A stretch of DNA of 64,000 bases. Source: Arenimonas caeni. Lineage in GTDB: Bacteria; Pseudomonadota; Gammaproteobacteria; Xanthomonadales; Xanthomonadaceae. The notes beneath the pieces are model-generated. The model worked only from the letters and a program-made list of their open reading frames with translations, did no database searches and was not told the origin of the DNA. A program made the translations under genes and the position numbers. Below, one piece after another: positions 1 to 64,000 of the stretch (positions are counted from its first letter, which is position 1; each line of letters begins with the position of its first letter). The stretch is from assembly GCF_003024235.1 (NCBI RefSeq), contig NZ_KZ679084.1, positions 460,684 through 524,683 of the forward strand, in the 5' to 3' direction.

Positions 1-1615
1 CGGTGGTGATGGGGTAGCGGCGCTCGCGCCCGAAAGCCCGGTGCGAGACCTTCGGCCCGGGTGCCGCCTGCCGGCGCTTCCACTCGTTGACCCGCAGCAA
101 GTTCAGCACGCGCGCCACCGTCGCCGCGTCGAAGCCCTCGGCGACGATCTCGGCCGGCGACAGGTCCTGGTCGATGTAGCGCTGCAGGATGCCGTCGAGC
201 ACGGCGTAGGGTGGCAACGAATCCTGGTCGGTCTGGTTCTCGCGCAGCTCGGCCGAGGGCGGCCGGGTGATGACCTCTTCCGGGATCACCCGCGAGATGC
301 GGTTGCGCCAGTGGCACAGCGCCGTCACCTCGGTCTTGTACAGGTCCTTGATGGGCGCGAATCCGCCGCACATGTCGCCGTAGATGGTGGCGTAGCCGAC
401 GGCGTATTCGCTCTTGTTGCCGGTGGTGAGCAGCAGGCCGCCGAACTTGTTGCTCAGCGCCATCATCAGCGCGCCGCGGCAGCGCGACTGTAGGTTTTCC
501 TCGGCGATGCCCGGCTCCAGGCCCGAGAACAGCGGCGCCAGCGCCTGCAGGAAGCCCTGGAACGGCGCCTCGATGGCCACGGTCTCCAGGCGGATGCCCA
601 GCATCCGGGCCTGCTCCTCGGCCAGGTCGTTGCTCAGGCCGGAGGTGAAGCGCGAGGGCAGCCTCACCGCGGCCACGTTGCGGGCGCCGAGCGCGTCCAC
701 CGCCAGCGCGGCCACCAGGCCCGAGTCGATGCCGCCCGACAGGCCCAGCCAGACGCGGTCGAAGCCGTTCTTGCCGCAGTAGTCGCGGATGCCGCGCACG
801 ATGGCGCGCCAGGCCATGGACTCCCGGGACTCATCGTCTTCCTCCGGCCAGTGAACCCGGGTGAAGCGGCGCGCGCCGGCCTCGTAGTCGGCCACCAGCC
901 AGTGCTCCTCGAAGGCACGGGCGGCGGGGTGCACGGTGCCGTCGCCATCGGCCAGCACCGAGGCGCCGTCGAAGACCAGCTCGTCCTGGCCGCCGACGGC
1001 GTTGAGGTAGGCCAGCGCCGCGCCGCCCTCCTGCACCCGCAGCGCCACCAGGGTGTCGCGCTGGGCGGTCTTGTCGCGCTCGAAGGGCGAGGCGTTGGGC
1101 ACCAGCACCAGTTCGGCGCCCTGCCGGACGGTGTCGGCCAGCGGCTCGGGGAACCACAGGTCCTCGCAGACCACCAGGCCGACGGTGACGCCCCTGACCT
1201 CGAAGGTGCAGGCGCCGCCGTCCGGGTCGACGTCGAAGTAGCGGCGCTCGTCGAAGACCGCGTAGTTGGGCAGTTCGCGCTTGCGGTAGGTAGCCTGCAC
1301 CCTGCCGTCGGCCAGCACGCTGGCGGCGTTGTAGACGATCGAGCCGGCGGCCTGCGGCCAGCCCACCACGGCGGTGATGCCGGTGCAGGCCCGGGCCACT
1401 TCCGCCAGCGCCTTCTCGCAGGCCTCCAGGAAGGCCGGCCGGTGCACCAGGTCCTCGGGCGGGTAGCCACTGAGCGCCAGCTCCGGGAACAGCACCAGGT
1501 CGGCCCCGTGTTTGTCCCGCGCCTCGGCCACCAGGGTGGCGATGCGCGCCGCGTTGGCCTGCACGGCGCCGACCGGGAAATCGAACTGGGCGAGGGCGAG
1601 GCGGAGGGTGGTCAT
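1..1615 (-). CDS. nadE: Glutamine-dependent NAD+ synthetase (3' end cut by window edge)
   Basis: Amidates nicotinic acid adenine dinucleotide to NAD+ in the cytoplasm, using glutamine-derived ammonia and ATP. The frame has no stop before base 1, so it is partial, but the last visible residues (RRYPIT) resemble the usual C-terminus, so only a few codons should be missing; about 538 codons are present. The N-terminal half is a nitrilase-type glutaminase: Glu45 in [14 protein letters not shown], Lys in YRKRELPNY and Cys in [10 protein letters not shown] (near residue 149) form the triad. The synthetase half carries the P-loop SGGIDSG near residue 290. The ATG at 1613-1615 begins [10 protein letters not shown], the expected nitrilase-fold first strand. 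It lies 69 bases downstream of sucD beyond a strong hairpin, so it is probably transcribed separately. Confidence 0.95.
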
Positions 1616-1633
1616 GGCAGGGCCCGGGAAATT

Positions 1634-1660
1634 CGAAGGGCCGCACTGGGCGGCCCTTCG
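1634..1660 (-). terminator. Hairpin after sucCD
   Basis: An 11-bp perfect stem (CGAAGGGCCGC pairing with GCGGCCCTTCG) closes a 5-nt loop 25 bases past the sucD stop codon. On the minus strand it is followed by AATTTCCC, a short T run. It looks like an intrinsic terminator of the sucC-sucD unit before nadE. Confidence 0.75.
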
Positions 1661-1684
1661 GATGTTACTGCGGGTGGCTGGCGA

Positions 1685-2560
<876 letters not shown>

Positions 2561-2580
2561 GGATTGTTGTCCTTGCAGGC

Positions 2581-3744
<1,164 letters not shown>

Positions 3745-3858
3745 GCCGATACCTGTGTGGGAAAGGGGTCGCGAACGGGGGCGGTATTGTCGCCGCAACG
3801 GTGCCCCCAACGCAAAAACCCCCACCCTTGACAGACGGGTCCGGGGCATACTGGCGCC

Positions 3859-5493
3859 ATGGCCCACGCCCCCCGAAAACCCGCCGGCCCCAGCCCCCAG
3901 CGCCGCGAACTCTATTTCTTCACGCTCTACCGGGTGCTCGAGGCGGCGCTGCTGGCCCTGGTGGCTTTCAGCCCGGCCGGGGGATACCTGCTGGAGATCC
4001 GCCAGCCGGCGGTGCTGCAGAGCATCGTGGTGCTCTACATGGTGGCGGCCATCGCCCTGCTGGTGGCCGGCTACCGCAGCGATCTGTCGCCGTCGCGCCA
4101 GACCGCCATCGGCCTGGGCATCGACATCCTGGTGGCCGCGGCCGTGCTGGCCACCACCTCGGGCAGCCAGGGCGGCGTGGCCCTGCTGCTGCTCTTCAAC
4201 GTGGGCGCCGGTGCCCTGATCCTGCCGCAGAAGGCCGGCCTGGGCTTCGCCGGCGCGGCTTCGGCGGTGGTGCTGGTCGACAGCCTCTACCTGCGCGCGC
4301 TGGGGCTCCAGGATGTCCGGCCGCTGGCCGAATCGGTGATGTTTTCGGTGACCTACCTGGCCACGGCGGTGCTGTGCGAACTGCTGAGCCGGCAGGTGCT
4401 CGAGTCGCAGGCCCTGGCCGAACAGCGCGGCGAAGAGCTGGCCAACCAGGCCGAGATCAACGAGCTGGTGATCCGCCGCATCCGCACCGGCATCCTGGTG
4501 GTGGACGGGGACCACCAGGTGCGGGTGTGCAACGAGGCGGCCTGGGCCCTGCTGGGCAAGCCCTCGCCCGACCGCCGCCAGCTGTCCGACATCGCCTTGC
4601 CCCTGCACCGCAGCCTGCAGGCCTGGCGCCAGGGCCGCGGCGAGATCCCCAAGGCCATGACCCTGGGCGAGGGCGCGCCGGAGGTGCTGCCGCGCTTCGT
4701 CTCGCTGAGCCTGACCAACAACCTGTTCCTCATCTTCCTCGAGGACAGCCGGGTGTTCTCCGACCGGGCCGAGGAGCTGACCCTGGCCACCCTGGGCCGG
4801 CTGTCGGCCTCGATCGCCCACGAAATCCGCAACCCGCTGGCGGCAATCATGTATTCGGTGCAGCTGCTGGAGGAGTCGACCGACCTGCCCGAGGGCGACC
4901 AGCGCCTGCTGGAGATCATCCACACCCAGTGCCAGCGCATGAACGGCATCGTCCAGGACATCCTGGGCCTGGCCCGGCGCGAGCGCAGCCAGCCCGAGTC
5001 GGTCGACATCGGCCAGTTCGCCCGCAAGTTCGTCGACGAGTACCGGGCCAGCCACCCGCTGGAGACCGACATCCTCCAGGCCGTGTCCGAGCGCAGCGTA
5101 CTGGCCATGGCCGACCCGCGCCACCTGCACCAGGTGCTGACCATCCTGGTGCAGAACGCGCTGACCTACGGCCGCCTGCCGGGCGAGCCGGCCAAGGTGA
5201 CGGTGGCGGTGCGCAGCGCCCCGCCCGGCACCCCGCCGGAACTGAACGTGATCGACCGCGGCCCGGGCATCCCGGCCGCCGTGGCCAGCCAGATCTTCAC
5301 TCCCTTCTACACCACCAGCGAGCACGGCACCGGCCTGGGCCTCTACATCGCCCAGCAGCTTTGCGAGGCCAACCAGTGCACGCTCAGCTACCAGCCGGTG
5401 CCGGGCGGCGGCAGCTGCTTCCGCATCATCCTGCCGCCGGGCATGACCCTGATGCAGGACGAGGCCTCGCCGGGCCGCCTCAATCTGGCCTGA
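3859..5493 (+). CDS. pilS: Sensor histidine kinase PilS
   Basis: Membrane sensor kinase controlling type IV pilin transcription through PilR. Six hydrophobic segments fall within residues about 20-175, followed by a PAS-like linker (about 190-300), a HisKA domain with phosphoacceptor His321 in [13 protein letters not shown], and a HATPase domain with N box VQNAL (431-435), G1 DRGPG (466-470) and G2 GTGLGL (490-495). The total of 544 residues fits the family. pilR begins 50 bases downstream. In Pseudomonas PilS senses membrane pilin levels; that this protein does the same is inferred from family and position. Confidence 0.96.
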
Positions 5494-5543
5494 GATACCC
5501 CGGTTCAGCTAAGGTGTAGGGGTCTCCAGCCCCCTTGTGAAGC

Positions 5544-6926
5544 ATGGCCACCGCCCGAAGCGCCCTGGTAGTAGATGACGAGCGCGACATCCGGGAACTG
5601 CTGGTCCTGACGCTGGGCCGCATGGGCCTGCGCGTGGACACCGCGGCCGACCTGGCTTCGGCCCGGGCCCAGTTGGCCCAGGGCCGGTACGACCTGTGCC
5701 TGACCGACATGCGCCTGCCCGACGGCTCGGGCCAGGAGCTGATCGAGCACATCGCCCAGCGCTATGCCGAGACCCCGGTGGCGATGATCACCGCCTACGG
5801 CAACGTCGAGGCGGCGGTGAGCGCGCTCAAGGCCGGCGCCTTCGACTTCGTGACCAAGCCGGTGGACCTGGCCGTTCTACGCCGGCTGGTGCAGCACGCG
5901 CTCGAGCTCAACGAGCAGCGCAAGTCGGCCCCGGCCAGCGCGCGCCTGCTGGGCGACTCCCAGCGCATGCAGCAGCTGCGCCAGACCATCAACCGCGTGG
6001 CGCGCAGCCAGGCGCCGGTGTACATCAGCGGCGAGTCCGGCGTGGGCAAGGAGCTGGTGGCGAGGCTGATCCACGAGCAGGGCTCGCGGGCCGGCGGGCC
6101 GTTCGTGCCGGTGAACTGCGGCGCGATCCCCTCCGACCTGATGGAAAGCGAGCTGTTCGGCCACAAGAAGGGCAGTTTCACTGGCGCCCATGCCGACAAG
6201 GAAGGCCTGTTCCAGGCCGCGCAGGGCGGCACCCTGTTCCTGGACGAAGTGGCCGAACTGCCGCTGCACATGCAGGTCAAGCTGCTGCGCGTGATCCAGG
6301 AGAAATCCGTGCGCCCGGTGGGCGCCCAGGCCGAGCTGCCGGTGGACGTGCGCATCCTCTCGGCCACGCACAAGAACCTGGCCAAGCTGGTCGAGGACGG
6401 CAAGTTCCGGCAGGACTTGTACTACCGCATCAACGTGATCGAACTGGCCGTGCCGCCGCTGCGCCAGCGCCGCGAGGACATCCCGCTGATCGCCGAGGCC
6501 ATCCTCAAGCGCCTGGCCGGCGAACAGGCCGACGGCCTGCCGGCCCTGAGCGAGGAGGCCGAGGCGGCGCTGTCGGCCTACCCCTTCCCGGGCAACGTGC
6601 GCGAGCTGGAGAACATCCTCGAGCGCGCCGTGGCCCTGTGCGACGGCCAGACCATCGAGGTGGCCGACCTCTACCTTCCCCAGGTGGACCAGCTGATCGG
6701 CCAGGAAGCCGACATGCCGCTGCGGCCCCTGGCCGCCGCGCCCTCGCCCGCCCTGCCGGCCGGCGCCGACGGCACCGCCCTGCCCGAGGCCATCGAGCAG
6801 ATGGAGCGCGAGACCATCCAGAAGGCGCTCGAGGCCAACCGCTACAACAAGACCAAGACGGCGGCGGCGCTGGGGATTACGTTCCGGGCGTTGAGGTACA
6901 AGCTTAAGAAGCTTGGGATGGAGTGA
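5544..6926 (+). CDS. pilR: Sigma-54-dependent response regulator PilR
   Basis: NtrC-family activator of pilin transcription. The receiver domain has Asp11/Asp12, phosphoacceptor Asp55 (LCLTDMRLPD) and Lys105. The AAA+ domain has Walker A GESGVGKE (163-170), the sigma-54 contact loop as GSFTGA (210-215) rather than GAFTGA, and Walker B LFLDE (231-235). A Fis-type helix-turn-helix ends the 460-residue protein (about 420-455). It sits directly downstream of pilS and upstream of a pilin gene with a consensus-like sigma-54 promoter, its obvious target. The Ser variant in the contact loop is conservative and should not abolish activity. Confidence 0.97.
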   Translation: MATARSALVVDDERDIRELLVLTLGRMGLRVDTAADLASARAQLAQGRYDLCLTDMRLPDGSGQELIEHIAQRYAETPVAMITAYGNVEAAVSALKAGAFDFVTKPVDLAVLRRLVQHALELNEQRKSAPASARLLGDSQRMQQLRQTINRVARSQAPVYISGESGVGKELVARLIHEQGSRAGGPFVPVNCGAIPSDLMESELFGHKKGSFTGAHADKEGLFQAAQGGTLFLDEVAELPLHMQVKLLRVIQEKSVRPVGAQAELPVDVRILSATHKNLAKLVEDGKFRQDLYYRINVIELAVPPLRQRREDIPLIAEAILKRLAGEQADGLPALSEEAEAALSAYPFPGNVRELENILERAVALCDGQTIEVADLYLPQVDQLIGQEADMPLRPLAAAPSPALPAGADGTALPEAIEQMERETIQKALEANRYNKTKTAAALGITFRALRYKLKKLGME

Positions 6927-6951
6927 GGCCTGGGGCGCGCCCGCCTCTTTT

Positions 6952-7009
6952 GTGAACTGCGTCACAGCCTCGGGTGACCAAAAGTGACCCTTAGCGTCAC
7001 TTTCTGACA
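6952..7009. promoter_or_regulatory. Candidate PilR upstream activating sequences
   Basis: About 95-150 bases before the pilA -24/-12 element lies a cluster of GTGAC-type half sites on both strands: GTGAACTGCGTCAC (6952-6965), GTGAC (6974-6978 and 6984-6988), GTCAC (6996-7000) and TGACA (7005-7009). Repeated half sites at this distance are typical enhancer architecture for NtrC-family activators. Assignment to PilR rests on position only; the motif was not scored against known PilR sites. Confidence 0.5.
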
Positions 7010-7104
7010 ACCCCCGCGAAATTCGTGGCCTGTGTCCCGATTTCGGCTGGCCTTGCGTTGTTCCTTGTGCCTATATTCCGGCCTGTGCCACACCTTTCGA
7101 GGCT

Positions 7105-7120
7105 TGGCACAGTTGATGCT
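7105..7120 (+). promoter_or_regulatory. Sigma-54 promoter of pilA
   Basis: TGGCACAGTTGATGCT matches the -24/-12 pattern TGGCAC-N5-TTGCW, with GG at 7106-7107 and GC at 7118-7119 exactly 10 bases apart. Transcription should start near 7131, giving a leader of about 83 bases before the pilA ATG at 7214. It fits the upstream PilR enhancer-binding protein and the half-site cluster at 6952-7009. Confidence 0.88.
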
Positions 7121-7213
7121 TCACCGATACAGCACGTGCTTCGGCACGGCTACCCAAGGACGGGATATCCGTTCGAAGACGTGACAATCACAATCCACCT
7201 AGGGGATTTACCC

Positions 7214-7630
7214 ATGAAGAAGATCCAGAAAGGTTTCACCCTGATCGAACTGATGATCGTGGTCGCGATCATTGCCATCCTGGCCGCCATCGCGCTGCCG
7301 GCGTATCAGGACTACATCGCCCGCTCGCAGGTCACCACCGGCCTGGCCGACATCCGTGGCGGCGTGACGGCGTTTGAGGAAATCATCAACCGCGGCACCC
7401 CGTCGACCTATACCAACGTCGACATCGGCCTCGCCGCGACCACGACCCGCTGCGCTCCGATCACCGTCACTCCCGGTGCGGGTGGTTCCATCTCTTGCGC
7501 CCTGGAGGGCAACCCCAAGGTCAGCCCGCACAGCATCACGCTGACCCGTAATTCGGCCACCGGCACCTGGGCTTGCACCGCAAGCGCCGCTCTTGATCCG
7601 AAGTACCTGCCGAACGGCTGCACGCAGTAA
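7214..7630 (+). CDS. pilA: Type IV major pilin PilA (first copy)
   Basis: Structural subunit of the type IV pilus. The ATG at 7214 gives the class III leader MKKIQKG; PilD should cut after Gly7, leaving Phe +1 (methylated) and Glu +5. The hydrophobic N-terminal helix spans about residues 8-34. The precursor is 138 residues (131 mature), short for type IVa pilins. Four cysteines (80, 95, 121, 136) could form two disulfides, the last one closing a C-terminal loop YLPNGC. In-frame codons upstream of 7214 precede the sigma-54 promoter and are not part of the protein. Glycosylation by island products is inferred only. Confidence 0.96.
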
Positions 7631-7646
7631 TAGTTGGATTTGGGCC

Positions 7647-7677
7647 GGGGCGCTGTCGGTCTATCCGGCTGCGCCCC
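7647..7677 (+). terminator. Strong hairpin between the two pilin genes
   Basis: GGGGCGC-T-GTCGG pairs with CCGGC-T-GCGCCCC around a 5-base loop, 17 bases after the pilA stop. There is no T tract behind it (GTACCCC follows), so it may act as a 3' stabilising or attenuating structure rather than a full terminator. Partial read-through would set the ratio of the second pilin to the first. Confidence 0.5.
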
Positions 7678-7820
7678 GTACCCCAGAAAGACGATAGAAG
7701 TAGAACTACTCCAAAGTATCTTCAAGAGCGCAGGCAGATTCAGGGGACGGAATTGCAGCGCCCCGCAGTCGAGATGTCACTCAGCAACTCTGACAGTCCA
7801 GCGGGCTAGGGGGCCACGCC

Positions 7821-8228
7821 ATGCGCATGACGAAGGGCTTTACGCTCATTGAGTTGATGATCGTTGTAGCGATCATCGCCGTCCTCGCGGCGATTGCCAT
7901 CCCCGCCTATCAGGACTACAACATTCGAGCGCAAGTGGCTGCGGGACTTGCTGACATTACGGGCGGCAAACCCCTCTACGAGAGTCAGGTCATCGCCCTC
8001 AGCTCTACGACTTTCAATATTTCCGACATCGGCTTGCGAAGCACCACCACGCGCTGCAGCAATATATCGATGGACCCTAATCCGACCGCCGGCTATATCC
8101 AGTGCATTTTGGCTGGAAACCCGAATATAGCAGGCAGCTATATTCGTCTTGAGCGAAGCAGCGCAGGCGTCTGGAGCTGCAGGTCAGACATCGCTACGTC
8201 CCGCTACCTACCTGAAGGCTGCTACTGA
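7821..8228 (+). CDS. Second type IV pilin-like protein
   Basis: A 135-residue prepilin paralogous to the preceding pilin: leader MRMTKG, cleavage after Gly6, Phe +1, Glu +5, and a nearly identical hydrophobic helix through IPAYQDY. The mature part diverges but keeps the same four-cysteine plan (79, 95, 120, 134) and the landmarks [11 protein letters not shown] and YLPEGC. No sigma-54 site was seen in the 190 bases before it, so it probably depends on read-through from pilA. The gene is visibly less GC-rich than pilA, suggesting different origin or age. It may be an alternative major pilin, a minor subunit or a glycosylated variant. Confidence 0.9.
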
Positions 8229-8289
8229 CCGTCCCGGGACGCGACCCAGAGGCGCCTGGAGGTGACCACCCCCTCCCTACCCGTGCTTT

Positions 8290-10257
8290 GTGAGTGACTT
8301 TCGGCCAGAATCCGGGTACGCCGAACCGGATCACGGTATGCACCCTCTCTCTCGCAGCGCCTTTGCATGGTTGCTTTTAATTGCCGCCCTCACTCTATCT
8401 GCGTTTTGGCCCGGCGTAAGCGGCGGATTCCTTTTTGACGATTATCCCAACATCGTCAAACAAGAACGCGTACACATCACCGAACTGACCACTGAAAGTC
8501 TCGCCAGCGCCTGGTCAGCTTTTCCAATTGGTCCGCTTGGACGTCCACTTGCGATGGTGAGCTTCGCGGTCGACCATTATTTCTTTGGACTTGATCCGCG
8601 CGGATACAAGATCACCAGCCTGGCGGTCCACACGGTTAATGCACTACTGGTTTTCTCGCTACTGACGCAACTTCTCAAGATGCGTCACGAAAGGAGCAAC
8701 AACCCACTGATGCCTGCGGCACTGCTTGCAGCGCTTTGGGCGATTCACCCATTGCAGGTCTCGACCGTGCTTTATGTAGTGCAACGGATGGAGATGCTGT
8801 CGATCACCTTCTTGCTGACCGCACTGATTTGCTATCTGCATGGAAGAAGGTTGCAGATGGCGGGAATTCGCGCATGGCCGTGGCTGATTACTTGTCTGCC
8901 GCTGATTGCACTGGGGCTTCTGTGCAAGGAGACCGCCGCGCTATTCCCCGCATTCGCACTTGCGCTGGAACTCACAGTCTTACGTTTTCGTTGCGCCTCG
9001 ACACGAAGCGCAACCATCCTGAAGTGGTCATACGGCATATTCGTCCTCGCTTCAGTTGCGGCACTTTTGCTCCTGGTGCTGCCCCGCTTTGGAAGTCCAG
9101 ACGCTTATGCCATTCGCAGCTTCACGCTCGAAGAGCGCTTGCTAACGCAACTCCGCGTACTGCCGACTTATCTCGCATGGATAGTTATTCCCCAGCCGGC
9201 AAACTACACCTTCTACTACGACACATATCAGTTCTCAACCGGATTACTCTCGCCGCCAACGACACTCCTTGGCGGCCTGTTTCTTGCAGTTCTCGCTTCT
9301 TCAGCGATCTGGCTTCGTAACAGACATCCGATCCTCTCGCTGGGAATTGCGTGGTTCTTCATTGCCCACTCGCTGACCAGCAACATCATCCCACTGGAGC
9401 TCGTATTCGAGCACCGAAACTACTTCGCCATTCTAGGCGTCCTCCTCGCGCTGTTCGCGATAATTGAAGCAGCGCCCCGTGGAGAGATTCCCAGGGTCCG
9501 ATCCGTAGCTGTGACCGTAGTCACGATCGGATTTCTACTGCTGACGATGATTAGGAGCGCCGGCTGGGGCAGCCCGTTGCACTTGGCTCTGGAACTCGCC
9601 GAACGAAACCCTGAATCCTCGAGAGCAAGCATGGACCTCGGGGAACAATACATGCTCCGTGCCGGCCAAGATCCGGACTCACGCTACTACCGGATGGCGC
9701 TCAACGAATTTGAAAGAGGAAGCAACATCCCTGGCTCTTCGCCATTGCTAGAGCAGGGGCTGATCATTCTTGCCCTGACGGCCAACCAGCCCGACAAGGT
9801 CGAATGGTGGGATCGGCTAATCCAGAAGCTAAAGCAAAGGACCGTCGGCCCTCAGGAAGTTTCGATGATCACCGACTTCCTCGCCAAACGGGAGCGAGGC
9901 CTTCCGTTGAACGACGAGAAGTTCGCGGAAGCCTATATGGTGGTAGTAAACAAGGTGAGTATGCCTGCTAGGCAGTACTATGCGATCGGACTGCATGCGC
10001 TCAGGCATCTTGAGGATGAAGCGCTCGCCCATGTGCTCTTCAGCACTGCAGTGAACAAGAGTCTGGACAACCCCACCTTCATTGTCGGAATGGTGGATGC
10101 CCTGAACCGAACCGGCCACGAGAACAGTGCACGGCTGCTGGCACAGCACGCGAATAAGGTGGCGGGCCTGAGAATCCCGGTTCCGCCGACTGTCGAGCGA
10201 CTAAAGCCGCCCTCTGAGATACCTAGCACACCAACCAAACCAAACAGTGAACCATGA
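8290..10257 (+). CDS. TMTC-like multi-spanning membrane glycosyltransferase with helical-repeat tail
   Basis: A 655-residue integral membrane protein with about ten hydrophobic segments up to residue 425, then a soluble helical C-terminal tail (about 430-640) that looks TPR-like. The first periplasmic loop carries Asp50-Asp51 in FLFDDYPNI, then GRPLAMVSFAVD (84-95), His114, AIHPLQVSTVLYVVQRMEML (151-170) and CKETA (212-216). This order matches GT-C proteins related to eukaryotic TMTC O-mannosyltransferases and bacterial relatives near pilin genes. By family it would move a sugar from a polyprenyl phosphate carrier to a protein in the periplasm. The adjacent pilins are the likely acceptors by inference. 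The start is GTG at 8290; ATG at 8338 (residue 17) is an alternative. Confidence 0.75.
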   Translation: MSDFRPESGYAEPDHGMHPLSRSAFAWLLLIAALTLSAFWPGVSGGFLFDDYPNIVKQERVHITELTTESLASAWSAFPIGPLGRPLAMVSFAVDHYFFGLDPRGYKITSLAVHTVNALLVFSLLTQLLKMRHERSNNPLMPAALLAALWAIHPLQVSTVLYVVQRMEMLSITFLLTALICYLHGRRLQMAGIRAWPWLITCLPLIALGLLCKETAALFPAFALALELTVLRFRCASTRSATILKWSYGIFVLASVAALLLLVLPRFGSPDAYAIRSFTLEERLLTQLRVLPTYLAWIVIPQPANYTFYYDTYQFSTGLLSPPTTLLGGLFLAVLASSAIWLRNRHPILSLGIAWFFIAHSLTSNIIPLELVFEHRNYFAILGVLLALFAIIEAAPRGEIPRVRSVAVTVVTIGFLLLTMIRSAGWGSPLHLALELAERNPESSRASMDLGEQYMLRAGQDPDSRYYRMALNEFERGSNIPGSSPLLEQGLIILALTANQPDKVEWWDRLIQKLKQRTVGPQEVSMITDFLAKRERGLPLNDEKFAEAYMVVVNKVSMPARQYYAIGLHALRHLEDEALAHVLFSTAVNKSLDNPTFIVGMVDALNRTGHENSARLLAQHANKVAGLRIPVPPTVERLKPPSEIPSTPTKPNSEP

Positions 10258-10287
10258 ACCGGCCGCAGGAATTCGGGAACTAGAGCG

Positions 10288-11442
10288 ATGAACAAGGACT
10301 TCTTGGTCTTTGCAGCACCGGACATTCAGGAGGAAGAAATCCGAGAGGTCGAGGAGTGCCTCCGTTCGGGCTGGCTTGGAACGGGACCAAGGGTAGCGAG
10401 GTTCGAGAAAGACTTTGCCAGCTACAAGGGCGTCGCACCGGGCCATGTCGCGGCAGTGAACTCCTGTACCGCTGCACTTCACGTGAGCATGGTGGCAGCC
10501 GGCCTTGAACCTGGCTCAGAAGTGATAACGACCCCGCTTACGTTTTGCGCAACTGTGAATGCGATCATCCACGCCGGGCTCACGCCGGTTCTTGCGGATG
10601 TCGACCCTGAAACACTTAACATCAACCCAGATGCGATTGAGGCCGCAATAACCCCAAGGACCAGAGCGATTCTTCTGGTTCATTTCGCAGGCAGACCGTG
10701 CGACATGGATCGGATTATGGCGCTGGCCGAGAGGCACAGATTGGTAGTGATCGAGGACTGCGCACATGCGATTGAGTCGGAGTATCGCGGCAGGAAGACG
10801 GGAACTTTCGGCGACTTTGGCTGCTTTAGCTTCTACGTGACCAAGAACGTAGTGACCGGCGAAGGCGGCATGATAATTGCCAAGAATCTCGAGCATGCGG
10901 GACGCGCACGCATCCTATCCCTCCACGGAATGAGCAAGGATGCGTGGCACCGCTTCAGTGACAAGGGATATCGTCACTACCAAGTCGTGGAATGCGGATT
11001 CAAATACAACATGATGGACGTGCAGGCAGCGATAGGAATTCATCAACTTGCCCGCGTCGAAGCAGCTCTTAGTAAGCGAGAGGCGATTTGGTCTTTGTAC
11101 ATGGATGGCCTCAAGGATCTCCCCATCAAGCCGCCCCCCATCCCTGAAGCGGATACGCGGCACGGACTACATCTCTTCACGATACAGATCGACCCCGGGT
11201 CGGCCGGATTATCACGAGACGATTTCTTGGATGGGATGAACAAGCTTGGTGTTGGCACCGGCGTCCACTACTTATCTGTGCCTGAGCACCCCTACTATCA
11301 GACCAAGTATGGGTGGCGCCCGGAACAGTGGCCAAATGCAATGGATATTGGCCGCCGAATAGCTAGCCTTCCACTTTCACCAAAACTGACAGAGTCGGAT
11401 GCTCGCAGGGTCGTAGAATGCGTCAGGAAATTACTAGGTTAG
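10288..11442 (+). CDS. DegT/DnrJ/EryC1/StrS-family sugar aminotransferase
   Basis: PLP-dependent enzyme of the family that aminates nucleotide-linked keto-sugars. It has 384 residues, with SCTAALHVSMVA (59-70) for phosphate binding, VIEDCAHAIES (154-164) for the cofactor ring, and the Schiff-base Lys186 in FYVTKNVVTGEGG. Fold and length are complete. It follows the GT-C gene by 30 bases on the same strand and overlaps the convergent acyltransferase gene by 4 bases. No nucleotide-sugar dehydratase, epimerase or nucleotidyltransferase is nearby, so its keto-sugar substrate must be made elsewhere. Amino-sugar synthesis for a glycan made by this island is inferred. Confidence 0.88.
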   Translation: MNKDFLVFAAPDIQEEEIREVEECLRSGWLGTGPRVARFEKDFASYKGVAPGHVAAVNSCTAALHVSMVAAGLEPGSEVITTPLTFCATVNAIIHAGLTPVLADVDPETLNINPDAIEAAITPRTRAILLVHFAGRPCDMDRIMALAERHRLVVIEDCAHAIESEYRGRKTGTFGDFGCFSFYVTKNVVTGEGGMIIAKNLEHAGRARILSLHGMSKDAWHRFSDKGYRHYQVVECGFKYNMMDVQAAIGIHQLARVEAALSKREAIWSLYMDGLKDLPIKPPPIPEADTRHGLHLFTIQIDPGSAGLSRDDFLDGMNKLGVGTGVHYLSVPEHPYYQTKYGWRPEQWPNAMDIGRRIASLPLSPKLTESDARRVVECVRKLLG

Positions 11443-12008
11443 GGCTCGCGAACCTGCTTGGCTCCCACGCGCCTGATCGCACGAGCAGGAGACCCTGCGT
11501 AGACAAACCCTCCCGGCAGCTTTGATCTGACCAAGGCCCCTGCGCCAACCACGCTTTGCGCTCCCAGCTCGGCACCCTCGAGAAGGATCGCGCCAGCGCC
11601 GATCCAACAGTCCATCCCAACTTCACAACCGCCCGCGGATGGCGGAAAGTGCTGAGCGAGTGAATTGCCCTGCGAAGCTCCAGGGTCATGATGTGTCAAC
11701 AGGACACAGCGGGCCGAAATGGTCGATCGGTCACCTATGAGAAGCGGGCCAGCCAGGTCCAGAAGCACATCCGGTCCGATATAGACACCCTGGCCGATGC
11801 GCAGGTTGGAAAGACCCAGCTCATGGTTCATGAGTCTGCACCCGTGAATACGAACGCCCCGCCCGATCGAAGCGCCAAGAATGCCGAGCCCAATGGCACG
11901 CCATCTAGGATGGGGCAGCCTCGAAACAACCCCCCACGCCAAGACTCTCGCCGCGATGACTAGCGCCTTTGCTTTCAACCTTGCATTCTCCTCGACGCAA
12001 GCAGCCAC
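11439..12008 (-). CDS. Left-handed beta-helix (hexapeptide repeat) O-acyltransferase
   Basis: A 189-residue LbH acyltransferase resembling the maltose acetyltransferase/WbbJ/NodL group, which transfers acetyl from acetyl-CoA to sugar hydroxyls. Hexapeptide turns run from about residue 48 (IGRGVRIHG, IGQGVYIGP, IGDRSTIS) to VGAGALVRSKLPGGFVYAGSPAR near the C-terminus. LLTHHDPG supplies the candidate catalytic histidine. It is the last gene of the five-gene minus-strand operon and overlaps the upstream flippase gene by 34 bases. Decoration of the island's glycan is inferred. An N-acyltransferase acting on the aminotransferase product cannot be excluded. Confidence 0.85.
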   Translation of the reverse strand: MAACVEENARLKAKALVIAARVLAWGVVSRLPHPRWRAIGLGILGASIGRGVRIHGCRLMNHELGLSNLRIGQGVYIGPDVLLDLAGPLLIGDRSTISARCVLLTHHDPGASQGNSLAQHFPPSAGGCEVGMDCWIGAGAILLEGAELGAQSVVGAGALVRSKLPGGFVYAGSPARAIRRVGAKQVREP

Positions 12009-12889
12009 ATCGCCCCTACGATGGCGGAAACGACGTCAAGGAGCAGGAGCCAAATGCGGCCATAGATTGCGAGCAACAACAAACTTTTCGTCGGAAGAGG
12101 CCAAGGTAGCGTCTCTAGCCAAATGAACGCAGCTTCACGAACTCCCAGTCCCGCAGGCAGCAATGAGAGAAGTCCAAGAACGATCGATGCGGACGAAAGA
12201 CCGTAAAGTGAGAAGGACTCTTCAAGCGGGTACCCCAGCCACAGTGAATAGACAGAAAGCCAAGCCAGGCAACCCGATATCCCCAACAGTGCCGTCCAAA
12301 GGACAAGTTTGGGCGGATCAAATGCAATCGCGATACCCTTGATCCTGCCACTTCCGAGCCTGGCGACAGCTGCCATCGTGACCCGAAGCGCCGCCAGGAG
12401 CAAAAGCGGCATGACCATAATGAACGCGATTAGGCCGGGCCAACTGAGCATAAAGTACGTTGCGCACGCAAAGAAGCCACCCAACTGCGCGAGCATGAGG
12501 CACAAGAAAACCGAAAGATTGCCCGACATTAGATCGGGGAGCGTTGCCTTTTGGCCGAATATGATCTTTTGCATCAGAAGCGCCCACACTCGACCTGGAA
12601 CGTACTTCGCAAGCTGGGAAACAAGGAACACAGCAGGCGCGCTCTTATTCGCCGGCGCCACTGCACCGAAGGTGGACCTGAAGCAGTGGGCCGCTATGAA
12701 GAGTTGCATTAGCCCGAAGACAACTGCCACTACCAGTCCCCACCATCGCCCCTCGGGCGGCCACCACAGGAAATTCTGCGGTAACGACATGGCCACCTGC
12801 CACAGTGAGCCAAATGCGATCGCCGTGATGATTGCCCCTGCGCCATACTTGGCAATCTGCCAGTGGCGTCTACTCACAGGCCTAGTCAC
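11975..12889 (-). CDS. Flippase-like membrane protein (LPG synthase TM / AglD family)
   Basis: A 304-residue integral membrane protein with about seven to eight hydrophobic helices, of the UPF0104/lysylphosphatidylglycerol-synthase transmembrane family. Recognisable segments are FLVSQLAKYVPGRVWALLMQK (about 88-108) and LLSLLPAGLGVREAAFIW (about 242-259). Family members occur in glycan clusters and some are proposed to move polyprenyl-linked sugars across the membrane. Its start overlaps the upstream GT4 stop by 4 bases (ATGA), so translation is probably coupled. A role in presenting a lipid-linked sugar to the GT-C enzyme is inference. Confidence 0.8.
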   Translation of the reverse strand: MTRPVSRRHWQIAKYGAGAIITAIAFGSLWQVAMSLPQNFLWWPPEGRWWGLVVAVVFGLMQLFIAAHCFRSTFGAVAPANKSAPAVFLVSQLAKYVPGRVWALLMQKIIFGQKATLPDLMSGNLSVFLCLMLAQLGGFFACATYFMLSWPGLIAFIMVMPLLLLAALRVTMAAVARLGSGRIKGIAIAFDPPKLVLWTALLGISGCLAWLSVYSLWLGYPLEESFSLYGLSSASIVLGLLSLLPAGLGVREAAFIWLETLPWPLPTKSLLLLAIYGRIWLLLLDVVSAIVGAMWLLASRRMQG

Positions 12890-14019
12890 GAGTGACCTCG
12901 CATCAATTCAATTATTCTCTGCGCGGCTCCCTCAGGTCTGAATAGCTTCAGGCATCGAGAAAGCTCACTTTCATCATGTCCATCTTGGAAGCTCGCCCTT
13001 ATTGCATCTGCAAATTCGACCGCAGAGACCCCCGATGCGACCCACCCCATTCCCGGCCTTATAAGTTCAGGAATATCGCCGACAGGCATTGACACTATCG
13101 GCAGCGCTGCACAAAGCGCATCCGAAAACACGACTGGTATGCTTTCAATGCGAGATGGCAGTAGCAGTCTGTCTGCCCGCCCAAGCGCTCGCGAAGCCTC
13201 TGCAGAGTTCAGGTACCCGCTCAAGCGAATAGGCCGCCCGGCGCGCGACAGCGCCTCAACACCTGCTCTGACAACGGGCTCAAGCGGACCTCCGCCAGCG
13301 ATATGAACCTCCTCGATCAAGGTCCAATCTTCTTCATTTAGCAGCTTCAACGCCTCCAGTAGAAGGTCCGTACCCTTGTTGAAGTGCCAGCGTCCAAGAT
13401 AGAGAAGCCTGAAGGGAGCTCTGTTTCTGGCCGGAGCGTGACGGACAACCTTGAGACTCCTTGAGCTCGGAAGGAAGTCGAAGGGCGCACCCGTAAAGGA
13501 CTCCGCGTCTCTGGCTAACTGAAATCCATCCGCGAAGCGCCACATCGCACTCCTCGACACCTTGGCCAACAGGGGTCCAACCAACGGGACTCTTGCCAAG
13601 GCCCAGATGTCACTTCCGAGCGCCCAAACGGAATAGGGCACTGCATGACGCTTAGAAACAATCCTTGCGGCCCACCCTGATGGCAGGATCCAGAGAGCCA
13701 GAACATGCGCGACGCGGCCATCGCGGCTAGCCGCGAGTGATTGCCGTCGTAGCGAAAATAGTGCCACAGCAATCGCGGGCCAGTGCCAAGGCTTGGCCGG
13801 GGAAAGAAGTGACAGCGGCCTTGATCCAGCAGCGAAGCGCCAGACATGACCCCCTGAAGCACCTTCGATGCGCTCGGATCTGCCTGGAGCCACCACTCGC
13901 ACGGGCGATTTTTTTGAGAGCTCGCGGACAAAGTCAGCTACAAACGAACCCGCCGCCTCGCTCCCGTCTGCGGAGGAGGGATACGACGTTGTTATAACAA
14001 GGATCACATCCTTATCCAT
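12886..14019 (-). CDS. Glycosyltransferase family 4 protein
   Basis: A 377-residue GT-B fold glycosyltransferase, retaining type, probably cytoplasmic. The C-terminal nucleotide-sugar domain is clear: LLYLGRWHFNKGTDLLLEAL, VHIAGGGPLEPVV, and RIESIPVVFSDAL followed by ALPIVSMPVGDIPELI; the second acidic residue of the usual EX7E motif is Asp. The ATG at 14017-14019 (MDKDVILVITTSYPSS) was chosen because the first beta strand follows at once and it overlaps the upstream methyltransferase stop by 8 bases; a Met 14 codons upstream is less likely. Donor and acceptor cannot be read from the sequence. Confidence 0.88.
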   Translation of the reverse strand: MDKDVILVITTSYPSSADGSEAAGSFVADFVRELSKKSPVRVVAPGRSERIEGASGGHVWRFAAGSRPLSLLSPAKPWHWPAIAVALFSLRRQSLAASRDGRVAHVLALWILPSGWAARIVSKRHAVPYSVWALGSDIWALARVPLVGPLLAKVSRSAMWRFADGFQLARDAESFTGAPFDFLPSSRSLKVVRHAPARNRAPFRLLYLGRWHFNKGTDLLLEALKLLNEEDWTLIEEVHIAGGGPLEPVVRAGVEALSRAGRPIRLSGYLNSAEASRALGRADRLLLPSRIESIPVVFSDALCAALPIVSMPVGDIPELIRPGMGWVASGVSAVEFADAIRASFQDGHDESELSRCLKLFRPEGAAQRIIELMRGHS

Positions 14020-14722
14020 TCGGCTTACGAAGTTCGACTTGAATCCCGGAGGAGAGTCCACGCCAAGGGAACCACAACTTGGAAATCAACCAACTTCCGA
14101 CATTGATCAACAAAATCAATGGCAGGGCGACCGGGGCTACCAGCAAGGCTCTCCAAGCCCCGATCGCCCCCAACGGACCAGCTAAGGCTAGGCAGGCCAT
14201 TAGCCCTGCTGATTCCACTGCTGACCCTGTTTCCTCTACCTGCACCGACTCAAGGCCATGAAGCTTGATGCTTCGCTCCCAGCCATGCCTGGTCCAACGC
14301 TGATAGTCATGGGGCGCATCATGGACAGGGTAGATGAAGGGCATTGACAAACAGGCCCGTCCATTTGGGCGCAGCACTCTCGAGACCTCTCGGAGTAGGG
14401 ACTCAGGATCCCTAACGTGCTCTATCACCTCCAAGCAGACCACTAAGTCAACGGAATTACTTCGTACAGGAAGAGACGCCGCGTCCGCGAGAATATGAGG
14501 CCGCGCCCCATAAAGGCTCAAAGCAGTCCTTGGGTAGTCCAGTGCGACATATTTTGCTTCGGGTGGAACGAGCCTCTCGATCCAGCGATCACCAGCTCCG
14601 ATGTCCAGGACGACTCCCTGAGCGACTCGCACAGCACCTGGCGCCTTGCGCGGGCCCAACAACCACTGAGGATGCAGCGGTGTCCGCCGCGCAATACCCA
14701 GGATGGCACGCAGGTGACTCAC
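14012..14722 (-). CDS. Class I SAM-dependent methyltransferase with C-terminal hydrophobic anchor
   Basis: A 236-residue protein. Motif I VVLDIGAGDRW (37-47) and the later VDLVVCLEVIEHV define a class I SAM methyltransferase of the type 11 group. After the catalytic fold come two hydrophobic stretches (about 170-215), suggesting attachment to the inner membrane, where lipid-linked sugars are made. It overlaps its neighbours on both sides (4 bases with the GT2 gene, 8 with GT4). The substrate is not identifiable; methylation of a sugar or lipid-linked intermediate is a guess from context. Confidence 0.8.
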   Translation of the reverse strand: MSHLRAILGIARRTPLHPQWLLGPRKAPGAVRVAQGVVLDIGAGDRWIERLVPPEAKYVALDYPRTALSLYGARPHILADAASLPVRSNSVDLVVCLEVIEHVRDPESLLREVSRVLRPNGRACLSMPFIYPVHDAPHDYQRWTRHGWERSIKLHGLESVQVEETGSAVESAGLMACLALAGPLGAIGAWRALLVAPVALPLILLINVGSWLISKLWFPWRGLSSGIQVELRKPNG

Positions 14723-15579
14723 TGGCGCGAGGTACGGTTATAGGTGAGCGAGGTTATCTGCTCGGAGATCAGGCCTATCAGGAACACGATTACCGCCGCG
14801 CTGAAGAGCAACGCACTCATGTTGGTGAATCTTCCGTAGCTTAGATATGTGAAAATGTAGTAGCTCGCACCGAGCACAAAGAACCCTCCTCCGACGGGCA
14901 CAAAGAGCTTTAGTGGCGAGTACAACGTGGCGATCTTGAATATGATCAGAAGAAACCGAATGCCGTCTTTCAACGGTCGGATATGACTTGCGACACCTAC
15001 CCGCCTGCTGACGCGCGAGGGCACATAGGCCACTGGGTAGGCACTGCGGAAGAAAGCCATGGTGCTGGTCGTGGGATAGCTGAACCCATTTGGCAGCAAA
15101 TGAAGGAATTCACGAAAAAGGTCCGCGCGAACAGCCCGGAAGCCCGATGTCAGGTCAAGGATCGTGTGGCCGGTCATCCATGAGGCCAGCTTGTTGTACA
15201 AGCGGTTCGCTAGGCTTCGCCCGAGGCTGGCCTGGCCAGAGCCATCGCGAGCGCCAACCACCATGTCGTAACCCTCGTTGAGCTTGTCTAACAACCCCTG
15301 AATTTCCAACGGATCGTGCTGCCCATCGGCATCCATGAAAACCAGTACATCCCCATTGGCAGCACGAGCCCCCCGCTTGATGGCCGCCCCATTGCCCATC
15401 GAGTAGGGCGAACTCAACACACGAGCACCAGCCGCGCGGGCGACGGCAGCGGTCTGGTCGGTTGACCCGTCGTCCACCACGATCACCTCGGCCTCCGGCA
15501 GCACCCCGGCGATGGCCGGCAGTGTCCGCCGCAGCCCCTCGGCCTCGTTCTTGGCAGGGAGGATGATGCTGATTTTCAT
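14719..15579 (-). CDS. Polyprenyl-phosphate glycosyltransferase-like GT2 protein
   Basis: First gene of the minus-strand island operon. Its 286 residues begin with a GT-A domain similar to dolichol-phosphate mannosyltransferase: ILPAKNEAEGLRRTLPAI (6-23), VVDDGSTDQ (34-42) and the metal-binding DADGQHD (83-89). Two to three hydrophobic helices follow (about 205-275). Such enzymes transfer a hexose from a nucleotide donor to polyprenyl phosphate on the cytoplasmic face. That makes it a natural partner for the GT-C enzyme at 8290, which would need such a donor. Chemistry and partnership are inferred from family. Confidence 0.87.
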   Translation of the reverse strand: MKISIILPAKNEAEGLRRTLPAIAGVLPEAEVIVVDDGSTDQTAAVARAAGARVLSSPYSMGNGAAIKRGARAANGDVLVFMDADGQHDPLEIQGLLDKLNEGYDMVVGARDGSGQASLGRSLANRLYNKLASWMTGHTILDLTSGFRAVRADLFREFLHLLPNGFSYPTTSTMAFFRSAYPVAYVPSRVSRRVGVASHIRPLKDGIRFLLIIFKIATLYSPLKLFVPVGGGFFVLGASYYIFTYLSYGRFTNMSALLFSAAVIVFLIGLISEQITSLTYNRTSRQ

Positions 15580-15711
15580 GAATTCCCCGGATCCAACTGA
15601 TTCTGGGGTACTTTACACGGACGCCCGCCGGCGTGGACCGGGGCCCGAGGGGCTGGCCGGGACGCTGTTTTGGGTTAGAGTGGCCGCGATGGCGCGGCTC
15701 GGGGAGGATGG

Positions 15712-17436
15712 GTGAACGCCAACGCAACTGCCAACCTGGTGGGGATCACCGGCATTGCCCGGCGCTTGGTGCTGGACGGCCACCTGGCCGAGGCGGACGC
15801 GCGCAAGGCACTGGACGAGGCCACCAAGGCCAAGCAGCCGGTCCACAAGTACCTGCTGGAAAAGAAGCTGGCCAGCTCGGCCCAGATCGCCGGGGCCAAT
15901 GCCGTCGAGTTCGGCATGCCCCTGTTCGACGCCACGGCGCTCGACCTCAGCCAGGCCGCCACCAAGCTCGTCAGCGAGGAGCTGATCAACAAGCACCAGG
16001 CCCTGCCGCTGTTCAAGCGCGGCAACCGGCTATTCGTGGGCATCTCCGACCCCACCAACACCCGCGCCCTGGACGAGATCAAGTTCGCCGCCAACCTCAC
16101 GGTCGAGCCGATCCTGGTCGACGAGGACCGCCTGCGCCGCATCATCGAACTGGCCCTCACGGCCAGCGACGCGATGGACTCGGGCATGGGCGACGACGAG
16201 GGCCTGGAGAACCTCGAGTCCAGCTCCGGCGACGATGAACCGGCCGACAACCTGGCCGACGCCAAGGGCGGCGACGACACCCCGGTGGTGCGGTTCGTCA
16301 ACAAGGTGCTGCTCGATTCGATCAAGCGAGGCGCCTCGGACATCCACTTCGAGCCCTACGAAACCGAATACCGGGTGCGCCTGCGCATGGACGGCATCCT
16401 GCGCACCGTGGCCAAGGCCCCGGTCAAGCTGCACCCGCGCATCACGGCCCGCCTGAAGGTCATGGCCGCCCTCGACATCGCCGAGCGCCGCCTGCCGCAG
16501 GACGGCCGCATCAAGCTCAACATCTCCAAGACCAAGCAGATGGACTTCCGCGTGTCCACCTGCCCCACCCTGTTCGGCGAGAAGGTGGTGCTCCGCCTGC
16601 TCGACGGCAGCGCGGCCAAGCTGGGCATCGACAAGCTGGGCTACGAGGAAGACCAGAAGCAGCTCTACCTCGACGCCTTGGCCAAGCCCTACGGCATGAT
16701 CCTGGTCACCGGCCCCACCGGCTCGGGCAAGACGGTGTCGCTGTACACCGGCCTGAACATCCTCAACACCGACGAGCGCAACATCTCCACCGCCGAAGAC
16801 CCGGTCGAAATCCGCGTCGCAGGCATCAACCAGGTGCAGATGAACCCCAAGAAGGGCATGACCTTCGCCGCCGCCCTGCGCAGCTTCCTGCGCCAGGACC
16901 CGGACGTGATCATGGTCGGCGAGATCCGAGACCTCGAGACCGCCGAAATCGCCGTCAAGGCGGCCCAGACCGGCCACCTGGTGCTCTCCACCCTGCACAC
17001 GAACGACGCCCCGCAGACGGTGTCGCGCCTGATGAACATGGGCATCGCGCCCTACAACATCACTTCCTCGGTGACGATCATCATCGCCCAGCGCCTCGCG
17101 CGCCGCCTGCACGACTGCAAGAAGCCGGTGCAGCTGCCCGAGAACGCGCTGCTGGCCGAGGGCTTCACGCCCGAAGAAATCAAGGAAGGCATCACGCTCT
17201 ACGAGCCGGTCGGCTGCGACGACTGCAACGACGGCTACAAGGGCCGCGTGGGCATCTACCAGGTAATGCCGATGGCCGAGGGCATCCAGAAAATCATCCT
17301 CGAGGGCGGCAATGCCCTGCAGATCGCGGAGGCCAGCCGCGCGGCCGGCGTGCGCGACCTGCGGCAATCCGCCCTTTGGAAGGCCAGGCAGGGCGTCACC
17401 AGCCTGGCTGAAGTCAACCGCGTGACCAAGGACTAA
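15712..17436 (+). CDS. pilB: Type IV pilus extension ATPase PilB
   Basis: Hexameric cytoplasmic ATPase that powers pilin polymerisation. It starts at GTG 15712, preceded by the Shine-Dalgarno GGGGAGGAT; 574 residues. The N-terminal MshEN/T2SSE_N domain covers about 10-150. The core has Walker A GPTGSGKT (334-341), Asp box AEDPVE, Walker B VIMVGEIRD (399-407) and His box TGHLVLSTLHT (420-430). The zinc region is atypical: only three cysteines are present (469, 502, 505) and LHDC replaces the usual first CxxC, so His467 may be the fourth ligand. pilC follows after 3 bases. It restarts core, GC-rich sequence after the island. Confidence 0.97.
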   Translation: MNANATANLVGITGIARRLVLDGHLAEADARKALDEATKAKQPVHKYLLEKKLASSAQIAGANAVEFGMPLFDATALDLSQAATKLVSEELINKHQALPLFKRGNRLFVGISDPTNTRALDEIKFAANLTVEPILVDEDRLRRIIELALTASDAMDSGMGDDEGLENLESSSGDDEPADNLADAKGGDDTPVVRFVNKVLLDSIKRGASDIHFEPYETEYRVRLRMDGILRTVAKAPVKLHPRITARLKVMAALDIAERRLPQDGRIKLNISKTKQMDFRVSTCPTLFGEKVVLRLLDGSAAKLGIDKLGYEEDQKQLYLDALAKPYGMILVTGPTGSGKTVSLYTGLNILNTDERNISTAEDPVEIRVAGINQVQMNPKKGMTFAAALRSFLRQDPDVIMVGEIRDLETAEIAVKAAQTGHLVLSTLHTNDAPQTVSRLMNMGIAPYNITSSVTIIIAQRLARRLHDCKKPVQLPENALLAEGFTPEEIKEGITLYEPVGCDDCNDGYKGRVGIYQVMPMAEGIQKIILEGGNALQIAEASRAAGVRDLRQSALWKARQGVTSLAEVNRVTKD

Positions 17437-17439
17437 GCC

Positions 17440-18693
17440 ATGGCGACCACCGCTGCGAAAGCGAAAGCCCCCGCGACGCGTACCTCCGATATGCAGCAGT
17501 TCACCTGGGAGGGCACCGACAAGCGCGGCGTCAAGATGAAGGGCGAAACCACGTCCAAGAACGCCAATTTGTTGCGTGCGGAGCTGCGAAAGCAGGGCAT
17601 CAATCCCACGGTGGTCAAGCCGAAGGGCAAACCGCTGTTCGGGGCCGCCGGTTCCGCGATCACGGCGCAAGACATCTCGGTCTTCAGCCGACAGATCGCC
17701 ACCATGCTGCAGTCCGGCGTGCCGATGGTGCAGAGCTTCGAGATCCTGGCCTCGGGCCAGAAGAACAAGCGCATGTCCGACATGCTCACCGACATCCGCG
17801 ACAACATCGCGGGTGGCTCCTCGCTCAGCGAAGCCATGGCCCGGCACCCGGTGCAGTTCGACCTGCTCTACCGGAACCTCACCCGCGCGGGCGAAGCTGC
17901 GGGTGTGCTCGACACGGTCCTCGACACGGTCGCCACCTACAAGGAGCGCACCGAGGCGCTGAAGGGCAAGATCAAGAAGGCCCTGTTCTATCCCGCGGCG
18001 GTCATGGCGGTGGCCATCTTGGTGTCGGCCATCCTGCTGATCTACGTGGTTCCGCAGTTCGAGGACGTGTTCAAGGGCTTCGGCGCCGACCTGCCGGCCT
18101 TCACCCAGATGATCGTCAACGCCTCGCGCTTCCTGACGCAGTGGTGGTGGGCCATCCTCCTGATCGTGGTCGGCTCAATCGGTGGATTCATCTTCATCTA
18201 CAAGCGCTCCCCAGCCCTCGAGCGCACGGTAGACCGCCTGATGCTCAAGCTCCCCGTCATCGGCCAAATCCTCCACCAGTCCGCCATCGCCCGCTACGCC
18301 CGCACCCTGGCGCTCACCTTCAAGGCCGGCGTGCCCCTGGTCGAGGCGCTGGAAACCGTGGCCGGCGCCACCGGTTCGATCGTCTACAACGACGCCGTCA
18401 AGCGCATCCGCGAGGACGTCTCGGTGGGCTACCAGCTCAACGTGGCCATGAAGCAGGTCGGCATCTTCCCGCACATGGTGGTCTCGATGACCGCCATCGG
18501 CGAAGAGGCCGGCGCGCTCGACACCATGCTGCTCAAGGTGGCCGAGTTCTACGAGCAGGAGGTCAACAACTCCGTCGACGCCCTGGCCAGCCTGATCGAG
18601 CCCTTCATCATGGTGGTCATCGGCGTGCTGGTGGGCGGCATGGTGGTCGGCATGTACCTGCCGATCTTCAAGCTCGCCGCCACGGTCGGCTAA
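17440..18693 (+). CDS. pilC: Type IV pilus inner membrane platform protein PilC
   Basis: Polytopic platform protein that couples PilB rotation to pilin insertion. Its 417 residues contain two T2SSF repeats, the first near 85-205 with TRAGEAAGVLDTVL and the second near 288-410 with AIGEEAGALDTMLLKVAEFY. Each is followed by a long hydrophobic segment, and the protein ends VGGMVVGMYLPIFKLAATVG as in other PilC/GspF proteins. It lies in the pilB-pilC-pilD-coaE operon with gaps of 3 and 6 bases. Nothing unusual was seen. Confidence 0.97.
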   Translation: MATTAAKAKAPATRTSDMQQFTWEGTDKRGVKMKGETTSKNANLLRAELRKQGINPTVVKPKGKPLFGAAGSAITAQDISVFSRQIATMLQSGVPMVQSFEILASGQKNKRMSDMLTDIRDNIAGGSSLSEAMARHPVQFDLLYRNLTRAGEAAGVLDTVLDTVATYKERTEALKGKIKKALFYPAAVMAVAILVSAILLIYVVPQFEDVFKGFGADLPAFTQMIVNASRFLTQWWWAILLIVVGSIGGFIFIYKRSPALERTVDRLMLKLPVIGQILHQSAIARYARTLALTFKAGVPLVEALETVAGATGSIVYNDAVKRIREDVSVGYQLNVAMKQVGIFPHMVVSMTAIGEEAGALDTMLLKVAEFYEQEVNNSVDALASLIEPFIMVVIGVLVGGMVVGMYLPIFKLAATVG

Positions 18694-18699
18694 GCGCCC

Positions 18700-19566
18700 A
18701 TGCTGGAAGCGATCCAGGCCTCGGCCGCGCTGTCGGCCGGCCTCGCCCTGCTCTTCGGCCTGCTGGTCGGCAGCTTCCTCAACGTCGTCATCCTGCGCCT
18801 GCCGCCCCGGCTGGAGTGGCAGTGGCGCCGCGATGCCCGCGAGATCCTCGAGCTGCCCGAGCACTACGAGCCGGCCCCGCCCGGCATCGTCGTGCAGCGT
18901 TCGGCCTGCCCGAAATGCGGACACCGGCTGGCGCCCTGGGAGAACCTGCCGCTGCTCAGCTTTGCGCTGCTGCGCGGCAAGTGCCGTGGCTGCGGCACGC
19001 CCATTTCCTGGCAGTACCCGATCGTCGAACTGGTCACCGGCCTGATGTTCGCCGCCTGCGCCTGGCGTTTCGGCGTCGGCACCGAGGGCATAGCCGCCAT
19101 GGCCTTCAGCGGCTTCCTGGTGGCGCTCACCGGCATCGACCTGCGCACCACCCTGCTGCCCGACCAGCTCACCTACCCGCTGCTCTGGATCGGCCTGGGC
19201 CTGGCCACGATGACGCTGTTCGTCTCGCCCGTGCAGGCCATCTTCGGCGCCCTGGCCGGCTACCTGAGCCTGTGGAGCGTGTACTGGGGCTTCAAGCTGC
19301 TCACCGGCAAGGAAGGCATGGGCCACGGCGACTTCAAGCTGCTGGCGGCCCTGGGCGCCTGGTGCGGCGTGGCCGGCATCCTGCCGATCGTGCTGATGTC
19401 GTCGTTCATCGGCGCCATCGTCGGCAGCCTTTGGATCGGCCTTCGCGGCCAGGACCGCGCCACCCCCATCCCCTTCGGCCCCTACCTGGCGGCCGCCGGC
19501 TGGGTGCAGCTGATGTGGGGGCCGCAGATCCTGCAGGCCTACCGCGACTGGTCCGGCCTGAACTGA
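18700..19566 (+). CDS. pilD: Prepilin peptidase / N-methyltransferase PilD
   Basis: Bifunctional inner-membrane aspartic protease that removes prepilin leaders and methylates the new N-terminus. Its 288 residues include the cytoplasmic zinc site CPKC...CRGC (Cys70, 73, 95, 98). The catalytic aspartates are Asp147 in GIDLRT and Asp211 in GHGDFKLL; about eight membrane helices fit the family. It should process both pilins of this window and possibly the pseudopilins of the T2SS whose genes lie at the far end. coaE begins 4 bases later. Confidence 0.97.
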   Translation: MLEAIQASAALSAGLALLFGLLVGSFLNVVILRLPPRLEWQWRRDAREILELPEHYEPAPPGIVVQRSACPKCGHRLAPWENLPLLSFALLRGKCRGCGTPISWQYPIVELVTGLMFAACAWRFGVGTEGIAAMAFSGFLVALTGIDLRTTLLPDQLTYPLLWIGLGLATMTLFVSPVQAIFGALAGYLSLWSVYWGFKLLTGKEGMGHGDFKLLAALGAWCGVAGILPIVLMSSFIGAIVGSLWIGLRGQDRATPIPFGPYLAAAGWVQLMWGPQILQAYRDWSGLN

Positions 19567-19570
19567 GGCC

Positions 19571-20179
19571 ATGGCGGGCTTCGTCGTCGCGGTGACCGGC
19601 GGCGTGGCTTCGGGCAAGTCCGAGGCCACCCGCGAGTTCGAGCGCCTGGGCATCGCCGTCGCCGACGCCGACATCGCCGCCCGCGCCGTGGTCGAACCGG
19701 GACAGCCGGCGCTGGCCGCCGTGGTCGAACGCTTCGGTGCCGGCGTGCTGGGCCCGGATGGCCGGCTGGACCGGGCCGCGATGCGCCGGCGCGTTTTCAG
19801 CGACCCGGACGCCAGGGCCGCCCTCGAGTCCCTGCTGCATCCGCCCATCCGCGCCTGGCTCCACGAAACCTGCGATGCCGCCACCGGCCCCTACGCCGTG
19901 GTCGCCATCCCGCTGCTCGCCGAGGGCGGCGGCCGCGCCGCCTACCCGTGGCTGGGCCGCATCCTCGTGGTCGATGTGCCCGAGGCCGTGCAGCTGGCCC
20001 GGCTGCAGGCCCGCGACGGCGTTGATGCCGCCCTGGCCGCCCGGATGGTGGCCGCCCAGGCCACGCGCGCCCAGCGGCTGGCGATGGCGGACGACGTGGT
20101 GGTCAACGACGGCGCGCTGGGCGACCTGCAGGCGGCCGTGCGGCGCCTGCACATCCGCTATCTCGCACTCGCCGCATGA
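19571..20179 (+). CDS. coaE: Dephospho-CoA kinase
   Basis: Catalyses the last step of CoA synthesis, ATP-dependent phosphorylation of dephospho-CoA, in the cytoplasm. The 202-residue protein has the P-loop GGVASGKS (10-17), DADIAAR in the lid region, VAIPLLAEGG, and the C-terminal RMVAAQATRAQRL. Co-location with pilD is the standard gammaproteobacterial arrangement, with a 4-base gap. Confidence 0.96.
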   Translation: MAGFVVAVTGGVASGKSEATREFERLGIAVADADIAARAVVEPGQPALAAVVERFGAGVLGPDGRLDRAAMRRRVFSDPDARAALESLLHPPIRAWLHETCDAATGPYAVVAIPLLAEGGGRAAYPWLGRILVVDVPEAVQLARLQARDGVDAALAARMVAAQATRAQRLAMADDVVVNDGALGDLQAAVRRLHIRYLALAA

Positions 20180-20188
20180 CGCGGGATT

Positions 20189-20260
20189 GGGGACGGGTGC
20201 AATTCGCACCCGGACACTGCGACAGCCGAAGGGGCTCGAGTGCGAATTGCACCCGTCCCC
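20189..20260. repeat. REP-like inverted repeat, 21-bp perfect arms
   Basis: The arms at 20189-20209 and 20240-20260 are perfect reverse complements, each with GGGGAC at its outer end. The left arm also contains an internal hairpin (GGGTGC-AATTC-GCACCC), so alternate folds are possible. It fills the gap between the convergent genes coaE and the Nudix gene. The outer cap resembles two other inverted repeats here (50512-50583 and the GGGACAG-containing one at 55771-55854). This suggests a dispersed REP family; bidirectional termination is a possible role. Confidence 0.85.
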
Positions 20261-20267
20261 ATCCGGC

Positions 20268-21221
20268 CTACTTCGGCCAGAAGGCCCGGATGCCGGCGAC
20301 GCCCTGTCCGCCGTGCCTGCGCGCCGTGGCGACGTCCTGGGGCCGCAGGCCGCCCAGGGCATAGATCGGCAGCGAAACGCCCTCACGCAGGCGCGAGAAG
20401 CGCTCCCAGCCCATCGGCGTGGCCCCGGGATGGCTCGCGGTGGCGTGCACCGGGCCCAGCACCGCGAAATCCAGACCCAGGCGCTCGGCCTGGGCCAGTT
20501 CGTCGGCGTCGTGGCAGGAGGCGGCCACCAGCTGGCCGGCCGGCAGCGGCCGCCCGGACAGCGCCATCAGCTGTTTGGAGGTCAGGTGCAGGCCGATGCC
20601 CAGGTCGGCAGCCAGGCCCGGCTCGCCGTTGACCAGCAGCTCGGCGCCTGCGGCCTGGCAGCGGGTGCGGGCATCCATGGCCAGCGCCGCCAGGGCCTGG
20701 GCCGGCAGTGCCCTGGCGCGCAATTGGATGCGCCGGGCGCCGGCCGCCAGGGCCTTGTCGAGTTTCGCCAGGAAGGCCGCCGCCGACTCGGGCTCGGGGC
20801 TGACCAGATACCGCGCCGGCGCCGTCAGCGCCGCCACGACGGGCCGGTCGGCCGGGGGCATGGGGTAGGAAGCCAGCTTCTCGGGCGGCGACCAGGCCAG
20901 GGCCTGCTTCTCCAGGCCGCGGGCCGTGCCGGTGAAGCCGGGCACCTCGTACACGTCCAGGACGATGCGCTTGTGCGGATAGGCCTGCGGCACCGACACC
21001 AGCGGCTCGGCGCCGAGGATGCGGATGCCGAGTTCTTCCTCGAGCTCGCGGGCCAGGGCGGCGACGGGCGCCTCGCCCGGCTCGACCTTTCCGCCCGGGA
21101 ATTCCCAGGCGCCGGCCAGGTCGCGCCCGGCGGTGCGCCGGGCCAGCAGGATCCGGCCGCGGGCGTCCCTCAGGACGGCCGCGACCACGTGCACGGGGGG
21201 CTCAGGTCGGTCGCCGGGCAT
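20268..21221 (-). CDS. Nudix hydrolase (MutT-like) fused to a ThiE/TenI-like domain
   Basis: A 317-residue two-domain protein. The N-terminal MutT-type domain carries a full Nudix box at about 44-66 (G-x5-E-x7-REL-x-EE-x-G-I), predicting hydrolysis of oxidised nucleoside triphosphates such as 8-oxo-dGTP. Residues about 135-317 form a TIM barrel of the thiamine phosphate synthase/TenI group (IQLRARALP, GLHLTSKQLMAL, FAVLGPVHATASHPG, YALGGL). The HLGQxD segment of true ThiE is absent (HLTSKQ), so thiamine synthesis by this domain is doubtful. Its position after secA, 23 bases away, matches mutT in related genomes. The domain fusion is known in proteobacteria. Confidence 0.92.
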   Translation of the reverse strand: MPGDRPEPPVHVVAAVLRDARGRILLARRTAGRDLAGAWEFPGGKVEPGEAPVAALARELEEELGIRILGAEPLVSVPQAYPHKRIVLDVYEVPGFTGTARGLEKQALAWSPPEKLASYPMPPADRPVVAALTAPARYLVSPEPESAAAFLAKLDKALAAGARRIQLRARALPAQALAALAMDARTRCQAAGAELLVNGEPGLAADLGIGLHLTSKQLMALSGRPLPAGQLVAASCHDADELAQAERLGLDFAVLGPVHATASHPGATPMGWERFSRLREGVSLPIYALGGLRPQDVATARRHGGQGVAGIRAFWPK

Positions 21222-21244
21222 GCGTCCGGTTCAGCTCCAGGCCT

Positions 21245-23986
<2,742 letters not shown>

Positions 23987-24035
23987 TGGGAAAGCCGGTT
24001 GGGGAGCGCGCTACGCGCTCGGCGCGAAAGAACAA

Positions 24036-24067
24036 GGCCGCGGCAGCCCCCGGGGGGCGTCGCGGCC
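24036..24067 (-). promoter_or_regulatory. Hairpin in the secA leader
   Basis: GGCCGCG and CGCGGCC enclose an inner GCCCCC/GGGGGC stem, forming a long GC-rich hairpin 50-80 bases before the secA start. No T tract follows on the minus strand. It may affect read-through or translation of secA; no open frame resembling SecM with an arrest sequence was recognised. Confidence 0.4.
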
Positions 24068-24090
24068 GTCTAGTCTAACGTGGGGACAGG

Positions 24091-24113
24091 GGACGGGGTA
24101 TCAAGCCCCGTCC
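24091..24113 (-). terminator. Hairpin downstream of the M23 peptidase gene
   Basis: GGACGGGG and CCCCGTCC form a perfect 8-bp stem, starting 7 bases past the peptidase stop. The adjacent TGGGGACAGGGGACGGGG resembles the GGGGAC cap of the REP-like repeats elsewhere in the window, so it may be a half-element acting as a transcription end. Confidence 0.5.
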
Positions 24114-24120
24114 GGGGCCT

Positions 24121-25035
24121 TCAACCGCGGGCCTGGTCGAGGTAGTTGCGCGGGTTGACCTGACGGCCGTTGAGGGTGACCTCGAAGTGCAGGTGCGAGC
24201 CGGTGGAACGGCCGGTGGAGCCCACCTTGGCGATCTGCTGGTCGGCGCGGACCACGTCGCCCACCTTCACCAGGTTGGCCTGGTTGTGCGCGTAGCGGGT
24301 CTTGTAGCCGTTGCCGTGGTCGATCTCGACGACGTTGCCGTAGCCGCTGCGCCAGCCGGAGAAGCTGACCACGCCGCCCGCGGCGGCAGTGACCGGGTCG
24401 CCGGAGTTGGCGTCGATGTCGATGCCGGCATGGTGGGCGCGGCCGCGACCGAAGGGGTCGGAACGGGCACCGTAGCGCGAGGAGATGTAGCCGGGCGCCG
24501 GCATGCGGTGCGGCGTGCCCTGGTTCTCGAGCTTCTGGTTGAAGAGCATCGACTCGAGCACCGAGAGCTGGCGGCCCGAGTGGGCGAACTGCGCCTCGAG
24601 GGCGTCGAGGCTGCCCAGCAGGTCGATGGCCGGCACGTCTTCGGCCGCTTCCGAACCACCCTGGCCGGGCAGTTCGTTGAAATCGAATTCGCCGTCCTTG
24701 AGCTTGCCGACCTGGGTCAGGCGATCGCCGAGGGCGTTGAGGCGGTTGGCCTGGGCCTGGAGCTCACCGACGCGGGCGGCGATGGCGTTGACTTCCACCT
24801 GTGCCTGCTCGCGGGCGACGGCGAGTTCGGCGGCCTGCTGCTCGAACTCGGCCTGCAGCTTGGCGATCTCGGCCTTGGCGGCGCCGTCGGCGCCCCGGGC
24901 GAGGAAACCCGCCGAGAAGGCCAGCCCGAGCACCAGTCCGACGATGCCCAGCGCGGACGCCAGGACCTTCGGCTGGTCGAAGGCCAGTTTTTTCGGCCCC
25001 CGGAGGAAATTTGCTGCGATGATGACATTCATCAT
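24121..25035 (-). CDS. M23 (LytM) family metallopeptidase, membrane anchored
   Basis: A 304-residue envelope protein. One membrane helix (about 24-45) is followed by a coiled coil rich in Ala, Glu and Gln (about 50-130), and a C-terminal LytM domain (about 185-300) with SRYGARSDPFGRGRAHHAGID and the HLHFEV zinc motif. Both zinc-binding motifs are present, so it should be an active peptidoglycan endopeptidase rather than an EnvC-like activator. The ATG at 25033-25035 was chosen because the membrane helix follows promptly. Its start codon overlaps that of divergent dciA by two bases. Pseudomonas has a comparable peptidase between dciA and secA. Confidence 0.9.
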   Translation of the reverse strand: MMNVIIAANFLRGPKKLAFDQPKVLASALGIVGLVLGLAFSAGFLARGADGAAKAEIAKLQAEFEQQAAELAVAREQAQVEVNAIAARVGELQAQANRLNALGDRLTQVGKLKDGEFDFNELPGQGGSEAAEDVPAIDLLGSLDALEAQFAHSGRQLSVLESMLFNQKLENQGTPHRMPAPGYISSRYGARSDPFGRGRAHHAGIDIDANSGDPVTAAAGGVVSFSGWRSGYGNVVEIDHGNGYKTRYAHNQANLVKVGDVVRADQQIAKVGSTGRSTGSHLHFEVTLNGRQVNPRNYLDQARG

Positions 25036-25525
25036 GTCTGACCGGTCCAAACCTTTCGTCCGCGGCTCGGCACCACCGGCCCGCCTGCCCCCCGAAGCGC
25101 TCGACGCGCTCTCGGGGACCGGGCTCGCCAGCGTGGTCGAGCGCGCCCGTTGGCTGGGCAAGCTCGACCCCGTGCTTCGCCAGAGTCTCCCCGCCACCTT
25201 GGCCGACCAGTGCAGGCTGGCCAACGTGGATGACAAGAACTTGGTCTTCCTTGTCAGCGGCCCGGTCTGGAAGGCCAAGCTGCGGCTGCATGCCGACGCC
25301 CTGCTGGGCGCGGCGGCCGCGGCCGGGCTCAAGGCCAGGACGCTGGTGGTGAAGGTGGCTCCGCCCGAACCTGCCATCCCCGCAGGAACCGGCCATTCGA
25401 AACCACTTTCCGAGGCAGTCCGCGATTCACTGCGGGCCACCGCCCTGTCGGTCTCTGATCCGGGGTTGCGCGCGCAGCTTCTGCGACTGGCTGGGCCGCC
25501 CCGGGGGGACACCGACGGGGCATGA
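25034..25525 (+). CDS. dciA: DUF721 protein, DciA-type helicase loader
   Basis: A 163-residue member of DUF721 (DciA), the ancestral loader or operator of replicative helicase DnaB. The KH-like core runs about residues 25-110 (LDPVLRQSLPATLADQCRLA, FLVSGPVWKAKLRLHADALL); the C-terminal tail is Pro/Ser-rich. The start at 25034 is favoured by MSDRSKPF; Met codons at 25019 and 25022 are in frame. Position between lpxC and secA matches dciA in Pseudomonas. The start codon interlocks with that of the M23 gene on the other strand, so each promoter must lie inside the other's coding sequence. Confidence 0.85.
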   Translation: MSDRSKPFVRGSAPPARLPPEALDALSGTGLASVVERARWLGKLDPVLRQSLPATLADQCRLANVDDKNLVFLVSGPVWKAKLRLHADALLGAAAAAGLKARTLVVKVAPPEPAIPAGTGHSKPLSEAVRDSLRATALSVSDPGLRAQLLRLAGPPRGDTDGA

Positions 25526-25526
25526 T

Positions 25527-25544
25527 GCCCCGGCGATGCGGGGC
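25527..25544 (+). terminator. Hairpin after dciA
   Basis: GCCCCG-GCGATG-CGGGGC begins 2 bases after the dciA stop and is followed by TTGTCGTT. It is a plausible short intrinsic terminator in the 68-base convergent gap with lpxC. The AACGATCGTT palindrome near 25570 may serve the lpxC side. Confidence 0.55.
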
Positions 25545-25593
25545 TTGTCGTTAACCAGGCGTTAAACGATCGTTAAAGAGTGTGACGCAGTTC

Positions 25594-26505
25594 TCAGACC
25601 GCCTGCGCCGGGTGGGCGTAGGAAATCGGCGCCAGGGCCGGGTCTTCGAAGGTCACCTCTTCCCAGGCCGAGGTATCGGCCAGGAGGGCGCGCAGCAGCT
25701 GGTTGTTGAGCGCATGGCCCGACTTGTAGCCATAGAAGGCGCCGATCAGGCTGTGGCCGAGCAGGTACAGGTCGCCGATGGCGTCGAGGATCTTGTGCTT
25801 GACGAACTCGTCCTCGTAGCGGAGGCCGTCGTCGTTGAGCACGCGGTAGTCGTCGAGCACGATGGCGTTGTCCATCGAGCCGCCCAGGGCCAGGTTGCGC
25901 TCGCGCAGGAACTCGATGTCCTTCATGAAGCCGAAGGTGCGGGCGCGGCTGACTTCCTTCACGAACGAGGTCGTGGAGAAGTCGATCTCGGTGCTCGAGG
26001 TGGCCTTGTTGAAGATCGGGTGGGCGAAGTCGATGGTGAAACCGACCTTGAAGCCCTCGAAGGGCTCGAACCGGGCCCACTTGTCGCCGTCCTCGACCTT
26101 GATCGGCTTCTTGATGCGGATGAAGCGCTTGGCCTTTTCCTGCTCCTCGATGCCCGCCGACTGCAGCAGGAACACGAAGGGACCGGCCGAGCCGTCCATG
26201 ATCGGCACCTCGGCCGTGGACAGGTCCACGTAGGCATTGTCGATGCCCAGGCCGGCCATGGCCGAAAGCAGGTGCTCGATGGTCATCACGCGCACGTTGC
26301 CTTCCACCAGCGCCGTGCACAGGCTGGTGTCGCCGACCTTCTCGGCCTTGGCGTGGATTTCGATGGGCTGGTCGAAGTCCACGCGCCGGAAGACGATGCC
26401 GGTATCGGGCGCAGCCGGGCGCAAGGTCATGTAGACCTTCTCGCCGCTATGCAGGCCCACGCCGGTGGCGCGGATGACGTTCTTTAGTGTGCGTTGTCTG
26501 ATCAT
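25594..26505 (-). CDS. lpxC: UDP-3-O-acyl-N-acetylglucosamine deacetylase
   Basis: Zinc amidase performing the committed step of lipid A synthesis in the cytoplasm. Starting at ATG 26503-26505 ([11 protein letters not shown]) gives 303 residues, the family length; upstream in-frame codons are not conserved. Zinc ligands are His78, His237 and Asp241, with Glu77 and His264 as catalytic residues ([22 protein letters not shown]). It lies downstream of ftsZ, but a terminator and a 309-base gap suggest its own promoter. Confidence 0.98.
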
Positions 26506-26814
26506 CTTGTGGCGTTCTCCGGGGCAGGAGCGCGCAAAACCGTCCCGAACGATAACACAGCGCCGAACAAACGAAAACCTAACATTCAAACAATTGTATA
26601 GATCCTGCAACCTCGTTCACATTCCCGGGCCGTTCCGGCCCCTCCCCCGGGCCTGGGAAAAGGGCCCGCCGGACCTGCCGGCGGGCCAAAGCTTCCCAAT
26701 CCCCCTGGGGACACACGCCGCGGGCCAGGCCCGCGAGTCCTGCACGGCGGGCCATCCGGGCCCGCCGGTGGTGGCCGCCCCGCGCCTGGTCGGGCGCCCG
26801 GGCGGCCGGGTTGC
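26506..26814. other. Intergenic region between ftsZ and lpxC
   Basis: 309 bases without a gene. The half near ftsZ is GC-rich with stacked hairpins: the terminator at 26656-26687 and further stems at 26718-26735 and 26746-26766. The half near lpxC has the only AT-rich block of the neighbourhood (about 26570-26605, including ATTGTATAG), where the lpxC promoter probably lies. No hexamer pair was convincing. Confidence 0.6.
26656..26687 (-). terminator. Intrinsic terminator of the dcw operon
   Basis: GGCCCGCCGG-CAGGT-CCGGCGGGCC is a perfect 10-bp stem with a 5-base loop, followed on the minus strand by CTTTTCCC. It lies about 130 bases past the ftsZ stop and is the clearest intrinsic terminator in the window. 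Confidence 0.85.
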
Positions 26815-28041
26815 TCAGTCCGCCTGCCGGCGCAGGAAGGCCGGGATGTCCAGGTAGCTGGTGTCGCCCGCCAGGCCCGACAGGGCGGTTTCCGCCCCCG
26901 AGACCGGCTCGGCCGAGGCCCGGCCGGCGCGCAGGCCCAAGTGGCCGCCCGGCATCGGGGTGCCATTGGCCTGGGCCGTGGCGGCCTCGTCCACCATGCC
27001 GGTGGTGGCGTTGCGAACCAGCTTCACCGGCGCCCGGTAGGCTTCCTTCTCCGGGGTCCGGACCGGCTGGCGCACGACGCCGCGGTTGAGGCCGGTGGCC
27101 ACCACGGTCACGCGCACTTCGTCCTGCATCTCCGGGTCGAGCGAGGTGCCGATGACGACGGTGGCGTCCTCCGAGGCGAAGTCCTCGATGGTGCGGCCGA
27201 TCTCGTCGAACTCGGCCATGGTGAAGTCCGGGCCGGCGGTGATGTTGACCAGCACGCCGTTGGCGCCCGACAGGTTCACCTCGTCCAGCAGCGGGTTGGA
27301 GATCGCGGCCTCCGCGGCGGCCTGGGCGCGGTCGTCGCCGCGGGCGATGCCGGTACCCATCATGGCCAGGCCCATTTCGGACATGACCGTGCGCACGTCG
27401 GCGAAGTCGACGTTGATCAGGCCCGGGCTGACGATCAGGTCGGCTATGCCCTTCACGGCGCCCAGCAGCACGTCGTTGGCGGCACGGAAGGCCTGCACCA
27501 TGGTCGCCTGGCGGCCGAGCACGGTGATCAGCTTCTCGTTCGGGATGGTGATCAGCGAGTCGCAGTGGTGGCTGAGCTCCTCGATGCCCTTGAGCGCCAC
27601 CTGCATGCGGCGGCGGCCCTCGAACGGGAAGGGCTTGGTGATGACCGCGACGGTCAGGATGCCCATTTCCTTGGCGAGCTGGGCCACGACCGGGGCCGCG
27701 CCCGTGCCGGTGCCGCCGCCCATGCCGGCGGTGATGAACACCATGTCGGCGCCTTCCAGGGCCTCGACGATGCGCTCGCGGTCCTCGAGCGCGGCCTGGC
27801 GGCCGACCTCGGGGTTGGCGCCGGCGCCCAGGCCCTTGGTGACGTGGCTGCCCAGCTGCAGCTGCAGCTTGGCGCCACACTGCTTGATGGCCTGCGCGTC
27901 GGTGTTGGCGGTGATGAACTCAACGCCCTCCACGCCGGCGTTGACCATGTGCGCCACGGCGTTGCCGCCGCCGCCACCCACGCCCACCACCTTGATCACC
28001 GCATTGGGTGCCAGCTTTTCGATCAGTTCAAAATGTGCCAT
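26815..28041 (-). CDS. ftsZ: Cell division GTPase FtsZ
   Basis: Tubulin homologue that forms the Z ring at midcell. It has 408 residues. The nucleotide-binding loops include VGVGGGGGNAV (19-29) and the tubulin signature GGGTGTG (108-114); the T7 loop region is GLINVDFADVR. A variable linker of about 60 residues leads to the conserved C-terminal peptide DIPAFLRRQ (398-406), which binds FtsA and ZipA. A 77-base gap separates it from ftsA, unlike the overlaps upstream, so it may have an extra promoter or its own ribosome site (GGAGGACGAGG). Confidence 0.98.
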   Translation of the reverse strand: MAHFELIEKLAPNAVIKVVGVGGGGGNAVAHMVNAGVEGVEFITANTDAQAIKQCGAKLQLQLGSHVTKGLGAGANPEVGRQAALEDRERIVEALEGADMVFITAGMGGGTGTGAAPVVAQLAKEMGILTVAVITKPFPFEGRRRMQVALKGIEELSHHCDSLITIPNEKLITVLGRQATMVQAFRAANDVLLGAVKGIADLIVSPGLINVDFADVRTVMSEMGLAMMGTGIARGDDRAQAAAEAAISNPLLDEVNLSGANGVLVNITAGPDFTMAEFDEIGRTIEDFASEDATVVIGTSLDPEMQDEVRVTVVATGLNRGVVRQPVRTPEKEAYRAPVKLVRNATTGMVDEAATAQANGTPMPGGHLGLRAGRASAEPVSGAETALSGLAGDTSYLDIPAFLRRQAD

Positions 28042-28118
28042 GTCCTCGTCCTCCGTGATTCAAATCCAGGGTTTTCTTTCTGTTCTTGTGTGTGTTGCCT
28101 TTGCCTCGAAGACGTCGT

Positions 28119-29354
28119 TCAGAACTCACCTCGGTACCAGTTCTTGAACTTCGTCCAAATCGTCCCGGCCTTGCCCGCCGACAGCGTCGGGCGGCGCGGG
28201 TGTTCAATCTGGCTGCCCCAGAGCAGCAGGCCGACGCCGGTGGCATGCACCGGGTTGCCGACCACTTCGCCCAGGCCGGAGACGTGCTGGGGGATGCCCA
28301 CCCGCACCGGCATGTGCAGCATTTCCTCGGCCAGCTCGACCACGCCCTCCATGCGCGAGGCGCCGCCGGTCAGCACCAGCCCGGCGCGCACCAGCTCCTC
28401 GAAGCCGGAGCGGCGCAGCTCGGCCTGCACGAGCTCGAAGATCTCCTCGTAGCGGTTCTGCACCGCCTCGGCGAGCGCCTGGCGGGCCAGGCGGCGCGGC
28501 GGCCGGTCGCCGACGCTGGGCACCTGGATCGACTCCTCGGCGGTGGCCAGCTGGGCCAGGGCGCAAGCGTAGCGGACCTTGATCTGCTCGGCCTCGGGCG
28601 TGGGCGTGCGCAGCAGGTGGGCGATGTCGTTGGTCACCTGGTCGCCGGCGATCGGCAGGCTGGCGCTGTGGCGGATCGCACCCTGCACGAACACCGCGAT
28701 GTCGGTGGTGCCGGCGCCGATGTCCACCAGCACCACGCCCAGCTCCTTCTCGTCGCTGGTGAGCACGGCGGTGCTCGAGGCCAGCGAGCTCAGGATCAGG
28801 TCGTCCACCTGCAGGCCGCAGCGCTGCACGCACTTGCTGACGTTGCTGGCCGCCGACTGCGCGCCGGTGACCAGGTGCGCGCGCACTTCCAGCCGCACGC
28901 CGCTCATGCCCACCGGGTTGCGGATGCCTTCCTGGGAGTTGTCGACGATGTATTCCTGGGCGATGGCGTGCAGGATCTTCTGGTCGGCCGGCACCGCGAC
29001 CGCCTTGGCGGCCTCGAGCACGCGGTCGAGGTCGGCATAGGTCACCTCGCCGCCCGCCACCGGCACGATGCCGGGCGAGTTGCGGCATTGGGTGTGGCTG
29101 CCGGAGATCGAGGCGTAGACCGAGCGGATCTCGCAGCCGGCCATCAGCTCGGCTTCCTCCACCGCCCGCTGGATCGACTGCACCGTGGACTCGATGTCCA
29201 CCACGACGCCGCGCTTCATGCCGCGCGATTCGTGCGAACCGATGCCGATCACCTCGATTTCCTGGCCCGGCGAGTACTCGCCCACCAGCGCCGTCACCTT
29301 CGACGTGCCGATGTCCAGGCCAACGATCAGCGACTTGTCACCTTTCCTGTTCAT
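28119..29354 (-). CDS. ftsA: Cell division protein FtsA
   Basis: Actin-like ATPase that anchors FtsZ to the membrane and recruits later division proteins. Its 411 residues include the phosphate-1 loop IVGLDIGTSKVTALVGE (about 10-26), VDIGAGTTDIAVF (phosphate 2) and VLTGGASRMEG (adenosine motif). The C-terminal membrane-targeting helix region reads GTIWTKFKNWYRGEF. Start and ftsQ stop overlap as ATGA. Confidence 0.97.
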   Translation of the reverse strand: MNRKGDKSLIVGLDIGTSKVTALVGEYSPGQEIEVIGIGSHESRGMKRGVVVDIESTVQSIQRAVEEAELMAGCEIRSVYASISGSHTQCRNSPGIVPVAGGEVTYADLDRVLEAAKAVAVPADQKILHAIAQEYIVDNSQEGIRNPVGMSGVRLEVRAHLVTGAQSAASNVSKCVQRCGLQVDDLILSSLASSTAVLTSDEKELGVVLVDIGAGTTDIAVFVQGAIRHSASLPIAGDQVTNDIAHLLRTPTPEAEQIKVRYACALAQLATAEESIQVPSVGDRPPRRLARQALAEAVQNRYEEIFELVQAELRRSGFEELVRAGLVLTGGASRMEGVVELAEEMLHMPVRVGIPQHVSGLGEVVGNPVHATGVGLLLWGSQIEHPRRPTLSAGKAGTIWTKFKNWYRGEF

Positions 29355-30118
29355 GCATTCGTTTCCTGCGACTCGCTCCCAGCCCCGCCGTTCGCGGGAG
29401 GGTTGGGGAGTGGGTTTTCGGGCACGACGTCCTTCCAGACGATCGCGAACCCGTTCGTGTAGCGAAGGTCGGCCCGCGCCACCCGGCGCGCCGGGTCCTG
29501 GCGAAGCTGCGGCAGCATCCGCGCGAAGCGCGCCAGCCTGGCCTGCGGGTCGCCGCGGCCGGCCTCGAGCTCGGTGCCGTCGCCGAGCACCAGGCTCCAG
29601 CTGCCGCGCGCGCTGAGCCTGACGATTTCCACGCGCAGGCCCAGGGGCAGGAACAGCGGCCGGGCGATGCCGTACATCGACATCAGCTCCGAGGCCCGGT
29701 CCTCCGGGCCGTCGAACACCGGCAGGCCGGCGCCGGCGCCTGGCGGCGCGGCGAACAGGCGGCCCTGCTCGCTGAGCATCCGGCCGTCGGCCCAGCGCGC
29801 CACCGGCAGGTGCTCCTTCAGGCCCACCTCCAGGCGGTCGGGCCAGCGCTTGCGCACTTCCACGTGCTGCACCCAGGGCAACGCGGCCACCGAGCTGCGC
29901 ACGGCGTCGAGGTCGACGGCGAAGAAGCCGCCCTGCACGTGCGGCAGCACGGCTTCGCGCACGGTGGCCTCGTCGACCTGGGCGAACGCACCGGTCACGG
30001 CCAGCTTGCGCATCGGCCAGCGCTCGCCCGCGATCCAGCCGTTGAATACGGCCACCACCGGCAGCGCGACCAGTCCGATCGCCAGGATCCAGGCCGCCAG
30101 GCGCATCAGGGCGCTCAT
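29351..30118 (-). CDS. ftsQ: Cell division protein FtsQ
   Basis: Bitopic division protein that recruits FtsB and FtsL. Starting at ATG 30116-30118 gives 255 residues with one membrane helix (about 6-26), a POTRA domain (about 32-102, [18 protein letters not shown]) and the FtsQ beta domain. The chosen start overlaps the ddl stop as ATGA, matching the rest of the operon; in-frame codons upstream lie inside ddl. Confidence 0.95.
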
Positions 30119-31082
30119 GCCCCGCCCTCCCCGGCCGGCAGGCTGGTCTCGAGCACGCGCCAGCACAGCTCCTCGAAGGAAATGCCGAGTTCGCGCGCGG
30201 CCTTGGGCACCAGCGAGTGGCTGGTCATGCCCGGCGCGGTGTTCACTTCGAGCAGGTAGTTGTTGCCGGCGGCGTCGCGCATCACGTCAACGCGGCCCCA
30301 GCCGCTGCAGCCTGCGGCGCGGAAGGCGGCCAGCGCCAGCGCGCGGATCGCGTCCTCGTCGCCGCCCTGCAGGCCCGGGCACAAGTACTGGGTGTCCTCG
30401 GCCTGGTACTTGGCGTGGTAGTCGTAATACTCGCCGGCCGGCACGATGCGGATGCTGGGCAGGGCCAGGTCGCCGAGCACGCCGACGGTGTACTCGCCGC
30501 CCACCACCAGCTGCTCCATCAGCAGCTCGCCCGGGTAGCGCGCGGCCAGCTCGACGGCGGCATCCAGGCCGGCCTCGTCGAACACGCGCGAGACGCCCAC
30601 GCTCGAGCCCTCGCAGGCCGGCTTGACGATCACCGGCAGGCCCAGTTCACGCGCGGCGGCGCGTACCGCGGCGGTGTCGCCGCGGGCCAGGCGCACGTAG
30701 CGCGGCGTCGGCAGCCCCAGCGACAGCCAGACCTGCTTGGTGCGGATCTTGTCCATCGCCAGCGCCGTACCGAGCACGCCCGAGCCGGTCAGCGGCACGC
30801 CCAGCGCCTCGCACAGGCCCTGCAGCACGCCGTCTTCGCCGCCGCCCTTGTTGCCGTGCAGGATGTTGAATACGCGGTCGAAGCGCTTGTCCACCAGCGC
30901 CTGCACCAGCGCCGGGATGCCGTCGACGGCGTGCGCGTCGATGCCGCGTGCGCGCAGCGCCTCGAGCACGTTGCGGCCCGACTCGAGCGACACCTCGCGC
31001 TCGGCGCTGGTGCCGCCCATCAGCACGGCGACGCGGCCGAAGTCCTTCGGGTCGGACAGGCGCAGCGGGGCGATGGCGGGCG

Positions 31083-31086
<4 letters not shown>
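30115..31086 (-). CDS. ddl: D-alanine--D-alanine ligase
   Basis: ATP-grasp ligase making D-Ala-D-Ala for peptidoglycan. 323 residues from ATG 31084-31086. Motifs: [19 protein letters not shown] (about 19-37), [33 protein letters not shown] (ATP binding) and [18 protein letters not shown] (metal and substrate site). The tyrosine YYDYHAKYQ loop is also present. It overlaps murC and ftsQ by 4 bases each. Confidence 0.97.
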
Positions 31087-32515
<1,429 letters not shown>

Positions 32516-32519
<4 letters not shown>

Positions 32520-33601
32520 GCGCGGGCCTCCTCGAGCACGATGCCGGCGACGCGCTCGGCGGCGTCGGCGTGGGCGATGGCGCGGGCGGCCCCGGCCATG
32601 GCCAGGCGGCGCGCGGCGTCGGGCAGCAGGCCACCGGCCACGGCGGCCATGCGCTCGGCGAAACCCTCGCCTTCCGGCACCATCACGGCGGCACCGGCCT
32701 CGACCAGGTATTCGGCGTTGCGGGTCTGGTGGTCGTCGACCGCAGCCGGGAACGGCACCAGCACCGAACCGACGCCGGCGGCGCACAGCTCGGCCAGGGT
32801 CAGCGCGCCGGCGCGGCACACCACCAGGTCGGCCCAGCCATAGGCCTCGGCCATGTCGGCGATGAAGGGTTCGACGCTGGCCGCCACGCCGGCCTCGGCG
32901 TAGGTGGCGCGGGTGGCGTCGGCGTGGCGTTCGCCGCACTGGTGGCGCACCTGCGGACGCTGGTCGGCCGGCAGCCCGGCCAGTACCTGCGGCAGCACGC
33001 GATTGAGCGCGTTCGCGCCCTGGCTGCCGCCCAGCACCAGCAGGCGCGGCGCGCCGCCACGACCTTCGAAACGCGCGGCCGGCGCCGGCAGCGCGGCGAT
33101 CGCCGGGCGCACGGGGTTACCCACCACCTCGGCCTTGCCGGCCGGGAAGCTGCCCGGGAAGCCGCACAGGACGCGGCGCGCGAAGCGCGAGAGCACGCGG
33201 TTGGTCAGGCCCGGGGCGCGGTTCTGCTCGTGCACCAGCAGCGGCCGGCGCAGCAGCCAGGCACACAGGCCGCCCGGGCCGGCGACGTAGCCGCCGAAGC
33301 TCACCACGGCGCGCGGGCGCAGGCGGCGCAGCACCGCCAGCGCCTGCAGGCAGGCGCGCGCCAGGCCGAACGGCGCCTTGAGCAGCGCCAGCACGCCCTT
33401 GCCGCGCAGGCCGCGCACGCGCAGGGTTTCCACCTCGATGCCGGACGACGGCACCAGCCGGGTCTCCATGCCGCCTTCCGAACCCAGCCAGACGACGGGC
33501 ACGTCGCGCCGGCGCAGGGCCTCGGCCACGGCCAGGCCGGGGAAGATGTGGCCGCCGGTGCCACCGGCCAGGATCAGCACGGGCGCGTTGCCGGCGCTCA
33601 T
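32516..33601 (-). CDS. murG: Lipid II synthase MurG (UDP-GlcNAc transferase)
   Basis: Peripheral membrane GT-B enzyme transferring GlcNAc to lipid I. 361 residues from ATG 33599-33601. N-terminal GGTGGH (13-18), [14 protein letters not shown] (lipid-facing glycine loop), [16 protein letters not shown], and the donor site [10 protein letters not shown] and [11 protein letters not shown] are all present. Overlaps ftsW and murC by 4 bases each. Confidence 0.97.
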
Positions 33602-34917
33602 GCCACCGCTCCGATCTTCGGTTCGACGCGATGGCGCGAGCCACGCGGACCCGCGCTGGCCGGCATCACCGCGGCCGGCGACTGCTCCGGCATCGGCGCG
33701 TCGAAGCGCGGCGCGGACTCGTCGGCCGGCACCGCACCGGCGCCGCGCAGGCGCGCGACCTGGCGCTCGGCCCGGTCGAGCTCGTAGCTCACGCGAAGCA
33801 GCAGGCCGATGGCCGCACAGGTGATCAGCACGCTCGAGCCACCCGAGGACACCAGCGGCAGGGTCAGGCCCTTGGTGGGCAGCAGGCCAAGGTTCACGCC
33901 GATCGAAACGAAGGCCTGCAGGCTGATCCACAGGCCCACGCCGAAGGCGCAGAAGCCGGCGAAGTAGCGCCGCATCTCGACCGCGCGCAGGCCGATGCTG
34001 AAGGTGCGCCAGGCGAACAGCGCGAACAGCGCGATGATGCCCACCGAACCGGCGAAGCCCAGTTCCTCGGCCGTCACCGAGAAGATGAAATCCGTGTGCG
34101 CCTCGGGCAGGTAGAACAGCTTCTGCACGCTGCCGCCCAGGCCGACGCCGAACCACTCGCCGCGGCCGATCGCGATCAGGGCCTGGGTGAGCTGGAAGCC
34201 GTCGTTGAACGGGTCTTCCCAGGGATTGAGGAAGGACTTCAGGCGCGCCACGCGGTAGGGCGCGGCCACCGCCACCGCCGCCAGCACCGGCAGCACCGCG
34301 GCGCCGATCAGCAGCAGGTGGGCGATGCGCGCGCCACCGAGCCAGACCATGCCGGCGGTGATGGCGATAATCAGGGCGGCCGAACCGAAGTCGGGCTGCA
34401 GCAGGAGCAGCAGCACCAGGAAGCCGGCCACGCCCAGCGGCTTGAGCAGGGTGGACCACTTCTGGCCGATCTCGTCGCGGTAGCGCACGACGTAGCTGGC
34501 CAGCCAGATGATCAGCAGCAGCTTGACCGCCTCGACCGCCTGGAACTTCGACACGCCCAGGTTGATCCAGCGCTGCGCGCCGTTGACCGTGTAGCCGATG
34601 CCCGGCATGAACACCAGGCCAAGCAGCACGATGCAGGCCAGCAGCAGCAGGTGGTTGTGGCGCTCGATGAGCTTGAGTTCGGTGCGCATCAGGCCGATGG
34701 CCAGCGCCGCGCCCAGCCCGAGGAACACCACGTGGCGGGTGAGGAAGTAGAACGGGCCGACGTCCAGGCCCTCGGCGATGGCGATCGAGCTCGAGCCGAC
34801 CATCACCACGCCGAAGCCGGCCAGCACCAGGGCAAGGCCGAGCAGCAGCGGGTCGTAGCGCCCGCCGATCTGCTCGAGCTTGGTGGCCTGGCTGGCGCGC
34901 TCGTCGAGGAAGCTCAT
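33598..34917 (-). CDS. ftsW: Peptidoglycan glycosyltransferase FtsW
   Basis: Polytopic SEDS-family glycan polymerase working with FtsI at the septum. 439 residues, about ten membrane helices. Characteristic segments are [40 protein letters not shown] and the C-terminal SSGGSSVL. A Pro/Ala-rich cytoplasmic tail of about 60 residues follows the last helix. It sits 1 base from the mraY stop. The place normally held by murD, between mraY and ftsW, is empty. Confidence 0.97.
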
Positions 34918-34918
34918 G

Positions 34919-36001
34919 TCAGCGCACCTTCAACGTGGCCAGGCCGACCAGCACGAGCATCACCGAGATGATCCAGAAGCGCACGATCACGCGCGGCTCC
35001 GGCCAGCCCTTGAGCTCGAAGTGGTGGTGGATGGGCGCCATGCGGAACACGCGGCGGCCGGTGAGCTTGAAGCTGGCGACCTGGATCATCACCGACAGCG
35101 TCTCGATGACGAAGATGCCGCCCATCAGCACCAGGATCGCCTCCTGGCGCACGATCACGGCGATGGTGCCGATCACCGCGCCCAGCGCCAGTGCGCCGAT
35201 GTCGCCCATGAACACCATCGCCGGATAGGTGTTGAACCACAGGAAACCCAGCCCGGCGCCGGCGATGGCCGCGCAGACGATGGTGATCTCGCCCGCGCCC
35301 GGGATCGACGGGATCTGCAGGTACTCGGAAAACACCGCGTTGCCCGAGGCATAGGCGAACACGCCCAGCGCGCCGGCCACCAGCACCGTCGGCATGATCG
35401 CCAGGCCGTCGAGGCCGTCGGTCAGGTTGACCGCGTTGGAGAAGCCGACGATCCAGAAGTAGGCCAGCACCACGAAGCCCGCGCCCAGCGGGATCGCGAA
35501 GTCCTTGAGCAGCGGCAGGAACAGCGTGGTGTTGTTGGCGTGATCGGCGGTGAAGAACAGCACCAGCGCCGCGGCCAGGCCGAACAGCGACTGCAGCGCG
35601 TACTTGTGCCGCGACTTCAGCCCGTTCGGGTCGCGCCGGACGATCTTGATCCAGTCGTCGAGCCAGCCGATGGCGCCGAAGGCCAGCATCACCGCCAGCA
35701 GCACCCAGACGTAGCGGTTGCGCAGATCGGCCCAAAGCAGCGTCGACAGGGCGATGGTGAGCAGGATCAGCGCGCCGCCCATGGTCGGCGTGCCGGCCTT
35801 GGAGAAGTGGCTCTGCGGGCCGTCGCTGCGGATCGGCTGGCCGCCCTTGAGCCGGGCCAGGCGGGCGATCACCCGCGGGCCCAGCCACAGCGAGAGCAGC
35901 AGCGCGGTGAGCGCGCCGAGGATGCCGCGGAAGGTGATGTAGCCGAACAGCGGCGGCATCCACCCCATCTCGTGCAGCCAGCGGGCCAGTTCAAGCAGCA
36001 T
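34919..36001 (-). CDS. mraY: Phospho-N-acetylmuramoyl-pentapeptide transferase
   Basis: Integral membrane enzyme that forms lipid I from undecaprenyl phosphate and UDP-MurNAc-pentapeptide. 360 residues, ten helices. Family signatures are [17 protein letters not shown] (the Asp pair), [13 protein letters not shown] and [11 protein letters not shown], with MAPIHHHFE near the C-terminus. The start at 35999-36001 ([14 protein letters not shown]) overlaps murF by 11 bases. Confidence 0.98.
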
Positions 36002-37373
36002 CGTTTGCGGTTCCTTCGCGGTCGGCGGCCAGCAGCGCGGCCAGCACCTTGTCCATCGCGCTCGAGCGCGAGCCCTTGACCAGGCAGCGCAGCCCCGCCG
36101 GCGCGGCGGCGAGCGCCGGGCCGAGCGCGGCCAGCAGGCCGGCCTGGTCGTCGAAATGGTTTGCGCCGCTGCCGAAGGCGCGGCTGGCGGCGGCGCTGAG
36201 CGTGCCCACCGTCCACAGGCGCTTGATGCCGGCGCGCAGGGCCTGGCTGCCGGCTTCGGCGTGCAGGGCCTCGGCGCCTTCGCCCAGTTCGAACATGTCG
36301 CCCAGCACCAGCCAGGCCTCGCCGCCCGCCTCGGCCAGCGCGGCGATCGCCGCGGCCACCGAACCCGGGTTGGCGTTGTAGCTGTCGTCCACCAGCACCA
36401 CGCCGCTGCGCAGCGCGTGCGGCACCTGCCGGCCCGGCACCGGCGGCGCCTCCTGCAGGCCGGCGACGACGTGTTCGAGCCGGGCACCGGCCGCCAGCGC
36501 CAGGCCGGCGGCGGCCAGCGCATTCATCACGCTGTGCCGGCCCGGCAGCGGCAGGCGCAGGCGCGCGTCGCCGGCCGGCGTGTGCAGGGTGAACTCCGAC
36601 GCTTCCGCGCCCAGGCGCAGGTCGCTGGCGCGCAGGTCGGCGTCGTTCTCCAGGCCGAAGCGCAGCACGCGCCGGCCGCCGATGCGCTGCATGAACAGCG
36701 GCGCGAAGGCGTCGTCGGCATTGACCACCGCCACGCCGTCATCGGGCAGCGCCTCGTAGACCGCGCCCTTGGTTTCGGCCACGCCCAGCAGGCTGCCCAT
36801 GCGCTCGAGGTGGGCCGGCATGATGTTGTTCACCAGCGCCACCTGCGGCGGCACGATCGAGGCCAGGTAGGCGATGTCGCCCGGCTTGCCGGCGCCCATC
36901 TCGTAGATGGCGAAGCGGGCGTCCTCGGGCGCGTCGAGCACGGCCAGCGGCAGGCCGATCTCGTTGTTGCGGTTGCCCGGGTTGGCGTAGGCCAGGCCGG
37001 CGCGCGAAAGGATCGACAGCACCAGGGTCTTGACCGAGGTCTTGCCGTTGCTGCCGGTCAGCGCCACCACCACGGCCGGGCGGCCCTGCTGCACGCCGGC
37101 GGCAAGCTCGCCCAGCGCGTCCTGGGTGTCGGCGCACAGCACCTGCGGCAGCACGCAGTCGACCTCGCGCTGAACCAGCAGGGCGGCGGCGCCGGCGGCC
37201 TGGGCCTGCGCGGTCAGGTCGTGGGCGTCGTGGCGCTCGCCGCGCAGGGCGACGAACAGCGCGCCCGGCTGCAGCGTGCGGGTGTCGGTGCCGACCGAGG
37301 TGACCTCGACGTCGGCGCCCAGGTGCCGGCCTTCGACCCAGCGGGCCACCTGCGAGAGCAGCACCGGCCTCAT
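35991..37373 (-). CDS. murF: UDP-MurNAc-tripeptide--D-Ala-D-Ala ligase
   Basis: Adds D-Ala-D-Ala to the UDP-MurNAc tripeptide. 460 residues. The N-terminal domain has [22 protein letters not shown], the ATPase domain [15 protein letters not shown], the adenine region [14 protein letters not shown], and the C-terminal domain [15 protein letters not shown]. Overlaps murE by 4 bases. Confidence 0.97.
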
Positions 37374-38848
37374 GCGCGCGCCTCCAGCAGCGAGCGCGCG
37401 ACCTGCAGGTCGTCGAACGCATGCTTCACGCCGCCGACCTCCTGGTAGGGCTCGTGGCCCTTGCCGGCCACCAGCACCACGTCGCCGGCGCCGGCGCCTT
37501 CCAGCGCGAGCGCGATGGCGCGGGCGCGGTCGCGCTGCACGGTGACCGCGGCGGCATCGCGGAAGCCTGCGAGGATGTCGGCGACGATGGCGTCACCGTC
37601 TTCGCGGCGCGGGTTGTCGTCGGTGACCACCACGCGGTCGGCGCCTGCCTCGGCGATCGCCGCCATCTGCGGGCGCTTGCCGGCGTCGCGTTCGCCGCCG
37701 CAGCCGAACACGCAGGTGAGCCGGCCCGGCGTGTGGCCGCGCAGGCTGGCCAGGGCCTGTTCCAGCGCGTCGGGCGTGTGCGCGTAATCGACCACCACCA
37801 GCGGCTGCCCGGCGCCGCCGCCGACGCGGCTCATACGGCCACCGACCGGCTGCAGGCGCGGCAGCATCGTCGCCACGTCGGCCAGCGGCCAACCCAGGGC
37901 GCGCAGCGCGCCGGCCACGGCCAGCAGGTTGTCGACATTGAAGCGGCCCAGCAGCGGCGATTCGACCGGCAGGTGCTGCCCGGCCTCGACCAGCTCGAAG
38001 CGCAGGCCCTGGGGCAGCAGCTGCACCGCGTCGGCGCGCAGGCGCGCGGCGGCATTGCCCCGGGCGCTCACGCCGATCACGTCCACGCCCGCCGCGATGC
38101 CGCCGGCCAGGCCGGCGCCGAAGGCGTCGTCGAGGTTGAGCACCACGGCCTGCAGGGTCGGCCAGGCGAACAGCCGGGCCTTGGCGGCGCCGTAGGCCTC
38201 CATGCTGCCGTGGAAGTCGAGGTGGTCGCGGGTGAGGTTGGTGAACACGGCGACGCGGAAGGCGACGGCATCCACGCGGCCCTGCTCGAGCGCATGCGAG
38301 CTCACTTCCATCGCCACGTGGCTGGCGCCCTGGTCGCGCATGCCGGCGAGCAGGCGGTGCACGGCGATCACGTCGGGCGTGGTGCGCTCGCCGGGTTCGA
38401 TCGCGCCGTGCAGGCCGGCGCCGAGCGTGCCGATGGTGCCGGCGGTGGCACCCGACAGGTGCAGGGCCTGGGCCAGCAGCTGCACGGTGGAGGTCTTGCC
38501 GTTGGTGCCGGTGACGCCCACCACCTGCGCCTGGCGCGAGGGCGAGCCGTAGAAACGATCGGCCAGTTCGCCCTGGCGCGCGCGCAGGCCCGGCACCGCG
38601 ACCGCGTTCTCCGGCAGCGCCAGGCCTTCCGGCGCCGGCGGCTCGAACAGGATCGCGCCGACGCCGGCGGCCTCGGCCTGGGCCGCGTGGCGCAGCCCGT
38701 GCGTGCTGGCGCCGGCGAGCGCCACGAAGGCGTAGCCGGGGCGGAGTTCGCGGCTGTCGGCGGCCAGGCCGGTCAGCACCGGATTGAACGCCGGCGGGGG
38801 CGCAGCGACGCCCCCGAGCAGTTCGTGCAGCGGCATGGCGCGGCTCAT
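37370..38848 (-). CDS. murE: UDP-MurNAc-L-Ala-D-Glu--meso-diaminopimelate ligase
   Basis: Adds the third stem amino acid. 492 residues from ATG 38846-38848, which overlaps the ftsI stop as ATGA; Met5 is an alternative. The P-loop is GTNGKTS (114-120), with [12 protein letters not shown] and [11 protein letters not shown] downstream. The DNPR motif (TDDNPRRED, about 400-410) marks meso-diaminopimelate specificity, as expected for a Gram-negative cell. Confidence 0.97.
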
Positions 38849-40578
38849 GGGCCTGCCCCCGGCGGCGCGGGCCGCTTGCGTTCCTTGGCCGCCTGCGCGG
38901 CGTACCACTGCTCGATGTCGTCCGGCGGCACGTCCATCAGGCGCAGCGCGCCTTCCATCACGCGGTGGAAGACCGGCGCCGACACCGCGCCGCCGCCGTA
39001 CTCCATTCCCTGCGGCTCGTGGATCACCACGGCCATGGCGAAGCGCGGGTTGGTGGCCGGCACCAGGCCGACGAACACCGCGGCATAGCGCTTGGCGGCA
39101 TACCCGCCGCCGTCGGCCTTGCGCGAGGTGCCGGTCTTGCCGGCCACGCGATAGCCCAGCACCGCCGCCCGGCGCGCCGTGCCATCGGGGCCGACCACGG
39201 TCTCGAGCATGCCCATCAGGTCGGAGGCGATGGCCGGGTCCACCACCTGGGTGCCCTCGCCCGCGCCACCCTTGACGAAGGTCACGTCCATCAGCCGGCC
39301 CTCGTTGCCGATGGCGGCGTAGGCACGCGCCAGCTGCAGCGGCGTCACCGACAGGCCGTAGCCGTAGGAGATGGTGGCCTTCTCGGTCGGACCCCAGCGC
39401 CGGACCGGCGGCAGCATGCCCGGCAGCTCGCCCGGGAAACCGCTGCCGGTGCGCTCGCCGAAGCCGAAGCGGCGGAAGACGTCGTACTGGTGCTCGGTGG
39501 AGAGCTCGTTGGACACCTTGATGGCGCCGACGTTCGAGCTCTTGGTCAGGATGCCGGTGAGCGTGAGCATGCCGTAGTTGCGGAAGTCGCGCGGCATGTA
39601 GCCACCCGGCAGGGCGATGTAGCCGGGCGCGGTCTGGATCGGCGTGTCGGGGGTGAACTTGCCCGACTCGAGCGCGGCCGCGATGGTAATCGCCTTCATC
39701 ACCGAGCCCGGCTCGAGGATGTCGGTGACGGCGCGGTTGCGGCGCGACTCGCCGTCGGCGCCGACGCGTGAATTGGGGTTGTAGGACGGCTGGTTGACCA
39801 TCGCCAGCACTTCGCCGGTGGGCACGTCGAGCACGACGATCGAGCCGCTCGGCGCGCCGGTCTCGATCAGCGCCGACTTGAGCTCGCGATAGGCGAGGTA
39901 CTGGATGCGGCGGTCGATCGACAGCACCAGGTCCTTGCCCGGCTCGGCGGCCTCGACCAGGTCGACGTTCTCGACGATGCGACCGCGCCGGTCGCGGATC
40001 ACGCGCTGGCTGCCTTCCTTGCCGGTCAGCCACTCGTTGAAGGCCAGCTCCAGGCCTTCCTGGCCCTTGTCGTCGATGTTGGTGAAGCCCAGCACGTGCG
40101 CCAGCACCTCGCCGTGCGGGTAGAAGCGCCGGAACTCGCGCTGCGAGTACACGCCCGGGATACCGAGATCGGTGATCTCGTCGGCCACGTCCGGGTTCAG
40201 GTGCCGGCGCAGGTAGACGAACTCCTTGTCGGCACGCTCCGACACGCGCCGGGCCAGCACCTCCTGCGGGATCTGCAGCGCACGCGCCAGCTCCGGCAGG
40301 CGGTCGGCGTGCAGCAGCAGTTCCTTGGGGTTGGCCCAGATCGACTCGACCGGCGAGGACACCGCCAGCGGTTCGCCGTTGCGGTCGGTGATCATGCCGC
40401 GCGAGGTGGCGATGGGGATCTCGCGCAGGAAACGGGCGTCGCCCTGCTGCTGGTAGAACTCCTCGCTGATCACCTGCAGGTGCGCGGCGCGCGCCACCAG
40501 CACGGCGCAGCAGGCGCCGAGCACGCCGCCGACCACCATCAGGCGCTTGCGCGGGCTGTAGCTGCTGCGCAGGCTCAT
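38845..40578 (-). CDS. ftsI: Septal peptidoglycan transpeptidase FtsI (PBP3)
   Basis: Class B penicillin-binding protein that crosslinks septal peptidoglycan. 577 residues: short cytoplasmic tail, one membrane helix (about 12-31), pedestal domain, then the transpeptidase domain with nucleophile Ser292 in GSVMK (291-295), SSN (347-349) and KTGT (481-484). The Pro-rich C-terminal tail (PAPPGAGP) is probably unstructured. Overlaps ftsL and murE by 4 bases each. Confidence 0.97.
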
Positions 40579-40844
40579 GGGCGCAGCACCACGATCTGGT
40601 CGTCGCCCGGGAAGGTCATGCCCAGGCGCGTGCCGGCCACCTGCTCGATGCGATTGGCCTCCGACCAGGTGGCCTGCTCGAGCTGCAGGCGGCCGAATTC
40701 GATGTTGAGCTCGTCGCGCTGCTTTTCCAGCGTGCTCAGGGCGATGTAGGCCTGCCGGTGCTCGTGGCGCGACCAGACCACGCCCAGGGCGCTGGCGATC
40801 ACCGCCAGGGCAAGGGCCAGCAGCAGGAAGTGCCGGACGCTCAC
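40575..40844 (-). CDS. ftsL: Cell division protein FtsL
   Basis: Small bitopic protein that joins FtsB and FtsQ and helps activate FtsWI. 89 residues: one membrane helix (about 5-24) followed by a coiled coil ([20 protein letters not shown] onward). The GTG at 40842-40844 was chosen because it overlaps the rsmH stop (GTGA) and leaves the membrane helix at the N-terminus. Sequence is weakly conserved, as usual for FtsL; identity rests on size, topology and position. Confidence 0.93.
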
Positions 40845-41770
40845 GGCAGCTTCTCCGCGACGCGCAGCACCGCGCTGCGGGCGCGCGGGTTGTCGGCGAC
40901 TTCCTGGGCCGTGGCGCGAAGGGCGCCGGAGACGTCGAGCAGGGTCGGCGAGAACGCCTCCGGGGCGGGCATGCGGCGGTTGCCCGGCGGCGCCTTGGCG
41001 TGCCGGGCGATGAACTGCTTGACGATGCGGTCTTCGAGCGAGTGGAAGCTGATCACCGCCAGCCGGCCGCCCGGCCTGAGCACGGACAGGGCCGCGTCGA
41101 GCCCGGCCTCGAGGTCGTCGAGCTCGCGGTTGATGAAGATGCGGATGGCCTGGAAGCTGCGCGTGGCCGGGTGGATCTTGCCGTCGCCACGCGGCATCAC
41201 CGAGGCGATCAGCTCGGCCAGCTGCGCCGTGCGCTCGAGCGGCGCCTCGGCCCGGCGGGCGACGATGGCGCGGGCGATGCGCCGGCTCATCTTCTCCTCG
41301 CCATAGGTCCAGAGCACGTCGGCGATCTCGCGCTCGTCGGCGCGCGCCAGCCAGGCCGCGGCGCTTTCGCCGGACTCCGGGTCCATGCGCATGTCGAGCG
41401 GGCCGTCCTTGCCGAAGCTGAAGCCGCGCTCGGCCACGTCGAGCTGGGGCGAGGACACGCCGAGGTCGAACAGCACGCCGTCGAGGCCGGCGGCGGCCTC
41501 GTCCCACTGCGCCAGGCCGGCGAAGGAACCGCGGCGGACGACGACCCGCCCGTCCGCGCCGAAAAGCGCGTGGGCGGTGGCGATCGCTTCCGGATCCTTG
41601 TCCATCACCAACAGCCGTCCATCCGGCCCCAGCCGGTCGAGCACGCCGCGCGCATGGCCCCCTCGCCCGAACGTGCCATCCAGATACCTGCCATCCCTGC
41701 GTACCTGCAGGCCGTCCATGACCTGCGCCCACATCACCGGGAGATGGCTGGGCTGCGTCGTGCCACGCAT
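40841..41770 (-). CDS. rsmH: 16S rRNA (cytosine-1402-N4)-methyltransferase
   Basis: Methylates N4 of C1402 in 16S rRNA. 309 residues from ATG 41768-41770 ([20 protein letters not shown]). Family motifs: [44 protein letters not shown], and [20 protein letters not shown] at 41786-41788, six codons upstream, overlaps the mraZ stop as GTGA like other junctions here, so the true protein may be six residues longer. Confidence 0.97.
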
Positions 41771-41784
41771 CCCGGCCACGCCCG

Positions 41785-42231
41785 TCACAGCCTCAGGTCG
41801 AGCATGTCCTCGCTGATCTCGTCTTCCCCGATGGTCAGACGGATCTGCGCGAGGTGCGCCTGCTCGCTCCACAATTCGAACTTGCCGCCCATGCCCAGCA
41901 GCACGGCCTTCTTCTCGATGCCCGCGGCGTTGCGGTGGCTGGCCGGCAGCAGCACGCGGCCGTTGCCGTCGGGCTCGACCACGGTGGCCGCACCCACGAG
42001 CTTGAGCTGCAGGTTGCGGTGCACGCGCTTGGCGTTGGGCAGGGCATTGACCTGGTCGCGGACCTTTTCCCAGGCCGCTTCCGGGTAGAGCCACAGGCAG
42101 CCGGATTCGTAGGGGTTGTAGGTGACCACCAGGCGGTTGGCGCAGGCGCGCGCGACCAGGTCGCGGTAGGCCGTCGGAATGGCCAGCCGCCCCTTGTCAT
42201 CGATCGTGATCGCCGTTTCGCCCTGGAACAT
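41785..42231 (-). CDS. mraZ: Transcriptional regulator MraZ
   Basis: AbrB/SpoVT-type DNA-binding protein that represses the dcw operon. 148 residues from ATG 42229-42231 ([19 protein letters not shown]). Two SpoVT-AbrB repeats are visible: the first around [14 protein letters not shown], the second around [13 protein letters not shown]. It is the first gene of the operon and has a row of 10-bp-spaced repeats in its own leader, consistent with autorepression. Confidence 0.97.
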
Positions 42232-42241
42232 CGCCCTGGAT

Positions 42242-42284
42242 CCGCCCTTAACCACCGAAAACCACAAAAAACCCGGATTTCCCT
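42242..42284 (-). promoter_or_regulatory. Candidate MraZ operator
   Basis: Read on the minus strand, G-rich cores recur every 10 bases: (G/T)GG triplets in CGGG, GTGG, GTGG and GCGG, separated by AT-rich spacers. On the plus strand the units start at 42242, 42252, 42262 and 42272. MraZ is known to bind TGGGN repeats spaced by 5 bases in Escherichia coli, a 10-base period. The array lies just downstream of the mraZ promoter, where a repressor would act. Confidence 0.6.
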
Positions 42285-42293
42285 CAGATGTCC

Positions 42294-42322
42294 ACGTTAG
42301 ACCTGCCCCGGAGGGGTGTCAA
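42294..42322 (-). promoter_or_regulatory. Sigma-70 promoter of mraZ / dcw operon
   Basis: On the minus strand, a perfect -35 TTGACA (42317-42322) and -10 TAACGT (42294-42299) are 17 bases apart. Predicted start near 42287, about 55 bases before the mraZ ATG and immediately before the 10-bp repeat array. Confidence 0.75.
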
Positions 42323-42409
42323 GGACAAATTCGGGAGAAATTCGCCAAGCGGATCAAGGCGTTGCGCGGAACTTGAGAGTCTTGTTTAAGAACCATTCGG
42401 CAACTGTTG

Positions 42410-42440
42410 TTTCACATGGATTTGATCCAAAGATGTGAAA
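42410..42440. repeat. Nested inverted repeat upstream of mraZ promoter
   Basis: TTTCACAT pairs with ATGTGAAA, and inside it GGAT pairs with ATCC around TTG. It lies between the rnpB terminator hairpin and the mraZ promoter, about 90 bases upstream of the -35. It could be an operator for an unknown regulator or part of transcription termination; no assignment is possible. Confidence 0.45.
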
Positions 42441-42452
42441 CACATCGCAAAC

Positions 42453-42482
42453 AGCGGCCAGCCAGAGGGCCGCAGGGCCGCT
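42453..42482 (-). terminator. Candidate rnpB terminator
   Basis: AGCGGCC and GGCCGCT form a 7-bp stem with a GC-rich 16-base loop, followed on the minus strand by GTTTG. It begins about 55 bases past the RNase P RNA 3' end. The T run is weak. Confidence 0.45.
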
Positions 42483-42535
42483 CGCCACCCCGGGGGCGTC
42501 CAGGGCGGCTCGGGTGCGCGATCGGCGCGGAAGGA

Positions 42536-42895
42536 AGTGGCGGAGCCGGCCGGTAAGCCGGGTTCTGTCGTGGACAGTCATTCCTCTGGGACCTGCGTCA
42601 CCGCAGGCCTCAAGCAGCCAACCCGGGTGCGGCACGAGCCATGCCATAGCACCCCTATTTGGCCTTGCTCCAGGTGGGGTTTGCCGTGCCCCGCGGCGTT
42701 GGCCCCGCGGGCGGTGGGCTCTTACCCCACCGTTTCACCCTTGCCACGCGCCCTCGCGGGCCGTTCGGCGGTTTGCTTTCTGTTGCACTTTCCGTCGGCT
42801 CACGCCGCCCAGGCGTTACCTGGCACCCTGCTCTGTGGAGCCCGGACTTTCCTCGGCGCATTGCTGCGACGCGACTGTCCTGGCCGACTCCGCCG
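42536..42895 (-). ncRNA. rnpB: RNase P RNA (class A)
   Basis: Catalytic RNA that trims tRNA 5' leaders. On the minus strand the 5' end contains GGACAGTCGC and the CRI block GAGGAAAGTCCGGGCTCCA, followed by an ACAGAAAGCAAACCGCC segment. The 3' half has AGAGGAATGACTG and ACAGAACCCGGCTTA. P1 forms from GCGGAGTCGGCC at the 5' end and GGCCGGCTCCGC at the 3' end, which fixes both ends to within a few bases. Length of about 360 nt and position between rsmI and mraZ are normal for this order. Confidence 0.95.
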
Positions 42896-42901
42896 GCGCG
42901 G

Positions 42902-42910
42902 ATTGTCTCA
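42902..42910 (-). promoter_or_regulatory. Extended -10 element of rnpB
   Basis: TGAGACAAT on the minus strand is an extended -10 (TGN plus GACAAT) placed so that transcription would start near 42895, matching the P1-defined 5' end of the RNA. No good -35 was found. Confidence 0.55.
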
Positions 42911-42931
42911 CATCGCCGCCGCGGGCATCGC

Positions 42932-43768
42932 TCAGCCGCCGTCGCCGCCGTAGAGCGCCTTGCGCGGCGCGCCGCTCAGATCGGCCGCGAGCCTTGCGGC
43001 GACCGACGGCTTGAGGTGCTCGCTCAGGCGCGCATAGATGCGCTGGCCTTCGCGCAGGCGCGCCTCGGCATCGTCCTCGCAGCCGCGCACGACGATGACG
43101 AACTCGCCCTTGCGCTGGTTCTCGTCGGAGGTCACGCGCTGCGCGATGTCGCCCAGCGTGTCGCCCAGCACCGTCTCGAACAGCTTGGTGAGCTCGCGTG
43201 CGAGCACCGCTTCGCGCTGCGCTCCGAATTCGGCCACCAGGTCGGCAAGGCATTCCTCGATGCGGTGTGAGCTTTCGTAGAACACCAGCGTGCGCGTTTC
43301 CCTCGCCAGCGCCTGCAGGCGTTCGCGCCGCGCGCCGGCCTTGGCCGGCAGGAAACCCTCGAAGCAGAAGCGATCGGACGGAATGCCGGCCACCGACAGC
43401 GCCGCGATCGCCGCGCAGGCTCCGGGCACCGGCACCACCCGCAGCCCGGCCGCGCGCACCTCGCGCACCAGCCGGTAGCCCGGGTCGCTGACCAGCGGCG
43501 TGCCGGCGTCGGACACCAGCGCCAGGGCCTCGCCGGCCTTCAGGCGCTCGACCAGCCTCCAGGCGATGTCGGCCTCGTTGTGTTCGTGCAGCGCCAGCAG
43601 CGGCCGCTCGATGCCCAGGGCCTGCAGCAGCTGGCGCGTGTGCCGGGTGTCCTCGGCGCAGATCGCGTCGACGCCGGCCAGCACGGCGCGCGCCCGTGCC
43701 GTCAGGTCGCCCAGGTTGCCGATGGGCGTGGCCACCACGTGCAGCGCCCCTGCCTGTACCGTTGTCAT
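42932..43768 (-). CDS. rsmI: 16S rRNA (cytidine-1402-2'-O)-methyltransferase
   Basis: Methylates the 2'-O of C1402, the same nucleotide modified by RsmH. 278 residues from ATG 43766-43768 (MTTVQAGALHVVATPIGNLGD); a Met seven codons upstream is less likely. Tetrapyrrole-methylase fold motifs: ATPIGNLGDLTARA, CAEDTRHT, LVSDAGTPLVSDPG, VPGACAAIAALSVAG and FEGFLPAKAGAR. Divergent from the LpoA-like gene across 61 bases, as in many gammaproteobacteria. Confidence 0.97.
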   Translation of the reverse strand: MTTVQAGALHVVATPIGNLGDLTARARAVLAGVDAICAEDTRHTRQLLQALGIERPLLALHEHNEADIAWRLVERLKAGEALALVSDAGTPLVSDPGYRLVREVRAAGLRVVPVPGACAAIAALSVAGIPSDRFCFEGFLPAKAGARRERLQALARETRTLVFYESSHRIEECLADLVAEFGAQREAVLARELTKLFETVLGDTLGDIAQRVTSDENQRKGEFVIVVRGCEDDAEARLREGQRIYARLSEHLKPSVAARLAADLSGAPRKALYGGDGG

Positions 43769-43829
43769 GACCGCGCCCTCCGTGTGCACCGGCTATCATC
43801 TTACGCGGCAACCCATCCGGACCCCGACC

Positions 43830-45596
43830 ATGCTGCGAACCGCCCCACTGCTGCTTGCCATCGCGTTGCTCGCCGGCTGCGCCAGCGTCAGCGTGCAGCG
43901 CGAGCCCTCGGCCACGTCGACGGCACCCGCCGCCGCGCCGACGCCGGCCTCGCGCCTGGCCGAAGAAGGCCGCCACGCCGAGGCCGCCGCGGCCTACGCC
44001 GCCCTGGCCGCCGAAAGCCGCGGCGCCGCCCGCGAGCGCGCTTGGCTGCGTGCCGCCTGGCAGCACCGCCTGGCGGGCAACGAGGCCGCCGCGCGCGAGG
44101 CCTGGTCGAACGTGCCGCGGCGCCGGCTCGAGGGGCGCGATGCGCTGCTGCACGACCTGCTCGGCGCCGGCTTCCAGCTCCGGGGCGGCCGGGCCGATGC
44201 GGCGCTGGCCCTGCTCGGCCAGTCGCGCGCTTCCGTGCCGGGCGAACTGGCCGCCGACTGGCATGGCCAGCGCGCCGACGCCCTGCGCCAGCTCGGCCGC
44301 GGTTTCGACGCGGCCGGCGAGCTGGCCTGGCTGGCGGCACTGCAGTCCGGCGAGGCGCGCGTGGCGACGGTGGGTGAGATCGTCTCGCTGCTTTCGGCCG
44401 AAACCGACGCCAGCCTTTCGGCGAAGGCGGCCGCGCTGCCGACGGGCCACCCGCTCTACGCCTACGCGGGGCGCACCTTGTCCCAGCGCGGGCTGCCGCT
44501 GCCCCGCCCCTACGACCGGGCTGGCTCCACCCCGGCGCTCGACGCGCTGCCGCCGGCCGAGCCGGACGGCTACCGGCCGCCCGAGCGCCTGGCCGTGCTG
44601 CTGCCGCTGAGCGGCCCGCTGGCCACGGCCGGCCAGTCGGTGCGCGAAGGCGTACTGGCGGCTTATTACGCCGAGCCGCGGCGCCGCCCGGCGCTGCGCT
44701 TCTACGACACGGCCGCACCCGGCGGCCTGCGCGAGGCGCTGGCCCGCGCCACCGCCGATGGTGCCCAGATGCTGATCGGCCCGCTCTCGCGCGAAGAGGT
44801 GAACACCGTTTTCGCCACGCCGGAGCTGTCGCTGCCGACGGTGGCGCTCAACCGCGGCGGCAATGCGACCACGCCGGGCAGCGCGAGTTTCGCGCTGGCC
44901 CCCGAGGACGAGGGCGTCGCGGCGGCCGAACGCCTGCTCGAGCGCGGCCAGCGCCGCGTGCTGGTGGTGACCCAGGCCGACGAGAACGCGCGCCGTGCGC
45001 TGGAAAGCTTCCGCGCGCACCTGGCCGCCGGTGGCGGCGAGGTCATCGGCGAAGTGATGGTTTCGCCCGACAACCCCGACTACGTGCCGGCCCTGCAGCA
45101 GGCCGTGGCCAGCGCCGGCGGCCTGCGTCCGGACGCCCTGTTCCTGAGCCTCAAGGCCGCCGAGGCCCGGCTGCTGGCCAGCCAGGTCGAGCCGGCCGGC
45201 CTGGTCGGCGTGCCGCGCGTGGCGACCTCGCTGATCCTCTCGGGCGCCAACCTGCGCCTGGACGTCGAACTCGAAGGCATCGAATACCCGGAGCTGCCCT
45301 GGCTGATCGGCCTGCGCGGCGGCCTGCCCGACGCCGACACGCTGGGCAGCACCCTGCCGGCGGCGCAGGGCGGCGGCGCGCGGCTGTTCGCCTTCGGCGT
45401 CGATGCCTGGCGCCTGGCCAGCTACCTCGACCGCCTGGTGTCCGACCCGGGCGCGCAGGTGCGCGGCGCCACCGGCGAACTCACGCTCGACGCCACCGGC
45501 CTGGTGCGGCGCAAGCCGGCCTGGGCGGTGTTCAGCGGCGGCCGCCCGCGGCCGGCGCCCGACGGCGCCCTGCTGCCCGATGCCGGCGCGCCCTGA
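43830..45596 (+). CDS. LpoA/LppC-family outer membrane lipoprotein (PBP activator)
   Basis: A 588-residue lipoprotein with signal peptide and lipobox LLAGC (Cys17), so it should be anchored in the outer membrane. The N-terminal half is a TPR-like helical region (about 40-245, very Ala/Arg-rich); the C-terminal half (about 250-580) is a periplasmic-binding-protein-like fold ([20 protein letters not shown]). LpoA of Escherichia coli activates the synthase PBP1A from the outer membrane. The start at 43830 was chosen for the lipoprotein signal. It overlaps yraN by 17 bases, an order shared with Escherichia coli (rsmI, lpoA, yraN). Confidence 0.9.
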
Positions 45597-45948
45597 AAAG
45601 CGCGCCACCGGCGACGCGGCCGAAACCGCCGCGCGCCATCTGCTCGAAGGCGAGGGCCTGCGGCTGCTCGCCAGCAACGTCAACTTCCGCTTCGGCGAAC
45701 TCGACCTGGTGATGCGCGAAGGCGAGTGGATCGTGTTCGTGGAAGTGCGCTACCGCCGCGACGAGCGCTACGGCGGCGGGCTGGCCTCGGTCGACCGCCG
45801 CAAATGCCGCCGCGTCGCCCTGGCCGCCCGCGCCTGGCTGGCCCGCCACCCGGAACTGGCCAACGCGCCCTGCCGCTTCGACATCGTCGCCGCCTCCCCC
45901 GCCGGCCTCGACTGGCACCGGGCCGCTTTCACCCTCGACGACCTGTGA
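45580..45948 (+). CDS. yraN: UPF0102 (YraN) endonuclease-fold protein
   Basis: A 122-residue protein of UPF0102, with a restriction-endonuclease-like fold. Visible motifs are [21 protein letters not shown] (about 40-60), including the acidic and Glu-x-Lys-like positions, though Arg replaces the usual Lys (EVRYR). The ATG at 45580 ([18 protein letters not shown]) overlaps the lpoA-like gene by 17 bases. Function is unproven in the family; a link to DNA processing is often suggested. Confidence 0.93.
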
Positions 45949-45967
45949 ACTGCCCTAGACTCGACGC

Positions 45968-47356
45968 ATGGCCGAACTGCCCGCGAACGTCGCCGAGGAA
46001 CTGACTGCCCTGCTGGGGCCGGACGGGCTGCTGCTTGATCAAGCCGAGCGGCTGGCCTACGGCTACGACAACTCGCGGCGGCAGGGCTTGCCGCTGGCGG
46101 TGGCGCTGCCGACGGATGCTGCGCAGGTGCAGGCGATCGTGCGCCTGTGCCGCGCGCACAGGCTGCCGATCGTCGCGCGCGGCCGCGGCACCAACACCAC
46201 AGGCGCCAGCGTGCCGGGCGAGGACGCGCTGGTGGTCTCGTTCGAGCGCATGGACAAGGTGCTGGCCATCCGCCCGGGCGACCGCGTCGCGGTGGCGCAG
46301 CCGGGCCTGCTCAACGGCGACCTGCAGGCGGCGCTGGCGCCGCATGGCCTGTTCTGGCCGCCCGACCCCACCAGCTCGGCCTTCTGCAGCATCGGCGGCA
46401 ACCTGGCCTGCAACGCCGGCGGCCCGCGCGCCGTGAAGTACGGCGCCACCCGCGACAACGTGCTGGCGCTCAGGGCGGTCACCGGCACGGGCGAGCTGGT
46501 CGAGTTCGGCGTGGCCACCACCAAGGGCGCCAGCGGCTACGATCTCTCGCGGCTGCTGATCGGCTCCGAAGGCACCCTGGCGCTGATCGTCGAAGCCACG
46601 CTTCGGCTCACGCCCACGGCCACGCACCGGCGCGCGCTGCGCGCGCTCTACACCGACGTCGAAAGCGCGGCGGCGGCGGTGGCGCGGCTGATGGCGCAGC
46701 CGGTCACGCCCTCGATGCTCGAATTCATGGACGGTGACTGCGTGCGCCTGGCGCGCGAGGTCGGCGGTGCCGACCTGCCGGCCGCGGCCGGCGCCCTGCT
46801 GATGCTCGAGGCCGACGGCGAGGCCGCCGTGCTCGACGCCGCCGAGTCGGCCCTGCGCCGCGCCGCCGAAGGCCCCGGCTGCCTGTCGGTGGACGCCGCG
46901 GCCAGCGAGGCCGAGCGCGAAAAGCTCTGGGCCGCGCGAAAGGCACTGTCGCCCTCGCTGCGCACGCTGGCGCCGGGCAAGATCAACGAAGACGTGGTGG
47001 TGCCGGTGTCGCGCATCCCCGAACTGGTGGCCGCCGTGCGCGCCGCCGCCGCGGCGCAGTCGCTGGCCATCGTCTGCTTCGGCCATGCCGGCAACGGCAA
47101 CCTGCACGTGAACATCCTCTACGACCCGGCCGACGCCGCGCAGGTGGCGCGCGCCGATGCCGCGCTCGAGGCGGTGTTCGACGCGGTGATCGCGCTCGGC
47201 GGCCTGGTCTCGGGCGAACACGGCATCGGCCTGGCCAAGCGCGACTTGCTGGCGCGCTCGCTGTCGCCGCCGACGCTGGCGCTGATGCGCGCGATCAAGG
47301 CGCAGTTCGACCCCGACGGCATCCTCAACCCCGGCAAGGTGCTGCCGCCGCCATGA
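45968..47356 (+). CDS. FAD-linked oxidase, GlcD/D-lactate dehydrogenase family
   Basis: A 462-residue flavoprotein of the FAD_binding_4 family. The FAD domain has VARGRGTNTTGASVP, PDPTSSAFCSIGGNLACNAGGPRAV and YDLSRLLIGSEGTL; the C-terminal domain ends CFGHAGNGNLHVNI, SGEHGIGLAKRD and FDPDGILNPGKVL. Members oxidise D-2-hydroxy acids (D-lactate, glycolate, D-2-hydroxyglutarate). The substrate cannot be told from the sequence. It is cotranscribed with yraN (19-base gap) and the UDG-like gene (4-base overlap). Confidence 0.92.
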   Translation: MAELPANVAEELTALLGPDGLLLDQAERLAYGYDNSRRQGLPLAVALPTDAAQVQAIVRLCRAHRLPIVARGRGTNTTGASVPGEDALVVSFERMDKVLAIRPGDRVAVAQPGLLNGDLQAALAPHGLFWPPDPTSSAFCSIGGNLACNAGGPRAVKYGATRDNVLALRAVTGTGELVEFGVATTKGASGYDLSRLLIGSEGTLALIVEATLRLTPTATHRRALRALYTDVESAAAAVARLMAQPVTPSMLEFMDGDCVRLAREVGGADLPAAAGALLMLEADGEAAVLDAAESALRRAAEGPGCLSVDAAASEAEREKLWAARKALSPSLRTLAPGKINEDVVVPVSRIPELVAAVRAAAAAQSLAIVCFGHAGNGNLHVNILYDPADAAQVARADAALEAVFDAVIALGGLVSGEHGIGLAKRDLLARSLSPPTLALMRAIKAQFDPDGILNPGKVLPPP

Positions 47357-47973
47357 CGCGGCCGCGCAGCGAACTGGAAGCCCTGCTGGGCGAGATCCGC
47401 GCCTGCCGGCTGTGCGAGGCGCAGCTGCCGCTGGGCCCGCGACCGGTGCTGCGCGCCAGTGAAACCGCGAGCCTGCTGGTGGTCGGCCAGGCGCCCGGCA
47501 CGCTGGTGCACGGCAGCGGCATCCCCTGGGACGACGCCAGCGGCGTGCGCCTTCGCGAGTGGATGGGCCTGGACAAGGCGCGCTTCTACGACGAGTCGAA
47601 AGTGGCGATCGTGCCGATGGGCTTCTGTTATCCGGGTCGCGGCGCCTCGGGCGACCTGCCGCCGCGCCCCGAGTGCCGCGCCACCTGGCACCCGCGCCTG
47701 CTGCCGCTGCTGCCGCGCATCGGGCTGGTGCTTGCGATCGGCCAGTACGCGCAGGCTTACTTCCTCGGCGAGACCCGCAAGAAAACCCTCACCGACACCG
47801 TGCAGGCCTGGCGCGACTACGCGCCGCGCATCATCCCCCTGCCCCACCCCAGCCCACGCAACGTCGGCTGGTTCAAACACAACCCGTGGTTCGACGCCGA
47901 GGTCGTTCCCGCCCTGCGCACCCGTGTCGCCGAGGTGCTGGGCCAGGTTTCTGCCGCGGATTTACGCGGATGA
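47353..47973 (+). CDS. Uracil-DNA glycosylase family protein
   Basis: A 206-residue protein of the UDG superfamily. Motif 1 reads VVGQAPG (43-49), and motif 2 is PHPSPRN (164-170). CRLC (18-21) resembles half of an iron-sulfur ligand set, but the second pair of cysteines typical of family 4 and 5 enzymes is not evident. It resembles a group of uncharacterised UDG-like proteins rather than Ung. The last codons (AADLRG and the stop) lie inside an intergenic repeat, so the natural C-terminus may have been replaced. Base-excision activity is predicted, not shown. Confidence 0.85.
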   Translation: MTRPRSELEALLGEIRACRLCEAQLPLGPRPVLRASETASLLVVGQAPGTLVHGSGIPWDDASGVRLREWMGLDKARFYDESKVAIVPMGFCYPGRGASGDLPPRPECRATWHPRLLPLLPRIGLVLAIGQYAQAYFLGETRKKTLTDTVQAWRDYAPRIIPLPHPSPRNVGWFKHNPWFDAEVVPALRTRVAEVLGQVSAADLRG

Positions 47974-48091
47974 ACGCGGATAGAGCAAGAGCATTCTTAA
48001 GTTCTATCCGCTCTTATCCGTGTGTATCCGTGTTCATCCGTGGCCAATCCTTCTTTTGCTCTATCCGCGTCCATCCGCGCAAATCCGTGGC
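47953..48091. repeat. Imperfect 36-bp inverted repeat with ATCCG-rich spacer
   Basis: Arms at 47953-47988 and 48056-48091 are reverse complements with three mismatches. They and the 67-base spacer share a recurring unit (GCGGAT or its complement ATCCGC/ATCCGTG) at irregular spacing. The element fills the gap between the convergent UDG-like and pgpA genes. Such CGGAT-repeat elements look like a dispersed intergenic family. The spacing is too irregular for a CRISPR array. Confidence 0.85.
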
Positions 48092-48579
48092 TAAAAAAAG
48101 TAAGCCACGAGCTGCAGCGAGCCCAGTGCGTACAGGCCGGCCAGGGCGTCATCGAGCATGGTGCCGAAGCCGCCGTGCAGTTTGCGGTCGGCCCAGCTGA
48201 CGGGCCAGGGCTTGGCGATGTCGAAGATCCGGAACAGCACCAGGCCGGCCAGCATCCAGGGCCAGCCGGCGGGCGCGGCGAAGAGCGCGACCCAGACGCC
48301 GATGAACTCGTCCCAGACCACCAGGCCCGGGTCCTCGACGCGGGTCTCGCGGATCACCCACTGCGCCGCCCAGCAGCCCAGCGCAAAACCCAGGGCCAGC
48401 ACCGACAGGTAAACCAACGGCGACAGTTCCTGCATCAGGAACCACCAGGGCAGCAGCGCCGCGATGCTGCCCGCCGTGCCCGGGGCGCGCGGCGAAAAAC
48501 CCGAGCCGAAGCCGGCCGCGATCCAGCCCAGCGGGTGCTTCATCACCCGGCGGTTGATGCCTTCGGGCGCGCGGCTCAT
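48091..48579 (-). CDS. pgpA: Phosphatidylglycerophosphatase A
   Basis: Inner membrane phosphatase producing phosphatidylglycerol. 162 residues from ATG 48577-48579, four hydrophobic helices. Conserved features are FGSGFSPRAPGTAGS (about 24-38), VVWDEFIGVWVAL and FRIFDIAKPWP with the acidic residues expected at the active site. The ATG overlaps the thiL stop (ATGA). The stop codon abuts the intergenic repeat at 47953-48091. Confidence 0.95.
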   Translation of the reverse strand: MSRAPEGINRRVMKHPLGWIAAGFGSGFSPRAPGTAGSIAALLPWWFLMQELSPLVYLSVLALGFALGCWAAQWVIRETRVEDPGLVVWDEFIGVWVALFAAPAGWPWMLAGLVLFRIFDIAKPWPVSWADRKLHGGFGTMLDDALAGLYALGSLQLVAYFF

Positions 48580-49538
48580 GCGTGCCCGCCGCTGAAATGC
48601 TGGTAGCCGTCGGCGGGCGGCGTCCAGGCCTCGCCCTCGGGCGTGTCGAAGCGCAGGCCGGCGCCCGCCACCACCCGCCCGACCACGGTGGCCGGCAGGT
48701 CGAGCGCGGCCATGGCCTGCTCGATCTCGAAGGCACGCGACGCGGGCGCGGTGAAGCACAGCTCGTAGTCGTCGCCGCCGCCGGCCTGCAGCGCCCAGCG
48801 GCGCGGTTCGTCGAAGTGGTCGGCGAGCGTGCGCGAGGCCGGCAGGCGGCCGAGCTCGATGCGGGCGCCAACGCCGCTGGCCGCCAGCACGTGGCCGAGG
48901 TCGGCGGCCAGGCCATCGCTGAGGTCGATGCCGGCGCTGGCCAGGCCGCGCAGCGCCAGGCCCGCCTGCACCCGCGGCGTCGGCCGGTCGAGGCGGTGGC
49001 GCAGCTTGGCCGAGGCCGGGCCGCGCGCGCGCCACTGCGCCAGGCCCCCGGCGGCGTCGCCGATTGTGCCCGTCACCCAGATGTCTTCGCCCGGGCGCGC
49101 GCCGTCGCGGCGCAGCGCCTGGCCGGCCGGCACCAGCCCGAACACGTTGACGGTGATGGCCATCGGGCCGCGCGTGGTGTCGCCGCCCACCAGCGCCAGG
49201 CCGTGTTCGTCGGCGAGCGCGAGGAAGCCGTCGAGGAAATCGTCGAGCCAGGCCTGGTTGGCGTCCGGCAGGGTCAGGGCCAGGGTGCCCCAGGCCGGCG
49301 CGGCGGCCATCGCGGCCAGGTCGCTCAGGTTCACCGCCAGGGCCTTGTGGCCGATGTCGGCCGGCGCGGTGTCGTCGGGGAAATGCACGCCGGCCACCAG
49401 CGTGTCGCAGCTCACCGCGAGCTCATGGCCCGGCGGCGGCGCCAGCAGCGCGGCGTCGTCGCCGATGCCCAGCACCACGTCGTCGCGGCGCCCGGCGCGG
49501 GCGCGGATGCGTTCGATCAGGGCGAACTCGCCCGGCAT
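48576..49538 (-). CDS. thiL: Thiamine-monophosphate kinase
   Basis: Phosphorylates thiamine monophosphate to the active diphosphate. 320 residues. The PurM-like fold shows GIGDDAALLAPPPG (about 24-37), VSCDTLVAGVHFP, KALAVNLSDLAAM, and VGGDTTRGP; GIDLSDGLAADLGH supplies C-terminal substrate contacts. Start overlaps the nusB stop by one base (TGATG). The nusB-thiL-pgpA order is standard. Confidence 0.96.
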   Translation of the reverse strand: MPGEFALIERIRARAGRRDDVVLGIGDDAALLAPPPGHELAVSCDTLVAGVHFPDDTAPADIGHKALAVNLSDLAAMAAAPAWGTLALTLPDANQAWLDDFLDGFLALADEHGLALVGGDTTRGPMAITVNVFGLVPAGQALRRDGARPGEDIWVTGTIGDAAGGLAQWRARGPASAKLRHRLDRPTPRVQAGLALRGLASAGIDLSDGLAADLGHVLAASGVGARIELGRLPASRTLADHFDEPRRWALQAGGGDDYELCFTAPASRAFEIEQAMAALDLPATVVGRVVAGAGLRFDTPEGEAWTPPADGYQHFSGGHA

Positions 49539-49999
49539 CAGGACCGGCGGGCGGCCTGCGCCTCGGCCGCGCGCCAGGCGGCGGCGGCGTGGTCGAGCAC
49601 GCCGTTGACGTAGGTGTGGCCGTGCTCGGAGCCGAAGCGCTTGGTGGTTTCGATGGCCTCGTTGATCACCACGCGGTAGGGCACGTCCGGGCGGTGGCGC
49701 AGCTCATAGGCGGCGATGCGCAGCACCGCGCGCTCGATCGGGTCGACCTGGTCGATGGTGCGGTCGAGGAAGGCGGCCAGCGCCTCGTCGAGCGCGCCCA
49801 GGTTTCTCTCGACGCCGCGAACCAGGTCCTCGAAGTATTCGAGGTCGGCCACTTCCATGTCCTGCTCGGCGCGGAACTGCTCGATCACCTTGCCGATGGC
49901 GGTGTTCGACATCTGCCAGGCGTACAGGGCCTGCAGTGCGCGGCGGCGGGCGCGCGAACGCGCGTGCGGGTCGATGCCGTCGGGACGGGTGTTCTTCAT
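49538..49999 (-). CDS. nusB: Transcription antitermination factor NusB
   Basis: RNA-binding factor that joins NusE in antitermination, chiefly at rRNA operons. 153 residues from ATG 49997-49999, overlapping the ribH stop as ATGA. All-helical fold with an Arg-rich N-terminus ([16 protein letters not shown]), [23 protein letters not shown] and [15 protein letters not shown], the family signature. Confidence 0.96.
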
Positions 50000-50463
50000 G
50001 CCAGCTTTCCGATCAGGTTGGCCATTTCGATGATCACCAGGGCCGCTTCCTCGCCCTTGTTGCCGTGGCTGCCGCCGGCGCGGGCCTCGGCGTCGGAGTA
50101 TTCGTCCACCGCCAGCACGCCGTTGGCCACCGGCACGCCGGTGTCGAGCGCCACGCGCATCAGGCCGCGGGCGCACTCGTCGGCCACCTGCTCGAAGTGG
50201 CGGGTATCGCCGCGCACCACGCAGCCCAGGGCGACGATGCCGGCGTAGCCGACCCGGTCCAGGGCGCTGGCGGCGGCCACGGGCAGTTCCCAGGCGCCGG
50301 GCACGCGGATCAGGTCCACGGACTCGTCGGCTACGCCGTTGGCTGCGAACGCGCGGCGCGCGCCGTCGACCAGCGCGTCGGTGATGCGCGGGTTCCAGCG
50401 GCTGGCGAGGATGGCGTAGCGGGCGCCGGCAGGGCTGCGGACGTCTCCTTCGAAGTGGGGCAT
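49996..50463 (-). CDS. ribH: 6,7-dimethyl-8-ribityllumazine synthase
   Basis: Condenses the RibA/RibD-derived pyrimidine with dihydroxybutanone phosphate to form lumazine. 155 residues, family length. Conserved [19 protein letters not shown] (20-38), VPGAWELP (about 54-61), and the phosphate-binding [10 protein letters not shown] with catalytic His. It follows ribB after a 125-base gap holding an inverted repeat. Confidence 0.97.
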
Positions 50464-50511
50464 GGGGTGGGGACCTGGGAAATGGCCGTCAGTTTACCGC
50501 GGGAGGGACCC

Positions 50512-50583
50512 GGGGACGGAGGTAATTTCCCACGGGGATCATCCGGGAGCCCGTGCCACCAGGGGGAAATTACCTCCGTCCCC
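50512..50583. repeat. REP-like inverted repeat, 20-bp perfect arms
   Basis: Arms at 50512-50531 and 50564-50583 are perfect reverse complements with GGGGAC at the outer ends, separated by 32 bases. It lies between ribB and ribH on the same operon strand, 6 bases past the ribB stop, so transcripts would carry it as a hairpin. The cap is shared with the repeat at 20189-20260, while the inner arm sequences differ. Confidence 0.85.
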
Positions 50584-50588
50584 TGCCT

Positions 50589-51671
50589 TTACACGTACTC
50601 GACGACCTCCAGGCCGTAGCCGGCCAGGCCGACCTGGCGGCGCGGGGTGCCCAGCACCCGCAGCTTGCCCAGGCCCAGGTCGTGCAGGATCTGCGCGCCG
50701 GCGCCGTTGCGGCGCCACTCGCGGGCACGCGGGGCCTCGGGCACGGCGGTCTCGGTGATGCGCGCGAGCAGGTCGTCGGGCGTCAGCGGCTCGCTGAGCA
50801 CCACCACCACGCCCTCGCCCGCCGCCGCCACCGCGGCCAGGGCCTCGCCGGTGGCCACGCCGAAGTCGGCGCGCTGCCAGTGCAGGGCGTCGGACAGCGG
50901 GTTCTTCACGTGCACGCGCACGAGCGTGGGCGTTTCGGCCCGGGGCTGGCCGAGCACGAGGGCGAAATGCAGGTCGCGGCTCAGGCGGTCGCGGTAGGTC
51001 ACCAGCCGGAAGCGGCCGTGCACCGTGGGGATCTCGCGCTCGTCCACGCGCTCGACCGTGTGTTCGGTCTCGAGCCGGTAGCGGATCAGCTCCTCGATCG
51101 AGCCAATCTTCAGGCCGTGCTCGGCGGCGAACTTCTCCAGCTCCGGCCGGCGGGCCATCGAGCCGTCGGGGTTGAGGATCTCCACCAGCACGCCGGCCGG
51201 CTCGAAGCCCGCCAGCAGGGCCAGGTCGCTGGCCGCCTCGGTGTGGCCGCTGCGGGTGAGCACGCCGCCGGGCTGGGCCATCAGCGGGAAGATGTGGCCC
51301 GGCTGGGTCAGGTCGTCGGGGCTGGCGTCGGGTCGCACCGCGGTGCGGATGGTGTGGGCGCGGTCGTAGGCGCTGATGCCGGTGGTGACGCCCTCGGCGG
51401 CCTCGATGCTGACGGTGAAATTGGTGTGGTAGGGCGAGTTGTTGTCGCGCACCATCGGGCCCAGGCCCAGCTGGCGGCAGCGCTCGCGGGTGAGCGAGAG
51501 GCAGACCAGGCCGCGCGCGTGCGTGACCATGAAGTTGATGTCGCCGGGCTTGACCAGTTCGGCGGCCATGATCAGGTCGCCCTCGTTCTCGCGGTCCTCG
51601 TCGTCGACCACCACGACCATGCGGCCCTGGCGCAGCTCCTCGAGCAACTCGGGAATGGATGCAAAGCTCAT
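50589..51671 (-). CDS. ribB: 3,4-dihydroxy-2-butanone-4-phosphate synthase with degenerate RibA-like domain (RibBX)
   Basis: Makes the four-carbon riboflavin precursor from ribulose 5-phosphate. The N-terminal RibB domain (about 1-200) is complete: [10 protein letters not shown] (23-32), [11 protein letters not shown] and the [13 protein letters not shown] segment. Residues about 210-360 align in outline with GTP cyclohydrolase II ([16 protein letters not shown]) but lack the three zinc cysteines; [19 protein letters not shown] stands where they should be. That matches the RibBX type, for example in Shewanella, where this half has no cyclohydrolase activity. A separate RibA is therefore expected elsewhere in the genome. 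Confidence 0.95.
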
Positions 51672-52273
51672 GATTGCTCCTCGCGCGCGGCCAGCAGCCG
51701 CTCCACGTAGCGGGCGACGGTATCGACCTCGAGATTGACCGGATCGCCCGGCTTCGTTTCGCCGAAGGCGGTGTGGGCGACGGTGTGCGGCACGAGGTTG
51801 ACCTCGAAGCCGCCGGCATCGACGGCGTTGACGGTGAGGCTGGTGCCGTCGACGGCGATCGACCCCTTCACCGCGACGTAGCGCAGCACCGACGGCGGCG
51901 CGCCGAAGCGCCAGCGCTGGCTGCGGCCGTCGTCCCAGACCTTCTCGACGCGTCCGACGGCGTCGACGTGGCCGGAGACGAGGTGGCCGCCGAGGCGGTC
52001 GGTGGGCAGCAGCGAGCGCTCGAGGTTCACGGCGGCACCAATGGCCAGGGAACCGAGTTTGGTCAGCGCCAGGGTTTCGTTGGACACGTCGGCGTCCCAG
52101 CCTTCGTCGTCCCAGGCCACCACGGTCAGGCAGCAGCCGCTGACGGCGATCGACTCGCCCAGGGCGATGTCGTCGTGGGCCAGGCTGCCCCAGGAGAACC
52201 GCAGGCGCTGGTCGCCGCCGCGGGCTTCGCGCGCCAGCAGCCGCCCCACCGATTGGATCAATCCCGTGAACAT
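51668..52273 (-). CDS. ribE: Riboflavin synthase
   Basis: Dismutates two lumazines to riboflavin and a pyrimidine. 201 residues with two lumazine-binding barrels; the N-terminus [10 protein letters not shown] and VSGCCLTVV / [11 protein letters not shown] repeats are diagnostic, as is [10 protein letters not shown]. The stop overlaps the ribB start as ATGA. Named ribE here in the proteobacterial sense (ribC in some schemes). Confidence 0.96.
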
Positions 52274-52363
52274 CCCGTCACCTGCACGTCCGGCCAGCGC
52301 CGGGGACCCACCATTCTACCCGCCCCGCCCGGGGCCACCGGGCAACCCGCCGCAACGAACCGT

Positions 52364-53452
52364 TCAGGGGGCGAGCAGGAGGCGCAGGTCGGGGCCGATC
52401 TGGCGGGTATCGAGCAGGCGCAGGCCCAGGCGCCCGGCCATCGAGGCCGGGGTCACGCCGGCCAGCAGGGGCCGGCCGCGCTCGCCCAGCAGCACGGGCG
52501 CGACGTAGAGCAGCAGTTCGTCGACCAGGCCGGCGGCCACCAGCGCGCCCGAAAGCGTGGCGCCGGCTTCGACCTGCAGTTCGTTCACGCCGCGCTGGCC
52601 GAGCTGCGCAAGCACCGCGCCCAGGTCCAGGCCCGCCCCGGTGCGGCGCACGGCGAACGCATCCACCTCGTCGCCGTAGTCGGGGACCATGTCTTCGCCG
52701 TGAACCGCCACCGTCGGCGCGGCGCCGTCGGTGAGCAGGCCGGCGCCGGCCGGCAGCCGGCCGCGCTCGTCCAGCACCACGCGCAGCGGCGGGATGAAGG
52801 TTTCGCCGGATTCCAGGCGCACCGTGAGCCGCGGGTCGTCGGCCAGCACCGTGCCGATGCCGGTCATGATCGCGCCCGAACGCGCGCGCCAGCGCATGAC
52901 GTCGGCGCGCGAGGCCTCGGAGGTGATCCACTTGGACGTGCCGTCCTCCAGCGCCGTGCGGCCGTCCAGGCTCATGCCCAGCTTCACCCGCACCCAGGGC
53001 CGGCCGCGCTCGATGCGCGAGAAGAAACCGCGGTTGAGGTGGCGCGCGGCGGCCTCCATCAGCCCGAACTCGACCGCCACGCCGGCCGCCTCGAGCTTGG
53101 CGAAGCCCTGCCCCGCCACCTGGTGGAAGGGATCGCGGCAGGCCGCGACCACGCGGGTCACGCCCGCGGCCACCAACGCATCGGCGCAGGGCGGCGTGCG
53201 GCCGTGGTGGGCGCAGGGCTCGAGCGTGACGTAGGCGGTGGCGCCGGCGGCCCGGCCACCGGCGGCGCGCAGCGCCATCGCCTCGGCATGCGGTTCGCCG
53301 GCGCGTTCGTGCCAGCCCTCGCCCAGCACGCGGCGGCCGTCGGCGATGACGCAGCCGACCATCGGGTTGGGCCGCGCGGTGAACGCACCGCGTTCGGCCA
53401 GCTGCAGGGCGCGCGCCATGTGCGCGTGGTCGTGGGCGGAAAAGCCACTCAT
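52364..53452 (-). CDS. ribD: Bifunctional riboflavin deaminase/reductase
   Basis: Deaminates and then reduces the pyrimidine intermediate of riboflavin synthesis. 362 residues from ATG 53450-53452 ([20 protein letters not shown]), which overlaps the GNAT stop as ATGA. The deaminase zinc site is HAE (55-57) and PCAHHGRTPPC (79-89). The reductase domain starts near 150 (RPWVRVKLGMSLDGRTAL) and includes LQVEAGATLSGAL. Confidence 0.96.
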   Translation of the reverse strand: MSGFSAHDHAHMARALQLAERGAFTARPNPMVGCVIADGRRVLGEGWHERAGEPHAEAMALRAAGGRAAGATAYVTLEPCAHHGRTPPCADALVAAGVTRVVAACRDPFHQVAGQGFAKLEAAGVAVEFGLMEAAARHLNRGFFSRIERGRPWVRVKLGMSLDGRTALEDGTSKWITSEASRADVMRWRARSGAIMTGIGTVLADDPRLTVRLESGETFIPPLRVVLDERGRLPAGAGLLTDGAAPTVAVHGEDMVPDYGDEVDAFAVRRTGAGLDLGAVLAQLGQRGVNELQVEAGATLSGALVAAGLVDELLLYVAPVLLGERGRPLLAGVTPASMAGRLGLRLLDTRQIGPDLRLLLAP

Positions 53453-53928
53453 GCCGGAATGATGTCCATCAGGTGCACGGCGTGCCCGCGCAGGTGGGCG
53501 GCGCCCAGGTCGCGCCAGCCCAGCGCGGCGTAGAAACCGACGTGCTCGGGCGTGAACAGCCACAGCCGCGACACGCCCTCGCGCGCGGCCAGCGCCACGC
53601 ATTCACGCACCAGCGCCTTGCCGATGCCGCGGCCGCGCGAGGCCGGGCGCACGAACAGGCTGGCCAGCCAGGCGTCGCCGACGCCGTTGAACTCCGGCGC
53701 GTCCTCGTCCACCAGGCTCACCGAGCCCGCCGGCTCGTCGCCTTCGAAGGCCACCAGCGTGGTCGGGCGGCCGCACCGGGTGGCGTGGTCGCGCAGCTCG
53801 TCGGTGGCCGCCTGCAGGCTCCAGTCGGCCGGATCGTAGAAGTGGCCCCAGTGCGCGTGGTGCCAGGCGGCCAGCATCGGCGCGAGGCCGGGGGCGTCGG
53901 CCAGGGGCCGGATCACCGCCGCGCTCAC
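53449..53928 (-). CDS. GNAT-family N-acetyltransferase
   Basis: A 159-residue acetyltransferase of the GCN5-related family with a complete acetyl-CoA motif [21 protein letters not shown] (about 91-110), then [11 protein letters not shown] (motif B). The GTG start at 53926-53928 overlaps the nrdR stop as GTGA; no ATG lies near. Substrate unknown. Its place between nrdR and ribD in an overlapping operon may reflect shared transcription rather than function. Confidence 0.88.
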
Positions 53929-54440
53929 TTGCGCGCCTTGTCGCCCGAACCCTCGAGAAGCGGCAGCTGCAGGCCCTCCAGGCCCGGCAGGTCGCGCTCG
54001 AGCCGCTCGATCTCCTCGCGGAAGGCCTGCACGTCCTCGAACTTCCGGTACACCGAGGCGAAGCGCACGTAGGCCACCTGGTCGAGCTTCTTGAGTTCGG
54101 CCATCACGAACTCGCCCACCCGCAGCGAGGGCAGCTCGCGCTCGCCGCTCAGGCGCAGGGCGTGGATGACCGCGCGCACGGCGCCGTCGATCTGCTCGGC
54201 CGAGACCGGGCGCTTTTGCAGCGCACGGTCGAAGCTCACGCGCAGCTTGCGCTCGTCGAAGGCTTCGCGGCGGCCGTCGCTCTTGACGATGGCCGGCAGC
54301 TTGAGCTCGGCCGTCTCGAACGTGTTGAAGCGCTCGCCGCAGGCCTCGCACTCGCGACGCCTGCGGATGGTGCTGCCGTCGTCGGACACGCGCGAGTCGA
54401 TCACGCGGGTGTCCTCGTGCTGGCAGAAGGGGCAGTGCAT
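53925..54440 (-). CDS. nrdR: Ribonucleotide reductase regulator NrdR
   Basis: Nucleotide-sensing repressor of ribonucleotide reductase genes. 171 residues. Zinc ribbon Cys3, Cys6, Cys31, Cys34 (MHCPFC...CEAC), followed by an ATP-cone domain ([20 protein letters not shown] onward). The ATG at 54438-54440 is fixed by the zinc ribbon at the N-terminus. It lies 10 bases after glyA, a common gammaproteobacterial pair. Confidence 0.97.
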
Positions 54441-54450
54441 CCGCGCCCCG

Positions 54451-55701
54451 TCAGCCGTACACCGGGAAGGCGCGGCACTGCTTCGTGACGTTTTCACGCA
54501 CGCCGGCGATCACGTTCGCGTCGGTGGGCGCGTCGAGCACGTCGCAGATCCAGTTGGCCAGGGCCACGCACTCGGGCTCCCTGTAGCCGCGGGTGGTGAC
54601 GGCCGGGGTGCCGATGCGCAGGCCCGAGGTGACGAAGGGCGAGCGCGGGTCGCCCGGCACCGAGTTCTTGTTCACCGTGATGTGGGCGGCGCCAAGCGCG
54701 GCCTCCGCGTCCTTGCCGGTGACGTCGCGGCCGATCAGGTCGATCAGCATCAGGTGGTTCTCGGTGCCGCCGGAGACGATCTTGTAGCCGCGCGCCATGA
54801 TCGCCTTCGCCATGGCCTGGGCGTTCTTGATGACCTGGGCCTGGTAGTCCTTGAACGAAGGCTCGAGCGCCTCCTTGAAGGCCACCGCCTTGGCGGCGAT
54901 CACGTGCATCAGCGGGCCGCCCTGGGTCCCCGGGAACACCAGCGACTGGAGCTTCTTCTCCAGCTCCTCGTTGGCCTTCGCGAGGATGATGCCGCCGCGC
55001 GGACCGCGCAGGGTCTTGTGGGTGGTGGAGGTGACCACGTCGGCGTGCGGCACCGGGTTCGGGTACAGGCCCGCGGCCACCAGCCCGGCCACGTGCGCCA
55101 TGTCCACGAAGAACCAGGCTCCGACCGACTTCGCGATCGCGGCCATGCGCGCCCAGTCCACCACCTGCGAGTAGGCGCTGAAGCCGGCGACCAGCATCTT
55201 CGGCTTGTGCTCGGTGGCGAGGCGCTGGACCTCGTCGTAGTCGATAAGGCCGTTCTCGTCCACGCCGTACTGCACGGCGTTGTAGATCTTGCCGCTGAAG
55301 TTGACCTTGGCGCCGTGGGTCAGGTGGCCACCGTGGGCCAGGCTCATGCCCAGCACGGTGTCGCCCGGCTGCAGCAGGGCCATGTAGACGGCGATGTTGG
55401 CCGACGAGCCCGAGTGCGGCTGGACGTTGGCGTAGTCGGCGCCGAACAGCTGCTTGACGCGGTCGATCGCCAGCTTCTCGGCGATGTCCACGTACTCGCA
55501 GCCGCCGTAGTAGCGCTTGCCGGGGTAACCCTCGGCGTACTTGTTGGTGAGCACGCTGCCCTGGGCCTCGAGCACGCGCGGGCTGGCGTAGTTCTCGGAA
55601 GCGATCAGCTCGACGTGGTCCTCCTGGCGGCGGGTTTCCTCGGCAATGGCCTGGGCGAGGTCCTCGTCGTAACCGGCGATCTGCATGTCCTTGGCAAACA
55701 T
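54451..55701 (-). CDS. glyA: Serine hydroxymethyltransferase
   Basis: PLP enzyme interconverting serine and glycine while charging tetrahydrofolate with a one-carbon unit. 416 residues from ATG 55699-55701 ([15 protein letters not shown]). Schiff-base Lys229 lies in [13 protein letters not shown], and [10 protein letters not shown] (32-41) and PHSGSSAN are intact. In-frame codons run far upstream, but they cross the inverted repeat at 55771-55854 and are not coding. Confidence 0.98.
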
Positions 55702-55770
55702 CGGGGGCGCTTCCTGTGGGGCTTTCGAGGCCGAAATTGTAGCCCCGGCGGGGGTTTGCAGCCAGCCGGC

Positions 55771-55854
55771 CGGTACCAGGTTCATTTTCTCCCCCGCTGG
55801 GACAGCCCGGCCAGCCGACCTGTCCCAGCGGGGGAGAAAATGAACCTGGTACCG
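55771..55854. repeat. Long perfect inverted repeat, 35-bp arms
   Basis: Arms at 55771-55805 and 55820-55853/55854 are perfect reverse complements with a 14-base spacer, the largest palindrome in the window. Landmarks are GGTACC at the outer ends and CTGGGACAG near the centre. It lies in the 262-base divergent gap between glyA and ettA, where it could be transcribed with either leader. The arms share the GGGACAG theme and poly-T/TTTTC core with other REP-like elements but not the GGGGAC outer cap. Confidence 0.9.
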
Positions 55855-55963
55855 CTTTTCGGCGATAATGGCGGATTCGACGAAAACCGACCGGCCGCCC
55901 CTCCCCGGGGCAGGCCCCACCCCCGCCCGTGCCCGAGCACGGCGCCCCGGAAACGAGTAGCCC

Positions 55964-57628
<1,665 letters not shown>

Positions 57629-57635
57629 GCCCCCC

Positions 57636-57658
57636 TGCCCCCTCCCCGCGAGGGGGCA
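57636..57658 (+). terminator. Hairpin after ettA
   Basis: TGCCCCCTC-CCCGC-GAGGGGGCA is a 9-bp stem, starting 7 bases past the ettA stop and followed by GTCATTTC. Probable intrinsic terminator with a weak T run. Confidence 0.65.
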
Positions 57659-57687
57659 GTCATTTCAGCCCTCCTCCGAACATCGCC

Positions 57688-57711
57688 GTAGGAGCCTTCA
57701 GGCGCTCCTAC
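57688..57711. repeat. GTAGGAGC hairpin repeat
   Basis: GTAGGAGC and GCTCCTAC flank an 8-base loop. This sequence type is a familiar short intergenic repeat in Xanthomonadales and Pseudomonas. It lies in the convergent gap between ettA and the GT2 gene and may help terminate both. Confidence 0.7.
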
Positions 57712-57726
57712 AGAGGGGCCGCGGGG

Positions 57727-58647
57727 TCAGCGCAGGCGCCGGAGGCGCTGGCGGGCGAGGACGAGGCCGAAATGGGCCCAGAGGGCGAGCCAGAGGATCG
57801 GCTGCAGCAGGGCCGGGGTTTCGGCGGCTTCGAACTTGCGGAAGTAGCGCCACAGGCCCCGGTGCTTCTGCAGCTCGACCCAAGCCGGGCGGCGGCGGCT
57901 GGAGACGCCGCGCAGGTGGGTCACGGCGAGGTGGTTGGCCACCACCACCTCGTAGCCGGCCTGGCGGACCCGGCGGCACAGATCCAGGTCTTCAGCGTGC
58001 AGCCGGTAGCCCTCGTCGAAGCCGCCCAGGCGCACGAACAGCACCGAGGGCAGCAGCATCAGCGCGCCGGAGACCGCATCCACGGGCTGCACGTCCTGGT
58101 TCGGGTCGCGGCCCAGGTACAGGCTGTCGCGCTTGCCGAACGAAAGCAGCTGCTCGCGCAGCGACGGGTCGGCGCGGCGCGAGGCCGGGTCGGCGACGCC
58201 GTGCTCGTCGCGCTGCTCCACGCCGAGCAGGCCGGCGCCGGGGCGCGCGATGGCGCAGTCGACCAGGCGCGCCAACGTGTCGCGGCTGACGAAGGCGTCG
58301 GGATTGACGAACGCGACCCAGGGCTGGGCGATGGCCGTCGCGCCCTGGTTGCAGGCCGCGGCGAAGCCCCGGTTGTCCGGGTTCCGCGCCAGGCCCAGGC
58401 GCGGATCGCGGCGGGCCAGGCGCTCGACGATGGCCACCGTGTCGTCCGGCGAGGCATTGTCGACCACCACCACCCGCGCCACGTCGCGCGCCGACAGCAG
58501 CGCCGACAGGCAGCGCTCGATCGTGCCCGCGCTGGCATGGGCCACCACCACCACGCCGATGTCGCGCGCGCCGTGGTCGGGCACGCCGCCCGGGCCGGGC
58601 GCGGCGGATTGCTCGCCGGTTAGCGGCGGTAGCGGTTTGTCGGACAT
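57727..58647 (-). CDS. Glycosyltransferase family 2 protein (rhamnosyltransferase-like)
   Basis: A 306-residue GT-A protein. A disordered Pro/Gly-rich start is followed by VVVVAHASAGTIERCLSALL, VVVVDNASPDDT (59-70), NRGFAAACNQG, and AFVNPDAFV with the metal-binding acidic motif; AVSGALMLLP and EDLDLCRRVRQAGYEV complete the family pattern. One hydrophobic stretch near the C-terminus may associate with the membrane. Last gene of the type II secretion operon, 9 bases after a second GT2 gene. Donor and acceptor unknown. Confidence 0.9.
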   Translation of the reverse strand: MSDKPLPPLTGEQSAAPGPGGVPDHGARDIGVVVVAHASAGTIERCLSALLSARDVARVVVVDNASPDDTVAIVERLARRDPRLGLARNPDNRGFAAACNQGATAIAQPWVAFVNPDAFVSRDTLARLVDCAIARPGAGLLGVEQRDEHGVADPASRRADPSLREQLLSFGKRDSLYLGRDPNQDVQPVDAVSGALMLLPSVLFVRLGGFDEGYRLHAEDLDLCRRVRQAGYEVVVANHLAVTHLRGVSSRRRPAWVELQKHRGLWRYFRKFEAAETPALLQPILWLALWAHFGLVLARQRLRRLR

Positions 58648-58656
58648 GGGCGGATG

Positions 58657-59541
58657 CTAGCCGAACAGGTCGCGCTGCGGTCCCGAGCGCGCCAGCAGTT
58701 CGAGGTTTTCCTGCAGCCGCGCGCGATGCGCACGCAGCGGATCGTCGAGCAGGAACCGCGCCACCTGCTCGTGGTAGAGGGGCCAGCGTGCCAGCAGCCG
58801 CTCGAGGTTGCCGCCTTCGGCCGGCAGCTCGAGCGGGCCGAACGATGCGCCGCCGTGGTGCACCACGTAGGCCGTGTCGCACAGCACGTTGCGCCAGCCC
58901 ATCGCCGCCGCGCGCAGGCTGAAGTCGTCCTGTTCGCCGCCGCCGACCCCGAACGTCGCCGCATCGAAGCCACCCAGCTGGCGCAGCGCCGCGCGCCGCA
59001 CGTACATGCAAAAGCCCGCCGCGGCCGGCAGCTCCGGCCATGCCGGCGCCGACATCGCCGCCGCCTCGGCCAGCACGTCCGGATGCTCGGGCGCCGGGTT
59101 GGGCTCGCCCGGGCGCGGGAAGCTGCAGGTTTCGGCGTTGTTCGACCACGGGGTGATGGTGGCGATGCGCGCGTCGGCCCCGGCGCAGCGGGCCAGCTGC
59201 TGCAGCCAGCCGGGCGTGACCACCGTGTCGGAGTCGAGCAGCACCACGTCGGCCTCGCCGGTCTCGGCGAAGGCCGCGTTGCAGTTGGCCGGGTAGCCCA
59301 TGTTCAGATCGCGCCGCACGTAGCGGGCATCGAGCGCGCTGCGGTAGCACCAGCCGCGCGCCATCGGGTTGATGCGCTGGTCGGTGGACGCATCATCGGC
59401 CAGCAGCACGCGGGTGCCCGGCGGCAGCGTGCGCTCGAGCGAGGCCAGGCAGGCGTCGAGCGCCTCGAGCGCGTTGTGGATGGTGACGACGACGGTGGGC
59501 AGCGGCCCCGCGACGCCCGGCCTGGGCTCGGCGCGGGCCAT
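58657..59541 (-). CDS. Glycosyltransferase family 2 protein
   Basis: A 294-residue GT-A protein starting at ATG 59539-59541, one base beyond the gspD stop. Motifs are VVVTIHNALEALDACLASL, LLADDASTD, and VVLLDSDTVVTPGWLQ with the DSD metal site; GGGEQDDFSLRAAAMGW is the acceptor-side acidic motif. No membrane helix. It probably works with the next GT2 gene on one glycan. Its tie to secretin gene gspD is by transcription only. Confidence 0.9.
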   Translation of the reverse strand: MARAEPRPGVAGPLPTVVVTIHNALEALDACLASLERTLPPGTRVLLADDASTDQRINPMARGWCYRSALDARYVRRDLNMGYPANCNAAFAETGEADVVLLDSDTVVTPGWLQQLARCAGADARIATITPWSNNAETCSFPRPGEPNPAPEHPDVLAEAAAMSAPAWPELPAAAGFCMYVRRAALRQLGGFDAATFGVGGGEQDDFSLRAAAMGWRNVLCDTAYVVHHGGASFGPLELPAEGGNLERLLARWPLYHEQVARFLLDDPLRAHRARLQENLELLARSGPQRDLFG

Positions 59542-59542
59542 G

Positions 59543-61720
59543 TCAGCGCGCGTCGTCGCCCCGGCGCAGGGGCTCGAGGGCGCGGAAGCGCTCGCCGTAT
59601 TCATCGGTGAGCTTGCGCGCCTCGTTCGGATCGCGAACCACGCGCGGCGTGACCAGGATGATCACCTCGGTGCGCAGCTTGTCCTGGGTCTTCTTGCCGA
59701 ACAGCCCGCCCACCACCGGCAGCCGGCTCAGGCCCGGCAGGCCGTCGCTGCCCTGCAGGGTGCTGTCGGAAATCAGGCCGGCCAGCATCACCGTCTCGCC
59801 GCTCTGCACGGCCGCCTCGGTGGTGAGCTTGCGCTTGTTGATCGGCAGGTTGCCGTTGGCGTCGGCGGAATCGCCGGGCGAGCTGACCTCCTGCTCGATC
59901 TCCATGAACACCGTGCCGTCGCGGCTGATGCGCGGCGTGACCGTGAGGATGACGCCGGTGTCGAGGTACTGCACCTGGGTGAAGGTGCCGGTGCCACCGC
60001 CGCTGCCGTCGCCGATGATCGGGTTGAAGCTGGTCGAGTTGACCGGGATCTTGGTGCCCACGTCGAGCTTGGCCTCGGCGTTGTTGCGCACCACCACCGA
60101 CGGCGTCGAGAGCACGCGCACGTCGGAATAGCTGTCGAGCGCCGAGATCACCGCGGCGGCGTTGCGGCCCAGGAAGGTCCACGACAGCCCGCCCTCGCCC
60201 ACCGCGCCCGAGAGGTCGCCCCAGATCGGGCGGCCCACCGCCGAGGGCAGGCCCTCGTCGGCCACCGCGTTCTCGAAGAACCAGTTCACGCCGTAGCTGA
60301 GCTGGCCGTTGAGCTGCACCTCCACCACCTGCGCCTCGATGTGCACCTGCAGCGGCATCGTGTCCAGGCGCTCGATGGTGCGGCGGATCGACTCCCACTG
60401 GCCCGGCGTCGCGCGCACCAGCAGCGCATTACTTTCCTCCACCGCGCTCACCGACACGCCGTCGGCGCTGCCGATGGACACGCCGCCGGCCGCGTCGCCG
60501 GCGCCAGCGCCGGCCCGGCCCGCGGCCGCCGCGCGCGCCTTGGGATCGGCGGCATCCGGCGCCGGGGTATCGATCGAGCGGATCTGCACCGGCTCCAGGC
60601 CGGGCATCAGCGAGGGAGCGCCGCCACCGGCGCCCGCCGGGGACGGGCCGACGCCACCGAACACCTGGTTGAGCTGCTCGGCCAGGTCCACGGCCTTCAT
60701 GTAGAGCACTTCGTAGGTGTACAGGCGCGCGCCCTCGCCGCCGCCGGCGTCCAGGCGTTCGATCCAGGCCTGCACCTCGCGCAGGTAGCGCGGCTGCGGC
60801 GTGATCACCAGCACCGCGTTCTGGCCCTGCAGCGGCATGAAGCGGAACATGCCGGCCACCGGCGTCTGGCCTTCGTCGCCGAACACCGACTCGAGGTCGG
60901 ACACCACCGCCTCGGCCTCGGACGACATCAGCGGATAGACGCCCACCGACATACCGGCCAGCCAGTCGACGTCGAAGATCTCGACCGTGCGCAGGTAGTT
61001 CTGCAGCTCGGCGCGGGTGCCGGCGAGCACGATCAGGTTGCGCGAGCTGTCGGTGCTGACCACGGCGTTGGGCCGCGCGTAGGGTTCGAGCAGCTTCTTC
61101 ATCTCGGCGGCGGAGATGTAGCGCAGCGGCACCGCGCGCACCTCGTAGCCGCGGGCGTTGGCCACGCCGCCGGTGCGCGGCGAAAGGTTACCCGGCAGCG
61201 CCTGCTCGGTGGGCAGCACGTTGTAGCGGCCGTCGAGCCAGACCAGGCGGGCGTTGTTCCAGCCCAGCACCATCTCCAGCAGGCCAAGCGCCTGCGCGGC
61301 GTTCACCGGGCGCGGCGTGGCGAGCGTCACCTGGCCCTGCACGCCGGGCGCGATGACGTAGTTCTGCTGCAGCAGGTCGCCGAGGATCACCTTCACCACG
61401 GCGTGCACCGGCTCGCCCTCGAAGTTGAAGGTGGCCTCGCCGGGCATGTCCAGCGAGGGCGGCGGCGTGGCCGCGACGCGCTCGTTGATGACCGTGCCCG
61501 TGCCCGGGGTCAGCACGGCGCCGGCGACGGGCGCCTGGTCGGTCTCGATGCCTTCCTGCCCGTCGTCGGAACCGCCGGTCGCCTCGCGGCTGATCACCGG
61601 CTGGGCGGCAAGCGGGTCGGCGCCACGCTGCACCACCGGCGACGGGACCGAGGCGCAGCCGGCCAGGATGACCAGCAGGGCCGGCGCGAGGACAAGCAGG
61701 GGGCGGTGGATGGACATCAT
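59543..61720 (-). CDS. gspD: Type II secretion system secretin GspD (XpsD type lipoprotein)
   Basis: Outer membrane channel of the T2SS. 725 residues with a lipoprotein signal and lipobox LAGC (Cys22), as in XpsD of Xanthomonas, which may make it pilotin-independent. Periplasmic N domains follow (about 95-420), interrupted by a Gly/Ala-rich insert. The secretin domain (about 470-700) has QVVEVQLNGQLSYGVNW, VRVLSTPSVVVRNNAEA and the signature VPVVGGLFGKKTQDKLRTE-like segment. The first or second Met (61720 or 61717) may be used. Confidence 0.95.
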   Translation of the reverse strand: MMSIHRPLLVLAPALLVILAGCASVPSPVVQRGADPLAAQPVISREATGGSDDGQEGIETDQAPVAGAVLTPGTGTVINERVAATPPPSLDMPGEATFNFEGEPVHAVVKVILGDLLQQNYVIAPGVQGQVTLATPRPVNAAQALGLLEMVLGWNNARLVWLDGRYNVLPTEQALPGNLSPRTGGVANARGYEVRAVPLRYISAAEMKKLLEPYARPNAVVSTDSSRNLIVLAGTRAELQNYLRTVEIFDVDWLAGMSVGVYPLMSSEAEAVVSDLESVFGDEGQTPVAGMFRFMPLQGQNAVLVITPQPRYLREVQAWIERLDAGGGEGARLYTYEVLYMKAVDLAEQLNQVFGGVGPSPAGAGGGAPSLMPGLEPVQIRSIDTPAPDAADPKARAAAAGRAGAGAGDAAGGVSIGSADGVSVSAVEESNALLVRATPGQWESIRRTIERLDTMPLQVHIEAQVVEVQLNGQLSYGVNWFFENAVADEGLPSAVGRPIWGDLSGAVGEGGLSWTFLGRNAAAVISALDSYSDVRVLSTPSVVVRNNAEAKLDVGTKIPVNSTSFNPIIGDGSGGGTGTFTQVQYLDTGVILTVTPRISRDGTVFMEIEQEVSSPGDSADANGNLPINKRKLTTEAAVQSGETVMLAGLISDSTLQGSDGLPGLSRLPVVGGLFGKKTQDKLRTEVIILVTPRVVRDPNEARKLTDEYGERFRALEPLRRGDDAR

Positions 61721-61724
61721 GCGG

Positions 61725-62420
61725 CTACTCTACCTTCTGGGCATTCCGGCGGGCGGCTTCCTCGCGCAGCTGCTCGCGCCGGGCTTCGATGCGCCGGCGG
61801 ATCGCCTGGACCTGGTCGTCCTCGCCGGCCGGCGCGTCGGCATTGGGCGGGGTCGCCGCAGCGGCGGCCGGCGCGCCTTCCGGCGCCGGCGCTGCGGCGG
61901 CCGGCCTTGCGGCCGGGGCGGCGGCACCATCGGCGCTGCCGTCGTACAGGCGGAGTTCGAGCGTGCGCCGGCCCTGCGGGCCTTCGAATTCGGCGCTGCG
62001 CGGGGCCAGCGACACCAGCCGCCAGCCGGTGCCCGCCACGAGCTCGCCGACGCGCACGCGCTCGCTGCGCTGGCGGTCGGGCGACTGCAGCAGCGCCGCC
62101 TGGAAATCGCCGGCCATCAGTACGCCAGTCAGCTCCAGGTCCATCGGCGCGTCGCCCCCGGCGGCATCTCCACCGTCCGCGGCGCGGCGATCGGCGTTGA
62201 GCAGGGGGCGCCGGCTGAGCTCGTCATAGGCCGACAAGGGACCCAGGCGCGCGCCGACTTCCGACAGCTCCACCTGCGGCACCGGCGGCGCCAGGGCCGG
62301 ATTGTCCGGGTGCGGGCCGAAGTTGGCGCCCAGGCCGGACAGCGCCAGCACCAGCAGGCCGAGCGCCCACGCGGCCAGGGCGGCCAGGAGCACGTTGCCG
62401 GGGCGCAGGGACTCAAGCAC
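61725..62420 (-). CDS. Type II secretion protein N/C (XpsN/GspC-like)
   Basis: A 231-residue bitopic protein: one membrane helix (about 10-31) then a GspC-type homology region (about 55-150, SRRPLLNADRRAA, LTGVLMAGDFQAALL). An Ala/Pro-rich linker leads to a charged C-terminal helix. In Xanthomonas the equivalent is XpsN, which joins XpsL-XpsM to secretin XpsD. Position between gspM and gspD supports this role. It overlaps gspM by 8 bases. Sequence identity to the family is modest. Confidence 0.85.
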   Translation of the reverse strand: MLESLRPGNVLLAALAAWALGLLVLALSGLGANFGPHPDNPALAPPVPQVELSEVGARLGPLSAYDELSRRPLLNADRRAADGGDAAGGDAPMDLELTGVLMAGDFQAALLQSPDRQRSERVRVGELVAGTGWRLVSLAPRSAEFEGPQGRRTLELRLYDGSADGAAAPAARPAAAAPAPEGAPAAAAATPPNADAPAGEDDQVQAIRRRIEARREQLREEAARRNAQKVE

Positions 62421-63006
62421 CGGGCACCCCCGAAGGCGTCGCCAGGTAGCCGTAGAGGTCGAAGCTGACGTCCATCATGCCGCCCTCGCGGCCGGTGCCC
62501 AGGTAGGCCGTGCGCGAGAGCAGGTCGAGGTTGTCGATGAACAGCTGCGGGCTGTCGCTCTCCAACGCGTGCAGCACCGCGCCAAGTTCGGTCATGCCGC
62601 AGCGCAGGCGCACCTGCACGGTGGCGCGCACGAAGGGCTCGTCGATGCGGCCCTCGTTGGGCGTGCGGGCGGTGATCTGGCAGCGTCCCGGCTGCGGGCT
62701 GGCGGCCTCGACCACCGACTCGAGCCGCTGCACCAGCGCGGCGGTGGCGAGCTGGCGGTTGCCCTCGGGCAGGAAGCCGGCGTTCCCGGCTTCGAACTCG
62801 CGCACCCGCGCCAGCTCGCGCTCGAGCAGCGGGCGCTGGGCGATCTCCATGCGCAGGGCCAGTTGTTCATCGCGCAGGCGCTGGATCTCGTCGCCCATGG
62901 CCAGCATCGGCGCCGTGAACCACCAGTGCACCAGCACCAGGTAGGCCAGGGCCAGGGCGGCCAGGCCCAGCAGCAGCCAGCGGGCGCGTTCGAGGGCCGG
63001 CTTCAT
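62413..63006 (-). CDS. gspM: Type II secretion protein M
   Basis: A 197-residue inner membrane protein: one helix (about 9-32), a coiled coil (about 35-75, rich in Glu, Leu, Arg) and a ferredoxin-like periplasmic domain (about 100-190, RATVQVRLRCGMTELGAVLH). It is of the XpsM type and forms part of the inner platform with GspL. Overlaps gspL by 4 bases. Confidence 0.87.
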   Translation of the reverse strand: MKPALERARWLLLGLAALALAYLVLVHWWFTAPMLAMGDEIQRLRDEQLALRMEIAQRPLLERELARVREFEAGNAGFLPEGNRQLATAALVQRLESVVEAASPQPGRCQITARTPNEGRIDEPFVRATVQVRLRCGMTELGAVLHALESDSPQLFIDNLDLLSRTAYLGTGREGGMMDVSFDLYGYLATPSGVPGA

Positions 63007-64000
63007 TTGTCGTCCTCGCCGGACTGCCCCAGCACGCGCGCCACCAGGGTGAAACGGTCCCGGCCGGTGCGCGGATCGGCCTGCACGGCGCCCGACAGCG
63101 CCGGCTCCTCGAGCAGGGGCGAAGCCTGCAGCAGGCCCACCAGCGCCGGCGCGGCGCGGCTCTGGCCCACCAGCAGGAGCTTGCCGTCGGCGATGTTGAG
63201 CTTGTCGATCGCGGTGTCGTCGGGGATGCGTCGGGTGAGGTCATCGAGGACCTCGAGCATGGTCGGGCTGCTGGCCCGGCGCGTGGCCAGGAAGTTCGCG
63301 GCCGCGGTCTTGGCCACCAGCTGGTTGCGCGCCACGCGCGCCTGCCGCACCTCGGCGGTGGCGGCCTCGACGTCGGCGCGCAGGGCCTCGAGCGCGCTGG
63401 CGCGGTTGTGCAGGACCAGGCCCATGGCCAGCAGCAGGGCGACCGCGGCGACCGCGGCCAGCAGGCCGTTCAGGCGTCGCACCGGATCGCGGCGGCGCGG
63501 GCGCTGCGCCGGCGGCAGCAGGTTCAGGCCCAGGGCCCGGCCTTCGGCATCGGCCACGTCGACGCCGGCGAGCTGGGCAGCCAGCGGCCCGAGCGCCTGC
63601 AGCTCCGAATCCAGGCGCGCGCGCGGCAGCACCACCAACTCCACCGGCACCGGCAGCCCGACCGCGGGGCGGGACAGCACGCGCCCCTCGTAGCTGACCT
63701 GCTCGGGCGTGAAAGGGGTCTGCCGGTCGATCTCGTGCGCGAGCACGTCGCGCAGGCGCGGCAGCGCGGCAGCCGGCAGGGCCAGGGTGCGCCGCAGCAC
63801 CGCGGCGGCCGGCAGCACCAGCCAGGCGCGCGTGCGCTGCCCCTCGAGGCGCGAGGCCAGGACTTCGGCGGCCGACAGCGGCAGTTCGCCCAGCGCACGC
63901 TCACCGTCGTTGCCCGTCACCGACACCTGCAGCTGGTCACGGTCGCGGCGCAACCGCAGGTGGCCGGCGTCGGCCTGGAACAGCGGCCTCAGGGCCGGCG
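63003..64000 (-). CDS. gspL: Type II secretion protein L (5' end cut by window edge)
   Basis: Inner platform protein linking the secretion ATPase to the periplasmic parts. The frame is open to the window end, so the N-terminus is missing; 332 codons are present. The visible part contains an actin-like cytoplasmic domain (LFQADAGHLRLRRDRDQ, VLAHEIDRQTPFTPEQVSY), one membrane helix (LLAAVAAVALLLAMGLVL), a coiled coil, and a PilN/GspL periplasmic domain (DDLTRRIPDDTAIDKLN). Family proteins have about 370 residues, so perhaps 40 are missing. Confidence 0.9.
   Translation of the reverse strand, partial: PALRPLFQADAGHLRLRRDRDQLQVSVTGNDGERALGELPLSAAEVLASRLEGQRTRAWLVLPAAAVLRRTLALPAAALPRLRDVLAHEIDRQTPFTPEQVSYEGRVLSRPAVGLPVPVELVVLPRARLDSELQALGPLAAQLAGVDVADAEGRALGLNLLPPAQRPRRRDPVRRLNGLLAAVAAVALLLAMGLVLHNRASALEALRADVEAATAEVRQARVARNQLVAKTAAANFLATRRASSPTMLEVLDDLTRRIPDDTAIDKLNIADGKLLLVGQSRAAPALVGLLQASPLLEEPALSGAVQADPRTGRDRFTLVARVLGQSGEDDK

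Follow-up and report, generated by a model that had tools for sequence, protein, structure and literature searches.

Which function do eight genes serve that lie between pilA and pilB in Arenimonas caeni? The interval, part of the 64,000-nucleotide stretch analyzed here (the window), runs from pilA1 in the left flank (7214..7630, plus strand) to the right-hand flank gene at 15712..17436 (plus strand), which we take from its sequence and context to be pilB and which was the anchor for locus comparisons. In between lie pilA2 and genes for a GT-C, a DegT aminotransferase, a left-handed β-helix (LbH) acyltransferase, a flippase-like protein, a GT4, a methyltransferase, and a GT2. ORF positions, together with Pfam matches of the window proteins for six types (pilin, DegT, hexapeptide, GT4, methyltransferase, and GT2), agree with the gene order and identities given in an earlier sequence-only reading. 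The reduced GC content it had claimed relative to both flanks was also borne out: per kilobase, GC was 0.55-0.59 at 8.0-15.5 kb vs. 0.64-0.78 beyond the transition zones, and 0.569 in the island vs. 0.679 in flanking core genes. Such a dip is common, as 32 of 35 islands (window counted) were below their own flanks, some only slightly. We consider it somewhat probable, judging from gene families, that the block is a pilin-glycosylation cassette, in which a TMTC/PMT-like GT-C would use a polyprenyl-monophosphate glycan from an exchangeable gene set.

Like pilA1 (Pfam Pilin, 73.8 bits), pilA2 (7821..8228, plus strand) encodes a type IVa pilin (Pilin, 61.9 bits; N_methyl, 35 bits). At 7105..7119 (plus strand), 94 bases 5′ of pilA1, lies the sole exact match in the window to TGGCAC-N5-WTGC, presumably the sigma-54-type consensus; with up to one mismatch, six matches were found in the window vs. 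11.8 expected, so that such sites are not enriched and this one is supported by its exactness and its place only. A strong hairpin follows pilA1 (7639..7687, plus strand): the fold of 7628-7710 had −37.3 kcal/mol (z −4.5), and 0 of 200 shuffles folded equally well. It contains no T run, is absent from the terminator scan output, and is possibly a transcript attenuator. One sigma-70-type promoter was found between 7000 and 15900 vs. 3.2 in shuffles.

The proposed pilin glycosyltransferase, the TMTC/PMT-like GT-C (8290..10257, plus strand; GTG start, a later one being possible), had no match in Pfam (TPR families included), NCBIfam or PDB at E 0.01. Its relatives were compared with one another: 60 proteins, hand-picked from 102 candidate ORFs and the window (over-long ORFs excluded), were aligned, and a second alignment from class stretches comprised 9 of 13 candidate ORFs. 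Invariant in all 60 were D50, D51, R85, H114, Q165, R166, K213, D311, E374, H375, R376, and N377. D50 and D51 constitute an acidic DD motif in the first outer loop, aligned with the DE of PMT-family relatives; K213 is followed by E214 in 58 proteins (KE motif) and R85 by P86 in 45 (RP motif). Where TMTCs have ERxxY, all 60 have EHRN, with Y as the next residue in 49, which is similar, not identical. PMT_2 was matched by two members and TPR_19 by 15; at E 0.1, none of the 60 matched a TMTC Pfam family, and Wzy_C was absent from the 24 families matched. Comparison of the GT-C profile with PMT-family proteins was weak (probability 30%, E 5.5e-4), and the best 60 of 89 PDB matches of the profile featured TPR and further helical-repeat chains, none of them named as a GT-C. 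The designation "TMTC-like" reflects conserved motifs, which agree with the TMTC/PMT clan, together with weak profile similarity; fold evidence for placing the enzyme in that clan is weak.

Of 297 family genomes, 149 encoded a GT-C relative, as did 112 of 369 genomes of the class. From those of the 149 with a listed place, 80 regions were fetched and 10 more loci were added; after four duplicates and L034 (GT-C running off the contig) were dropped, the set comprised 86 loci (79 fetched regions, six further loci, and the window). Three of them, L032 and L033 (Wenzhouxiangella) and L035 (Dyella), we take to be near kin and not strictly the family. Fifty of the 86 islands are cut off by the limit of the fetched region and another stops at pilD; in this set, GT2 and flippase genes were counted in complete islands. 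At all 86 loci of the family and its near kin, a same-strand pilin gene lay within 519 bp of the GT-C gene, and at 45 loci there were two upstream pilins within 2.5 kb. Among the 29 best-scoring class loci, a pilin was found within ∼1.5 kb of GT-C at 18, compared with 0 of 20 epimerase loci in the own genome. In 20 long stretches hand-picked (non-randomly) from these loci, pilin and GT-C were neighbors in 13, other families included, and seven had no same-strand pilin within 700 bp of GT-C.

This distribution bears on whether the block is instead an O-antigen or exopolysaccharide locus that sits in the pilus cluster by chance. GT2, GT4, DegT, and methyltransferase families also occur in such loci, and the sequence-only reading had named as refuting evidence the same genes away from any pilin with an O-antigen role. 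With GT-C as the gene examined, no such case emerged in the family, but seven of the 20 class stretches lack a close pilin. A likely polysaccharide-type locus lies elsewhere, on contig C2 of the own genome, where a WecA/MraY-type gene lies ∼1.2 kb from a Polysacc_synt_2 dehydratase gene, and no Wzy family ranked in the 25 commonest of the 35 Pfam families in the 118 island proteins. Because of the pilin linkage and this likely Und-PP-type locus, an O-antigen locus was judged highly unlikely.

GT-C and pilin vary together. Across 66 loci, GT-C distances tracked those of the pilin's variable part (Mantel r 0.51; partial r given PilR, 0.50) more closely than those of PilR (0.23). At 35 two-pilin loci, r was 0.77 with the proximal and 0.79 with the distal pilin, compared with 0.26 for PilR. 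Neighboring genes can co-vary through linkage alone, and this interval is exchanged; GT-C and pilin might simply co-travel in one segment without acting on each other. We regard this as very improbable, as GT-C correlated with island gene content at only 0.14 (66 loci), a value blunted because just 24 of these 66 islands are complete, and as the two genes are also neighbors in other families of the class.

Ser plus Thr content was not raised in pilins adjoining GT-C (0.219 vs. 0.208 at empty sites, p 0.34), and with this negative comparison, Ser/Thr enrichment was rejected as a sign of glycosylation. It counts against the cassette reading, as do the weak PMT profile comparison, the TPR-type matches among the best 60 of 89 from PDB, and the seven of 20 class stretches without a close pilin.

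The remaining genes of the block suggest what might be transferred. The DegT/DnrJ aminotransferase (10288..11442, plus strand; Pfam DegT, 417 bits) was nearest to the ArnB-type (358.8 bits) and PseC (325.7 bits) families of NCBIfam, both below cut-off, and its best PDB matches were named ArnB-type; its product is inferred to be an amino sugar nucleotide. The LbH acyltransferase (11439..12008, minus strand; Pfam Hexapep, 50 bits), nearest to a WcaF-type NCBIfam family (70.6 bits, cut-off 192), is proposed to cap this amino sugar. The GT4 (12886..14061, minus strand; alternative start 14019) matched Glyco_trans_1_4 at 69.6 bits, and the SAM methyltransferase (14012..14722, minus strand), with a C-terminal hydrophobic stretch (residues 171-218), matched Methyltransf_11 at 59.2 bits. 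The proposed flippase, an LPG_synthase_TM-like membrane protein (11975..12889, minus strand), matched neither Pfam nor NCBIfam at E 0.01 and was assigned by family alignment and profile: it shares with 14 island proteins 17-25% identity and the invariant residues Q92, P98, G99, P245, G247, V250, R251, E252, F255, and R278, and a profile from cluster 7 alone recovered the cluster containing it. The cluster 7 representative scored 27.2 bits against PF03706, below the cut-off of 33.4. Among the 118 island proteins (of 119 listed, one ORF antisense to GT2 being omitted; GT-C, GT2, and pilin excluded), 13 matched PF03706 at 1e-5 and 31 matched Glyco_trans_1_4. All 31 complete islands that contain further sugar genes also have a flippase candidate (26 with one tagged kind each, four by profile, and one, L110, by Pfam). 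All 13 DegT islands encoded a GT4 and an LPG_synthase_TM-type protein, and 11 of them had one or more genes of three capping types.

The GT2 (14719..15579, minus strand; Pfam GT2, 112.1 bits), which has hydrophobic stretches near its C terminus and is of the polyprenyl-phosphate glycosyl synthase type, is encoded by a conserved flank gene. Its nearest NCBIfam family was AglJ, an archaeal lipid-phosphate sugar synthase, but at 122.7 bits it was below the curated cut-off (325) of that family; its PDB matches include ArnC-type proteins and DPMS. Where found in fetched regions, GT2 was ∼65-83% identical, and it preceded pilB in 31 of 35 islands (26 gene calls; five by tblastn or with a pilin in between). 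In the class, it adjoined GT-C in 12 of the 20 stretches, with identities of 50-65% (L233, with a neighboring GT2 of 25% identity, was left out of the 12). Because DNA strongly similar to that of congeners begins again at GT2 or ahead of it, the gene belongs to the conserved right-hand flank.

A GT2 of this kind next to GT-C would also suit stepwise transfer, in which GT-C moves single sugars from polyprenyl-phosphate-sugar to the pilin, tandem GT-Cs add successive sugars, and GT4, DegT, LbH, and methyltransferase act otherwise. To our knowledge, bacteria seldom load a polyprenyl monophosphate with several sugars, which counts against the cassette reading. At least two GT-C genes were present at 22 of 86 loci, and four islands (L105, L106, L109, and L033, in the last of which the pilins sit between GT-C and pilB) contain nothing but GT-C genes and pilins. 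TMTC and PMT enzymes take a lipid-phosphate monosaccharide, according to the available part of PMC7801869. However, the 31 of 118 island proteins with a Glyco_trans_1_4 match are hard to square with transfer of monosaccharides only, and we consider the stepwise alternative rather doubtful.

Another oligosaccharyltransferase, of Wzy_C/PglL type and encoded elsewhere, might instead move an Und-PP glycan to the pilin, with GT-C adding a side sugar. The own genome encodes two Wzy_C proteins and has three WecA/MraY-type matches, but both Wzy_C proteins are outside the window, the pilin-linked enzyme is GT-C, and Bac_transf and Glycos_transf_4 were not among the 25 most frequent of the 35 Pfam families in the 118 island proteins. 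This route seems quite improbable. Still, it counts against the cassette reading that the two Wzy_C proteins may be other ligases or oligosaccharyltransferases of this organism and that WecA/MraY-type enzymes are present; in favor of that reading, no Bac_transf phosphoglycosyltransferase was found in the own genome.

Returning to glycosylation by GT-C itself, the earlier idea that the genes make, decorate, flip, and attach a lipid-linked sugar fits the gene content, as read from gene families. On the cytoplasmic side, GT2 would load a sugar onto polyprenyl monophosphate. A keto sugar nucleotide, provided by genes outside the block, would be converted by DegT to an amino sugar and then acylated by the LbH enzyme; GT4 would join the acylated amino sugar to the lipid-linked sugar, and the membrane methyltransferase would add a methyl group. 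The LPG_synthase_TM-like protein would then bring the lipid-linked glycan to the periplasm, where the TMTC/PMT-like GT-C may transfer it to a Ser or Thr residue on PilA2, and perhaps on PilA1 as well. Recombination in the sucCD-pilSR-pilA and GT2-pilB-pilC flanks would swap the inner genes between strains and thereby change the pilus coat, with the pilus machinery constant. More tentatively, the loci may represent an unnamed bacterial TMTC-class protein O-glycosylation system across Gammaproteobacteria. In this view, an oligosaccharide preassembled on polyprenyl monophosphate would be handed over en bloc by GT-C to type IV pilins, which resembles the logic in archaea, and the central genes would be exchanged in the manner of capsule-type loci, so that one and the same pilus is shown with different sugars. 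Should this hold, an uncharacterized GT-C family is encoded by half of the genomes sampled in the family and by almost one-third of those sampled in the class, with most of its examined members lying beside pilins; these would be bacterial counterparts of TMTC enzymes and a new enzyme source for attaching sugars to proteins.

Genomes without GT-C indicate how the interval varies. pilB was searched in the first-listed 21 such genomes; 20 matched (some by paralogues only) and 17 regions were fetched, three of which end too early (L208 and L213, with GT2 beside pilB, and the short L217). Of the 14 informative sites, 11 were empty and three held other genes, in keeping with the expectation that relatives carry little or variable DNA here; GT2 was not found in any of these 14 genomes by tblastn. 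The 632-aa protein encoded at the same site in L203 is not recognizably related to the GT-C of the window (BLASTP E 0.99). Strong DNA similarity to congeners ends within pilA1 or at its end (at 7332-7395 in eight of 12 congener loci and at 7576-7631 in four) and resumes near GT2. Such sharp edges in conserved flanks fit exchange via homologous recombination, which the sequence-only reading had held likelier than integration. A mobile island was rejected: the 25 most frequent of the 35 Pfam families in the 118 island proteins included no mobility, integrase or transposase family, and plasmid and phage records contained no GT-C relative at E 1e-5. As many relatives have different versions of the block at one site, it looks like an unnamed system that changes the pilus surface; if so, the site would hold a natural record of pilus-coat switching, testable against pilus-binding phages.

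In the open-licence literature, titles and abstract starts yielded no recognized description of a TMTC-like pilin GT-C or of the island, which does not prove absence. Among known systems, we group it with the pilin-linked GT-C systems exemplified by TfpW, as a further form of these. TfpW acts on group IV pilins of Pseudomonas aeruginosa/paraeruginosa with D-Araf; in both cases, a GT-C gene follows the pilin gene within a pilin cassette that can be exchanged, directly 3′ of the pilin in the window, and where a terminator follows the pilin of the TfpW locus, the hairpin follows pilA1 (PMC11841053, PMC12369383, as far as their available text goes). The Araf genes of TfpW strains are in a separate region, RGP80 (same sources), whereas the island has synthesis and flippase genes with the pilin and GT2 in the unit, a distinction by description, not sequence. 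With TMTC1-4 and PMT O-mannosyltransferases, the island GT-Cs share the first-outer-loop DD and the RP and KE motifs; a later conserved E/R motif is similar, and some members have TPR-type matches (PMC7801869, which in its available part also mentions uncharacterized prokaryotic TMTC homologues); they differ by EHRN in place of ERxxY, by pilin linkage, and by the lack of TMTC Pfam matches at E 0.1 in 60 members. Three-component GtrA/GtrB/Gtr systems (polyprenyl-P-ribose synthase, MATE flippase, and GT136) likewise combine a lipid-phosphate sugar synthase, a flippase, and a GT-C, a set that, by gene family and profile, also appears to be present in the window; those described decorate polysaccharide (PMC11127046, available part), whereas the island acceptor is probably pilin and extra glycosyltransferases and tailoring enzymes are encoded. 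TfpO, TfpM, PglS, and PglL also glycosylate pilin by a linked or general membrane enzyme, but these O-oligosaccharyltransferases have WaaL/O-antigen-ligase-type domains (PMC12645811, in the text at hand), and Wzy_C was found in 0 of 60 island GT-Cs. Unlike TfpO/TfpM substrates, which feature a C-terminal Ser/Thr, the window pilins end in Q and Y; of 149 called pilins, the last residue is S in 15 and T in six. In Xanthomonas vesicatoria BNM 214/216, genes for an EamA transporter and two glycosyltransferases lie by the pilin within the pil cluster, but, unlike the island, between pilB and pilC (PMC10333488, in the part available).

All eight genes that the sequence-only reading had placed between pilA1 (7214-7630) and pilB (15712-17436) were present in that interval. 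The drop in base composition reported there was also confirmed, the GC fraction being 0.569 in the island versus 0.679 in the flanking core genes, clearly below the surroundings. Pfam and NCBIfam recognised the pilins, the aminotransferase, the acyltransferase, the GT4, the methyltransferase and the GT2; neither the GT-C protein (8290-10257, plus strand), a TMTC/PMT-like candidate pilin glycosyltransferase, nor the flippase-like protein had a match in either collection at E 0.01. Sequence comparison with relatives gives good support to the reading of the island as a putative pilin-glycosylation cassette, which would be a new form of pilin-linked GT-C system; its GT-C may belong to the TMTC class proper and may move an entire oligosaccharide from a lipid monophosphate.

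Seventeen pilB-anchored stretches, 14 of them informative, were taken from genomes without a GT-C match. The pilin adjoined pilB in 11 of the 14 (with two small ORFs between them in one, L216), and unrelated genes separated the two in three, which bears out the earlier claim of little or variable DNA at this site in relatives. Tblastn of the 14 stretches found neither GT2 nor GT-C. Two of the alternative sites, L203 (4093-7980) and L214 (10710-15761), each encode an unassigned protein (632-658 aa) together with proteins of the GtrA and flavin amine-oxidase types, and L214 has an epimerase as well; the third, L215 (3964-7854), encodes a sulfatase-family protein with a spermine-synthase-domain protein, possibly another kind of pilin modification. 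Given these empty and alternative sites, the pilA-pilB interval looks like a place where pilin-modification genes come and go.

A GT-C gene was called at 86 loci, among them the window and three that seem to come from close relatives of the family rather than from the family itself. At 85 of the 86 a same-strand pilin lay within 500 bp of GT-C, and at the remaining one the distance was 519 bp. Among the 29 best gammaproteobacterial loci (flanks of ∼1.5 kb), 18 contained a pilin, whereas none of 20 epimerase loci from the window's own genome did. Of 20 longer stretches picked from these 29, 13 had a same-strand pilin within 700 bp of GT-C, and 12 had, on the same strand and within 400 bp, a GT2 with 50-65% identity to that of the window (14719-15579, minus strand); a close pilin was absent from seven, four of which had no same-frame pilin motif anywhere in the stretch. 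By these counts, pilin, GT-C and GT2 often form one unit beyond the family. In L223 and L234, GT-C adjoins GT2 with no recognised pilin within the 20 kb, and some other protein may serve as acceptor at these loci.

According to gene calling, GT2 was the last gene before pilB in 26 of the 35 islands reaching pilB; tblastn detected it before pilB in L053, L059, L061 and L062, and the order in L093 was GT2, pilin, pilB. The remaining four (L105, L106, L109 and L033) contained GT-C genes and pilins only. L109 (4189-12351) has three GT-C genes accompanied by pilins, one of which is flanked by GT-C genes; gene calling gave no further sugar gene ahead of pilB. Glycan genes are present in 31 islands: 26 of these carried a flippase candidate of just one tagged kind, LPG_synthase_TM-like or Polysacc_synt-like, four more had one by profile and L110 by Pfam (PF03706, 42.1 bits). 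Several of these assignments come from a profile or from a Pfam score below its cut-off. The window's DegT type, defined at >65% identity, was carried by 13 loci, all of which also had the GT4 and an LPG_synthase_TM-type protein. Their capping-type genes were an LbH acyltransferase (the window and L097), GNAT-type genes (six loci) and an ATP-grasp-like protein (three loci; Pfam score below cut-off); L047 carried GNAT as well as LbH, and L039 and L110 had none of these three clusters. At least one capping-type gene was present in 11 of the 13 loci, and exactly one in 10. This pattern is consistent with a single amino sugar whose caps can be exchanged, a chemistry that we infer.

The window was aligned at the nucleotide level with 13 same-genus loci, 12 covering the left side and seven the right. 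On the left, strong similarity stops within pilA1 (7332-7395) in eight of the 12 and near its end (7576-7631) in four; on the right, similarity is back at 14576-14753 in six of the seven and at 14298 in L039, in the methyltransferase-GT2 region. Scattered weaker matches lie between the edges, chiefly to pilA2, GT-C and, if present, DegT. The edge positions fit exchange of the island through homologous recombination in conserved flanks, as had been proposed from the sequence. A sigma-54-type site is located 94 bases upstream of pilA1, and a strong hairpin follows this gene; for pilin-accessory cassettes of P. aeruginosa and other bacteria, a terminator downstream of the pilin gene has been described (PMC11841053).

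In a comparison of distance matrices over 66 loci, GT-C correlated with the variable portion of the closest upstream pilin (r 0.51; 0.50 with PilR, encoded in the conserved flank, held constant) and with PilR itself (r 0.23). Island gene content gave r 0.14 with GT-C and -0.01 with PilR, figures blunted by only 24 islands being complete. At the 35 two-pilin loci, the GT-C correlation was 0.77 for the proximal pilin, 0.79 for the distal pilin and 0.26 for PilR. Over 35 loci, GT2 and PilR had median pairwise identities of 0.76 and 0.71, GT-C and the pilin's variable part 0.36 and 0.29. Linkage could produce part of the GT-C/pilin co-variation.

Of the 297 genomes sampled from the family, 149 carry a relative of GT-C; a profile built from 60 sequences detected relatives in 112 of the 369 genomes sampled from the class, spread over 90 of 272 genera. 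One contig filed under a Rhizobium MAG (L027; JAIBEO010000198.1) equals a contig of a genome assigned to the window's genus in both length (12523) and matches, and its label is probably wrong. Invariant in an alignment of 60 members are D50, D51, R85, H114, Q165, R166, K213, D311 and E374-H375-R376-N377. The family agrees with the published TMTC pattern (PMC7801869) in the DD of the first outer loop and in the RP and KE motifs; its last motif, E374-H375-R376-N377, differs from that of the TMTCs. Pfam matched PMT_2 in two and TPR_19 in 15 of the 60 members. Profile comparison with nine PMT-family proteins was weak (probability 30%, E 5.5e-4) but did pair the acidic and the lysine motifs. Run against the PDB, the same profile had 89 matches; the 60 listed include TPR chains and chains with other helical repeats, and none of these 60 is named as a GT-C.

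In the window's own genome, four adjacent genes were read by eye as rmlA, rmlB, rmlC and rmlD; the genome also encodes a dehydratase matching Polysacc_synt_2 (322 bits), which together make a supply of keto sugar nucleotides for DegT plausible. Bac_transf had no match in this genome. Two Wzy_C matches lie outside the window, and of three WecA/MraY-type matches one lies inside it and outside the island (PF00953; 35150-35707, minus strand; C1:495833-496390 on the window's contig).
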